Source of the DNA: Tetraselmis striata | Taxonomy: Eukaryota; Chlorophyta; Chlorodendrophyceae; Chlorodendrales; Chlorodendraceae | Assembly (NCBI GenBank): GCA_006384855.1 | Contig: VCJN01003216.1 | Location: 124,001 to 188,000, forward strand | Length of the DNA: 64,000 nucleotides | Reading direction: 5' to 3' | Shown here: piece after piece, positions 1 through 64,000 of the stretch | How positions within the stretch are numbered: position 1 is the first letter of the stretch | Layout of the letters: every line of letters begins with the position of its first letter | Position numbers and translations under genes: made by a program | The notes under the pieces: model-generated | Databases searched by the model: none | The model's input: only the letters and a program-made list of their open reading frames with translations | What the model was told of the DNA's origin: nothing

Positions 1-60
1 CGGCATCGTGGATTACCAGGGGAATTCCCCACTGCGGGGTGCACTGTCCCATATGTACAG

Positions 61-1406
61 GTGAGTGACAAGGGCCTGGAGGTCTTGTGCGAAGGCATCA
101 CAGCGCACAGCCTGTATGCTGCGGGCAACCCCCTGGGCGCCATCGGCGCTGCATTCGGGGAGCTTGGGCGGGCCATGAGTAAGCAGCAAGAGGCTGGGGG
201 CCTGAAGAACCTGCGGAGCCTGAGCTTATCCGGGTGCACTGAAGTCACGGACCACGGCATCTCCAAGCTGAAGCACCTTGCCAGCCTAACCAGCCTCGAC
301 ATCCTGGGCTGCTGGATGGTCACCGGGCACGGCATTGCCAGTCTCACGTCTCTGCATGCCCTGGAGAGTTTGAGCATTGAGGTGTGAGCGCGCTGACGAT
401 TTTCCGCAGTATCCGCAACCGCTACGCGCTTCAGTTGCGTGTGAGTGCTTGTCTTTTGCGTCCGCCGCGCTCTACAGGTCAAGGAAGGATTGGACAACGC
501 TTGCCTTGGAGCCATCGCGTCGCTGGGGAGTCTCAAGCACCTGCGGATGGAGCGCTGTCACCTGGAGGTCACTGATCATGTGCGACTGGCTATCGGCTTC
601 GCCTGCCTGCCTGCCGCCGCAAGTATTGTCTAGCTAGATAGGAATCACTGAGAGTCTGGCCATCTTTTACATAGGGCATCGAGCAGCTGGAGCAGCTCCA
701 CCGCATTGAGCAGCTGGAGCTGACATACTGCACGGGCCTGTCTGACATCTTCATCGCCACCATCGGGCATCTGCCACAGCTGCTGTCTCTCAACCTGCTC
801 AAGTCGCAGACTGTCTCCCAAGGCGGGCTGGCAGCACTGAACACTCTGCGGAAGCTGCAGGAGCTGGACTTGACCGGCTGCCAAGACGTGAACGACATCG
901 TTTTCCTATGCCTCAAGCCCCTGCCTCTCACATCGCTCAGCCTGGCTTACTGCGGGACGTGGACGGACGAGGGCTTGGCCTCTCTTGCCGCCATGTCAAC
1001 GCTTCGGCACCTGGACATGGGTTACACCTGCACCGCCGTGACAGACACGTCCCTGGGGATTCTGTCGCGCGGCCTGACGGCGCTGTCCCACCTCAGCCTC
1101 CGCGGCGCGAGCCAGCTGAGCAACGCCGGCGTCGCGCATCTTGCCCACAACCAGAAGCTCGAGAGGCTGGACCTGGAGGGATGTATCGGCATCAGTGACG
1201 CTGCTGTGGCATCCATCTCACAGCTGCCCTCGCTCACGTCGCTCAACCTGCAGGAGTGCCATGAAATTGGTGCTGAAGGCGTGGCATGCTTGACCAAGCT
1301 GTCTGGACTGCGAGACCTCAACCTACTGGATTGCCCAGGAAGCTGCGCGGAGGTTGTCGAAAGTATTTCCAAGTTACCGTTCCTCATGAATCTCGCTGTT
1401 GGATAG
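61..1406 (+). CDS. Leucine-rich-repeat protein (AMN1/F-box-LRR type), 5' end outside window
   Basis: Three exons join in phase: 61-381, 478-579 and 675-1406 (stop TAG). The first begins after an AG at 59-60, so the start lies upstream of the window. The visible 384 residues are almost wholly cysteine-containing LRRs of the LxxLxLxxCxxVTDxGI type, for example LSLSGCTEVTDHGISKL and LDLEGCIGISDAAVASI. This repeat type is known from AMN1 and F-box/LRR substrate receptors, where the repeats form a curved protein-binding surface. No F-box is visible, but it would be in the missing N terminus. Function is therefore inferred only as protein-protein recognition. A TGTAA lies 190 bases after the stop. 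Both introns are under 100 bases and start GTGTGAG and GTGCGAC. Confidence 0.85.
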
Positions 1407-1596
1407 AGTCAGCGTAGCAGCTGGCAACCCCTGATGGGCTTGCCTGGTAGACGTTTCGCAGAAATGTGCGAGGAATAGATAGGCCAACGAGGTCTTGGAC
1501 AGGGTTCGCCGCAGGAATCTAATAGATACCAGAGCTTTAGTTGAGTTGTTTGGCTTGATTTCACTGCCCGCCGAGCAGGCCTGAGGGGCTCGGGTC

Positions 1597-1601
1597 TGTA
1601 A
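1597..1601 (+). terminator. TGTAA polyadenylation signal of the LRR gene
   Basis: TGTAA sits about 190 bases downstream of the LRR stop codon. In chlorophycean algae TGTAA replaces AATAAA as the poly(A) signal. The role here is inferred from position. Confidence 0.45.
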
Positions 1602-2168
1602 TAGGTACATCATGGAGCACATGGACAGCAAAGAACAACACTTGTTAAGTCTGAGAGAGGCAGGACAAACAACAGATGCAGGAGGCCTACCTCTTGCGGC
1701 ATCGACCTAGTACCCGCTAGTTTTCCACTCTGTTTTGCGCTAGTTTCCACTCTATGCAGCCCATTGGCTCCACAAACAGCTCAGACTCTTAAACCCAGGC
1801 GTAACCACACGGAGCCGTAAACGGCAGCACTGCAGTGTTTTTAACGCGCAGAGCTATTCCAGTGAGTCGGGGTAATCCCAACACCTGAGTTTTTCACAGT
1901 TGACAGGGAGCTTCGAGTAGTAGGAGCGACCCTCACTCCAGGAGAAGCCCAGAACGGCACACATGGCCAGGCCCACCAACGACAGCCAAGGAGACGGATG
2001 GCGGGTTGATGGACGCGAGCGAGCAGTAGCAGTAGCAGTAGTAGGAGGAGCAACACAATTCAGGCTGTGCTCGGATCTGTTAGACAGGGCGGGACGTATT
2101 GCCACTGCGTGGGGCCCGCACCCCAGTGGAGCCATCCATCGCCGCCACAATATGAAGGGAATGTGTGC

Positions 2169-2173
2169 TTACA
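2169..2173 (-). terminator. TGTAA polyadenylation signal of the lipase gene
   Basis: TTACA on the + strand is TGTAA on the minus strand, about 250 bases past the lipase stop. The role is inferred from position and from TGTAA use in chlorophytes. Confidence 0.4.
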
Positions 2174-2426
2174 TCCCGTTTATTTCATGAATCTGATTCT
2201 ACAGGTAGTCTCACATCATGCGGCATGCCAACACAATCAGCGGCGGCTCGTCATGCACTATCGACATGCGAATGACCGCGATCGCAGCGGCACCGTCCCA
2301 TCTACAAATAACATCACGTTGAAGTACCCGTAGCACTCATCTCATACACTCATCTCCTATCAACGGCAACGCTCCCCTTGACACACCTTGGTCGAAGTGT
2401 GTTCTAGCGGTGATCCTTGCAGGTCG

Positions 2427-4012
2427 TCATTCGCCCATGCTGTGCTGGGATGTCGCGCCAGGTGTGAGCTCCTTGTAGCCAGGCAACAGGGCCACGCGGC
2501 TGTTGAGGAGGCGCTGCCGGTCAAAAAGATGCCAGATGCTTTCAGAGGAAGGACTCGGGATGAACAGCTCCCAAATGATGAGCCAAAGGTCGCGACTCAT
2601 GCAGCGCTTCATGCACTTCATCTGCGGCCAGGAGGCCATCTCTATGCACCTCTTTGGGGCGCCCGTGTGCGGGCAGAAAGAGCGGATTATGTTGCTCAGC
2701 TTGTGCGCGGACAGCTGGAATGGAACGGTTGTCCCGATCCGAGTGGCCAGGAAGGCGGTCGTGCCCTTGAAGCTCAGAGTGGCAGCTGACAGCAGGTTCA
2801 TCAGCGTGATCTCTCCCAGCCCTGCCATGCATATGTGCGGCATAAAGTGGTCCTGTATGGGCGCCCATTTGGAGAAAGCCGCGCCATCCAGCACCGCGCA
2901 CAAGCGTGTGATGCTGCTGTACAGTGACAGCCCGAGCATGAGCTCCACAAAGATGAACATGATGAGCAGCAGGCTGAGCCAGTTCAGCCAACGGAACATG
3001 GAGGCGGCGAGGCACTTAACGACATGGCCACTGTCGATACTGTCCATCAGGTCAAGCTCAACCCTGACCACGCGGCCGATGTGTTTGTGGTGCATGTTGA
3101 TGGGGTTGGGCAGCGTGACGTAGCAGGTTATCTTTTCCCGCCAGTACTCGTGGCTGCCTCGTGTCTCTGCTTGCGAAAGGTACAGCTTTGGGCAACCGGG
3201 CGCCTCAAAGACGACGCACTGGTGGATCTCTGGCAGGCAGATGGTGATGGTGGTGGCCAGGAAGCCTCCCAGGCTGTGGCCGCAGGCAAACCACGCGTGC
3301 CGTGTCCCTGGACTGTCTGCCTGCAGCTGCAGCATCAGGTCCGCCACCACAGCACGCGCCTCCTCAGCGATGGCGAGCTCCTGGCCCCGTCGGTTGTGGC
3401 GCAGGATGCCGTAGTCGGCCGCGAGGTTTCCGCGATGCGTGGCTCGCGTGCCACGGAACGCGAAGACCGCGGGAGCCAGACGCTCCGGCAAGGGAGCGCC
3501 GCATTCCGGGCAGCTGCCCCCGCCCTCAGGCACCGCCTGCTCCTCGCCAATGAAAAGCAGCACGCGTAGTCCTGTAAGCCTGCGAGCAAATGTGCGCATG
3601 CCGTCAGTGCCTCCTGCCACGAACGGCTACCTCGATCCGTGATGAGCAAGTTAAATGGGAACTGAATCGTTTGGTTGGCGCGTAGGGGGTGCGGCTCAAA
3701 GGGGCACGACCGCAAAGAGCGCAATTTCGGGGTCGCGCATGGGGATGACAATCCCGCGTCGCGGCGCCGAGTGGCATCTCTGCTGCCACCCACGCTCCCC
3801 CCGCTCCAGGGGGCTCACCTGTCCTCGACGGCCTTCACCTCCAGGAGACGCAGCCCACCTGGCACAACTTGCTTCCTGCGTTTCCAGTTCGGCACGCCCG
3901 AGTAGTAGGCGGCGGCAGCAAGCTCATAGTGGCTTGGCGCCACACTGGAGCAGGCCGCCCCCAGGGTAGCGAGGCAGCGGCTGCAAGGCGGCGAGCCGGG
4001 TGACGCCGCCAT
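2427..4012 (-). CDS. Class-3-type lipase / alpha-beta hydrolase with a membrane segment
   Basis: Two exons, 4012-3819 and 3579-2427, join in phase (AG + G across the junction) to about 448 residues. Exon 2 has the fungal-lipase (Lipase_3) hallmarks: AVFAFRGTR, the strand and oxyanion region, then about 70 residues later the nucleophile elbow CGHSLGGFLA (GxSxG) followed by HQCVVFEAPG. Family members hydrolyse acyl esters of glycerolipids. The catalytic Asp and His cannot be placed with certainty. A strongly hydrophobic stretch (WLNWLSLLLIMFIFVELM) near residue 270 suggests membrane anchoring, unusual for the soluble members. The N terminus (MAASPGSPPCSRC) is Ala/Ser-rich. The intron acceptor is chosen because it restores the frame; the open frame continuing to 3620 is a GTG-initiated artefact with a stop just upstream. 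Confidence 0.8.
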
Positions 4013-4995
4013 GACGCCTCGCCACTCGCGGCTTACCCCTGCGGCGCCGTGGTAGATATAATGGAGGGGGGGCCCGGGGGGGGCAGCGACCTCTAGCTGT
4101 GTTGTGTCAGCTGAGACTTCGCAGATTGTGGGTCGCCAGAGCTTGTTACTACTATAGTACCACCCTCCGCTTAGTTGTGCTGGACAACGCGTTCTGTTTT
4201 ACCTTGGTTGTACTGAGCAACTCGATTTTCGCCGGCAAATGATGTAGCGCGCAGGGCATTGTTGAGTCACGGTCAAGATCGTTGCACGCGCCATGGCGTC
4301 ACCTACACGTAGGATATTATCACGCATCGAGTAAAGGACGACGGCGGGCCGTGTGAAAGCACAAGATCCTGGGGAAGTCTGCACTAATCCTTTTAAGCTG
4401 GTGAATCTGTTACACTGTGCTGGATTCGTTACGCGGTTTCAGTGCTGGGACCATCCTCTGTGGCTTGTCCATGTACAGTAGTTATGATCTTCAAGGGCGC
4501 TTGTCTCCTTGCGCAAATATCCGTCACTACTGTCCAGCTACCACGGACGCTAACCTCTGCTCGCGTTGACCCGTCTCCCAGCGTTCGGGAGCAAGAAGGC
4601 TGTAGTACAAAAGTGCTGCATTTCGCGGCCATATGTCATGCGGAGGCTGCACCAAGGCCACTTGTAAGATAGCAGGCACCCAGAAAAGTGTCCGAATTCC
4701 ACCTGTCATGCCCACGCCAGCACCCAAGCTGGCATTCCGGTGATGTAATAGTCAATGAAGCAAACGCAAAGTTCCCAGCAACGTTTCTCAATACAGTACA
4801 GATGATGTGGCATGTCAACGCTTCATCTCAAGTGGCCTTGCCACGACTTTCACACAGTGAACATGGAAGAGCCGCAACCCGGCGGTCAGCAGTAGAGTGG
4901 CTCCGTCAGTGACCGTTGTTGAGTGGCCTTTGCTACAAGTACAGTAGACATACAAGCGCATAATCGTACAAGAAGAGGGGAGGCAAACATGAGGT
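4013..4995. other. Intergenic region between lipase 5' end and creatininase 3' end
   Basis: Both flanking genes are on the minus strand, so this should contain the lipase promoter and the creatininase 3' untranslated region. There is a G-run near 4065-4082 and no long convincing reading frame or RNA gene. I see no clear TATA element. Confidence 0.4.
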
Positions 4996-6770
4996 CTACT
5001 GCTGCGCTGCTTGAGGCTCGCCAGCCGTGAGCGCCTCCTCTGCACTGCCAACAGGATCAGCAGGAGGGGCAGTCCAGCCGCCTGCATCCGCAGCAGGTCT
5101 GAAGAAGGCCATAGGGAAGGCGTCCACCTCCGCCAGAAGCTCCGACAGCTTGGCTGCTGCATGCTCCACGAGTGCTTCACCCTTCTCGGGCGTGGCTGCG
5201 GCAGCGTTACCCGTGGCGCCTGCAGTGCAGCACCAGGCAACGCGCAGCTTTTTGACAGGACGCCAGCGTCTGCTGCAAGCTAAGCGGGATACGAGAAAGG
5301 GACGAGACAGGCACGGGTCCATGAGGCACCGCAGCAGCGCACCAGAGGGGTGCAGATCGTGCGACATCCAGCCAAACCCAACGCCACCCTCGGGCAACAG
5401 GTGCTGGAAGCGCTCCGCGAGCTCCACCGAGCTCGCCTCAAAGTTGGCAGCGAGGTGTGGGCGGACGAGATCTGGCTGCAGGTGCATCATCATCGACGTC
5501 TCGATCTCGCCCCCGTGGATGCCATGCAGCTGCTCGTGAGCGGACACAATGCCCCGGGGAAGGCCAAAGCCAAACCAGCTGAGCACCACCACCAGCATGC
5601 CATGCCGCACGCGCAGCTCCCGCGCTACGATGTCCATTATCTGCGGCTGCCCGCCATGGCTGTTGAAGATTACCATCTTACGAATGCCGGCGCGGTGGAC
5701 CGACTCGCCGATGTCCAGCCACAAACTGCCATGGGCGGCACGGCGGCAGTAGTTTGCTGCCAGTCAGATACTTGTGGGAACACCAGCAGGCCGGCCAGTG
5801 GCTTGCCTGGCTGCAAGCAAGAGGCCGGCGTATCGCACCTGGTGAGCGTCTGGGCGCTGAGCGACAGCGTGCCTGGGAAGGCGGTGTGCTCGTCCGATTT
5901 CCCTATTGGCTGCATTGGCAGCACCGTGAGCGGCAGCGCAGGGTCCGCCAGCTCAAGCGCGCGCTTCAGGATCCCCTGGTTAATGTGCATGTCCACGGAG
6001 CATGGCAGATGCGGACCATGCTGCTCAATGGCCGACACCTGATGGCGCAGCACGTACGGCATCCTAGTCAGCAGTGCCGTGGCTGGCATTGAGGCGCAGG
6101 CAAGGGCTGCAGCTTGCGGGGGGGGGGGAGGGGGGGGGAGGGGGGGGGAGTACCGGCAGGATGGCAATCGGATCCACCCCGGAATCTTTCATCATGCGAA
6201 AATCCTCCGTGGTCATCTCGTACCATATCCTGAGCGGCAGCTTCTCCCCGTCTCCATTTGTCATGTGGTGGCGTGCAGGTGAAGACTGCTGCCCATGTTT
6301 GGACGATGCGGGTTCGTGTCCTGAGGCGCTCGGGCCGCCTGTGTCAGTGGAGCTGAAATGCAACTTGCTGGCTCAAGGTCTCCATGTCCCTCAAGTACCT
6401 CCAACCCCTCCCCCCAAGTCCTTCCAATCCCTCACCCCCCAGCACCCGCGTGCGCTGTGTTCAAATCTTGACAAGACACCCTCAGAGACAGCGACAGCAG
6501 GCTCGACAGACCTTCGGACGCTTCGCCCTCCTCGCCCTCGCCCTCGTCCAGGAAGCACGCAGCAGAGTCCTTGCACACCGGACCGTGCTGGCTCTCGCGC
6601 ATGGACCACAGGCGGCGCCGTGGGCAGCCTCCCCCCCTCGCACCAGCGGCGGCACGCTGACGACGCGGTTCCGGCAAACGGGCGCCGCCTGCCGCGGGCA
6701 GGCCGCTCCGCACACAAGGGCGGCTCGCAGCCATCAGGGCAGCCAGGCTGGGCGGTGTCGGCCTCTGCAC
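4996..6770 (-). CDS. Creatininase-family amidohydrolase
   Basis: Exons 6285-6154, 6038-5839, 5725-5343 and 5219-4996 join in phase. A possible first exon 6770-6480 also ends in phase and would supply an Arg/Ala-rich, transit-like N terminus, giving about 409 residues; otherwise Met at 6264 starts a 305-residue protein. Family metal ligands are present: AIEQHGPHLPCSVD (Glu, His, Asp), FNSHGGQ and HGGEIETS. The C-terminal block HDLHPSG/ATGNAAAATPEKGE matches the family and shows that the open stretch 5342-5220 is an intron, not coding. The family hydrolyses cyclic or small amides (creatinine, or formamides in bacterial riboflavin/F420 and mycofactocin contexts); the algal substrate is unknown. 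The intron after 6154 starts GTACT and then runs into about 30 bases of nearly pure C. Confidence 0.85.
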
Positions 6771-7646
6771 AGGACGTGCGCTCGTGGTACGGTGAGTACC
6801 TGTATATGCAAAGTAGGCGCCGCTATCTAGACCTCGCTGCCGGACAATTACTGCTTGCCTGTTTATTTAGTTGGGAAAGTATGGCAATCAGCCGCGATTC
6901 TAAAGCTGCGACACCTACCGCCGCGCGGCAGGGTGGCGACATAAAATTGCTGCTGTGCCGTCGCCCGCCAGAACCCTGCGGGCCTCGGGGGGCGCGGGTC
7001 CAGGTGGTGTCCCAACCAAATAATGTCGAGAAGTCGCTACAGGCAGCGAAGACTACCCGTTATAAGTACCGTTATCCTTGCTCCTTCCACTACGACGTAC
7101 TGTTGCAGGGCAGGTATAGTATAAGTGGTGGTGCTGATGGAAGTGATGAGGAGGATGACGCCAAACGACGCGGCGGAAAAGGACGCTAAATAATATATAT
7201 TACATGAGCTAGCAGCAGAAGGCGATATCGGAAATCACCAAAATAAAAGGCAATCAGAAAGGACGCTAAATAATGGTGGGGCTAAGTAGGAATGCTGCTG
7301 GAGGACGCCGCGAGTTTCGATGCTCCGAAACCAAAAGACGATATCTCCGCAGGATATCCCCCCCCGGCTCCCGCCCCCGCCCCCCCCCCCACCAAGGAAG
7401 AGATAGAAACCTCGCGTCCGCCATATAATATTTTTTCGTTCGTCCTAAAATACTTCTCTGTCGTGCTGATCGATGCGTATTTCTCGCGAATGCGCCAAGC
7501 TCGCACGCGCATTATCGCGTAGCGTGCTCGTACCGCTTGACAAGTCTTCTGCCTGGCGCGACTCTGGAACGGTCGCCACGTTGGCACGTTCTGCACGGTG
7601 GTGACACACAGTTGCGACAGCTCACGCCTTTCTCGCACGTGTCCTG
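6771..7646. other. Divergent intergenic/promoter region
   Basis: It separates the creatininase gene (-) from the GNAT gene (+) and should contain both promoters. It holds a copy of a 75 bp dispersed repeat (7196-7270) with a short direct repeat of GGACGCTAAATAAT at both sides (about 7181 and 7261). An AT-rich CATATAATATT at about 7422 could be a TATA element for the GNAT gene but is 220 bases before the chosen ATG. Confidence 0.4.
7196..7270 (+). repeat. Short dispersed repeat, copy 1 of 3
   Basis: The core TTACATGAGCTAGC..GCGATATC..AATCACC recurs at 11232-11315 in the same orientation and at 48222-48296 inverted. The copy is flanked by GGACGCTAAATAAT on both sides, which may be a duplicated target site. 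No coding capacity. A small non-autonomous element is the simplest reading. Confidence 0.6.
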
Positions 7647-9631
7647 GTGGCAATGCGGCTTCTCCGGTTCCCACCGTCGTCCGAGGCGCTACCGCCGGGA
7701 GCTGGCTATCGGGCCCCCGCTTCTGCGCGGCACGGTCTCGCTGTCAGCGGCCTGCGGACGCCGCTGCGCCATGGCACACTGCCAACGCGTTGCGCAGCAG
7801 TACCAGGACAGCGCAAGCAGCGAAGGGTTTCAGCGGACACATTAGAGGGACTGGAGGAGGAGCTGACGGAGGGGCAGCTATGCCTTATGACCGGAGAGCC
7901 GGACGCGTGCGGGTACATTGCTAGGCCAGTAGGTGAGATATTTAAATGACAAACCGCATCATACCATGCCTTCCGGTCATAAGGCATTAACAAGCCCCAT
8001 CCAACTTCACACTCTGGCCCGTTGCTGCAGGCCATGCTGACCTCGAAGCCTGCGAGCAGCTCCTGCGCTCCGTCCATTTTGACACTAGCACACAGGACTG
8101 GTCCATGATCATGCGCTACAGCAAGGATGACGTCTACGGCGTCTTCCATCGCGATTGTATGGTAGGCCTTGTGTCCGCGGTCCCATACGCCAGCAGCGAG
8201 CAGGTAGCATCAGCGGCAGCGGAGAGGTTTGGTTGGCTCGGCAATGTCGTGGTGCACCCGGACTACCGGCGCAAAGGGCTGGCTCACATGCTGCTCAGCT
8301 ACGGTATTCGCTTCCTGAAGGCCCGTCACAACTGCGAGTGCGTGCTGCTGGATGCTTCTTCCATGGGCAAGCCTGGTGTGTGCGCATCAGACTCTCCACC
8401 GATGCGTTTTCCTGTTGCTCCTAGTGCCCTGTACTTTTCATGATGAGTGTGCACGGCACACATTGCCGACTTTACGGCTTACCTTACCAACCCCATTACA
8501 TCACCACCGCATCAATTTATGACAACTGCAACCGCACTCCCGAAGCCGGGAAACGATATCAGTGGCCAGGCAGCCCCTTCCCTGCCACCCGGCTTTCAGC
8601 TGCGATATCACGCTTCTTGCTGACTCCCCACATGTTTGTCACATGCGCAGTGTACAGCAAGCTCGGTTTCAAGGACTGCGCCCTCGTGCATAGGATGCGG
8701 ATTGTGGATGCGGGCGCAGCAGAAGCGTGGGCACATCAAGGCGCCCGCGGTCACGGTGCGAGCACAGAGTGTTTCACCATTGAGCCCCTGCGGCGTGAGG
8801 CCATGCCAGATGTTTTGGCACTGGATTGCGAGGTGTTTGGCGGCGACAGGTGATGTCGGCTGGTCATCCATTAGCTCCTAGTACGTCATGTCAGAGCTCT
8901 TCATTTTATCGCACCCCTTATGCACACCTGCGAATTGAAACATGACATTCATTGTAATGCGCCGCGCCGCGTATACGTTGCCTGGCCGTCATTTTACTGT
9001 TAGTCCTAAATGCGCAGGAGCCTTCTTCTGGAAGAATGGATGAGTCACATACCCGGCACAAGTTTCCAGGCACGAGACGCCGATGGTAGACTACAAGGCT
9101 ATAGCTTGTCACATTCCAGAGAGGTTTGTACTTTGGACCTGCCCTGGGGTCACATGCTCCTGCTCTCCAACCCCGCATGGCGCTCACACAGAGTATGGAC
9201 CCTCTGCAGCTGACACTGTGGTGGCTGACGAATGCACTGATGTGCGCGGTCTTCCTGCATCGCCTTGAATGCACAACCTGCAGGAGTGTGACTATGTCGG
9301 ACCAGTGGTGGCGACGGAATGGGATGTTGCCCGAGCACTGATGAGAGCCTCTCTGTCTCAACTTCTTCACGCCGGGCGCCGGAAAGAAGTGGTAATTATG
9401 GTATTAGGGGGGCTCACTGAGGACTGTGAGGCGTGGCAACCAGAAAACAAAACAGCGTTGGGTGTGGATTGGGCAATGGAGCTTGCCATGTATGCGGGCT
9501 GCGTCTGTGATGAGACAACCACGCGGCAAGCGCTGCATGCTGCTGATTCGGATGAGTCGGATGTGTACAACAGCCGGCACCCGGGAAGGCTGGATTTCAC
9601 CGTGGCGTGTGGTTCCCTTGATCTGGGCTAG
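7647..9631 (+). CDS. Double GNAT-fold acetyltransferase
   Basis: Exons 7647-7932, 8031-8375, 8651-8849, 9018-9123 and 9284-9631 join in phase to 427 residues. After an Arg/Ala-rich N terminus (about 60 residues, plausibly organellar targeting) comes a GNAT domain: WLGNVVVHPDYRRKGLAHML is the acetyl-CoA-binding motif A (R-x-x-G-x-A) and GKP-VYSKLGF, split by intron 2, is the usual C-terminal GNAT strand. The C-terminal part (GRLQGYSLSHSR through DYVGPVVATEWDVARALM) matches the second, YitH/Acetyltransf_18-like GNAT half seen in tandem GNAT proteins. Such enzymes transfer acetyl from acetyl-CoA to an amine; the substrate is not predictable here. The start is the first in-frame Met of the open frame; a downstream Met is not excluded. 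Confidence 0.85.
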
Positions 9632-10139
9632 CTGCATACTTGCCTGCCTTTCGCATTTTGCCTGAGGCGTGTACAGCCATGCGCTTGGGGACCTTCTTCG
9701 CCCAGGCGTGAAATTGTATATGCCAATGCGTACCTGCAAGCCTTGCGGATACGAAAGACATTCCGCAACAACGCACACGGAGGGTGACATTCCTGCATGA
9801 GCATTCCTACGAATGTATATGTATTCTGTCAATGTTGCCAATGATTTGTGTCTATTTTACTTGGATATTCAATAACTGCTTATTGCCCAACAACTGTATA
9901 CACTCTGCATTTAGGCACTAAGAGCCGTTTTCGCACTTGAATCCACCCGGACTACATATTTACCGCAGGCAATTCTTGATCCACAGTGTTGTCCCTTTGT
10001 GTTTTTCAATTGGAAAACAAAAAAGAAAGAGAAATTTCTTGGCGGGGTCGCGGCGGCTCGTGCGGCACGTGATGGTGTTCCTGTGTTCCTGCGAGTGCGT
10101 CGCGTCGCTCGTCAGCCTGTGTTGCTATGACCCTGGTCA

Positions 10140-10440
10140 TCGTCTGCAAGCGCCCTCGCCGCCGCTGATGGCCCACCCCTGGGCGGTGGTACCCTTTGGT
10201 TTTCCTGTTCCCCTTTCGGGTTTTTCTGGTCGTTTCTTGGCTTCCCTGGACCCTTTTGTTCCTTGGCGACTTAATGACTTCCTGGTTCTCATGGCTCTTC
10301 CTTAGTTCTTGGCTCCCTCGCCTGCTGGACCCTTGGTTTCAGGCTTATATCTCTCTTTTGCTGGCAACCTTTCACAATTGCTTTAGTTCTGCTTTTAGTG
10401 CGTGCGTGCTACAGCACTGATGTAAGGATAGGGAAATAGT
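10140..10440 (+). repeat. Dispersed repeat ending in TGTAA, copy 1
   Basis: It resembles 16195-16440 in the same orientation: both have a (TTCTTGGCTCCCT)-like C/T-rich stretch, CAGGCTT..TTTTGCTGGCAACCTTTCA, then a Cys/Ser-poor tail ending GATGTAA. The terminal TGTAA suggests the 3' end of a transcribed element. The element type is not known. Confidence 0.6.
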
Positions 10441-11231
10441 TCTTGCCCATAGACCGGGGAGCTTTGTAGCTCAGTGGAAGCGCCAAAACCAACAGTGTTT
10501 GCCCATCATGGCCTTAAACACAAACGGATGTAGTATACACGGGAATGGCGCGTTGATTGGATTTCACGACGTTGCTGAATTTGGAGCTGGATATGATGCT
10601 GAATATGGCGCCTGGTTTGCCACAACAATTGAGGCGGAGAAGGGTGTGCCAGGATAGATTGATAGATATTACGGTCGTGGCGCATACAAACAATGTCTGG
10701 ATCAAAACATCAGTAACGTCAAAAAAACCGACGATATGAGCATCATGCGCCTGGCGGCCATTGTGATGTCAGGTACGTTGTTGCCATTGTCTTCCTGTCT
10801 GCCAGCACTGATTGTTACCAGCAATACATGTGCGACTAGGAGCGACACATGATCGATCTGCTGCTCATCAAGGCTCACCCAAATATTCAATCAATATTTC
10901 AAAAAGGAACTCGTTTTCGCGTAGTCAGTTTCCGTATTGATACGCCAGCAAACGTACAAGCACACTCATGGTGATGATGATATACATGTATACTAGCGCG
11001 TAGGTGACAAACAATTTGAAACGGTCGGCGGTGCCTGGCCGTGTTTTGCCAACCTTTTCTCGTTTCTATTCTATTTCATTCCATGTTTTTATTTCATTCT
11101 TTTCTGCTATTACTAGTCTGTTCTATTCTATTCTACACTGTGCTAGCTGCTGAAGTTGTATTGTTTCAAATGGAGGGGGCTATGTGGTTTGCCGAAAAGG
11201 CGCGTCGGTTGGTGAACGTGGTAGGCGGGGC

Positions 11232-11315
11232 GTGAATATTAATTACATGAGCTAGCTGCAAGAGGCGATATCAGAAAATCACCAGAAAAGGACAATCGGA
11301 AAGGTCGGAATGGGC
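11232..11315 (+). repeat. Short dispersed repeat, copy 2 of 3
   Basis: Same core as at 7196-7270 (TTACATGAGCTAGCTGCAAG, GCGATATC, AATCACCAGAAAAGGACAAT). It differs by small indels, so it is an old copy. Confidence 0.6.
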
Positions 11316-11750
11316 GTGAAGATGCAAGATAAGGATAGCAGATAAACCCGCTAGTTTTAATAAAAAAATCTACTTCGAGTGGGATCGACTCACAGCGTCA
11401 TGCTGGAGTCGACCGCGCTCGTTTTATGTGCGGTACCGTAGTTTTTCTTTGTCAAAATTGTGGGTGTTGAAGCACATCCGTACTACCGCGGACTTAGTAC
11501 GGTGTGTAGCTACGTGCGTTGCATGCGCGCCACATTTGTGTAGCGTGTCGCAGCCGAACGCGCGCAGCGCGCGCCAGGCGGAAGGAAACCCCAACTACTG
11601 GTAGTAAACATTTCAAAGGGAGGGAGCTGTATGTGTGGTTTGCCGAGCTCGATCATCTTGGGGCACGGCGAAGGAGGACACCGGCCGGCCTGAGGGGCAT
11701 AGGAGAGACGGTTTAGAAACCGGGGCCGGGCACCGGGCCCGGAGGGGAAG

Positions 11751-12255
11751 TCAAAAGGCAACCACGGGCCACTTTGGAGGACCGACGCCACCGCGCACGC
11801 CGAGGCGGCCGGACGCGAAGAGCTTCGGGGAAGGCAGGAAGATTACCACTTCGGATGCCATTTCCGAGAGACATTGGCGCCAGCTCCAGTCGGGCCAGCA
11901 GGTCATGATGACGGTGGCCGCCGCGCCGGAGGTGTGGAGTTTGATGACGAGGTCGTCGATGAGGCCCCAAGGAGGGTTGCACAAGTTGTGCTCGCGCGCC
12001 GCGCGCGCCGTCGGAAAGGCGCAGACTATCGATGGGCTCACTGCATGGGTCGCGCCAGCGGGAGGTGTAGCGCGGAAGCCGCGCGTTTTCCATGGTCGGG
12101 AAGCGGTTAATGGCGTGACGCCCCCAGATATTGTCGAGGTGGTTGAAGTGGCGTAGGTTGAGCGCCAAGTCGTCGTAGTCGATCTCGCGGCTGAGGCGAT
12201 CAGCCCAGAGGCTCGCCGATGTAGCGCGCACGAATAGAGATGTAGTTGGTGTCAA
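11751..12255 (-). pseudogene. DIRS/gypsy-like retroelement fragment, RNase H to C-terminal region
   Basis: Minus-strand peptides in two frames are collinear with the post-RT region of DIRS- or gypsy-like retroelements: DYDDLALNLRHF, then LPRYTSRWRDP (12255-12041 frame), then LCNPPWGLIDDLVIKL, ATVIMTCWPDWSW and GGVGPPKWPVVAF (12041-11751 frame). The last motifs are typical of algal members. At least one frameshift separates the two parts, so it is dead. The gag and N-terminal RT part of what may be the same element is 1.8 kb away at 14045-15563 in the same orientation; the RT core between them is missing. Confidence 0.6.
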
Positions 12256-12325
12256 GGATGAACCATAGCTTTAGTAGCAGCTCGGTCGTGAGCAGAGGGG
12301 AGCGGTAGGTGATGTTGGCGAAGAT

Positions 12326-12660
12326 GTGGACCACCCTATGTTGTCCTCAGCGAGCAGCACCTGTCGACCCCGCAGCTCCGAGAGCAGAAAGGTGAGCACA
12401 GCGTACCGGACAGCCTTGGCAGGTGGCGCAGCTGATAGGGCTCACGCAGGAGAAAGGCAAGCTGGCGGAGGCCGAGCTGCGCTCGCTGCACCACACACTG
12501 AGGAGCTGGGGCAGCCGCGAGAGGAGATGCAGGCGCAGGGGGGCGGGGACGGCGGCGGCGGCGGGGGGAGCACGTTGCTGCACGAGCAACACATGGAGGA
12601 ACGCGCAGAGTGGGAGGCGGAGAGGGGAGCGTTGGTGGCCGAGGTCGGTGGGGTGGCCAA
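12326..12660 (+). other. Possible coiled-coil gene fragment
   Basis: Two candidate exon pieces read as charged helices: VAQLIGLTQEKGKLAEAELR after an AG at 12422, and HEQHMEERAEWEAERGALVA near 12580-12640, separated by a GGC-rich stretch in another frame. No start, stop or family can be assigned. It may be a captured or decayed exon set within the transposon-rich block. Confidence 0.2.
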
Positions 12661-13896
12661 TACCTTCTTTCCCCGGGCTGCTTCCCCTCGGCATGACCAC
12701 CAACACCGCCGCTGCCCGGTCCCACCGGCGCATGCAGACTTACCCATGTTCAGCACCGCAACGCTCACTGCTGCTCATGCCGCTATCCTCGCGCAACGAT
12801 ATTTTGCGGCCGACCATGTGAAGGAGAAAGGCATGTACCGCGAGATGTACCGCTTTCAAATAATTGCACATCATGTTATGCCGCCGGTCGTCCTCGTACC
12901 TACACCCGCGCGCCTCCGTGCGTTGGTTCGGCACCGCACATGTACATGGCACGGTGTACATGTAGCACGACTCCACGGGCCGAAAAATAGGGCGCCATTG
13001 TGCCGAGTCGGCACATCGCCCCACCATTGTCTCTATGCTGCGGGTCAGTTGCCGCGTCAGCTTCACATCCGCGCTCCACGCCGAGCAAGAGCCCAGGACG
13101 CTGTGCGCCTCGCGAAGATAGAAGCGCGCCGGCGGGCTGCGAGGTAAAAACAACTGTCAATTTCCCGCCAGCGCCGCGAGCGGGCTCGCAAGCACGCGGC
13201 GGCAACAACGTGCGGCGCAGCAGAGAAGGTCGCAGGCCAGCGTTGCCGGCCGCTGGAGCTGTTCGGGCGGGGCGGAGAAGCGCATGGCATAGGTGTCTCA
13301 AGCGCCGGAGTGTCTCGAACATGGTTGTGACTAACCGGCGATCTAGTCCTGGACAAACTGGCTAACTACTTACTTAGTTAGTCACTAGGGTTCAGAAACT
13401 GAGCTAGATGGGGGCACTAACTGGAAAGCAGTACTGATATAAAGTACTTGACGATTCCGCCATCACTCCATCCGTTAGTTAGTAGCGAACTAGCGACTAG
13501 TCGCTACTACGGTACGGTACCGGGTACCGGCATATCGACTAGTCGCTTCTTGGAAGTTCCGCCCGCCGAGCGTGTGATAAGTGATCATGCTACCATTTGC
13601 ACACAAGCAACCGGCCGGCCCACCGCGTTTTTTGTTCTCATGTGGTAGTGTGGCGCCACTCCGCGGCAGCCCCGCAATGTCCCTTTAGTCGCCTCGCCAT
13701 GGGTTTTGCAGCAGACTCGGCAGAGCCACAGACGCCCGATGGCGGAGTGCCTGGTCCTGGCGCCGTGAGCTGAACGGATCCCGCCAGCGGTAGTGCGGCC
13801 GGCAGCTCTCGTACCCCTGGAACACCTGCCGGGTAAGCTAACTCCTCCCTCTGTTGGCGTGGTGGAAGGACTATTGTATGGTACGTATACGTAGTC
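12661..13896. other. Unassigned DNA between transposon fragments
   Basis: No gene recognised. It contains short palindromic strings around 13365-13385 and 13490-13545 (ACTAGTCG/GGTACCGG-like). The long frames on both strands have no domain signal and Arg/Pro-rich composition typical of GC-rich noise. It could be insertion DNA carrying the hAT fragment that follows. Confidence 0.35.
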
Positions 13897-14050
13897 GTGG
13901 CTCGCCTTATTGCGCGGATTGTACCATCTCAACCCGCGTCCCAGATTGAGTGCGAACGAGTGTTCTCTCTAGCAAGCATGCTGACTCAATCCCTTAGAAA
14001 CCGTGTGGGGGCAGAGTGTCTGTCAAACATACATAGTGTTTATCATGGCT
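13897..14050 (+). pseudogene. hAT-family transposase C-terminal (dimerisation) fragment
   Basis: The 61-residue frame from 13897 contains IVPSQPASQIECERVFSLAS and LTQSLRNRV, matching the hAT dimerisation domain pattern (P-x-x-x-x-x-x-E-R-x-F-S-x-A, then R-N-R). The N-terminal catalytic part is absent, so this is a fragment. Its homology stops near 14050, where retroelement RT sequence begins on the opposite strand. Confidence 0.6.
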
Positions 14051-15563
14051 GGCATCGGAATCAGAAAACTTGCGACACATAACGACTCGAAACCCCAGGC
14101 TCTAGGGCGCCGACTCGGACTAGTCTTGAGCTCTCCTCAGTCCACCATCGGAGCTGCGCGTCCGTAGCGTCTTTTAGGAAGACGCCGCGGTGGAATGGGG
14201 GCGGGGGCGGTCCGCCGGTGAACGGCACCGGCACGCCCTCCCGAATCGACCGAAGCACGCGCCCGCTCGCCCCAATTTGTCGCCACTCGCGCCATTGTTT
14301 CTGCACTTTGTGGCTCTGGAACGTAGACACGAGGGGAAGGGCGATAAGACGGCGGGTCGCGCCGTCATTCGTCGAGCTTGCCGATCTTGGGCTTGCCGGG
14401 CTTGGGCTTGGGGTTCTGGGTTTCGTCGGGCGGGGCGTGGGGGCAGCGGGGCCGGCAGCGGGGCGGCGGGAGGTGGGCTCCTCGTCATCAACGAGCCCCC
14501 CCCCCCCCCCCTTGAAGCGTTGGTTGACGGCCGCCTTCGACGCGCATGTGATTGTGTATAGTCGGCTTGTCGTTAGAAAAGCTCATTCCAGAGCGCCGCC
14601 ACCGCTGCTGGCGAACCATACTCGGCGTCGCGGCGCCAGAGGAGGCGAGCGCGTGCAATCTCGGGGAGCGTCCCCCCTCCCCCTCCCCCCCGCGTCCCCC
14701 CCCCCCCCCCCCCCCCCCCTCCCCCATCGCCCGTCGCTTTGAGGCGGGGGTAAGCGAGGAAATCGCGGCGGCGTTGATTGCTTCCGCCAAAGGCCGCGAT
14801 CGCCGCCTTAAGGACGCCAACGTCCGACGCACTAGGGGGGGGGGGGGTCGCCTGCCTACATGCTTTCTCAATCGCCGCTGCCGCCTCGATAAGGGCCGCG
14901 TGCGCGACTGCATCGTAGGAGCCACAGTAGGACAAGGAGCGATGCTGGTACAGCATGGCTCATTGCCATTTCTCGGTCGGGATGCGGCTTGTCTCGTCAA
15001 CCGCAATGTCTTTAAAATCCGGCGTCGTAGAGAGACCGGGCGCCGGCTCGATCGCGAAGCCGCGCGCAACGAGGGGGGGGGGGGGGGGGGCAATCCTCCC
15101 ACACGAGGTAGTTGTCACGTCGGAGGGGAGAGGGCGCGCTGGCGGTACCGGCGCGGAGGGCGGGTCGTATGGCTGAGAGCGCTTTGCGGCAGCGCCGGGG
15201 GCTGGCGCGCGTTGTTCCGAAAGGGTTGGGCCTCACGGCCGCTGGGGCCTAGGGTCTGGGGGTCACGGGCGAGCGAGTTGCGCAGCAAACCCGCGAGATC
15301 CGCCACCGAGGCCTCCATCTCGGCGAAACGGCTAGGAGAGACGGTAGCCGAGCCGGTGCCCGCTTCATGCTCCTTGTCTTTTCCGTCGCGTCGTTGCCGG
15401 GCAAACTGAGCCGAGCTAATGCCGCGCATGCAACGCCGTGCTGATACGGGTAGGAAATGAAGTCGACAGACGCTCCCTCACAGCTCAGTTCGCTGTGCGC
15501 TTGTTGTAGTGCGAGAAGCGCAATAGCAAAAAGGAATGATGAGCGCAATGTCACCTCCGGCAC
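14045..15563 (-). pseudogene. Retroelement gag-like region and N-terminal reverse transcriptase (DIRS/gypsy-like), truncated
   Basis: Reading on the minus strand: 15429-15115 gives a Pro/Arg-rich gag-like frame with MEASVADLAGLLRNSLARDP; 14955-14850 gives SYDAVAHAALIEAAAAIEKA; and 14330-14061 gives the RT start WREWRQIGASGRVLRSIREG, VGALEPG and RYVSQVF. The last is followed, one base out of frame, by residues matching the FLxPxP strand, so the RT is frameshifted as well as cut. Poly-C/G tracts (14499-14512, 14697-14719, 14836-14847, 15071-15090) interrupt the gag frames. It ends abruptly near 14045 next to the hAT fragment. Confidence 0.55.
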
Positions 15564-15774
15564 GACCTAAGCAGTGCTCGAAGTTCGGGACTGTGAGGTC
15601 GGGAGCTGTGGACGGTCATTTGGCACAGCTGCCAGCAGCCGCCTCTCTAGGAACTTCGGGAATTCCTACAAAGTTCGGCGCGTCAAAAAAGTAAAGAATA
15701 GTTCGCCCCGGGACATCGGCCGAAGCCGCCCGAGCAATTGGCCTCTTGCACCAAGTGCAGTCGTAGGTCTGGTA

Positions 15775-15945
15775 TAGCCCATGCATAGATCATTGCCTCA
15801 TTCGAACCCCGAGGGGCTAATGCATCAACCGGGTAAACCCGGGACACGTCGGGCCGATATTGCCGAAATGCATCGGCCAGGAATCGAACCCGGGTCTCTC
15901 ATATACGAGACGGCGGCTCAATCGAGCGGACAAGGGATGTGCCCT
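15775..15945 (-). repeat. tRNA-like dispersed repeat (SINE-like), copy 1
   Basis: On the minus strand a perfect B box (GGTTCGATTCC) closes a five-pair T-arm, preceded by a D-arm-like hairpin and an anticodon-arm-like stretch. A second B-box-like GGGTTCGAATG follows about 75 bases later. An inverted copy is at 47690-47860. The anticodon stem does not pair well, so it is not called as a tRNA gene. tRNA-derived SINEs are known in green algae; assignment here is inference. Confidence 0.5.
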
Positions 15946-16190
15946 CCCTCACATTGCTTTTTTTGTTGCAACATGTATCGCACTCCCGAAATGCTTTGCT
16001 CCGCGGGTTGGGGCTTGCCCCAACTCGCATTACTCGAATGGGCCGACGCCCAAACGGGTATATAGGGCGGACCTTTCGTGGTCAGTGCCGGGCATTTTCA
16101 TGGCAGTGTTTTAGACGGTTATCCAACGGTGTTGGAAATTCCCTCACTAGCCTCTAATTACTCTTGCAGAATGCTTCGGTAATTTACGAT
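15944..16190 (+). repeat. 5'-truncated LINE 3' tail (inverted match to 39250-39490)
   Basis: The stretch from GCCCTCCCTCACATTGC to AGAATGCTTCGG matches the reverse complement of the 3' end of the LINE at 39250-45570, including the coding end and the short 3' tail. Loss of everything upstream is the usual result of incomplete target-primed reverse transcription. It abuts the tRNA-like repeat at 15945. Confidence 0.65.
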
Positions 16191-16194
16191 GACC

Positions 16195-16440
16195 CGGGAG
16201 CTCCTCGCCGCGGCTGATAGCCTACCCCGGGGCGGCGGTCCCTTTGGTTCGTGGCAGCTAAGCGACTTCGTGGTTCCCTTGGCTCCTCCTTGGTTCTTGG
16301 CTCCCTGGCCTCCTGCTCGACCTTGGTTCCAGGCTTTTGTCTTTCTTTTGCTGGCAACCTTTCATAGTTGTTGTTAGTTCTGTTCGTAGTGCGCATTTGT
16401 GAAAGCCCTGATGTAATAAAAACCTATAACGGAGCGTCGC
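16195..16440 (+). repeat. Dispersed repeat ending in TGTAA, copy 2
   Basis: Counterpart of 10140-10440, sharing TTTTGCTGGCAACCTTTCA and the GATGTAA end. It lies between the LINE tail and the repeat at 16430-16545. Confidence 0.6.
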
Positions 16441-16545
16441 GTACACCGGGCTTTCCGTAACTGGATTGCTGCCTAAACGGAACGAATCTGTTCTGTTCGT
16501 AGAGAAGCTGCAAGGGTTTCACTGGTGCCAGTCCTGTCACGGGGA
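16430..16545 (-). repeat. Repeat shared with 38947-39243 (inverted)
   Basis: It contains CGGAGCGTCGC, GGGCTTTCCGTA and GCAAGGGTTTCAC, the reverse complement of the two tandem units at 38947-39060 and 39150-39243. At both loci it lies next to the same LINE tail, so the two may have moved together. Confidence 0.55.
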
Positions 16546-17532
16546 CGGGAAAAAAAGGGATGTACCGGTACAAGGGGGCGCGTCTTGTTTAAAAGTAGCA
16601 GCGACAGCCCGATGGGAAAGTAGGCGCGCGAATTGAAGTGCCCGCGCCACTCTATCTGTCTCGCTACCCTAACTTAAGTACCAGTACTGAACATAGTGAT
16701 TAATTATAGTATCATCGCGCACCGCCCTGTCGTTTGGCGCCATATTTTGGGGAGCAATGGCGTCTTCTGCGCCAATGCTCGCGAAGCTCGATCGCGCCGC
16801 CGTCGTTACCCAGTACCTGCGACTCACCTGCCACGGCAGTTCCCAGGTAGATCCCACCAGAAAGGCCCCGCTCTGAATGGGCGCCTATACTTGGGGGCCT
16901 GCCCCGGACTTCCAACCGATCCCGTCGCGCAGTTTTGGGTGCCGTGCCAGCCGACTCTGAGACGACGCTCAGCCGAGCAGCGATGGGAACCTTCTAGCCT
17001 TCTAGGAACTCCTTCGGAATATCCGAGCAGCGCGGCTACCTTGCTGGCGCTTCGTCAAAATTCGATATTTTCTCCAAGCCCGCCACCAACCAGCCAGGCG
17101 CCACTGTACAGCCTTCACGGCGGCCGCCGCTCCTTGCCCGGGTCGCCACGGCCCTTCTGGTGGCCACGCCGTGTTCGCCTGCGATTCGACGACGACTGCC
17201 GCTCACCGGCCTTCGGGCTTCGGCGCACGCGAGGGCGTCGCCCTGCTGTGGCCTGCCTGGCGGCTGTGTACCTGAGCACGGACGACCTGAGCACGGAGCG
17301 GTAGGCACAGCTGGTTTGGCCCGCAGCGGTAGCTGATGTGACTCTCAGGCCAGCACCCTTATGTAGAGAAGCGGGGGTGGGGTGAGGTCGGGTTGGTGGG
17401 GGATGGGGGGGGTCTTTCTTTCCCTCTCTTTTTCGTCCGCCCAGGGGGAGGGAATTACTGAGATGTTTCCCCAGCCCGCGCTGTTGCCAAGGTGCTGTAA
17501 GGGCATAGGATGGTGATGGTGGTGGTGGTGGT

Positions 17533-17570
<38 letters not shown>

Positions 17571-17706
17571 GGGGGGGGGGGGGGGGGGGGGGGGTCCAAG
17601 TCGTATCAGCGTCCCGCTCACCGCCGTCAGCGAGCCGGTTTTTTCCTTTGAAGGATCTGAGATGGGGCGGGACGGATGTGTACATAGGGTCGGCGACGGG
17701 GGCGCA
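16546..17706. other. Intergenic region with TG microsatellite and G-run
   Basis: A 202-residue open frame (16696-17304) has no recognisable domain and composition expected of GC-rich noise, so it is not called. From 17534 a (TG)n tract of about 18 units is followed by about 25 G. The upstream region of the acidic-repeat exon should be here. Confidence 0.35.
17534..17594 (+). repeat. (TG)n microsatellite followed by poly-G
   Basis: About 36 bases of TG are followed directly by about 25 G. Length and position are read directly; assembly length of such tracts is unreliable. Confidence 0.9.
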
Positions 17707-19545
17707 ATGGCTGATGACAGTGACGACAGCATGCCCGACCTGGCGGGCAGCAGCGGCAGCGACAGCGACAGCCATGGCACTGGCAGCATGCCCGGCCTGG
17801 CGGCGCAAGACAGCTCCAACGACAAAGTTCGCGTCAATGCAAACTTCCCCGTGGGCTCAAGCAAAGTCGGCGGGAGAACGAAACGCCGGCAGCCGGCAGG
17901 GGCCGACGGGATTCCTTTCCCAAGTGCGAGGGAAATGCCACCTGCCGCCATGAACCAGCTGATGGGGATGCTCCACTGCATGGGGGCAGACTCTTTGGGG
18001 ACAACAGAGGAGGACATGCGGCACGTTTTTGGGGCGTTGACCGAGCAGATGATGTGGGGCAATGACATGGACGGAAGCGACGGCGACAACGAAGGCAGCG
18101 ATGGCAGCAATGACAGTATGCCTGGCCTGGCTGACGACAGCTCCGATGACGAGGCCGATGCAAAGCCCACTGCAGCCTCGAAGACGAGCGCTTCAGGGCC
18201 AACGGACGAGCAGATGCGGCAGGCGTACGCAGAGTTTTGCAAGCATGCAATGGTTGGCGGCGGCGACGCCAGCGATGACAGCATGCCCAGCCTGGCGGGC
18301 AGCGATAGCAGCGAAAGCGATGGAAACGACAGTATGCCTGGACTGGCTGATGACAGCTCCGATGACGAGAGTGACGGCGACGATGTGCCCCCCAAACCCT
18401 CTCTAAACAAGCTCGACGGGGAGGTGAAAGGCCGGCAGCAGGCAGGCCCCAGGCCCCAGGAGACATACAAGCCGGTGCCGAGGGACGCCGGCAACGACAG
18501 CGACAGCGATGGGAGCGACGGCAGTATGCCAAGCCTGGCTGACGACAGTGACAGCGACGACAGCGACGACATGCCAAGATTGACGGACAACAGCAGCAGC
18601 AGCAGCAGCAGCGATGAGGGCTGGGAGGACGACCGGACAAACAGGTGCGTTTGGGGCTGGGGGTGCCTGGGTTTGCTCACCTGCCACCAACCCTGACCAC
18701 CATTGTGCCCAGCCTCTGCGCTGTGCCCCTGGCATCGATAGCCACCCACGTGGGCCAGTATAGGTAGTCGCCGATGAGTAGGGTGGTCGACGGAGGGGAA
18801 CAGGAAACACACAAAGCTTGTGTGTTTGTGGGGGGGGTTCGTCTTTGACAGCTGGGGCCAGAAGCTATGCACTGAGACACCCCCCTTCCCCCGTTATCAC
18901 ACACACACACACACACACAAACATTGCAACAGCCACATCTACCCCTCTCCTTTATGTTAGGGTAGATGCGCTGGGCGATGCGGCTGTGGCATGGTACCGC
19001 GTCCCTTCTCCCATTCAGACTCCCGCGAGCCGCTGCAGCCTTGTCTTGAATACCGTAGGCTAGCTTGCTGTCGATTTAGGTGACCGCCGTAGCTTTCGGG
19101 GGAATCCTGGAATCACTGGATTCCATAGTGGGCTCAATCCAAGCAGTGCCACTACTCTCTTCCCTTCCCCACCACCCATCGGAATAGCCGAGGGGAAACC
19201 TGGCTGGCCCTGAACGGGCGGAACTCAGGGGTGGCCGAACGGCCTCGCGCCACCCCGACACAACACATGCAACGACCTACCTGCCACCATGCGAAACACT
19301 GCTTTGAACCTGCACTGACAGGGCGGGCTGCGCTCTGGTAGGCCCCCCAAGTCTCAGCCCGGCGCGCGGAGCAGCAGCGTAAAGCCGGTGAGGATCGGCC
19401 ACCTGTTGCACTTGCCTTGGCAGCACATGGCGGGCGCTCGGCACCCAACCCGCTGTGCACTGACGGAAGGGCTTGCCGGCAGGGAAGCGCCAAGGCAGCC
19501 AAGCCCAAAGCACCCAGGAAGACCATCGGGCTTGAGGAGTGCAAG
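17707..19545 (+). CDS. Acidic SMPxLAD-repeat region, probable N terminus of the downstream ankyrin-kinase-KEN gene
   Basis: Exon 17707-18644 starts MADDSDDSMPDLAGSSG and encodes about 312 Ser/Asp-rich residues with seven copies of a short motif S-M-P-x-L-A/T followed by D/S runs (SMPDLAG, SMPGLAA, SMPGLAD, SMPSLAG, SMPGLAD, SMPSLAD, DMPRLTD). Between them are two Met-rich helical stretches (about residues 75-115 and 160-180). Exons 18961-19054 and 19483-19545 (GSAKAAKPKAPRK, basic) can be joined in phase and lead in phase into the ankyrin exon at 20042, giving a 1447-residue protein. The second exon and its donor (ACC/GTAGGC) are weak, so this could be a separate gene ending at 18696. Acidic MP-containing repeats suggest a disordered docking region; function unknown. 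Confidence 0.5.
18898..18920 (+). repeat. (CA)n microsatellite
   Basis: About 11 CA units in the presumed intron between the acidic exon and the next candidate exon. Confidence 0.85.
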
Positions 19546-20041
19546 GTGAGTGGGTGTGCATGCGCACACGTGTGTTTCTGGGCTCCCCCCTTACTGATGG
19601 TTGTGTTCCTTGCATCACTTCTCGACATTGGCCATGCCATTTCTGCCCCCACATGGCCGCCTGCCTCCCTGCCTGCGTAACGCAACATACACACTCACAG
19701 ACATGCGCCCGCCCAGGGAGATGCGCATCTGCACTGCCCTCCCTGCTCCAGCTGTGCGGTGTTGGGCCTATAATGGTGCCGGATAACCGCGGAACTAACG
19801 CGGAGCACGCTTCACCTGGCGCCGCAGGAGGCGCGTCAGCTCCTGAGCAGTCTACCCAAGTCTGTCCATAAGGACCCACAAACACAGGCGGTGAGGATGG
19901 CCGTGCTGTCGGCGTGACTGACGTGGGCATGTCCTGGGCGCGGCTGGCCAGGCAGGCGGGGTTGCGGGGGGGCGGTGGCAGGCAGGACAAAACTGTGGAG
20001 ATTTTACCCGCTGCTAACTGCTGCTTTGGTTCTGCTCGCAG

Positions 20042-21784
20042 CTTGCGGGGAAGCTGATCGCCGCTGTGGGGGAGGCGGAGAAGGATCCCAACTCATTTGT
20101 GCCCAAGGGCCATTTGCTGCACCATGCTGCGGAGCTGGAGTGCGTGCCGCTGGTGAAACCTGCAGTGATCATTGGCTACGATGTAGATGAGGTCCACCTG
20201 GGGGACGGTGACACCCCCTTGGTCCTGGCTGCTAAAACCGGCAACGCCGAAATGGCGAAGGAGCTTCTGGCGGCAGGGGCCGGCGCTGGGGTCCCGGCCG
20301 CCGCCGGGAACTGGGCGACCCCGCTCGCTGCTGCCGTGGCTCGGTCGCACGTGGAGGTCGTGAGGCTGCTGGTGGCGGCGGGCTGCGACGTGGAGCGGGC
20401 CATTGGGAAGAGGAAAGGCTCGACCCCGCTCCGCGCCGCGATCAACAAGGGCCACCTGGGAATGGTGAAAGAGCTGGTGGGGGCGCCGGGCTGTAAAGTG
20501 GACGGGGACAGCTCGAGAGATAAGGCCACCCCCCTGCTTACCGCCGTAGAGCAGGGGCACGCGGGCATTGTCAAAGCGCTGTTGGAGGCAGGGGCCAACC
20601 CGAACTTGGACTTTGAAGGCAGGGGCAGCACCGCGCTGTACAGGGCCTCAGGGAAGGGCCATCTGCAGATGGTCAAGACGCTGTTGGCTGCCGGCGCGAA
20701 CCGAAATGTGCGCTGCGTGAGGGACCAGGGCGCGACCCCCCTTGTCGCCGCCACCATCAACGGGCACGCGTCCACAGTGAATGCGCTGCTGAAAGGAGGC
20801 GCTGACCTCCATCTGACGGACGACAAGGGGCTCGCGCCCATCCACCACGCTGCCGACCAAGGGCATTGCGACATCATCCGGATTATGCTGGGCGCCGGGG
20901 CGCAGGTCAACATGTGCACATTTACCACGCGAGCGACGCCTCTGGCGCTGGCAGCCATACGCGGTCACCGCGCGGCAGTCCACCAGCTGCTCCAGGCTGA
21001 AGCGGACGTGCGTGCGGCCACCTGTTACCTCTCAGACGAGGGTCATCCCTCCGCTGCGTCCTTTCTCAAGCGCCTCGCCAAGGCTGGGCAGCAGGCGTCG
21101 GCGCAGATGAGCGCAGAGGCGCTGGCGGAGGAGCAGCGCCGGCGTGACGCGCTGGCGGCGGAGCTACTGGCGGAGGAAGAGCGGGCGGCGGCCGGTGCAG
21201 GTGGTGCGGGGGGCGGCAACGGTGCGGGCCTAACCTATGCATGCTGACCTGCTGGAGCCTGCCATGCTGCTGCCCTGCCGAGGGTCCCGGCGGGGTCAGT
21301 GAAGGCGTGTGTGTGGCGCTGCTGCAGCGGCCCCCAAGGAGAAGAAAAAGAAAAACAAGAAGAAAAAGAAAAAGGCGCGAGGCGGAGGGGCCGCGGCTGA
21401 TGGAGTGGACAGCGATGAGGAGGACCAGGTGGGCCACTGGCAGTCCCCTGCGGCACCGATAGTATAGCTATGATGATGCCCCTGCTTTACGCATACGTGC
21501 AGCACACTACACGGCCATGGTTACACCGCGCTGCGCCAGGGTGCCAGCCTGTGCCGCAGTTGCCTGCCTCTACCAAGGCGCCCCCCGTGTGAGCGTTCCC
21601 TGTGCTTGCTGTCGCGGCAGGTGGACGACAGCCAGGAGATCGCCGACCTGCTGGCATTGGAGAGCAATGCTGAGCCCGACGTCGTCCTGCGGGTGCGTGA
21701 GTGGCCGTTGGACACCCACGCAGTGGCTGACGAGGGCCAAGGCAATCCTGAAGCGGACGTAGTGCAGCAAGCGGACGGTGAGCA

Positions 21785-21818
<34 letters not shown>

Positions 21819-24800
21819 TCCCCAAACACAGTGATTAGGTCTGGGCCGGTGCAGGCACAGCATTCACCGGCCGTTCACTGATTGCTGTTCTTTCTGCTGA
21901 CTGTAACCACCGTCCCCCCTCCCTTTCCGAACATCTCCACTCCTTTAGACGCAAAGGCAGAGGCAGGGGCAGAGGGAGAGGCAGGCGGCGACCCCGAAGA
22001 TGCCTTTGCGCTGATGGCGGAGCTCGAGGAGATGATGCTCGAGGTGGAGCCCGCGCAGGAGGTGGCGCCGGCGGCACCCGAGCTGAGCGCAGAGGAGCTG
22101 GCAGAGGAGCATCGCCGGAGCGAGGTACTGGCAGAGGAGCTGATGGCGGAGCTGATGCTTGCGGAGGAGGAGGAGCTCATGGCTGTGGTCAGTGGGAGCG
22201 ACGCGCCAGGTGCGGGCCTCGCTATTTCATGGCCGCCTGCTGCCTGGCTCTAGGCTGTGCCTCTGCCATGCTGTGCGCTGGCGGGTCTCAGATGGGGGGA
22301 ATGAAACTGACACGTGCCGCGCTGTTGCAGATGGCACGGACCCGGAGCAGAGCCACGGCAACGACGAACCGCGAGATCAAGAGCTGCCCATGAGCGGCAG
22401 CGGCGCCGTTGGTGGCCACAGCCAGGACAGCCCCTCCGCGGGCGTGGCGCAGGCAGTGCCGGGTGAGCATTCCAGCTACCCCGCTGCCTGGCGATACCGC
22501 GCACTGGACAACGCGGTCCATGCCTGTGAATCTGCCGTTGAAGACCAAAGTGTGACAGTGCCGCTGGCTGCGCCCACCTTCCTTGCAGCAGAGACCGTCA
22601 GCGGCTCCAAGGCGGACCCTGCTGGCCTGGATGGGGAGCCGGCGCTGGAGATCGAGAAGGCCGGCAGCCCGCGTGAGCCGAGTGCTGCCGGAGGACAGGG
22701 CGCCCCTCACGCCGGTGGGATGGGGGACGTTCTCACCCTGATGGACGGCGATTTAAAGGTGTACCAGCACAAGGTGCGCCTGCTCGGAGACAGACCTGCC
22801 GGCGCCCACCTGCTGTTGCTGGCTGCACTCGCTGCTGACAATGTCATCGCAGTGCGTGAACCGTACCCGGGCCATTCAGTTGATTTCTCAGAGCCCCTGC
22901 AGCGGTTCCTTTGGGGGGGGGGGGGGGCGGGGGGTAATCCTGAAGACCCTGTGGGCATGAGCAGAGTCCGGTAACTCTAGCAGTCCCTGGGGGGCCTTAT
23001 ATGGATAGCCGTTCACTGCTCGCATCGCTGAATGGACATCAAGTTACTAGAACGTGCGCTGCTTGCTATGACGACTACCGTAGTATGTCATGCCGTTGCG
23101 CTGACTATGTTGCGGTTCTCGCGATGTATACCCTTATATAGACGGATATGATAATATCATCACTGATCGCCTGGCACTCATTTTGCTCACAGTGACCAGA
23201 CTACATCGGTATGTACTGCAGCACTGTCGCCGCGAGAAAGCCTGGGGAGCCGCTGTGCCAAAGCATTGATTTTGTCGTTCCGCAACATCCCGTTGATGTG
23301 GTATGCTTATGGTGTGATGTGCGTACACCATTCTGTGGCGTTTCTCAATTCGCCTGTGTAGGGGGGGAGGAGAGAGGGGGTGGCGGGGGGGGGGGGACGT
23401 AAGAATGACCGCTAAGCGGACCTCTACAAGTGTTATTACGGGAGGGAGGGACCGCGTGGGCACCACTGATTTCATCTGCAGTTCACCCCTCACCCTTCAG
23501 TAGGCCCAACCGCACATCCGAATGAGTCAGACATGATAGGCAATGTGTGAGGCTAAGCCACCTACATGACATGGGCTGTCTATCTCATCAACTTCCCTCG
23601 GCACTCTCTACGTCGTCTTGCCGCCCATGTGCAGGGGGGGGTCTCGTCATTATGATGATGATTTCAGACGACGCGGCCGCTTATAACTGCAGCAACGCAA
23701 ACACTTCACCACACAATACAACAATCACAATCATGGTGTCGCCTAGGCACGTGATACATAACTTCTCTACTGCGCAGCCCGCAAACTGTGATTCCAGGCA
23801 CAATTGCGATTGAGGGGCGATGACCCGGGTAGTGAGCAGGCGCCGCGGCACTGTCATGATTGAGGCGCTGTCGTGTAGTGATGTATCACACACAAACACA
23901 CAGTATACACACATTATACACACACAAATTATATACACACATCATATAGACACACAAATTATGCAAACACACATTATACACATGGGGGCCGAAATGGATA
24001 TACGAACACTGCGAATAAAACCCGGCCTACTTTGCGTGTTCAAGGGCAGACATGAACAAAACCCTGGCGGAAGCGTCCATAGCGAAGGCTCCTACACGCA
24101 GCATCCAGGCCCATTTTGAGGCTTGTGTTGCGGCTGATTATTATGGGTGTCTGTCGGCGGCACCCGGCTGTGAATGCATCCATCTGCACACGCTTGTTCT
24201 GTGCTGCAGCTGCTGACTTGTTTTGGTGCTGCGACCCGACACCCGACGCCCCCGCAGGTGCTGGGCCACGGCTGCGCGGGGACGCTGTGCCTGGAGGGGT
24301 CGTGGGACGGCATGGGCGTGGCGGTGAAGGTGCTGCTGCGCGAGCTGGCGGCGGATGCGATGGAGGAGAAGCGCATGCTGCGTGCCATCACGCACAAGAA
24401 CGTGCTGCGCTTCTTCACCTCCACGGGCGATGCGTCGCGGCTGTACCTCGTGCTGGAGCTGTGCCAGTGCAACCTGGAGCAGGCGGTGCACGGCGGCCGG
24501 CTGGCGCTGCTGGGCGCCGACGGGCGGCCCAACGCCACGTGCATGCAGCTGGCGCGCGGCATGGTGGAGGGCGTGGCGGAGCTGCACCGCATGGGCGTCG
24601 TGCACCGCGACCTAAAGGTAGAACTATGCCCCTCATAATAGCGCCCCACACTTCAATGCCATCGGTGTGAATGAATGTATACAACAGGTGCGCATCTATG
24701 GGATTTTCAGTGTCGCAGGCTCTGGGTTTGTTTGGCGAAGCTTCATTAAACATGATATTACATAATTATTATGTAGCTAAACATACGCACACACACACAC

Positions 24801-24848
24801 CCCCCCCCCCCCCCCCCCCACACACACACACAAACATACATACACACC

Positions 24849-24881
<33 letters not shown>

Positions 24882-26131
24882 GTACGCATGCACATGTATA
24901 GCCCGTCAGTACTTGCGGGGTATGTTTAGCAGAGCAGAAATGCCCCGCCCGCCCGCGGAGCCCTTTCGGCCGGCCGACCGCCCGCCCGACGGCCCGGCAA
25001 CCCTCCGACGCCCGGCAGACAACGACTGCCGACCGGCCGCCCTTCCGGCCGTCTGCCCATACGTACTCACCCGTAGCCCGACCAGCTGACCTGCAGACGG
25101 AGGTGACGGACCGACCGGCCGACCGCCCACCCATCAAGCTGCTGGTTCGCGACTGAAACATAGCTTGTGCTAGTCTTGGGTCGCAGCTTGTGCCCCACTT
25201 TTGACAGGACGGCCGCACAGGCACCACGTATTCAGGGAGCATCGCGGAACGCTAGTAGTGTCTCCCGTTAATATAGAAGGATGTGGCATATTTCCGTGCC
25301 TCCTGTTGTTTCTGACACTTGGCTGCGGCCCCGTTTGTTTCTGCCTGAAGCCGCGCAACGTGCTGCTGGCCACGGAGCCCGACGGCAGCTGGGTCGCCAA
25401 GATCTCGGACCTGGGCCTCTCGAAGCACATCGGCCACGGGCAGAGCTCGTTCATGAGCGACCGCGCGGGCGGCACGCGCGGCTGGCAGGCGCCGGAGCAG
25501 CTGCAGCCACCGCCGGGTAGGAGACACGCGGGGCGGCCCGCAAACCCAGTGCCCCCAGCCGTGGCACGGCAGCGGCGGGCCGACCAACGCCCTTTGCCGT
25601 CTGGGCGGTATCCTTTATGGGTCAGGGGGGTTGGTGGGGGTTCTACGCAGTAGGGTTTCCAGGCTACCATGTTCATAGGGCTTTGGCATTTATAAGGGTT
25701 TGTGCTAGGGCATTGTTGGAGGCATTCTTGGGGGGCGATTTCAGGGATTCTAAGTCAGTCCTAAGTGAAAAGGGCATCGCTTGGTGATGGTTATACAATA
25801 CCCTGGTATATCACCATGCTGAGAGTTATATGACCCTTGTGGATAACCCTGTTGATGAGGTTTCCCTGTCTGCCGGGCTTTGTTGTTTGGCTGTTGACGC
25901 GCGGGCTGGCGGGCGGCCCAGGCGGGGTATACCGCATGCAGAAGCGCATGGACATCTTCAACCTGGGCTGCCTGCTGCACTACTGCTTCACCGGCGGGCG
26001 GCACCCCTTCCCCGGCGAGGGCTTCCAGCAGATGCTCAACATCCTGCACGGCAACGCCGACCTGTCGGCGCTGGCGCACCTGCCGCTGTACCGCGCGCTC
26101 GTCGGTGGCATGCTTGCTGTGGTGCGGCCTG

Positions 26132-26163
<32 letters not shown>

Positions 26164-26865
26164 CGCCTGCCTGCACCTGCCTGCGCCTGACTGTACTTGC
26201 TCCCCGGAGAGAAGGGGGGGGGGGGGGGGGGGGGGCGCTCGCGAGGGTGCAGTGCTGGGGGGCTCGACGGGCGGGTAGGGATGCTTAGACAGCGGGCATT
26301 TCTGTGGATGCGTCTCCATACCGCACAAACAGAAACGGTCCGCGGATAAGTAGCGCTTCCCCCCCCCCCTGCTAAGAGGGAAAACCTATGAAACCGCGGA
26401 ACTAGTTGGAGCGTACCACCAGTACCACACGGAATTCCCGGCGCGAAGCTGCAAAACAACTGATTGTTTTTGTCTTTCCCCACGGCAGACCCACGGATCG
26501 ATGGTAAGGCTACGGTATGTGCGTAGCTTATACAGTAAGGATGTGCCTCCTGTGGTACTATGTGCACATCGGTACTTATCGGCCGTATAACCCCCCTCTC
26601 GAGCGCCACATCGACCCGCGCAATCGACCTGATGGATCACAGCGGTCATGGCCCAGCTCTTGGGAGGTATTGGGGAGGGCGCTGCCAACTTTTGACGATG
26701 GCCGTTTCGGTCCATCAGGTCGAAACGCCGAATGCATTCGGGCGATCAGTGCTGAGCTGAGCCTCTCGGTGTGCTTTGGGGTCGACCGTGCACCGCCGGG
26801 ACACGCCCCACACCCACACAGCCTCACCGTCTTGCTACCCCCCCCCCTCCCCTCCCCATTGTCCC

Positions 26866-26910
<45 letters not shown>

Positions 26911-27130
26911 CGACAGACGTGTAGGCCAATGGGGCGTTGCGCCTGTGACCGTATGTCTGGACGGAGAGGGGGGGGGGGGGGGCACACAAGAACTCCAACA
27001 CTGATACCAATGAACATCCCCAGATGCACACATCCCCCAACAAACGCATACACACCCCCCACGCAAACACCTGGACGGGCAGGCAGGCAGGCGCACAGCC
27101 AGATTCAGCACCACGCGCGTGTGTGTGGGT

Positions 27131-27179
<49 letters not shown>

Positions 27180-29330
27180 TTTGGTGGCCCCCACCCCCTC
27201 TCTCTCATTCTTGGGGTGGTGGGGGTCAGAAAGATTGAGCTCCCGTTCAAGTGGGCAACGGACTGCGCAGCGGCGGGTGCCTGGGGCTCAGCCAGTAGCG
27301 CACGGGTTTCTCCAGGATATAACAACTCGGATGAGTTTTATCGCGTAGGTTATGACCCTCAGACTTTTGGCCCGCTCGACGCCACACAGACCAAGTTGAG
27401 GAGGTGTGGCATCACGGGTGCGCCAGCCCCGATAGCCAGTCAGAGCTCTGAGTCCGAGGCTACGCTGTACGGGGGCTTGACTTTTCTCGTGCTGGGTGTG
27501 CTCTGTTGGCTTTTGACGGCCCGTTGTGCGTGTCGCCCCGCTCGCCGCCGGCAGGACCCGGCAGCGCGGCCGAGCATGGAGGCCATCCAGGAGCACCCCG
27601 TGTGGTGGGGCGCGCAGGCCCGGCTGCAGTTCCTGTCCCGCCTGAGCGACTTCCTCGCGGTGGAGGAGCGCGCCGGGCTGCGCGAGAGCCTGCACTCGGT
27701 GACCGCGGGCTGGGTACTCGGTGCGCGGCCCGGGCGGCCCCAGAACCCCATCGGCAGCCGTCGCCATCAAATGGCACCTGGAGACGTGAGCATTGATGCA
27801 TCGGCGCACCGTCCATTTATATTGAGATTGGAATTCGTTACCACTTCATTCCTGCCAGTCTACTTCTAAATACTAAGGTGCTGCATGAACCCGCATAGGG
27901 TCGGCCATACCCCGTAGCCCTCCGAAGGCCAAGCAGTTTCCATTTACAGTACGGGTGCCGACGCGGCGGTGAGGAGGCGCGTACTTGAGGCTTTTGGCGG
28001 TCACCTGGTGGCTCTTTCTTAAGTTTGCACCGATTCCGGTTTTAGTTCGTCTGAATTAGGACTCGACCAAATGGGCGCTGTCTCACCGGTGAACTCCTCC
28101 GCACCCCGTTGGCACCCGCACCACTGAGTGCGTCCGCGAGCGCATCCTCCAAGCCATCGCCGAGCTGTCGATGCGTCGCCCCCCTCTGCCTTGAGACCGC
28201 CGAAAAGAGCCCAACTCCACGTCCGCCCCAACTACCCATGCGCCAACTGGCTGTTCGTTTGCGGCGTGCCGCGCGCGACACTGCTGAGTTGACCCAAGCC
28301 CCACAAGATCGAGGCCAATTTCTGTGTTTTAGTGTTATTATCCACCGTGGTTCCGCGGCGTCGGTGTTGTCGGTACATCTGATTTAGCCCTCCCGGAATC
28401 GGTATGTGATTGCTTCGACAGAAGAGGCTGGCCTTGAGCCCACACGCTCTCTCCCTCTCCCTCCCCCTCTCCGGTATGGAATTGCCTTACGCGCTCGGCG
28501 TGTGCATCAATCCGCAACCGCCTCATCGCCCCCGCTGAGTTTCACACCATCGGCCTGACGCACATAACCGACCATCGCCAACCTTCCGGAGGTGTTTGGC
28601 CAACCCCTTTCGCGCCGAGGAGCAGGGGGGGGGGGGGGGGGGGTCCAACTTTTGGCGATGGCCTGGTTTGGTTCACCAGGGCGAATTTAGTCAGAACGGC
28701 AAACGCGTACTGGGCCGGTCAGTGCCGTGTCTCTCTAGTGCGGCGTAGCTTTGCCCTGCGCGTCCATAGCCTGGGTGGTTTCGCGGAATGCGTCAGCAAT
28801 ACGCTGACGGCACTGCGGTGGCGATGATTGCTTCCGCACGCATCTAGTGCCCCCTACCCTTCCAGTGTGAACGGGTGGAGCCCCGACGCGGCGCGGATGC
28901 CGTCCCGCAGGCAGAGATGAGTGGATTCATGGTGGACTGGGGGCGAAGGGGGGGGGGGGGCGCTCAGAGGAAGCTGACGGATGCGGCGCTGCGGTCGGCA
29001 GGGAAAGGTGCTGGGTCCTGGATGGAGACGCTCGACGGCCCGGTGCAGGCCGGCCTGCAGATGGGGCACCAAGGGGCGTACTACGACGGCACGGTGGCCT
29101 CGCTGCTGCGTGCCGTGCGCAACGCCAGGGGCTACTGTCACCAGTGGGGCGCGCCGGCGCACGCGGCCCTCGGCGGCGCGAGCGAGGAGGCGGTGCACGA
29201 GTACTTCGACGCGCGCTTCCCCTGGCTGTTCCCGGCGACGTGGCAGTGGGCGTGCGACAACCCGCAGTGCGCCGCGGACGAGGACCTGCAGAGGTGGCTG
29301 GGCCGGTGGGCGGCCGGCCACAACAGCTGA
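20042..29330 (+). CDS. Ankyrin repeats + acidic linker + IRE1-type kinase + KEN ribonuclease domain (RNase L-like architecture)
   Basis: Eleven exons join with every phase matching: 20042-21221, 21328-21428, 21621-21777, 21949-22209, 22331-22462, 22589-22758, 24258-24617, 25351-25516, 25922-26121, 27555-27713 and 28968-29330 (1082 residues). Residues 15-345 hold about nine ankyrin repeats (TPLxxAxxxGHxxxVxxLLxAGA). Residues 350-665 are an acidic/lysine-rich linker. Residues 667-935 are a kinase with LGHGCAGT, VAVK, HRDLKPRN, SDLG for DFG, and GTRGWQAPEQL, a sequence typical of IRE1. Residues 940-1082 are a KEN domain (WMETLDG, TVASLLRAVRN, YFDARFPWLF). IRE1 and RNase L dimerise through kinase-KEN to cleave RNA. 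No transmembrane segment is seen, so it is probably cytosolic, as RNase L is. The 1.5 kb intron 22759-24257 is the weakest link; the splice gives GDLK-VLGHGCAGT in phase. Two catalytic KEN positions are non-canonical. Confidence 0.8.
21786..21818 (+). repeat. Poly-C tract just inside a 5' splice site
   Basis: About 32 C begin nine bases after the exon end at 21777 (GTGAGCAT then C). One of at least eight such intronic tracts in this window. Confidence 0.9.
23886..23980 (+). repeat. Degenerate CACACAAATTATA microsatellite
   Basis: Alternating CACACA and ATTATA/ACAT words inside the 1.5 kb intron between linker and kinase exons. The rest of that intron (22759-24257) shows no exon-like sequence apart from a G-run near 23360-23398. 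Confidence 0.7.
24785..24885 (+). repeat. Compound (CA)n / poly-C microsatellite in kinase intron
   Basis: (CA)n, about 20 C, then more CA/CCCA repeats in intron 24618-25350. The same intron carries a CGGCCGACCGCCCG-rich stretch at 24945-25140. Confidence 0.85.
26869..26909 (+). repeat. (CA)n microsatellite
   Basis: About 20 CA units in intron 26122-27554, near a (GT)n tract at 27130-27178 and a run of about 30 C at 26133-26162. The complementary CA and GT tracts could pair in the pre-mRNA. Confidence 0.9.
27130..27178 (+). repeat. (GT)n microsatellite
   Basis: About 23 GT units, 376 bases upstream of the 27555 exon and complementary to the CA tract at 26869-26909 in the same intron. Confidence 0.9.
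27876..27930 (+). repeat. Dispersed repeat copy in kinase-KEN intron
   Basis: GCATGAACCCGCATAGGGTCGGCC followed by CCCGTAG and CCTC.GAAGGCC recurs at 58070-58126 in an intron of the R3H gene, with weaker similarity for about 60 bases upstream at both sites. Only words are compared; the element type is unknown. Confidence 0.55.
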
Positions 29331-30274
29331 AAGCCAGCGAGCAGGGCGCGCAGCGTCGGCCGTGCTGATGTGGATGCCCGGCAATAGAGTCCCTGCATGA
29401 CCGAGAGATTTGGACATCCGGATGGACGAGCTCCCATGGCAAGCTTCCCTCGCTGTCGTCAGCGCGGCGCAGGGGTCAGGGGGTGGGCGTGTGACCATTC
29501 AGGGCGCGGGTGTGCGGGGAGGCGCTTGTTTGGGTGTGGGCTGGAGACGACACCGTGCGGCGCATGTCACCAGCCTCGCTCAATGACCGAAGCCTGCTGC
29601 GACTTGCATGCCTCGGTAAGGCGCATCATCGGATCTTGGATGCCTGTGCCGTGCCTGCACCGACCAGACTGCCCCGAATCGGGCCCCTAGCTGCCGATCC
29701 AGCCGATGCCACCAAGGCCGTCTCTCATGGGGGTGGTGTATGTACTCTCTACAGCTAGGGGCGCTTGAGGCAGCCTGTCTCATCAACGGACCAGGAAACA
29801 TGCGGTAGCAAGGAGAATACAACTGAATGAAACTGCCTATAGTGGATGCATGCGTTTCGCTAGATAGTAGCCGCAGTAATGAGCATTGTTGGTTGCAATG
29901 CTGAAATCGGCAGGTGTTCCATTGTGCGTGCCAGATGGGCCAGGGCAGGCCGTGTTGAATGTTTTGGCCTTCATCCAGGAGATGCATGCATGCGCGTGCC
30001 TGCACACTACTACTTGATTATGGGTATAGGGGGTCAGGAAGCGCCTCGCTGCAATGTGTGTGGTGGATCTTGTGCGATGTCGTTGCGCAGAGTACATGAT
30101 TATTACGATCCGTAACTTGCGAATGCGTGTGTCGTCAGCGCTCCAATCCTGCCCGCCACCTGAACCCCGCCTCCCAGGAACAGGATGAACCGATGAACAG
30201 TCCGCAGTCTGTAGTAGTTTAGAAGCATCTCGGGTGGGCAACCGCGACTGCCTCAGCATATGGTCGATGCTGGT
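29331..30274. other. 3' flank of the ankyrin-kinase-KEN gene
   Basis: It should contain the 3' untranslated region. I see no gene, no clear TGTAA close to the stop and no repeat. Confidence 0.35.
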
Positions 30275-31440
30275 TGTGAGCAGGGTTGGGCTGCAGTATC
30301 GAGTGCACTGCAGATGGCAGAAACTGCAGCCTGCAGTTAGCCTACTGCACTGCAGCCTGCAATACTTCCCGAAAAGGGACTGCAGTGCAGTAACCCAAAC
30401 AGCCCCAAATCTCACTGGATAGCGTTTGGATGGCGCCCGCCAATGACAACAAGCCATATGGCGACAGTTCCGGCGGTCCGAGCGCCGCGGATAGCACCGT
30501 ACTCGCTTGTACCATCACACGTCGCCGCATCGGGTCACATACCAGTAGACCACACACACCAGCCGAACCTATCCTCACTTCACGCTCACCCAGGCACCAC
30601 TACCTGCCATCCTCCTCTCGTCACTCTTCGTCAATTACATGGAGGGAGACCAGTCTGCCGCGGAGCAAGGCGCAGCAGCGATGGTCCGCGATGGCAGCGG
30701 ACAGCACCGGCGCCGCAGCGGCCAGCACTGCAGCCAACAGGTCAGCACGAGTGGCACAGACACCACTTGGGATGCAATCCGACGATATTCTCATCGACAA
30801 CGACGAAGATGACCCACTCTTAGGCCTGAATCCAAGGAGCTACTGGCGTCGTACTACGGGGAGGCTGCTTTCAGCGCCGTGGCGGCGGATCTACTCAAGC
30901 CATGCGCGGAGGATTGGCTGGCTAGCCAAGTCCTTGATGGCGAGGGCGAGGGGGAGGCCAGCCGCATTCAATGGGAAGCGGTGGAGTCCATGCTGGAGCA
31001 GTATGGAGCCGAGCCAGCGGATGAGGAGGCGGGGGATTAAAGGGTTTTTATGCCATCATGCTTGTTTACGCATGTTTCACTATGCATGCATTGGGACAAC
31101 ATCATCATTGGACACACACAAATGTACACACAGTAGGCTTTTCCCCTCTGTAGGCAATTTAATGATGTATTACAACTTCCACCACGATTGTTGCCCCTCT
31201 GCATCCGCCATGGCAGCCCCTTTGCCCTTCACTGTCCCGCCCTTCCCTTCCCTGAAATCAGCAAATGCAATGCTACTGCAGCCTGCATTGCAGCCTGCAG
31301 TACTGCAGCCCATTGACTGCAGCCTTAACTGCAGGCTGCAATGCAGGCTGCAGTACTGCAGCCTGCACTGGAGCCTACTGCACTGCACTGCAGCATGCAG
31401 TATTCAAAAGTGGACTGCAGCCCAACCCTATTTGTGAGCT
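30275..31440. mobile_element. Candidate element: inverted CTGCAG-rich arrays around an orphan open region
   Basis: 30280-30400 reads GGTTGGGCTGCAGT and continues as degenerate CTGCAG/GCAGTGCA words. 31262-31436 holds the same kind of array in the opposite orientation and ends with the complement of GGTTGGGCTGCAGT. The 860 bases between carry a frame with QSDDILIDNDEDDPLLGL near 30775-30830, then, in another frame, SKELLASYYGEAAFSAVAAD and WEAVESMLEQYGAEPADEEA ending at a TAA at 31038. This looks like a gene fragment with a frameshift or unrecognised intron. The terminal-inverted-repeat layout suggests a DNA transposon or foldback element; no transposase is recognised. Confidence 0.35.
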
Positions 31441-32700
31441 TGTACTGGCAATCTATGCAAACAAGTCGTACTGCCGTACTGCGTTTGTGAATGTACTATT
31501 AGCGCACGGATTTGCTGCCGCTACAGGGTACTCTTCCTCATTTCGGCTCCCATCAGCAGTACCGGTAGCCGCAAAATAGTAACTTGACGTACGCCGCGCG
31601 GTGCGCGTGGCAGTGCGCTGTGCGATGTCGAAGTGTCACCAGGGGTCACCCCTGGTGTCACCGCGCAATCGCGCCGCTATCGTGAGTATAAATTGAGAGA
31701 GCCTGGTCCGCATTTGTTGATTTGTTCCATGATTCTTCGTCGCAATAAGGTCATAGGTGGACTTCAGCCGGACATGCGAGAGCTCCCATCAGTGATAATC
31801 AGTGCCCCACTCACACTCTCGTGTTCCCATGGCATCGCACTATTCTTGCTAGTTGCGACGTTGCGTCACGACTCCACGCAGCCGCCCTACGATCCGCGAC
31901 CCCCTTTCCCTATTGTCCCTCGCGCGCGCGCACGCCCCGATGCGAGCTGGCCAGGCAAGTGTTGGCGGCAACTCGCGGCAAGTGACGCGGGAGTCGAGAC
32001 TTCTACGGCCGCCGTCAAGGGCGACTCGCGGCGACGATGCTCCGGGACCATCTTTCCACGTTCGCGGCGTACAGCCGGTGCTCCGAAACCAGCGCCCTGC
32101 CAAAGAGGATGAGAAGACGATGACCCCACGGTTTCGGAGCCCAACCGAAGCGCGGGGACACTGCTTGGCGGCACGATTTCGTCGTCGCGCCAGCGTATAG
32201 ATTGGTTTTGGAGCGCAGACGACGACCACTGTCGCGAGCAGGGGGCGGAGCCGCCCCGATGATGGTGCCGCGTTTAGTGCGTCATCTAGCGACTGGGTGC
32301 TGCTGCGCGGTGACCTCGCTACTACTGGGTGCTGCGCGCTAACCAGCGGCGCTCGCGAGCTGCGTTGCGCGGCCCCACGACCAGAAAATCTCAAAATCGC
32401 GCAGCGACACAGGTCGGATGCACCGCTAACGACGCGGGGTAATAATTCTTACAGGTAGCGTCGCCGCCAGTAGAGAGAGCAGAGGGGAAAACAGGAGGAC
32501 AATGCTCCAGAGGACAATGCCCAGAGGCCCACTCCCGGATTGCCGAGCAGTCCGCGCTCCGCAGCCGAGCCGGCGGCGAAAATATGTGTAAAAGGATGAA
32601 TGGCTTGAATGCCGAGCAACAGCCTGGCTCGTCAAGTCGTTCTTGCACTCGTCAAATAGTTATGATACACAGCACGTCACCGGGGCAATCGGCTGTCCAC
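31441..32700. other. Intergenic region
   Basis: No gene called. A hairpin (GTGTCACCAGGGG with its complement, three-base loop, one mismatch) lies at about 31633-31660. The Arg-rich frames at 31850-32390 on both strands have no domain signal. TGTAA for the MKS1-like gene lies at 32449-32453. Confidence 0.4.
32449..32453 (-). terminator. TGTAA polyadenylation signal of the MKS1-like gene
   Basis: TTACA on the + strand about 250 bases past the stop codon at 32701, the same spacing as for the LRR and lipase genes. The role is inferred. Confidence 0.4.
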
Positions 32701-34660
32701 TTAAGCCTCGATCTCTTCGACGTCGTCAAGCTCTTGGATGTCGTCAGTGGCTGGCAGCCTGTTCACCTGCAGCCGCGCGGCGTCGCTGCGAGCCACGCCG
32801 CCTCGCCCGTCGCCTCGGGACACCTCGCAGCAGTACTCGCCCGCCTGCTCCGGCCCCACACGCATGAACGCCAGCGTCGCCTCCGCCTCGCCCGGCAGCG
32901 CCTCCCCGTCACGCAGCCACTGGTAACGAAGCTCGCCCCCGCCACTCGCACCCACTCGGAACTCCACCGCCTCGCCCTCCCGAACCGCAGCGTGTTGCGG
33001 GTGGTCGGTGATCGTGGGCGCCGCTTCCGCCACGGCGACCGCTGCCTCGCCGCCGCCTTCGCCGTCCGAATCGCTGTTGGTCACCCGGCTGCCCACCGAG
33101 CCACGCTCACTGGCCGCCTTCTCCGCGTCGAGAGCAGGAACATCGTCGACGTCGTCGAACGCCACCGCCGCGTCTGACTTGCGATTATCCGGGTCGCCTG
33201 CACGGTCGCCCCGCGATCGGCTCACCGGCTTGAGCGCCGGCGCTTTCACGCCGCGTCCCGTTTCCTTCCCCATTGGTTTGCCGGCCGCCTTTTTCTCCGA
33301 CGCATCCTCCCCCTCTTCCTCCCCCTCGGCACTCTCGCCATCGTCTTCGCTATCGGTCTCGCTCTCAGCACTCGGAGCCGGCTTCTTTTCGGTCGGCTTT
33401 TTCGGCTGCCGGTCCGCCGTGACAAACAGCTGGCAGTTCTCCGACTGCTCGCTCCCGCCTGCTCGGCAGATACGTGCGCACAGTCAGTAACGCCGACATA
33501 ACCCCTTAGCTCCGCGTCATTCAGGCAGGCACGCAACTTCCCAGCAGGCTCAGAGCACTGCCGATGGCGGTCTCCCATTTCCAATCCCACAAGGGCAGGA
33601 GCCTACCGTCGTTGCTCACGACGCAGAAGTAGTATCCCGAGTCGCTGGGGCCGGTGTCTGAGATGACGAGCTCGGGGGACTGGCAGGTGTCGTCAAAGTT
33701 GAGCTCCTTCTGGTCCTTGAACCAGCGGTACTCGAGCGGGGGCTTGCCCTGGGGGGGGGGAGGGGGTCGTGAGGGGGGCAATCCCTGCGGCCAAGCGACC
33801 AAGCCACTGCCGCCATCCACTCAGCATCTCCCATCTCTGTCCACCCCTCCCTTCCCGGCCGCCATTCACCTTTGCCTCCACCGCCAGCTTGGCGGTGGAG
33901 CCCTCCACGCACTCGAGGTAATCGTCCGGCTGCTCCACAAAGCCGAGCGCCGGCACAACCCTGCGGGCAGGCAAGCATAGCCCGCATGGTGACACGGTGA
34001 GGACAGACCAAGCGCAGGACGTTGGGCGGATTATTGACTATATGCGTACTGTAACGATTCGCAGCAGTTTGACATTGGGCATGCCGACAAGGGTCGGATG
34101 ACTGTCATTGAAAAGCACAGAAAGGGGGAATGGGAGCTTACTTGAGCTTGGCGTTGCGGCTGACGACCTTCCCGTCGGCGTTGCTGACCACACAGTGGTA
34201 GCTGCCGGCGTCGACCATCTGCACGTCCTTCAGCAGCAGCTGGCGCACCGCGCCCGAGTCGCCGCGCAGCGCCTTCTGCCCCTTGAACCACTGGTAGCGC
34301 AGCGGCTGGCGGCCCTGTGGACGGCCGGGTGGGTGCCACAGCCAGGGGACGGCGCTCATCTCGCGGTGCAGACCCCCCCCCCCCCCCCCCCCAGAGGCAC
34401 ACATGACACGCTATCCAGCACAACTGCGGAGCCCTGCGCAGACTGGCTACATTACACAAATACCATTCATATGATTGCCAATATGAATATGCAGACTTGA
34501 CTCTGTGGCACACTGACACGGGGATTCTCATTCCACTGCTAATACCGAGTCTTATCCGCCTTTATTTGCGATGCGGTAGATATATACATACATGCATATA
34601 TACATACATACATATATACATACATACATATATACATACATACATATATAAACATATATG

Positions 34661-34716
<56 letters not shown>

Positions 34717-34725
34717 CACACACAG

Positions 34726-34813
<88 letters not shown>

Positions 34814-37800
34814 ACACATATGTATCGCATGTTTGATATAATTCAACTGTTATAACAAAGACAGATGTAGGGGGGCGCCGGCCTGCACCTGCACTTTGAC
34901 GGAGAAGCCCGCCAGGCCGCCCTCCTCCGCCTCCCACTCCTCCGGCTCCGTGTCCTTCACCAGCGTGGGCGGCTCCGCCATCGCCTCCATCGCCTCGCCG
35001 CGCACCACCACCGGCCCGCCGCGTGCCGCCTCCAGGCGCCGCCGCGCGCGCTCCACCACGCGCGCCAGCGTCAGCATCTCGCGCTTCCGTGTGGCGTCCT
35101 GCGCTCTCCACCACAGCAGGCGCAGATTGGCCCACGCGCAGCGTCAGCACATCGCCACCAGAGCCGGCCCAATTCCGCGCTCGTTTCCTTCATCCAATGT
35201 AGAACAAAATCGCCATTAAACTATAATAAATAAAGATAGAATAATTCAATACATATCCGTCTAACGCCGAACTACCTAATCCGTGTAAACATCGCTATAA
35301 ATTACCTTTGAATGATATTACATTTAAAGAAGGTGTGTACTGTATGGTATCAGCTACGTGTTTTCAGTCAGTTTGTACTGCGACGCCCATGCAGGTGATG
35401 TCCCCAGCAGGGCAACAGGCACAGCGGCCAATGCATTGCGGCAGCACGAACGGTGCAATACGGCGCAGGCTGCCGTCGCGGTCGGCCGCACCCGCGCAGC
35501 CATGGACGCCTGCGCCATGGAGCGCTTGGTCTCCGCCTTCGTGTGGGCGCTCTCCTGCGGGGGGCGCCGCTGCTGCAGGATGGCCGAGGTGCGGATCTTG
35601 AGCACCCCGGAGGTCTCCGCCTTGAAGCCAAACCTGCTGAGGAACTTGCCGTTGAAGGACTGCCGCGCGCCGACACGCGCACACCCTCTCTCAGTGCAGC
35701 CATGAAACGAGTACGGCCCGGAGGGGGGGAGTGGCGAAACCTGCCGCTATAGCCAATGGCCCACGTGTGCCCATTCGGTGCCTCGCCGTCTTCCTAACCC
35801 AACACGACGCCGCGGTGCAAAGGCGGTGGTGTACAGCGAGGCAAGGAACTGGGGGGTGCTGGCTGCGGTTCTAGCAGCGGGTTTACGTCGCATGGCGAGA
35901 CCGGCGGCGGTCCCTCGGAGCGGCTGGGCTTGGGGCGGCGGAGAGCAGCGAGTCGCGCACCTGCGGCACCCCGCTGTACGTGATGTCCTTCAGCTCCGCA
36001 GAGCCGCCGATGAAGAAGCTGTTCAGCTTGTCTACCACCGTCCCCAGCGGCTTCCAGGTGGTGAGGCGGTGCACGGCGCAGCCGCCGCGCGAGATGGCGT
36101 GCAGCGGCAGGTGGGTGTAGCCCTGCACGGTGTAGCGGTCCCAGTTGTCGTACGTGTTCACCTGCTCATGCACACACAGGGTCACAACCGCAGCCACCAG
36201 ACGAGACCCACACGGCACGGGCCGCTGTTCATACGGTTGCGGGCGCCGGCGCGGTAATTACAACACCATGAATAACAACCCGTCCTACCTAGCGTCAGTC
36301 AGATTTGGACCAAAGCGAATGTTCCTTTGTTTGCAAGCCCGATTTAAGGCTCGCATTAATCGGATTTCTTAAAGTAAGTGCGTCCGCACACGTAGTACCA
36401 CTACAGTGCTATAGCGGCCCCAAAAGTCAACTGCTGTGCGGCATCGCGTTGACACATCTGATGTGTTTCCGGCCTAAACCTGCAGGATGACAATGGCGGG
36501 GACTCACCTGGAAGCACATGCTGGGCCACTGGCTGGGCTTGGGGGACCCCTGGGCGAAGAACTCGAACTCGATGGGGTGGCTGAAGTGCGCCACGTAGTG
36601 CGGTAGCACGCCCCGGCCTGCCACATGGGGGGGCAGCGATGCCAGGGTGAATGTCGGACTGTCCGCGGACACGCGGCGCGGGGAGTAGGATGCTCGGTGA
36701 AGCGCGGCACCTGGGGCTGCCTGCGCGCACCTGGCTCCCCGGGGTACTTGGCGCAGGTGGAGACGTGGGTGCAGCCCTGCAGGTGGCCGGGCTCGCTGGG
36801 CTCCGGCTTGACGGCCCAGATCTCCGGGTCGTAGCGGATGTCGTACTCCACCCACAGCTGGTCCTGCTTGAAGTCCTTCGCCGCCACGATCTCCGCCATC
36901 AGCACAAAGCGCAGCGCGTCCGGGGACGGCCCGGGCGCCTGCTCAAACATCTGGTTGACGAGGGCCTTGCGCAGCACGCGCGCCCGCTCGTTGTGCCACT
37001 TTGTCAGCTCCTCTGCCCGCTTCTCCTCCAGCGTGGCGTCGGTCTTTGCCGCGTTCTCCACGGTGTAGTACCACTGCGCACCTGGGAGGAGCAGCAGAAC
37101 AGCGCAGCTCAGTTCCCTATGCGTCTACACACACATGCGCGCGGGCGCGCGCGCGCAAACGCCTCAGCATACGAAATGATGGCTGTTGCTTGCAGGTGGA
37201 GGCTGCAGGTGAGCGCTCGCCATTGTCATCCTCAAACTCGTAGGGGTCGTCCAGCAGGTTGCCGTCCTTGTCGCGCCGGTTCAGGCCGGGCCGCATGTCA
37301 AAGCTGCCGTCGGGGTACGCCTTGATGGCCACCAGCACCTTCTCCATGCGCTGCCCGCCCTCCTTCTCGCCGCAGTCCGCCATGACGAACATCGTCTGGT
37401 ACTTCAGCACCTGCACCACCGCGGCAGCTCAGCCCCGCATTCTGCCCAAGCCATGCTGTACCTGCGAGCAGCGCCCCATCCAGCCGTGCCGGCCCGACCC
37501 ACCTGGTTACTGCCGCGGGGCCGGGAGTACAGCGCCATGGCGAGCGGGTTGAGGTGCTCTTTGTCGGAGGTGGACACGGTGCGGTCGGTCTCGGTGCGCT
37601 CGGTGAACTCGTCGGCGTTGATGTAGGTGAAGATGCGGCTGTCTTGGGAGCCATCCACCTGGTTGGTTGCGTTAGGTGGGGGCTCAGGACAGAGGGGCAG
37701 CATGCAGCAGATAGGTGGCGCTGCTGAAGTTTGGGAGCGGGTCCGGGCATGGGCGGGTGGCTCTGTGGGTGGGGTGGGGCGGGGCCACACTGAGCGGCGC

Positions 37801-38646
37801 GTCTGCCGAGTGATGGTCTGCCTGTAGGACGCCTGCAGCGAAGCGTTGGCCAGGCTGCGCATCGCGCGCGTCTTCTCGGGGCTGGCCTTGGCGGCGCGGA
37901 CGGCGCGCGGGCTGAGCAGCGCGTCGTGGGGGTGCTCGTCCTGCGACGGGGAGGCGGCGGGGCGTGGTCGGCTGCTCGCTCAGGAGCGCCGTGGAGCATG
38001 CGGGCGGTGCAAGGGTGGAAGCGAAGCTGGGAGATGGGGGCAAGGGGTCGCGCCCACCATTGCATGAAACACCTCCTGCCCACTGAAGACCTTCTCCTGC
38101 CAGCCGACCACCGCGCTCCAGGAGTCCTCGTGCTTCCGGGCCTTGGCTTTAGCTTTCGCCTCGACGGCCGCATCCGACCCCGGCTCCTGCTCGCCCTCGC
38201 CCTCCATCTCCCCTGCCTCGCCGCCCTCCGCCCCCTCGCCTTCCGCATCGGCGCCCGATTCCTCCCCCTCTCCCGCCTCCTTTCCTGCCGCCTTGCCGCC
38301 GCCGTCGCCCGCGTTCTCCTTCCCCTTCCAAAGGCCGAACCGCCCCAGGATCGTCGAGCGCCGGGGGGAGCCGCCCTTTTCCGCGGCGCCACCTGCCTGC
38401 GAGTACAGCAGGCGCCACTCACATACACTCCGGTGTCGCTAGTTGCACCCCATGCCAAAGACGACCCCACTCGCAGCCACCCTCGGCCCCCCGCCCGGTG
38501 AGCGAACTCACCTCTGCGCCTGCCTCTCCAGCCGGGACCTCCTTCGGCTGGTCCGTGTTGGTGCCGCTCCGGCAGGTCAGCACGACGCGCAGCTTGAGAT
38601 TCTGGATGGGGTCAACGCTGCGGTAGTGCACCGTCCGCTCCGCCAT
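32701..38646 (-). CDS. MKS1: MKS1-like B9-domain ciliary protein with three C-terminal Ig-like domains
   Basis: Fourteen exons join with matching phases: 38646-38512, 38396-38058, 37940-37791, 37658-37503, 37410-37173, 37081-36731, 36617-36508, 36161-35961, 35659-35492, 35098-34889, 34314-34142, 33960-33870, 33748-33607 and 33458-32701 (1073 residues). Residues about 395-575 are the B9 (C2-like) domain of MKS1: LMAEIVAAKDF, VAHFSHPIEFEF, WDRYTVQGYTHLPL, TWKPLGTV, FFIGGSAELKDI, FGFKAETSG. MKS1 acts in the ciliary transition-zone MKS module with B9D1/B9D2. Animal MKS1 is about 560 residues. Here residues 650-744, 745-835 and 969-1055 are I-set-like Ig domains with W and D-x-G-x-Y-x-C (YQWFKG/DAGSYHCVVS; YRWFKD/DSGYYFCVVS; YQWLRD/QAGEYCCEVS). 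An acidic and Lys-rich linker separates Ig2 from Ig3. The exon 5 donor (C/GTATGC) is chosen for phase. Ciliary function is inferred from family. Confidence 0.85.
34575..34812 (+). repeat. Compound microsatellite (ATAC)n-(CA)n-(TA/TG)n-(GA)n
   Basis: About 235 bases of pure simple repeats lie in the intron between the two exons that encode the first Ig domain of the MKS1-like gene. Any long frame through it is an artefact. Confidence 0.95.
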
Positions 38647-38946
38647 GGCGCCGACCCGCGCCGCCCGCCCCAGGACGCGAGCTGTAACGTCCCCTGGAGG
38701 TGCCTGGAGGCTTGAACTTGCGTGTGGGGCGCTTTGGATCGCGGAGGCTGCTGATATGGCCTGGGTCCTGCGAGTGGCAGTCGGTGGGGGCTCTGTGCTG
38801 CCGCCTGGTATTCTGGGCGTAGGTCGCCCCACCGCGAACGACGCGCACGGTAGTGCCGTTCGTCAAACGCCGTATGAATACTGTACCCGTGTTACGGTTG
38901 TTTAGCTGATTTTTTTCGCCCCCGGGGCATCTAGACTTGCACTAGT

Positions 38947-39243
38947 GAAACCCTTGCAGCATCTGATCTACAACGGCCCTTTAGTTAGGGGCAGCGGTCG
39001 TAGCAATCCAGTTAATACGGAAAGCCCTGGGCAGGCGACGCTCCGTTCTTTAGCTGATACGCTACTGCGAACTGCGCGCGCGCTCGCGCGCTGCCGCCAT
39101 AATATCATGGCTGCTTTTATTTTCGCCTCCGGGACAGGACTGGCAATTGTGAAACCCTTGCCGCATCTCTACGACGGCCGTTTAGGCAGCAATCGTAGCG
39201 ATCCAGATACGGAAAGCCCAGGGTCGGCGACGCTCCGTTAGAG
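38947..39243 (+). repeat. Two tandem copies of a ~100 bp repeat
   Basis: Units 38947-39060 and 39150-39243 share GAAACCCTTGC.GCATCT, GGAAAGCCC and GCGACGCTCCGTT. A third, inverted copy is at 16430-16545. Both loci adjoin the same LINE tail. The 300 bases between this and the MKS1-like start (38647-38946) show nothing else and should hold its promoter. Confidence 0.6.
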
Positions 39244-39249
39244 TCAACA

Positions 39250-42200
39250 AGCGAATTGCCGAAGCATTCTGCAATCCTATTTGGAGGCCAGTGACGATTT
39301 CCAACACTGTTGGATCAGCACTGTCTAAAACACTGCCATCAAAATACCCGGCACTGACCACGAAAGGTCCGCCCTACCCGTTTGGGCGTCGGCCCATTCG
39401 AGTAATGCGAGTTGGGGCAAGCCCCATCCCGCGGAGCAAAGCATTTTGGGAGTACGATACATGTGCAACAGATAAGGCAATGTGAGGGAGGGCCCGATGC
39501 CATAATTGGACAAATTTCCCTTCCACAGTAAAAGCCAGGGCGCCGTGAAAGGAGCGGGGGGGAGCCCCGCCCAAAATAAAGGCAGTTAAGTCCTCAGGTG
39601 TTGACCCAATAATATGACTACTGATCAAATCCCTAAACACTGGAACTAACAACCCCAAATTGTGACGCACGGTGACACCCCCACCGCAGGCACTCCACCA
39701 ACATATGTACGATAGTCTCATATTCACTTCCGCCACATGCATGGTAGTGTTCAAGGAACCGCTCAGACATGGCATGAATCCGGGCCAATCGCTGCGGGCA
39801 GTGGGGAATACTCGGGTGCGTAATCGTACCATAATGTGCAGCCCGGCCATAACCCTGCGGGTACACCCACACCGTACTGTTGTGGCAATGAACGTCTTAT
39901 GATGACCCGCATCATAAGACGCTTGGACATATATAGATAGACCAAGTTTTAGTCCGGGCTAACGCTGCCGACGATCCGTAACGCGCCCACACCGATGCCT
40001 TTACTAATTTAGCGGCATCGCGCGCGGCCAGTGACTTGTCAAGTGGAAGGTGCGCGCCCTCAGGTAGTCCTACGTTCGCCCTACTAGCTAGTCGATATAA
40101 TCACCGTATATATATATAGTCCCCGAAGTCCACGTGTTATAGGGCGCGCCCGACTCAGCTGATCATCTACTAAATGGGTCATACTTGTATTCAAGTCGGA
40201 TGCATTCAGGAACGCCCGAGCCCGTGATGCAACGGCCGTAGCCTCTATGGGCGCAATATCCAATTCCCGGATCATCGGTGCAGTGGCCATTGCCCCATGG
40301 GAGTTGTTACCCTCCCCAATAAGGCACCGCAAGGACTGATAGAGTACGGTTTGTAATGTATTTGCCTCGCTAGTTCTATTCATACCCCATACTTCACACC
40401 CGTAAAGTTAGAACCGGTAATATACAGATTTTAAAGACATGTATAAGCACATTGATAGAAATTATTATGTCCCGTCCACGGACTAATACTGAATCGAGCG
40501 CCTCAATGGCGCGTTTACCCTTCTTAACCCGCCGGTCGTCTACTATGTGCCGCATGCCTAAAACCGAGTTAATGATCGAATCCAAATACCTATATTCATT
40601 TACAATCATTATCCGTTCCCACCCATGTTGCCATCGGGCATCAGCTTGTTCGCATAACGTGGTCTCGTCGGAATATCGACCTAATGCCATCACCCTACAC
40701 TTAAGTACTCCAAACCCCATAACATGGTCCTCCGCCCATATTGCGAGAAGCGGGTGAACATGGCATGGAGGTTATCGAACGAGCTCACGACACCAACAAC
40801 GCCGTCCGTGTATAGTTGACATGGCACATGTAGTGGTTGCCTTGCCGCTAATATATGTGTCAGTGCACCCTGGTACATCACACCTATATGTGCTACCCCA
40901 TCGAATACAACGTTTATGAATATGTTAAATAGGATGGGGCAAGCGGGGCACCCCTGTCGGAGGCCACACTCTATGGGTATGGGGTCTGATAGTGTTTCCG
41001 TGGCCACCCCGGTCTTAGTAACCCGTACGATACTATCCCTATAATTTTTTTAGACTTCTCACTTTCCCGCCGGCCCTTAACACAGGGCGAAGTACTGCGT
41101 ATGTACTAAATCCGGACGAGCCGGCGCGGCTCTACCGGTGGTGATGATAGTGTACTCTTATGAAACGGTTGACAGCCCGACGACCGGACGACCCACCACC
41201 AGGCCAACTACTGCCGGCTAGCGCCCACAGCGGCGCGAAGAGCAGGCTCCACATGAGACCCTCACTACAACCACCATGGACATCACCAGACCTGAGAAGC
41301 AACAGAAGGCCGCGGTCGGCGCCACTATCGATGCGCCGCGCAGCGGCACGACCCAACCTCTCATGATCCGATCCGCCATCGCTGCGGAACAAATCGCAGG
41401 CACCAGACTTCCACTTGTTGCCCGCCCCATGCCAACTGCCGGCCAGCGCCCACGGAGGCGTGAAGAGGAGGCTCCATAGGAGACTATCTCAACAGCCAAC
41501 ATGACCATCAACAGCCCCACGGAACACCAGCAGGAGGCCGCGGTCGGCGCCACTATCGATGCGCCGCGCAGCGGCAGAGCCGAACCTCTCAGGATCCCAG
41601 CAGCCATTGCCGCGAAAAATACACATACACCCGCCTCCCACCTGATGTCCGCCGTCTCCTCCGCGTTTCGAGCCGCCAGTCCCGCCAGCCCCCAATCGAT
41701 CTTCCCCTTGATACCGACTGTGCCACGCAAGTCGCCCCGCTACTCAGCAGTCTGGCGACCCGCAACCGTGCGACGGGGGTCGACCTGCGCCGCAGCCGTG
41801 TGTTCCAGAACCCGATCCGTACCCTCGGCCCCAAGCTCGGGGCATTCACATCCACTCACGACGTCCAGGCAGTAGTGGCCCGACGCGCCCCTATACCGGC
41901 TGCCGCCGCTCCGGCAAGGGTGATCAGAGCCGGACTCGCCACTAACACGGGACCCGACGCGAAACTCGTCGCGGCCACTATCACGCACATATATGCGCGG
42001 GGGAAGATCGCGAGTGCTCACCAACCGGCGCCGAGTACAGCCGACCAGTCGGCAATGCACCATGGCCAGCTCCCCCAAGAGCCCCAGCCACCACCAACTA
42101 TCTCACAAGCGGCCCACGCCCCGGCCGCGGCAGCCCCTCAAGCCATGGAGATGGGCGGCGACGACTCGCCACCGGCAGTCGATCAGCCGGCGACAAGCGT

Positions 42201-45200
42201 CGATCTAGCCCCGCACCCCGAGCCGTCTCCACCGGCCGCAGCCCATGCCCCCACCGCGACAGGATAGGCCTCGGAGGCCACCGCCCCCCTCGAGCAATCC
42301 TACACAACCAGCACACCAGCCGAGGCGCCCCGTCTGGCCCAGCTCGCGGCCGAGGCTCACCGCCCCCGTCGCCCCCGCGCCGGACGAACCCGTTGCAGCT
42401 GCGGGTAGGCCGTCTACGGATACCTTCCGCCGGCAAGGCGCCCAACCCCAAGCCGGACGCACGCCCGCAGATATCAGCGCCGTCACCCCAGAACTACGGA
42501 CGTTTCTAGTCGATACGCCCGGATGCATGTTTTCGAATTTACCAGCACTTTCCCCGCAAGTATTACAGACAGTGTATCGCCCGACCCACGGGCTTGGTAC
42601 ATGCACGAGACGGAGTCATCATGCCATTAAAAGCAGTATACTGGGCCAAAAAAATAAAATTATGTATTAGAGATGGAGGGGATTGTAGCCCCCACCCCAT
42701 CAAGCTAGCCGGCTCAGCGGTACATAAATACTGAGCACCATATAGCTATTCCGGTTGGCTCCCCTCCCATATCACACCTCAGTAGCAGCAGGCGGGACGC
42801 CTCTGGCTGCCTAAACGTGCCTGCTGAGCTCGGGATGAAATGGGTCTGACTAAGGTAGGGACAGCATGGGGGCGTTGTTGTCTTAGCTATAGCGCATTGA
42901 AAGGAGGGGCTAGGAAACATAGGAGGATGGCCGGTAGCTTGAGCTGTGACAACACTTCGTGTTCCCCACTGTGGTAAAGAGATAGCAGGTCCTAAGAGCA
43001 ACTCAGTCTGAGTGAGTGGATGCAGCAGAATAGACGTTGTAACTAATTGCAATTTTAATTTCCATTTCCCTATATATTTCTTAAGGAAGGTAAGCATATG
43101 ACCCGTGACTCCTATGGCTTGTAGTTTTAGGAATCAAAGCTCATCGGTACGGTGTCATATGCCTTCCCGAAGTCAATAAATCCCGCGTACGTGAATATAT
43201 CTAACGCTTGGCGACGAGCCGCTATATCGAACAAGCTGGCGACTTGCATGGGGCCCTCCTCATTTCGCATAACCCCCCCCCCCCCCCCTTTATGGGCAGC
43301 ATGGGATTATCCCTTATGCATGGCAGACGTCTTGTAAGCGTTGGGTAATTACATTCATAAGGAGTTTCATAGCGGCACCCATAATCAATATATATACCCC
43401 TATGATTGTCCATTGCGGTCAAGTCGCATTTTTGGGGCACCGATACTATGGCCGAGCTACGCTATTGCTGGGGGATATAGTTCTTATAGTCCATATCCTG
43501 TTTATTAAGGCCAAGAATGCCTTGCCAAATGACTATTCGGGACGTATCCAAGTTTATATCCCATCCCGCCCGTGGGACTTCATATTTTGTTAACGTCTAA
43601 GAGCCTTGATAAGAGCCTTGCCCCTTATGCTATAGGCCCATTAACCCCGTTTAGTGCGGGGGCAATGGGTGGCGATGTACCGTGGCGGTGTTCCCACGCC
43701 GAACGGTATATCGCAACCCGTTGTGCTACGGGGTGGGGGTCACGCAACATCAACAGCTCCCAATAGTGCCGCGCCCAGCACCATTGATTTCGCCTGGCTC
43801 CGTATGAAGTAATTCCGATAAAGTATATATCGCGTCCTGACGGGTCGTTCGCGCCCTCGAATGAACTGTGCCCCTTACGGAGAGAGCGCGCCCACTTCCA
43901 GAACTCCCGTCTCCGAACCACTTTTTGCACGGCCCGCTCCATCCGCCGGCGGGGGCTATAACGTACTAGTGTCCGAACCTTATGCCGTGCAGCAGCATAA
44001 TGTGCCGACGCTAGAGCGGCACCCCGAGGGCCCCTAGTCCTCCGGCACGCCATAAAGGCCATGCGCCGACGATTAACAATCGCACCTAGGATAGACCGTT
44101 GCAGCGGCGGCCCAAGGCCACGACGACGCATGGGCTTGGTAGCAGCCTCTACCCCGCGCGCCGCCGACCATACTGCCTTGATAAATTGGTCGGCGCCGGT
44201 GTCGATGGATCCCACCCCCTCCCGAGGACCCGCCGTCTACATGTGGGTCATCCAGAGGGGCGAGCACCTCGATCAGATTCGCGGTGACGAAATCGTGGAA
44301 CGGCTTCAGCCATTCAAAGGAAGAGTCACCGTGGGCCGATTTGGGAATGGGACTTACAGACAGCATGCGTTCATGCATGGGAGGTGGACGGGTGGCGCGG
44401 ATGGCGCCCACGGGGAAAGAAGACTGGACAGGGAAGGGGTAAGAGGTGTCCCAAGAGTAGCCCACCCATGCCGAGGGCGAGAGAGGGATGGGAGGGCCTA
44501 CGGTGGGGGGCCATGCGATGAAGTGGTCGAGAACGCGGCAGCTACCCCTCCGGCAAGTGCTGCGTTCGCGCGCCAATACAGCCCGCGGCTACATTGGTTT
44601 ACCGCCGGGAAGGCACCGCCAACGCTTGAGTAGAGCCGCCAACTCCCTTTCATCCATGTTCCAACCCTCCCTACCACGATCATATCCCTCGGATAACTCG
44701 TACGAAGCCGCGCCAACTCTTTGCGCGGGCGGCCCCGATACGGTCCCCCCTGTGAGCCGGTGGGCAAATAGGCCGATTTAAATATAATGGCCGCGGAGTC
44801 ACTAGTGCAATCTCTCTCCCCCCCCCCCCCCCCCCACCCACCGCGGAGTCACTGCAACCTCCCCCCACCCGGACACAGGTGCAACATGGGTGTGGCGCGC
44901 CGACTGCCGCGCCCGATACAGCGACCGGACAAACACGCAACACCCGCATTCCGATTCAACACGGTCACCGAACGAATAGTAGTCAGAGTACCGATTAAAA
45001 GGCACTCGCATATCGGTCGCCCTAACCGTGGTCTCCTGAACAAGCATAGCATCTTATGATCGCTCGATCAGCAGCGCGCCAACAACCTCCACCTCCCTCC
45101 ACCAACATCCCATTCACATTAAGCCTCGCAACGCACATGTGGCGGGCGCGCATGGGGGGGAAGAGCGAGGGGTGGGGAGGAGAGGGAGGGCGTGGGCGGC

Positions 45201-45570
45201 GTGGCGATCCTAGTACGAGCGGTGTTCCCGCAAATACCACCCCCACCGGCGGCCTGCAGAACGCTCGCGGACATGCGCACCCTGCCCTTGGGTATAATAC
45301 ACATCAAAGCGCACTAGCCCATCCCGCCCGCTGCCACACACGATCGATCTTCGGAATGACCGAGGGCCGGGCATGAAACGCCCGATCGCCGCGGTTTCAA
45401 AAGGCAGGTAGCGGCGACGGGTCCCCCAAACAACACAAACGACGCAGGGACGCCCGAGCGAGGTGCCCAACCGTTCAAAGGCGAAGCCACGCACGTCACT
45501 ATGATGGCTGCACCCGGGCTGCCCATATCGGGGCCAACCCTACCGGAGCTACAGTTCCGTTTTACCATGC
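39250..45570 (-). mobile_element. Decayed LINE (endonuclease-reverse transcriptase) split by an insertion
   Basis: Reading on the minus strand: an ORF1-like or leader part (45494-45210); an endonuclease start LNVNGM near 45140, then VMLVQETTV and a GCCVFVRS stretch (45050-44930) and a frameshifted MIVVG motif near 44690; a linker 44215-43625; RT box A FIDFGKAYDTVP near 43170; after a 2 kb gap the RT core IPIECGLRQGC, PILFNIFIN and LYTDGVVGV (41010-40790); the thumb region YRYLDSIINS to KICILPVLT (40720-40400); and a C-terminal CGxxxxETxxHxLxxC knuckle near 39700. The catalytic YADD box reads YTDG, so the RT is inactive. The end near 39250 matches the 3' tail copy at 15944-16190. Confidence 0.7.
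41060..43130 (+). mobile_element. Insertion within the LINE reverse transcriptase, with a gag-like open frame
   Basis: The LINE RT stops after DTVP near 43130 and resumes at YRDSIVRV near 41055; about 30 RT residues are lost. Between them, 41215-41690 contains two diverged tandem units of about 235 bases sharing GCGGTCGGCGCCACTATCGA (peptide AAVGATIDAPRSG on +). From about 41700 to 42270 a + strand frame reads RRSRVFQNPIRTLGPKLGAF then Pro/Ala-rich sequence, gag-like in character. A CxxC motif (VCNTCGES) occurs on the minus strand near 42590. No polymerase or transposase is seen, so its class is unknown. The AT-richer 42660-43130 shows nothing. Confidence 0.4.
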
Positions 45571-47689
45571 GGGAAAGCTCAGTAATGCGGTATGAAGTCC
45601 CATATCATATGCGATATATAAAGTCCCATAGCATGTCGTGATCATTGTGCCTTGTGATCCTTGTTCCCGCCCTGCGGCGGTCCGTTTTGTTATCCGGGAG
45701 TACCCCTTTCAGCAGGCCCTCTGACCGTTTTCCCGGTCCGTATGGTGCCCGAAAACCTTGCACTATAATCCTGTAAACTCCGCAGCTCACGGCTTATTGT
45801 ATTTATTCCGGATTGGGCGGCGTCCGCAGCCCGGTGACAAGGTGTGTGCAGATATTTCTCCAGACAATTTCCTCTTTATGGAGCCAACGTCGGAATAACC
45901 CCGTGCAATCCGTTTTTGCCGAACCCGGAGATTTCCGTATTCCGAAATAAATGCAATTTTCCCCCATTTGAATGGTCTGAATCCCTATAACCTGATCTTG
46001 GGTATATTTTCCCATCCTCAGGCGCTATGCGCAGTCTGGTAAATTCCGGATTTATCTCATCCGCGGATGCTCGCCCACGAGGTTCCCGTCTTTGTCCGGG
46101 GTGAGGGGGGGGGGGGGGGGGGGCTGCATTTCTATTTTAAATGCCGAACTTGAGCTATTTTTGTCTCCCGACTTCGTTGGGGTGGTGTGGTGCCCTTCCT
46201 GGGGTCATCATACTCTGCCCTCAGCTTTTGCCTCTCACCCGCCTAGGCCACCGCTACAGCGCGCCCCTTGGGCATACGGAGTTATATGACCTATTTACTG
46301 TTGCTGATGACTATTTGCTGAAATACAAGTTTGTTTTCCCAATTATCCCCCAATTTAGGCAATTTTAGTCCGTTTGGTATGTATTTCGGCATTGTTGTCG
46401 TTTGCATTAGTCTTTCCTATATTCTCAGTTGCTTGCCTTGCCTTGTTGTTGGATTTGCCGGAATATGAACGGGCGGGAGAAACATTGTATTTTTCATGGG
46501 GCTGACTGGATGTCATTCCCGTTTTCTGATCCTCGCCTTGCATGGCGATCAAGACTAGGCGCAGTCCATGCAATCGATGCAGCGCAACGCCTTTGCAGTG
46601 CCTTCACAATGCGAGAGGCATGCATGTGATCACCCGGCGCCGTCGGGACATTCTGACAGAAAACGAGACTTGGGCGCGGGCACTGTGACTCCGCCGTTGG
46701 CTACCTCCGCTCTTGGTGGGCCGCTGCCTGGCGGCGGGCGACTGTATTTTTTCAATTAGGAAAGCATTTTGGGTGGCGCTGCTCACTGTTATGTACATAT
46801 ACTTATATATTATTTTATATAATTAAATATACTTCACCGGAGGCGAACAACTCCTCTCCTGCGTGGTAGTACTCCTCGTCCTCGTCGGAATCCTTGGGGT
46901 TGTCGGAATCAGTCGGAGCATGATTCGAAGCCATAGGATTCCGTAATGGTTCAGACGTAGGGTCGCACATGTCATTTTATCCGGAGGACCGGTGGCATCG
47001 TCAGTAGGGAGCGCCTTGGTACGTTCGGGCATCGATCTCAGTTTTGGAGCCATACTGTATGATGGTTGGGTGGGTGGGAAACGAATACATTTGTTTGTTT
47101 TTGAGTGAGATGGAGGAGGGAATAACAAAATAGTTGGTGTGGGTGGCGGATGAGTTTAAAAATAGTCCGCATATCGAATCGACAACAGTTGAAAGGTTTT
47201 TGATCGTCGACGAGCACGCGGAAAATTGGAATTGAAATTGATCACAACGTGCTATTATGCTATCCTCCACCGCCCATTATACTGAGTTGCTCTTATTAGG
47301 GCCTGCCATCTCTGACCACGATATACACTATGAACGCACATAGTGTAATAATTACAGCTCAAGCAAGCTTCCGGCCATCCACTTTCGTTTCCAAACCCCG
47401 CCTTGGTGCCAATGGTGCCCGATCGAGATGGAGGCTAGCTAGATTTGTCCGTGCTCTATTTGGTGAGCAAGGAAAGAGATGGTGCTAAACCCCGGAGTGC
47501 CGTACTGCCGTACTCTGGGGGATCGAGAGAATTCATGATGATGGCGCTGGGCTTTGAAATGCATGGGGTTGCCTGGACCCCAGTCTCCCAACAAAATCAA
47601 TTCTACATACCTGTCCCGGAGGGTTTTCTTCGCCCTTGGGACATGCGGGTTTTTACTACATACTGTAGTATGTACATCCCTTGTCCGCT
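45571..47689. other. AT-richer unassigned region
   Basis: Lower GC than the gene regions. It has several 60-100 residue minus-strand frames (for example MGKYTQDQVIGIQTIQMGEN at 46015 and the acidic MASNHAPTDSDNPKDSDEDE at 46934) with no family I recognise. A G-run lies at 46107-46124. They may be remains of mobile elements. Confidence 0.3.
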
Positions 47690-47860
47690 CGGTTGAGCGG
47701 TCGTCTCGTACGCGAGAGGTCCCGGGAACGATTTTAGGCCGTTGCATTTCGGCAATATCGTCCCGGCATGTCATGGGTCTACCCGGTTGATGCATAAGCC
47801 CTTCGGGGTTCGAATGGGGCAATGATCCACGGACTATGCCAGACCTATGGGGATACGGCT
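47690..47860 (+). repeat. tRNA-like dispersed repeat, copy 2 (inverted relative to copy 1)
   Basis: It shares ACATCCCTTGTCCGCTC, a D-arm-like hairpin (GCTCGGTTGAGC), TTGCATTTCGGCAATATCG and GGGTTCGAATGGGGCAATGA with the reverse complement of 15775-15945. The first B box is damaged here (GGGAACGATTT), while the second B-box-like GGGTTCGAATG is intact. Confidence 0.5.
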
Positions 47861-48774
47861 GCAGTTATTGGCGCAAGAGGTCAAGCGCTGCGGCGGCTTC
47901 GGCCGATGTCCCGGGGCGAACCTTACTTTTTACTTTTGCCTGTAGTAATATGTACAGGCAACGCTCCGTAATAATAGTCATCAAGCAAATATAAATTGAA
48001 GCAATTGAAAATTGTCGAAGCGTTCGTCCGCAAGAACGATTGAAGGAAAAGCAACTAACCGTTTTTTTGGAATATTGCAAAATTGCCGAAGCGTACGGCA
48101 AGACTATTGAAGGCCTCTTCACCGCCCGCCGGTGTAAATACGGGTAGGTCTCGTATGTTCGCCCAATGTACTTGTATACAGGTAGGTCTCAGACTCTCAG
48201 CACCACCCTCCCCCGCGCAGGACCTTTCTGATTGTCCTTTTTTTTGGTGATTTCCGATATCGCCTTCTGCTGCGCTAGCTCATGTAAATAACCCTCGCCC
48301 GCAGGCTCCCTAGCGACTATCTCATACTGCGCGAGCAGCTCCTGCGCTGGACGGTGCACAGCACGCGCTGCGCCCATGAAGCAGCGGCAGCAGTTGAATC
48401 ATCGAGCCGCCCGCCGCCGCCGAGCCGTGCTAGTCGGCGCTACTGGGCAGCGCAGCTATAATTAATTAGAAATTTGTTCTATGCAGGTATACGTGTACGT
48501 ACGACCGACTTTACGAACACTGCCAACTCCCTGCGCAACGAAATCCAGGAAACTACCTGTACCCCGGCCAGTGTAACCAAACCCCTCAAATCCAGAAAAC
48601 TTCCTGCCGCATGCACGGCACGCAGCAGTCCCCAGCCGAGTGAGTGGTGTAGCGGCTAAGAGACGCTCGCGATCACACCAGCGCGACCACACCCACCACC
48701 GCAGCCTGCACACCCGAGCAACGCCACGAAGGCAGCAGCGGCACGGCAGCTGCCTTCTCGCACCGCCCGCCACG
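47861..48774. other. Upstream region of the aspartyl-tRNA synthetase gene
   Basis: It contains the third 75 bp repeat (48222-48296, inverted). A TATAATTAATTAG at about 48457 could be a core promoter element about 310 bases before the ATG. No gene seen. Confidence 0.4.
48222..48296 (-). repeat. Short dispersed repeat, copy 3 of 3 (inverted)
   Basis: Reverse complement of the repeat at 7196-7270: GGTGATTTCCGATATCGCC, GCTAGCTCATGTAA and a T-run where the other copies have A. Confidence 0.6.
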
Positions 48775-51700
48775 ATGGCCGACGCCGCCGCACCGCCCGC
48801 CGAGGAGGTATCCGCCATGACTCTCGCGGACTCTGACTCGCAGGTGTCCCCCCCCCCCCCCCCTCAAAGAGATAGAGCGGCACCAGTCAGTCTCACGCCG
48901 GGCCGATGCGCCAGAGCCTAGCATATCGGCAAAGCGAACCCTGAGTCTGGCGCGGTGATGGCTGGCGAGGCTCGGATCGGGTGCCGGGCAGCCGGGCAGT
49001 CAGGAGCGCGCGGCCGCCGCCCCCGCCGCCGCTGTTTCGGCCGGGCGCCCGGTGCTGCGGCCGTCGCAATCCCAGCAGCGACACCCGCTATCCAGCTCCG
49101 CGTGTAATCGCTTCGATGTTGATGGAGCGAAGGGGTCCGAGGTCTGGGTGATGCTCTGTCAGCGGTGGAGCGGACCCGCGCCTCGGGCTCTCTCCCGCCT
49201 CGCTAAGATGCCTGACTCCCGCGTGCGCTCCGCTCGCCTCAGGACGGCTCCGGCACCATCAGCAAGAAGGCCGCCAAGAAGGCGGCCGCAAAAGCCGAGA
49301 AGGAGCGGATGAAGGCTGAGAGGGTGTGTGGGCGTCCCCCCCCCCCCCCCCCCCCCCGGCCCCCCCACACCACACACACACACACACACACAAACACAAT
49401 CAGACACACAAACACCCTATCCCGCGGCCTGCGCCTATCCATGACATAGTGGCCGCTCGCTTGACAGGGCGTGGTATCCCAGCAGCGTGGCCAGAAGGCC
49501 GCTGCGATGACCGCCCCCGAAGAGGACGACCCCCTGGCCGACAAGTACGGCGACGCCCCTCGCGTGCAGAGCGTGGCTGTCACCGGGCGCGTGTGGACAG
49601 ACGTCTCCGCGCTCTCCCCGGAGCTGAAGGACACCACAGTGCGCCCCCCCCCCCCCCCTGGCCCTTCAGCTTTCCCATTTCAACCACCATCAACCTCAAC
49701 AACCATCCCAGTAATCAGGACGTCAGGCATGGCGCGGCAGTGTGAAAGCCCAGCCGCATCTGGTCGGCGGCGCTCTGTAGTGCCTGGCGATCCCAGAGAC
49801 CCCGAGCGCACACATGGGGAGGAGGCGCCAGAGGGTGTATGTGTGTAGGGGGGGCATGGGCCTGGTCATGTACCCTTTTAGAAGACCCTAACCGCTCCCC
49901 CGCTGCAGGTGCTGCTTCGCGGCCGCGTGCACACCGTGCGGGGCAAGGGCAAGTCCGCCTTCCTGGTGCTCCGGCAGCAGTCGTCCACGGTGCAGTGCGC
50001 CATGTTTGTGGACGACGTGACGGTGAGCAAGGGCATGGTGAAGTACACGAGCGGCATCCCGCGCGAGTCGATCGTGGACGTGGAGGGCAGCGTCGCGGTG
50101 CCGGAGGCCGCCATCCAGGGCTGCAGCCAGCAGGTAGAGGTCATGATCACCTCCGTCAAGGTCATCAGCCGCGCCGCCATCCTGCCGTTTGAGGTCACCG
50201 ACGCCGCCCGCCCGCCGGTGCGTCCCTGCCCCCTCCCGCTTCCCCTCTTTCTCTCCCCTCTTGCAAGCGGCAACTGGTGTGTGTGCGTATGTGCCGGGGG
50301 GTGGGGGCACTGCTCAGCATGCTGCCCTGGCTGCGGGCGGGCGTGGTCGCAGAGCCAGGCGGCAGAAGAGGGCTTCGTGGCGGTCAATCAGGACACCCGC
50401 CTGGACAACCGCTACATCGACCTGCGCACGCCCGCCAACCAGGCCATCTTCCGCCTTCAGGGCGCCACCGGGCTGGTGCCCCCCCCCCCCCCCCCCCCCC
50501 CGCCCCTTCTCCCTTTCCTCCATTCCATGCCACACCCAGTATTGCGTATATTTGGTTACGGCCCTCCTTCCCCTCCTCCTTTCCCTCCTTTCTTCTCCTG
50601 CGTTCACCACCTCACCCGCCCATGCCACTGAGTAGTACGCAGCTGCATTCTGCGCCACAGGGCTGCGGTGAGGATGCCAGGGGGGGCTGTAACCCAATAT
50701 AGGATCAGGCGGATGACTGAGTCGCTGTGGACTATGCGCAGCTGTTCCGCGAGTCGCTGCTGGGCGAGGGCTTTGTGGAGATCCACTCCCCCAAGCTGCA
50801 GGGCGGCGCCAGCGAGGGCGGCGCGTCGGTGTTCAAGCTGGAGTACATGGGGCAACCGGGCTGCCTGGCGCAGAGCCCGCAGCTGTACAAGCAGATGGCC
50901 ATCTCGGCCGACTTTGGCAGGGTCTTTGAGATTGGTCCCGTCTTCAGGTGTGTGCGCGCCCGCCGCCGTCAAATGGGGTCCTGAGGCTGCACACCCTAGC
51001 CACGCACCCTACAGAGTAGCTCCAATCAGACCAGGTTGCGGACTAAAAACATCTGCGCTGCTATGTGTGAGCAGTGCCGTTAAGGATTTCTGGTGCCTAG
51101 GGTTTCAGGGGTACTTCTGGTGCCTAGGGTATTGTGGACTTGCCTAGTCTCTGGCCCGACGCTGATGTGGCTGTAAAGTACCTCAAGCGTGTGCTCGACG
51201 AAAGCAATGGTTGCTAGGGTTTATAGGCCATCCAACTGCGAACTAGCTAGGGTGCACATAGCCCTTCAAATCGCCCAACCGCACATGCCGGCTTTGAACA
51301 GCTAACCAAGTGCCAAGATGCAGCTTTAGTATCGCTATCGGTCAATATCTCGATTTGGTCCAGGATGATCTGCTCACCTAGTCCTGATTGAGGGGACTGT
51401 GGATCGCTGACTTGCGCTCCCGGGCACCTGGACTGGTGCCCATCAGGGCGGAGAATTCCAACACTCACCGCCACCTGTGTGAGTTCACGGGGCTGGACAT
51501 GGAGATGGAGATCAAGGAGCACTACTTTGAGGTGCTGGACGTGCTGGACCGACTCTTTGTGCACATGTTCGACGGCTTCAACCAGCGCTTTGGTGCCCCC
51601 CCCCCCCCCCCCCCCCCCAACCGTCCCCCTCCTGCACTTGCTGGTGGCAGGGTTCACATAACCTAGGAGGCCCTTCTAACTCGTGATTCTCGCCGGGTGG

Positions 51701-52564
51701 CATTGATCCTAGCTAGTCACACAGCTTCCACCATCATGGTTGGTGGCGCTGCTCAAGTGGGGCACCCTAAACTCTAATGGCCCCGCTGACCAATGCGGGC
51801 GTGTCGTGTTGCCGCCGCCGCTCGCCAGGCAAGGAGCTGCAGGTCATCGGGGAGCAGTACCCCTTCGAGCCGCTGCAGTACCTGCGCAAGACCCTGAAGC
51901 TCACCTTTGCGGAGGGCATCCAGATGCTGACAGATGCCGGCTACGAGGTGAGCCCATCGCCGTGAGCACAGCTTGCGGCATTCGTTCACCATGCCGCACT
52001 GTTTGACAATGTCGTTCTTGATCGCCGCACCACCAGTACCGAAACATCGCCTAGCGGAATGAGTGCCCTGGCCATGTCGGGCTCGCTTGCTCCTCCCCAC
52101 ACTCTTTCCCGCTCAGTCCCTGACCTCTGCGTCGGTGGCAGATTGGCCCTTACGATGACCTCAACACGGAGATGGAGCGCACCTTGGGCAAGCTGGTGAA
52201 GGAGAAGTACCAGACCGACTTTTACTTCCTGCACCGCTACCCCCTGGCCATCCGCCCCTTCTACACCATGCCCTGCCCCGACGACGACAACTACTCCAAC
52301 TCCTTTGACATCTTCATCCGCGGTGAGGAGATCATCTCGGGCGCGCAGCGTATCCACGACCCCGAGCTTCTCGCGGAGCGCGCCACCTGGTGGGGAATCC
52401 CGCTCGACAGCATCCAGTCCTACATCGACTCGTTCAAGTACGGCTGCTCGCCGCACGGCGGCGCGGGTGTGGGCCTGGAGCGCGTCGTCATGCTCTTCTG
52501 CGGCCTGGACAACATTCGCAAGACGTCCCTCTTCCCGCGCGACCCCAAGCGCCTGGCACCATGA
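48775..52564 (+). CDS. AspRS: Aspartyl-tRNA synthetase, eukaryotic cytosolic type
   Basis: Nine exons join in phase: 48775-48843, 49243-49323, 49468-49638, 49909-50217, 50353-50475, 50742-50947, 51447-51592, 51829-51947 and 52142-52564 (548 residues, normal for the family). The enzyme charges tRNA-Asp with aspartate using ATP. Order: a Lys/Ala-rich N-terminal helix ([20 protein letters not shown]) of the kind that binds tRNA in eukaryotic AspRS; an OB-fold anticodon domain (about residues 85-205); class II motif 1 ([10 protein letters not shown]), the flipping-loop region SEGGASVF, motif 2 ([19 protein letters not shown]) and motif 3 ([10 protein letters not shown]), ending RDPKRLAP as cytosolic AspRS does. 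No organelle presequence is seen. Five of eight introns start with GTG and enter a 14-20 base C-run within 4-13 bases. Confidence 0.95.
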
Positions 52565-52755
52565 GCGCCCAGCTCTTCGTCGGCCACCCTGCGCTGCAAC
52601 CAGTTGGGGCATTCACTGACCATCCCGCAAGTCCCAGCCACCTGGTCAGCAGATCGAACGTCATCTCTAATTCAGACACTGGTTGATGCCGCCATCGTAT
52701 CTGGCCGTTAATGGCAACTTGCCGTTGGTGCGACTGCCCAGGACAGTGAGCATGT

Positions 52756-52760
52756 TGTAA
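52756..52760 (+). terminator. TGTAA polyadenylation signal of the AspRS gene
   Basis: TGTAA lies 192 bases after the AspRS stop, similar to its spacing after other genes here. The role is inferred. Confidence 0.45.
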
Positions 52761-55151
52761 TTCAACATTTCAACTTGCGCTGCAGATTGTTGTGCTCAGC
52801 CCGTTGCCCGGTGAAGCCCTTGGCGCGCTCTACTGATCATGTCAGAGTAGGTGTCACAACTGTGCTGTCTGCAGCAGTGTCACACCAGCCGTGCAATATG
52901 TGCTTCAACATACATTGCCATATCGGATCACCGGAACGGAGCTTACGAGAAATTGATAATATCACGGCGCTTTCAGCGTGCGCGCGGTGTTATTATCAGT
53001 CTACTAATTTAGATAACGATATGATGCTGAGGGGCGACCGCAGTCCAAGCAGCAGGACGGTCAGACAGTCTGTCGCTAGCATCGATAATATACCAGGCCA
53101 CAAAAATATTTGCATATTTTTTTGCGTGTATTTTCGGTCAGGTCGCTTCCAGTTGATCAACTTGTCACGCAGCATAAGCAACGCCGTCATTGCAACCAGG
53201 TAGCTCACGACAAAGTGTGCATATGCTGCGCTAGGGACAATTCGACATGTATGTAGCGGCGTAGCATGGGGCATCGCCTGCTACGTGGACACATAGGTGC
53301 ATTAGTACATCCTCAATACAACAACATGGGCCGCAAAACACCTCTGTGGTTGATTTGAGCGCGTATGGCACACCAACATTGGGACACACGGGGGGCGTTT
53401 TTCCCAGTGGCTGCCGATGAATACTAATTTCAAACATCACTTCAATGCTGCTCGGCACATATTAGCAAATAATAGCGCAGGGTTCATATGGCTTGCTATC
53501 AGGTTGCATGTTAGTCACACGCGCAACTTACTAGGAATTGTCGGTTATTCGCTCTGCAACAGTGCAAACAGCAGCAGGAAGGTTGCAATCGCGCACAAGC
53601 AAGAATACTTCTGCGCCGTAAGGGGGTTCCATTAGAATATTGGATGTAGTTCAGTGTTCTTATTTCAGTGTTTCTGATGAAAATCCCGTGAGCAGGCGCG
53701 CTGCACTGTAACTCCTCTGTTGAGCTGTTGGCCTCCCCCGGTCCCTCTAGGCCCCGGGGAGAAATGATAAAGCCCCAGAAATAACGCCCCGCCCGGAAAG
53801 AGATGATATTCCTTCGTAAATCAAATGCTTATACTACTCACAGTTATCCGGTTTTCCCAAATCCCGGGATTCCAACCAGCCACCTCATTGTGGGTGGGTT
53901 TCACGGTGGAGGGCGTGCTATGCTGGGCCGCTTCCTGCATGCTTTGCGGGCGCGAGTAGGGCCATCTGGATGGGGCTTCACGTGGTGGCAATCGCGCCAC
54001 TGGTTTGCGTTTCTTATTATTGCAATATACCCCCTTAGACCGTTGGGCATGAGCGACGTGTTCCCCGGCACACACTGAATATACCCTGCGCAATGCTGTG
54101 CAATGGCTTCGGAACTCTGATGGGAACTCTGTTGTCCGTGCTCAACCCTCAGCGCGATGGGTGGTAATTCAAAGCATATGCACCCATGTGTAGAATCGAA
54201 AGCTACACTTGATATACCCTTCGCTACATTCATCTAGCGGTGCGTAGCAGGGACCGGACAACAACGTTCATCTTGCATATATTATTGCTGGAAAATCGTT
54301 GCAATTCTTGTTCACCAATGACCATATATTGTAGCATTTGAATGATTATTGGCATGTCCCACCGATTTACTCCGCGCGCTAGAAATTAAATAAAAAGCGC
54401 AATGCTGCATCGCAAAGATGACAACGTGCATGCCTTGGGCTCAAACTCAAGTATGCGAACTGAGATGGCGTATGGTGGCTGCACCGGCAACATTACCCTC
54501 CCCCCCAATGCGTCGCCTGTTTTCTACCACTACTCGGGAAATCTTAGCCGAATGCGAGTCGAGCACATAAGCAATATTCGCCATGTGCTCGACAAGGAAG
54601 CCATTGGAAAATTGCATTCGTTCTTGCAGGTTTGATAATCGGAAGTAACGGCCGCCTCCTCGACGTGGAGGGCGGCTTGCGTACTATGAAATGAAAAGCC
54701 CCACGTATGGCCACAAAGCACCGTTGCATGGGCGCCAAGGCGAGTCACGCGCGGACACTACAATTTCGATGTGTATCTACTTTTGTGGCCTGGTATTACT
54801 GCGCGCTTGTACCGCGTTGCTTGCGTCTGTAGTCTTTATCTGCCGAAATCATATTATGATGATGACATTAGTCGGCGCCAGCACACGACTAGTCGCTATC
54901 ATGAGCCCCGAGTGACGACTCAACCGCTGTACCATCTGCCCCCCGCCCCCCCCCCCCGCCGGCGGGCGGGCGGGCGATGCTCGGTGCCGCGGCGCTGCAT
55001 GCGGCGCGCTGTAGGCTGATGCGTCGGATGAGGATTATATTATTCGTTCCTCCAGGGGCTCCAGGCTCCAGTGCGGGTCTCCGGGCCAGCTGCTCCGAAA
55101 CCACATCACCACCGCGCCATGCGCTGGCCGCGCGGCCGACGATGATCCCTA

Positions 55152-55160
55152 GAATATATA
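55152..55160 (+). promoter_or_regulatory. TATA-like element of the R3H-ankyrin gene
   Basis: ATATATATA in an otherwise GC-rich stretch, about 115 bases upstream of the ATG at 55270. The role is inferred from position. Confidence 0.4.
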
Positions 55161-55269
55161 TAGCAAGTCTACATTGGAGCGCAGCACTGGCTGCACCCCG
55201 AGCAGTGCGCCCCTCGTCCCATCGGGTACCGAATCCTTTGTACTGCTGCTGACCGACTGCCGCAATAAC

Positions 55270-56907
55270 ATGTCGCGGGCAAACGGAGCGGAGGGGAGCA
55301 AGCGGCGCGCGCTCGGTGCGGAAAGCTACGTGCCGCCGCACCGTCGGGGGCAGGACGGCGCCGGGCGCGATGACGGCGGCAGCGGCGCCTGTGCACCGGG
55401 ACAAAAGGCAGCTGCAGGTGCCGAGGGTGTCCCTCGGTCCCTCGACGATATTGCGGGTGGCTCGCGCGTGGAGGTGCCGCCGCTTGCCGCGCGCTGAGTC
55501 GTCGTCTCGCCACGGCACCATGACGCGCCGGAAGCGCGGTCGTGTCGCCGACGGCCCTGAGCCCTGGACTGACCGCCGCCGTGCGCGCCGCGCCGCGCGT
55601 ATTTGCAGGTCGCATTGCGGCTCCCTCTGGGTGTGGATGGCACGGAGGCGTCCGCGCTGCTAGACAGCTGTCCGTATGATTCCATAGGCGGGCGAGGGGG
55701 AGGTGACGGCGCGCTGCAGGTGGGACACTGATGATAGACCCTGAAATGGAGGATTTAGGGAACTGGCTGACTGAGAGCCTGCCGTTGGTGGTGCGCTCGC
55801 TTTGTGGCAGTTCCCCCGCCTGTGGACGGAGGAGCACGCGCAGGAGCTACTGCAGTGGTTCTCGGAGGCCTTTGCGCCCGGGCGGGGAGGGAGCGGCCGC
55901 CGCTGGGGTGACACCGGCGGCCGCGGGTCTGCGGGCGGCGCCGAGCTACGCCTCCCCGCCAGCTTCACCAAGGAGGAGCGCAAGGTGCGGGGCGGCCCAA
56001 CGCGCATGCAGCACGGGACCTGCCACATGCAGGCAGTTTAATCAATATGTGTCCTGGCTGTGTCCTGGCTGTGCCGATGTCAGTATGTCACGATGTGTAT
56101 CACAGCGTCAGATTAACAGGCCAGCATGTCCCTCTGGTGACACCTTTTCTGCTACAGCGACAACCAAACCCATTTCAAAAAGCAGCTCGATGGGGGAAGC
56201 CACCCGAGCTCTGAGCATCGTCAGCCATTGCATAGGGTCTGGTGTCACCATTCCTGCCGCCCCAACATACAACGGAGTCAATCACGACCCAAAGCATCGC
56301 ACAACTCAACTGACACACATCCCTAGGTTGAAGGCCGGACGGGCGGCATCGGCGAGAGCACTAGACAGCTCTCCCCTTAGCATCCGATGAACCCCTCGGC
56401 ATGTTGTGGCCGCAGGAGTGGCACCGCCTCGCGCAGCACTGCGGCCTGCACACGCAGAGTCGCGGCGTCGGCCCGGGCCGCTACCTCTCCGTGTGCGCCG
56501 CGCGGCCGGGCCCGGATGGCGCTCCCCCTCCAGGCCAGCCGGACGCCGCCAGCAAAGCCGCCAAAAAGGTGCCCCCAGACCGGCGTTGCCGCTGCTGCCA
56601 TCACTGCTGCTGATGCCATTGCCTGTTTGTATGCTACCGGTATTGTAGCCGCAGCCCGGCCAGGCAGCAGTACTTCCACCACGGCTCTTGCTGTCTTCAG
56701 TACACCTGTGTCAGCGCACTTGAAAAGAAGCAGATACCCCGCATTGATTAAAATGGAATCGATGCGTCGGCAAACTGTCCTAGTTCCGCGACTATTTTGA
56801 CCCTATTTGAGCCGTAAAGGGCATGGCTTGTTCTTGGTTGCGTTATTGCAAGTGCGCCGCCCCCCGTAGGCGAATCAGAGTGTCAGCGTATTCCTTCGCC
56901 CCCCCCA

Positions 56908-56949
<42 letters not shown>

Positions 56950-58755
56950 ACTCACATTTTGGGTTCGCCGCTGGGGAAGAATCCCCCCCCCCCCCCCCAT
57001 CCCAAGAAGGGAAGACATGCAAATATGCCAGGATACTCCATGGAGTTATTGACGCAATGATGAGACGTAAGACAGGTTACTTATGGGTTGCCGACCTCGA
57101 CCTTATCGATGAGTTGCCGACCTCGCCATCATGCACCTAGCTGCGCAACGAGGCCATGGCGCGCGGCTTCCTTATATTCAGCCGCTGCTCGCGCTTGCCG
57201 CCCCGCCACGTTCCGCGTTGACCGCCCTTCGCGGCGCAGGTGTGGCGCTGGTGCCAGGCGGAGGGGGGGAAGCACTGGCAGCTGAGCCAGGGCGAGATCG
57301 CGGACATGCTGGCCTCCCCGGAGGGTCTGCCCGCCGACCTCAAGGCGCTGTGTGCGCGCAAGTGAGCCCCCCTTCCCTCTCTCCCCGCCCACATGCACCG
57401 TCCGATACCGCGGAGGCGGATCTGATGCATCTTATACGAATACACCCCCTCTCGGACGCACCGTCTGAATCGTGGGCTTGTGGCCCGCCTGCAGGGAGGC
57501 GGCGCAGTCCTTCGGGGATGCACTGCGGCGGGGCGACGCCGAGGAGGGGCTGCGCCTGCTGCGGGCGGCGCAGGGCCAGGGCGCCGAGGCCGTGAACAGC
57601 CTCGTGTGGCATCGGGACGAGTCGTCCGGGAGCTACCCGCTGCACGTCGCGGTTCGCAAGGTACCAGTGCTTGGGCCTTCCTTGCTCATGGAGCGTAGCC
57701 ATGTCATTACGTACCTGTAGCAGGATGCCGCGACTTGCCAATGCATGCCCGAAACACCTTCAATCGTTTTGCAACCTGGTGCCGATAGTGAGTGTTTTGC
57801 ATTCGTGTTGGCGGCCCGTGATTTATGTACAATTAATGTCATTGACTAATTGTTATCCGCAACAACATTCCCTAAAAGATTACGCGAACGATCGATTTGA
57901 TTTCGTCAGCGCCATATAAGCGAAACGAAGACCATTGGTGCGTATCATTCTCTATTACTTTCCTCGTGCCAGTCCACTAAACTTCACGGTTTGTTTGAAA
58001 TTTGAACTCTGTTACAACTTCACTCCTGCCACCCATCCAACTACACCGGCCAGCGGTCCTACGCCCGGCTGCATGAATCCGCATAGGGTCGGCCGTAACC
58101 CGTAGCATGCAGCCCTCTGAAGGCCGGTCGCTACCTTTGTGTCGGTGACCAAATTCATCAAAAAGAGACAGGTAGTGCGCCCGACGGTTTAGGGACTTGG
58201 CCGTCAGAGGGCTGCCCGCTCCGGGCAATGCGCAAGCAACCGGCCCTATGCGGGGTCGTCCAGCCGTGCCGTGAGACAGCTGACCTGTGAAGTTGTGAAA
58301 ACTGACAGGAATAAAGTTACAAGAAATGTCACATTTCAAATGTGTTGGTGTATCGTTGAAGAGTTGGACTGTTTTGTACTTTCACTTTGCTGGGAGGGGG
58401 GGGGGGGGGGGTAAAAAAGGGTGAGTCACGCGCGCGGCAGACATGGGTGGTCACGTTTGTAAGGTCACGTTGGGGACGTATTATGAAAAGCATTCCGCGG
58501 CGGCGGGGTTGTTCGTGGGGCACGAGGCTAGTGCTGGGTCCATGCTGTGATCGCGGAGGTGCGCACCCCACGGCCATGAGTGCGGGTGTGCCCTCTCCTG
58601 CGTGGGTGCAGGGGCTGGTGCGCGTTGTGGAGGCGCTGGCCACGCTGCCCAACGTGCTCACGCAAAAGGACCGGGACTGGCAGACGGCGTTTGACGTCTG
58701 CGAGGACGCGGCGACCGGCGAGCTGTTGTGTCGGCTCAGGGCGGAAAGGGGTTGA
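55270..58755 (+). CDS. R3H-domain protein with C-terminal ankyrin repeat
   Basis: Seven exons join in phase: 55270-55473, 55609-55719, 55811-55984, 56416-56568, 57240-57361, 57495-57660 and 58612-58755 (357 residues). The N terminus is basic and low-complexity with YVPPHRR, a motif common near the start of RNA-associated proteins. The R3H domain spans the exon 3/4 junction: LPASFTKEERK-EWHRLAQHCGL, giving the signature R-x-x-x-H, followed by SRGVGPGRYLSV. R3H binds single-stranded RNA or DNA. The last two exons make one full ankyrin repeat split by a 950-base intron (PLHVAVRK-GLVRVVEALATL, then WQTAFDVCED). An RNA-binding adaptor role is inferred. The long intron contains a diverged copy of a sequence also found in an intron of the kinase-KEN gene. 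Confidence 0.8.
58070..58126 (+). repeat. Dispersed repeat copy in R3H gene intron
   Basis: Counterpart of 27876-27930, same orientation, with an extra few bases (CATGCA) after CCCGTAG. Confidence 0.55.
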
Positions 58756-60010
58756 TGGGGCTCCCGCCAGCATCTATCGGCAGGAAGGGCTGCGGCACGC
58801 GCTCGTAGATGCGGAGGCCAGAGTGCCCGCCCATTCCGCATCGTTCAGCTCTGTGAAGCGCGAGCTACCACCACGAGCCCCCACGGTTCTTCATGGCACC
58901 CGGGGGTCCTCCACAATTGCAATTCTTGGAATGGATTTACAACGTGACGATGACTTGCTGCTCTCCACCGCCCCCGCCGGGTTGCCATTTGGGCCCGAAA
59001 TTGGTTCCACTTGGCGACTTCCTACCCGCTGACTGCCGGCCGGTGCCTCCTTCATGTCTGTACGATGTCCATCCCGGGAGAAGGGGGGGATAACATGTGC
59101 TAGAAGCGACACAGAATGCCAAAAATCATCTCAACATATACTAGTCCAAAAAGGGACCAGCGACCAAAAGGGGGACGCCGACTGCCAGCCGATGCCTCCT
59201 TCATGTTTGTACAATGTCCATCCCAGAGGGGAAGGGGGGGGGGGGGGGGGGGGGGGGGGGGTATAACTTGTGCTAGAAGCGACACAGAATGCCAAGGATC
59301 CTCTCAATGTACACTAGCCCAAAAAGAAACCAGCAACCAAAAGAGACACTGACAGCCGGCCGATGCCCTCCTTCATGTCTGTACAATGTCCATCCCAGAG
59401 GGCCGGGGGGGGGGGGGGGGGGGGTAACATGTGCTAGAAGCGACACAGAATGCCAAGGATCCTCTCAATATACACTAGTCCAAAAAGGAACCAGCAAACA
59501 AAAGAGAGACGCCGACTGCCGGCCGATGCCTCCTTCATGTCTGTACAATGTCCATCCCAGGAGAAGGGGGGGATAACATGTGCTAGAAGCGACACAGAAT
59601 GCCAAGGATCATCTCAACATACACTAGTCCAAAAAGGAACCAGCAACCAAAAAAGAGACGCTGACAGCGGGCCGATGCCTCCTTCACGTCTGTACAATGT
59701 CCATCTCAGACGGGGGGGGGGGGGGGGGGGGGGTAACATGTGCATGAAGCGACACAGAATGCCAAGGACCATCTCAATATACACTAGTCCAAAAAGGAAC
59801 CAGCAAACAAAAGAGAGACGCCGACTGCCGGCCGATGCCTCCTTCATGTCTGTACAATGTCCATCCCAGGAGAAGGGGGGGAGTAACATGTGCTAGAAGC
59901 GACACAGAATGCCAAGGATCATCTCAACATACACTAGTCCAAAAAGGAACCAGCAACCAAAAGGGAGACCAGAACCGACCAAGCGAGAAGCTAACCCAAC
60001 CCAGGCCCAA
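58756..60010. repeat. Minisatellite, about six units of 150-180 bp with poly-G spacers
   Basis: GCGACACAGAATGCCAA recurs at about 59103, 59279, 59439, 59588, 59750 and 59899. Each unit continues with TCTCAA.ATACACTAGTCC, AAAAAGGAACCAGCAA, GACGCCGACTGCCGGCCGAT and CTGTACAATGTCCATCC, then a G-run (6 to about 35 G) and TAACATGTGCTAGAA. A partial unit begins near 59030. The frame LxxRxxTECQxSSQ can be read through some units but is not conserved across G-run length changes, so it is not called coding. The stretch 58756-58970 next to the R3H stop shows nothing else. Confidence 0.85.
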
Positions 60011-60748
60011 CGACAAATCCTTCAAGCTCGTCCAGCCAAGAGTCAGTACCCCCCCCCCCCCCCCCCCCTCCAGCACATGGAGGCGCCTGCGTCCCCTTCC
60101 GGGGTCCTCCACCCATGGCGCGATCCATGGTGCCATCAGCGCTTCTTGTCCGAGGAATGCCGTTTCCTCCAGCCCCTCTCCCCACCGCAGGTGATGCATG
60201 TGCATCGTTCCGCTTTGGTGGAACCGTACGATTGATAAGCATGAGCGTTCGTCTGGATGCCGATGTACGAGGCGCGCCTGAGGTAGCTCCAGTAATGGCT
60301 GACGGGATGGGACCGGCACACCCTCAGGCGGCACGATCCGGGCGGGAGCAGATGGATGGCCGCCACATCGGGTTGGTGTCGCTAACCATTTGGATTTCAG
60401 GGTGGGCCAACCGCGCACCGCTCTTCGCCTGCCGGCTAGCTCGCAATACATGGATCCAGTGCGAAGGACGAAACTGAGCAGCCATGCATCCTTGTGCTGA
60501 TATCGTGCAGAGGTCTTTGATGATTCCCACGTTCACGTGGCGCTGTTGGCACGATAGTCCCGCCAATGCCACGATGGTGATATGCTCATGAGGTGCCGGG
60601 CCACAAAGGTGAACACTAGAGGAAAGATTTCCCTGTTGCCAATTCTGTTCGGAAACAGTGACAGAGGCAATCCCGGTCGCGGCTAGTTGTGCAGGTAGTT
60701 GCGCGCGCGTGCCACTCAGGGTCGCTACGTGCCATCAGGACGTGGCGC
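60011..60748. other. 3' flank of LTO1 and minisatellite border
   Basis: It contains a C-run at 60049-60068 and no supportable gene. The LTO1 3' untranslated region should lie in 60500-60748. Confidence 0.35.
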
Positions 60749-62637
60749 TCACTTGTTGAGGTCCGCCTCCAGGTTGTCCAGGCTCTGCTCGCCCTCGTAG
60801 TTCTGCCCGTTGATGACCCACGTGGGGAAGCCCCGGATGCCAATGTCGCTGCAAGCCTGCGCCGACAAACACAGGGGCAGGGAGAGGTGGGGGGGGGGGG
60901 GGGGGGGGGGGGGCTGTCAGGCTGCCGTCAGGCTGCCTCCCTGGCGGGGAGGCTCATTGTACCTCCACACAGGCGGCCCTGCAGGCCTCTTCACTGTGAT
61001 GGGCGGGACGGTACCCCACACAATGCTGCAGCCGCACCGTGACATCAACGCGCCAGGCCACAACGTAACCACAACCTTGGTTCAAATGTATACATCATTC
61101 ATATACATAAATGCTACACCCCCCCTCTCGCCAACGTTTCGAGAGGAAAACCTCTGCGACAGCCGAAATATATCAAAGCACACAGCGAATGCAACACGAA
61201 ACTGCGCAGACATGTCGGATTGTTCGACTGGAGGCCGCGAAAAATACTGCGTTTGGACGACCCGATTCAATCGCACTGGTAGCCGAGGCAGTGCTTGTGG
61301 ATGGGTATCTGGTACTGTGGCACTCGACCGAAGAGTGGGGGCGCGGGCGCCTGCGGTGCCAATGGGGGTGGCGGTCAACAGGGTAGGCCCACCACAGTGG
61401 GATCACCTGGTCGATGACGGTGCCCTTGCCGTCCTCCGAGCGGAAGAAGCCGTCGGGGTAGCACTCCACGTAGGGGAAGTCCGCCATGGCCTCCTGGCCA
61501 AAGTACTCCTTCTGCGCAAAGCAGTGCGAGCACCAAAAGGCGCCGTACATCTTGGCGCCCGCCGCCTTGAGGCGCTTGGCCATCGCCAGCTTGGCATCGC
61601 TGCTGTGGCTCTCCACCGCCGGCATGTTGTAGGGCAGAGAGAACGCGCTGCCGGCGGCGTCGGCGCTGATGCCTGTCGCAATGGAGAAGAGGGAGCGGAG
61701 GGGGGAGAGCCAATCAGCCGATCGGAAACCAGCATACACATAGTACTATTATAAGACTTTGTGTCAGGAGCATTCCGCCACCTCTCAAGGCCCGCCCCCT
61801 GTCCGGCCATGATATAGGCACCAGAAGGCGGCGCATGGGGGAGGGGAGAAGGGGGGTGGAGGCACCTGAAAAGGCGCTTCCCAGGGTGAGCAGCACCGAG
61901 GCGGAGATGCCGGCGGCGAGCGGGGCGGCCCGGGCACGCTGGGCGGGCTCAAGGCCGGCCGCTACAGTGGCGGCTATCCCACCGGACAGACCTGCGGACG
62001 CCAGGCACCACGGGCACAGCTCACCGCCCAGCCGCGTCGCCAGCACGGTCATCAGCGCGGCGGAGGTGGTCGCCAGCACGGAGGCGCCAGCTACGAGGCC
62101 ATCCCGCAGCGCCAGGGAGGTGGATGCGGACGCGGAGGTGGAGCCATCCTCGCCCTCACCCAGCGCGGCCCCCAGCGCGCCCAGCGCTGCGACGCCGCCA
62201 TACGCCGCGGCACCGAGAAGCGGGAGCGGGAGGCCATACAGGCTGGCGTAGGGGCTGTCCAGCACGGAGGTGCAGCCGCCGGAAGCTAAGCACAGAGCGG
62301 TGCCGCCCGACAGCTTCACCCAGGCCAGGTAGCCCGTCTGCGCCGCGCCAGCGACGCCCAGGCCAGCCACCAGCCGGTACGCGATCCGGCGGGGACGACC
62401 CGCAGCCGACGCGTCTGTTGGCTGCGCCTCACCGTTGGCGGCGGGGGCCTCCGCTGTCTTCTGCTCCTCATCCTGCTCCGCCAGCCGCGCTCGGGTCGCC
62501 ACGGCCTTGCGGGCGCGCCGGCGGGGGGCTGGAGCGCGCGGCGCGCGCATCGGTGCCTGTGCTGGCTGGCTGACTGCCCGCGCAGAAGGCGCTGCGGCGC
62601 CCGTGGCGCCCGTGGCGGCAAGACAGAGACGCGTCAT
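60749..62637 (-). CDS. LTO1: Lumen thiol oxidoreductase 1 (VKOR domain fused to a thioredoxin-like domain)
   Basis: Three exons join in phase: 62637-61866, 61672-61407 and 60856-60749 (381 residues; Arabidopsis LTO1 is about the same length). The Ala/Arg-rich first 60 residues look like a chloroplast transit peptide followed by membrane helices. The VKOR part has the loop cysteines CLASGGC, SPYASLYGLPLPLLG, and the active site GELCPWC. After the fourth/fifth helix comes a thioredoxin-like domain with FWCSHC, FPYVECYPDGF and, in the last exon, ACSDIGIRGFPTWVING. In plants LTO1 sits in the thylakoid membrane and makes disulfides in lumen proteins, including photosystem II assembly targets. An in-frame upstream Met at 62802 exists, but Met at 62637 gives the more usual presequence. 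The neighbour upstream is a hairpin and a repeat, not a related gene. Confidence 0.95.
60887..60914 (-). repeat. Poly-C tract (coding strand) near the LTO1 intron 2 acceptor
   Basis: About 26 G on the + strand, about 30 bases upstream of the last LTO1 exon on the coding strand, where a polypyrimidine tract is expected. Confidence 0.85.
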
Positions 62638-62798
62638 GTTGGTCGGGCTAGCTGCAACGGCGGCAGGGGGTGGTGGGGTGGTGGCAGCTTTCTGAGCAGA
62701 GGCATTTGTGCGCTGCAATCTATGTCGCCGACTTCGTCGGAGCTGTGGTGACACAGCCCGGCGTTCCTGAGTAGATTTACCCAAGGAGGCACGATTTG

Positions 62799-62830
62799 CC
62801 AAAGAATGTCAGCTCGCTGACATTCTTTGG
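62799..62830. repeat. Perfect 15 bp hairpin with 2-base loop
   Basis: CCAAAGAATGTCAGC is followed by TC and its exact reverse complement. It is flanked by a direct repeat TTTACCCAAGGAGGCACGAT at about 62777 and again at about 62900, so the hairpin lies inside a 120 bp duplicated segment upstream of LTO1. Confidence 0.85.
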
Positions 62831-62984
62831 GGATCGTGGGGATCGTGCGCAGTACAACATTGCTAAGTACTGTAAACCTCTAGATGACTACATCTGACCA
62901 TTTACCCAAGGAGGCACGATTTGCCAGAGAAGAAAGCCAAAGGCTTGCACAGGTAGCGAAGTGTAGCGGCCGGACGGGGACGAG

Positions 62985-64000
62985 CTAGCAGCAAAACCGC
63001 AGCATAGTAGCTCGCTGCCGAGGCCGCGCCTTTGCGCAACCTGTGCGATGCCCACGTGACACTGGGGGGCGGCTGGGCGCCCGCCGCCAGGCAGGCGTCC
63101 CGCAGCCAGTCAGTGGGAGTGGCTGAAAAGGACCAAGCGGCGGAAGGCTCCAGCGGGGAGACGCTCCAAAACTTGGTCGGCATGCCGGCGCCGGAGAGAG
63201 GTCGGCAAGAAGGTGGGGCTCGGCCGCCATCGACACCGTCCAGGGCGCTCCAGAGCCCGGGCGCGGGCGCCGTGCGCGGGACGGGCGGCCCAGGTACTGT
63301 ACACTATACTGCAGTGACGGCCGTACCGCCAGGGATTGGCCGCAGGCCTTAGCATAACAGCGAAGATACAGGTACTTGTCGTACGCTGTCAGACCCCGCT
63401 GCCCCGCGAGGCCGCGGGCGGCGGTGTCGTCGGTCAGAATCCACAAGCGAGGCTCGTCGCCGTCGCGTGGGGGTGGTTCCAGACCGGAAGGGGGGACTTG
63501 GCCGAAGTAGGCGAAGTCGACGTACTCGAGCTCGGTGTTGAGTGCGTCCAGCTCAGCAGGAAGGGGCTCTTGCGCTCCTTGCTCACCACCCTCGGGCGCA
63601 GGCGCGCCCGCGGGAATGGCTGGCTGGGTGCCTTCGGGAGGAGGCGGTTCCACGGGAGGGGCCAGTCGAGCGAGTAAGGCGGCCGTAGCCGCCTCGAACT
63701 GCTCGGTCAGCCGCTGCTCCAGGGCTTCAGCTTGGGCCGTCAGGCGATTTTCCAATTCGGTGTCGTCGTTGGTCAGAATCCACAAGCGAGGCTCGTCGCC
63801 GTTGCGTGGGGGTGGCTCCAGACCGGAAGGGGGGACTTGACCGAAGTAGGCGAAGTCGACGTACTCGAGCTCGGTGTCGAGTGCGTCCAGCTCAGCAGGA
63901 AGGGGCTCTTGCGCTCCTTGCTCACCACCCTCGGGCGCAGGCGCGCCCGCGGGAATGGCTGGCTGGGTGCCTTTGGGAGGAGGCGATTGCACGGGAGGGG
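62985..64000 (-). CDS. Tandemly repeated coding-like region, runs off the window (gag-like, uncertain)
   Basis: A minus-strand frame of 335 residues is open to the right edge. It holds two near-identical 70-residue blocks (about 63992-63770 and 63650-63430, period about 341 bases), each with QPAIPAGAPAPEGGEQGAQ, ELEYVDFAYFGQVPPSGLEP and DEPRLWIL. Between them is a heptad-like helix ENRLTAQAEALEQRLTEQFE. After the second block the frame becomes Arg/Pro-rich (below about 63350) and is probably non-coding. No known family is recognised; the Pro-rich plus helical layout recalls retroelement gag proteins. Few silent changes between the blocks mean a recent duplication. Confidence 0.45.
   Translation of the reverse strand, partial: PPVQSPPPKGTQPAIPAGAPAPEGGEQGAQEPLPAELDALDTELEYVDFAYFGQVPPSGLEPPPRNGDEPRLWILTNDDTELENRLTAQAEALEQRLTEQFEAATAALLARLAPPVEPPPPEGTQPAIPAGAPAPEGGEQGAQEPLPAELDALNTELEYVDFAYFGQVPPSGLEPPPRDGDEPRLWILTDDTAARGLAGQRGLTAYDKYLYLRCYAKACGQSLAVRPSLQYSVQYLGRPSRARRPRPGSGAPWTVSMAAEPHLLADLSPAPACRPSFGASPRWSLPPLGPFQPLPLTGCGTPAWRRAPSRPPVSRGHRTGCAKARPRQRATMLRFCC

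Follow-up and report, generated by a model that had tools for sequence, protein, structure and literature searches.

A single gene in the window, the 64,000-nucleotide stretch of Tetraselmis striata DNA analysed here, encodes an array of nine ankyrin repeats joined by a linker to an IRE1-type kinase and a KEN domain, which confirms the ankyrin-kinase-KEN gene noticed in an earlier note on this DNA. RNase L, a vertebrate antiviral enzyme, has the same domain order. In T. striata, a core chlorophyte, the gene probably belongs to a soluble family that the Tetraselmis lineage derived from a copy of its own IRE1, with the RNase L architecture reached by convergence. The earlier interpretation was partly supported; the replacement of the catalytic histidine of the KEN domain by tyrosine is a feature it did not contain.

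Gene structure and domains

Between 20042 and 29330, eleven exons were recovered as first read, with AG/GT borders and one open frame passing in phase through ankyrin repeats, linker, kinase and KEN domain to a TGA stop at 29330. The gene does not start at 20042, as had been supposed: the database model P0001 (jgi/Tetstr1/439035 TSEL_027527.t1, 1487 residues), which was 100% identical to the window across the searched kinase-KEN region, has extra 5' exons, and their matches extend the gene upstream to about 16757. The splice joining linker to kinase is in phase, as proposed, but its position had been misplaced at 22758. The features of the gene are as follows:

16757..16834, plus strand: probable first coding exon with a putative start codon; P0001 residues 1-26, 100% match to the other allele's model
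17671..18645, plus strand: N-terminal exon, acidic, in which SMPxL motifs recur; 96% match to P0001 29-353
19331..19387, plus strand: small exon of the database model; 84% match to P0001 350-368, the weakest exon
19483..19545, plus strand: short exon 5' of the ankyrin exon; splice sites, phase and a P0001 match at 19477-19545
19828..19890, plus strand: short exon 5' of the ankyrin exon; splice sites, phase and a P0001 match from 19825
20042..21194, plus strand: ankyrin exon, nine repeats then a helix motif (MSAEALAEEQRRRDALAAELLAEEE); Pfam Ank_2 1.3e-48, nine anchors
21328..21428, plus strand: polybasic linker exon (KKKKNKKKKKKK); phase, and a similar stretch in the paralog on contig C744 (weak, E 0.40)
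21621..21777, plus strand: acidic linker exon; phase and splice sites
21949..22209, plus strand: linker exon in which the helix motif of the ankyrin exon recurs
22331..22462, plus strand: linker exon; phase and splice sites
22589..22773, plus strand: linker exon whose last residues form the first kinase strand (GDLKVYQHK); aligns with the same stretch of paralogs and IRE1
22774..24257, plus strand: linker-kinase junction intron, 1484 bases, longer than the other nine introns from 21195 on
24258..24617, plus strand: kinase exon, VLGHG loop to HRDLK; Pkinase 1.2e-34
25351..25516, plus strand: kinase exon, PRNVLL and DLG to QLQPPP; splice sites, phase and Pfam
25922..26121, plus strand: kinase C-lobe exon; splice sites, phase and Pfam
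27555..27720, plus strand: end of kinase and start of KEN; splice sites, phase and Pfam
29002..29330, plus strand: KEN exon and stop codon, RNARGYCH replacing RNxxxH; Ribonuc_2-5A, tyrosine at the catalytic histidine position

Profile searches of the joined protein returned all three expected families in order: Ank_2 (2.3e-46), Pkinase (1.2e-34) and Ribonuc_2-5A (2.3e-9; 37.9 bits against a cut-off of 23.3). The estimate of about nine ankyrin repeats held, with nine anchors found by a pattern fitted by eye, two of them deviating from the usual TPL/TAL. No membrane span was found in P0001, again as first read; its highest 19-residue hydropathy, 1.62, lies within an ankyrin repeat, as compared to 2.36 for the span and 2.30 for the hydrophobic N-terminus of T. 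striata IRE1. By Pfam and hydropathy, an IRE1-type lumenal domain is absent from the window gene. The acidic SMPxL exon matched no Pfam family; between alleles it showed a dN/dS of 0.167 and no indels, and among the fetched loci its sole match was on contig C1921, the allelic contig.

Elsewhere in the window, an open reading frame on the minus strand (32704-33483) matched immunoglobulin-type domains (Ig_3 1e-8, I-set 7.5e-7), unexpected in a green alga. A creatininase frame (3.5e-37) lies at 4999-5763 on the minus strand and a leucine-rich repeat frame at 675-1403 on the plus strand.

Related loci in the genome

Searching the 224-Mb assembly with the KEN profile gave seven matches, a count that is a lower bound: the window and contigs C1921, C2160, C744, C2415, C85 and C2411. 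The C2160 locus is IRE1 itself (P0121, TSEL_031257). The kinase-KEN of the family is present at three other loci (C744, C2415 and C85), with long ankyrin arrays upstream on the same strand at C744 and C2415; the C85 locus is truncated by the contig end. In the C744 array a 102-base unit is repeated 22.6 times in tandem at 87% match (L011 2060-4366), a sign of recent repeat growth. Two further proteins, P0231 and P0232, fell inside the family clade in the tree and are kinase only by Pfam. C2411 encodes a kinase and a KEN domain, with no ankyrin match within the 20 kb fetched. Its divergent kinase-KEN gene (L018, about 6728-9842) keeps RNxxxH, and its non-ankyrin N-terminal region contains a stretch resembling a kinase end (GRPFFW).

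Active sites and proposed mode of action

In the alignment, the kinase of the window gene retains VAVK, HRDLKPRN, DLG and the activation segment. It looks intact, unlike the pseudokinase of RNase L, in which HQDLQ replaces HRDLK and the activation segment is absent from the alignment.

The KEN domain is different. Arginine and asparagine of the motif were invariant across seven aligned rows, but the residue five places after the arginine is tyrosine in the window gene (RNARGYCH) and P0001 as compared to histidine in C744, C2415 and C85. Among 335 stored proteins the motif could be scored in 128, the other 207 falling outside the pattern (many being kinases without KEN); histidine was found in 127 of the 128 and tyrosine in one, P0001, the window gene's other allele. 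HEPN enzymes are described as having an Rx4-6H motif whose histidine is required for cutting (PMC3710099). With the catalytic histidine missing, the window gene should not be taken to encode an active nuclease. A structure model of the KEN exon places the tyrosine in a predicted helix shared with the arginine, the asparagine and a later histidine at R+7; given the range of the HEPN motif, a shifted Rx6H site is conceivable, in which that histidine might substitute. Most likely, judging from these residues, the window protein is a nuclease-weak or nuclease-dead member with a role as regulator or partner.

We infer a working scheme from this architecture, its ligand, dimerisation, RNA cutting, partner role and place in the cell included. 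In the Tetraselmis lineage, a copy of IRE1 would have exchanged its lumenal and membrane part for an ankyrin array. The array would bind a ligand or protein partner and draw chains together, the kinase would bind ATP and autophosphorylate, and the KEN domains would pair and cut RNA; the window protein, with tyrosine at the histidine site, would have been kept as a regulator or partner. By analogy with IRE1 and RNase L, the family would most likely work through ligand-driven pairing of its IRE1-type kinase-KEN.

The alternative with the best standing is that the family comprises ankyrin-guided kinases or scaffolds, in which KEN serves for pairing only and cuts no RNA. The loss of the catalytic histidine in the window gene would fit, as would the residue ahead of RN, which is tyrosine in the window, C744 and RNase L as compared to cysteine in C2415 and C85. 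However, C744, C2415 and C85 all keep arginine, asparagine and histidine, and C744, alone among the four loci, combines these with the tyrosine. We give this alternative perhaps one chance in a handful or slightly better, and continue to favor a family with RNA-cutting members.

Origin of the kinase-KEN part

The kinase-KEN of the window gene carries strong signs of descent from IRE1. It was 42% identical to T. striata IRE1 (254 bits) as compared to 21% for human RNase L (50 bits), and three introns are common to the family and the alga's IRE1, in equal phase and at matching places. The kinase motifs are also common to both, as is a polybasic stretch, found N-terminal to the IRE1 kinase and, in the window and C744 genes, within the linker; this would fit a breakpoint near the juxtamembrane part of IRE1, although it is suggestive only. 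IRE1 differs in having a hydrophobic N-terminus, a lumenal PQQ domain (PF13360), a membrane span and a C-terminal region that looks CCCH-like by eye, in contrast to the ankyrin repeats and soluble linker of the family.

The best trees placed the family with algal IRE1. The first included 29 of 31 selected proteins and eight typed rows (P0143 and P0144, without the anchor motif, were left out), and the third added three rows; rows were hand-chosen, and those for C85 and C2411 were partial. Support for IRE1 of T. striata with the family was 62/49 after removal of four long rows. A joint clade with RNase L was tested by AU, giving p 0.068 in the first tree set, 0.106 with the four long rows removed and 0.016 once two further family members were included; the trees by themselves leave the matter undecided. 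The tree check recommended earlier therefore gave the expected grouping with algal IRE1 in the best trees, with less clear-cut tests of the RNase L clade. Combined with the identities and shared introns, the trees suggest that the kinase-KEN, which looks IRE1-derived, came to its RNase L-like order most likely by convergence. Of the two origins offered earlier, an independent one with ankyrin repeats replacing the lumenal sensor of IRE1 is upheld by the IRE1-like kinase-KEN, shared introns and trees; an 'ancient' KEN sensor is not supported, given the grouping and common introns with the same alga's IRE1.

A true relative of RNase L would be an ankyrin-kinase-KEN gene of ancient origin that algae and vertebrates retained and other lineages lost. 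The domain order, the nine repeats and the want of a membrane part are the same, and p exceeded 0.05 in two of three AU tests. Yet similarity to IRE1 far exceeds that to RNase L, whose kinase-KEN is about 20% identical and which has the KEN histidine and 2-5A contacts. Of the contacts W60, K89, F126 and E131, taken from PMC5927464, at most one of four was matched by the window ankyrins in any of seven registers, scored against hand-typed human RNase L ankyrin letters with R155, R309 and H311 unscored; an RNase L-type soluble ligand is thus not supported. With the intron evidence, the tree placement and the p of 0.016 also against it, we consider this ancestry very unlikely. A viral origin was rejected on one viral-contig scan (alignment A1), in which 44 pattern matches yielded no relatives by tblastn.

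RNase L works with an OAS, which makes 2-5A; the OAS1_C profile had no match in the genome, in a search that detected 0 of 14 controls. Ankyrin repeats and Ribonuc_2-5A occurred together only in P0001 among the 335 different proteins listed (tables read by eye, some of their Pfam lists truncated), which comprised the best 120 of 1185, 794 and 773 matches; RNase L was absent among the matches listed. Among the papers listed, titles and abstract openings yielded no algal ankyrin-KEN protein. The HEPN superfamily table in PMC3710099 lists KEN and kinase fusions with ankyrin repeats, and with CCCH in some; the word 'algae' is absent from that paper, and its passages on KEN gave no algal case.

The linker-kinase junction

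Two adjacent genes, one for ankyrin repeats and one for kinase-KEN, might have been wrongly joined in our model. The length of the junction intron, an in-frame ATG at 24174 and the lack of an observed transcript for this gene are compatible with such an error. Against this, the first kinase strand ends the linker exon in the window (GDLKVYQHK), C744 (GHLRVFVHQ) and C2415 (GDLKVFPHQ), followed in all three by an intron at the same position, which in C744 measures just 140 bases. The JGI record P0229 (542 residues, 4083 bases) aligned to C2415 as seven blocks, lacking six introns, and is taken as a spliced transcript of that paralog; the linker-kinase intron is among those removed, so the record spans the junction, though it stops short of the ankyrin part. 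The helix motif is common to the ankyrin exon and a later linker exon, and P0001 joins both parts. We therefore regard two genes as highly improbable. At C744 the ankyrin repeats and helix motif lie within one open frame, while at C2415 they are in different frames, which implies an extra intron or a frame break between them.

Allelic variation and selection

The C1921 copy, read as the other allele of the window gene, gave a 13,000-column alignment at 96% that extended through the introns, and P0001 carries its variants. C1921 has about 4.8 kb between sequences that adjoin in the window (about 16690), just upstream of the probable first exon; beyond this extra sequence the alignment continued for 273 columns at 85.7% and then 2,068 columns at 90.5%. 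Synonymous and nonsynonymous differences between alleles numbered 8 and 0 in kinase-KEN, 8 and 11 in the ankyrin part, 5 and 6 in the linker, and 12 and 8 in the N-terminal exon; the contrast between ankyrin and kinase-KEN parts gave a Fisher p of 0.008. These counts indicate that kinase-KEN is still under purifying selection. That the window copy is a decaying duplicate, as replacement of its catalytic histidine could suggest, has hardly any probability left given those kinase-KEN counts and the lack of any indel between alleles in the 14 exons compared.

Biological meaning

A defence role for the family would be plausible, since T. striata is a host of the Polinton-like virus TsV-N1 and its genus is known to carry related insertions (PMC10120064). 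In a more speculative version, which we hold rather doubtful, the alga would have an RNase L-like defence in which soluble IRE1-derived nucleases use fast-changing ankyrin arrays, such as the 22.6 near-equal repeats of C744, to sense a range of viral or stress signals, while a nuclease-dead member gates the active ones.

Were the RNase L layout of separate origin in an alga, it would show that evolution can connect the kinase-KEN of IRE1 to a soluble sensor on more than one occasion. The algal case would then offer a natural test of what role the ankyrin part is needed for, and would provide a candidate sensor of virus or RNA stress in an algal host of a known Polinton-like virus.
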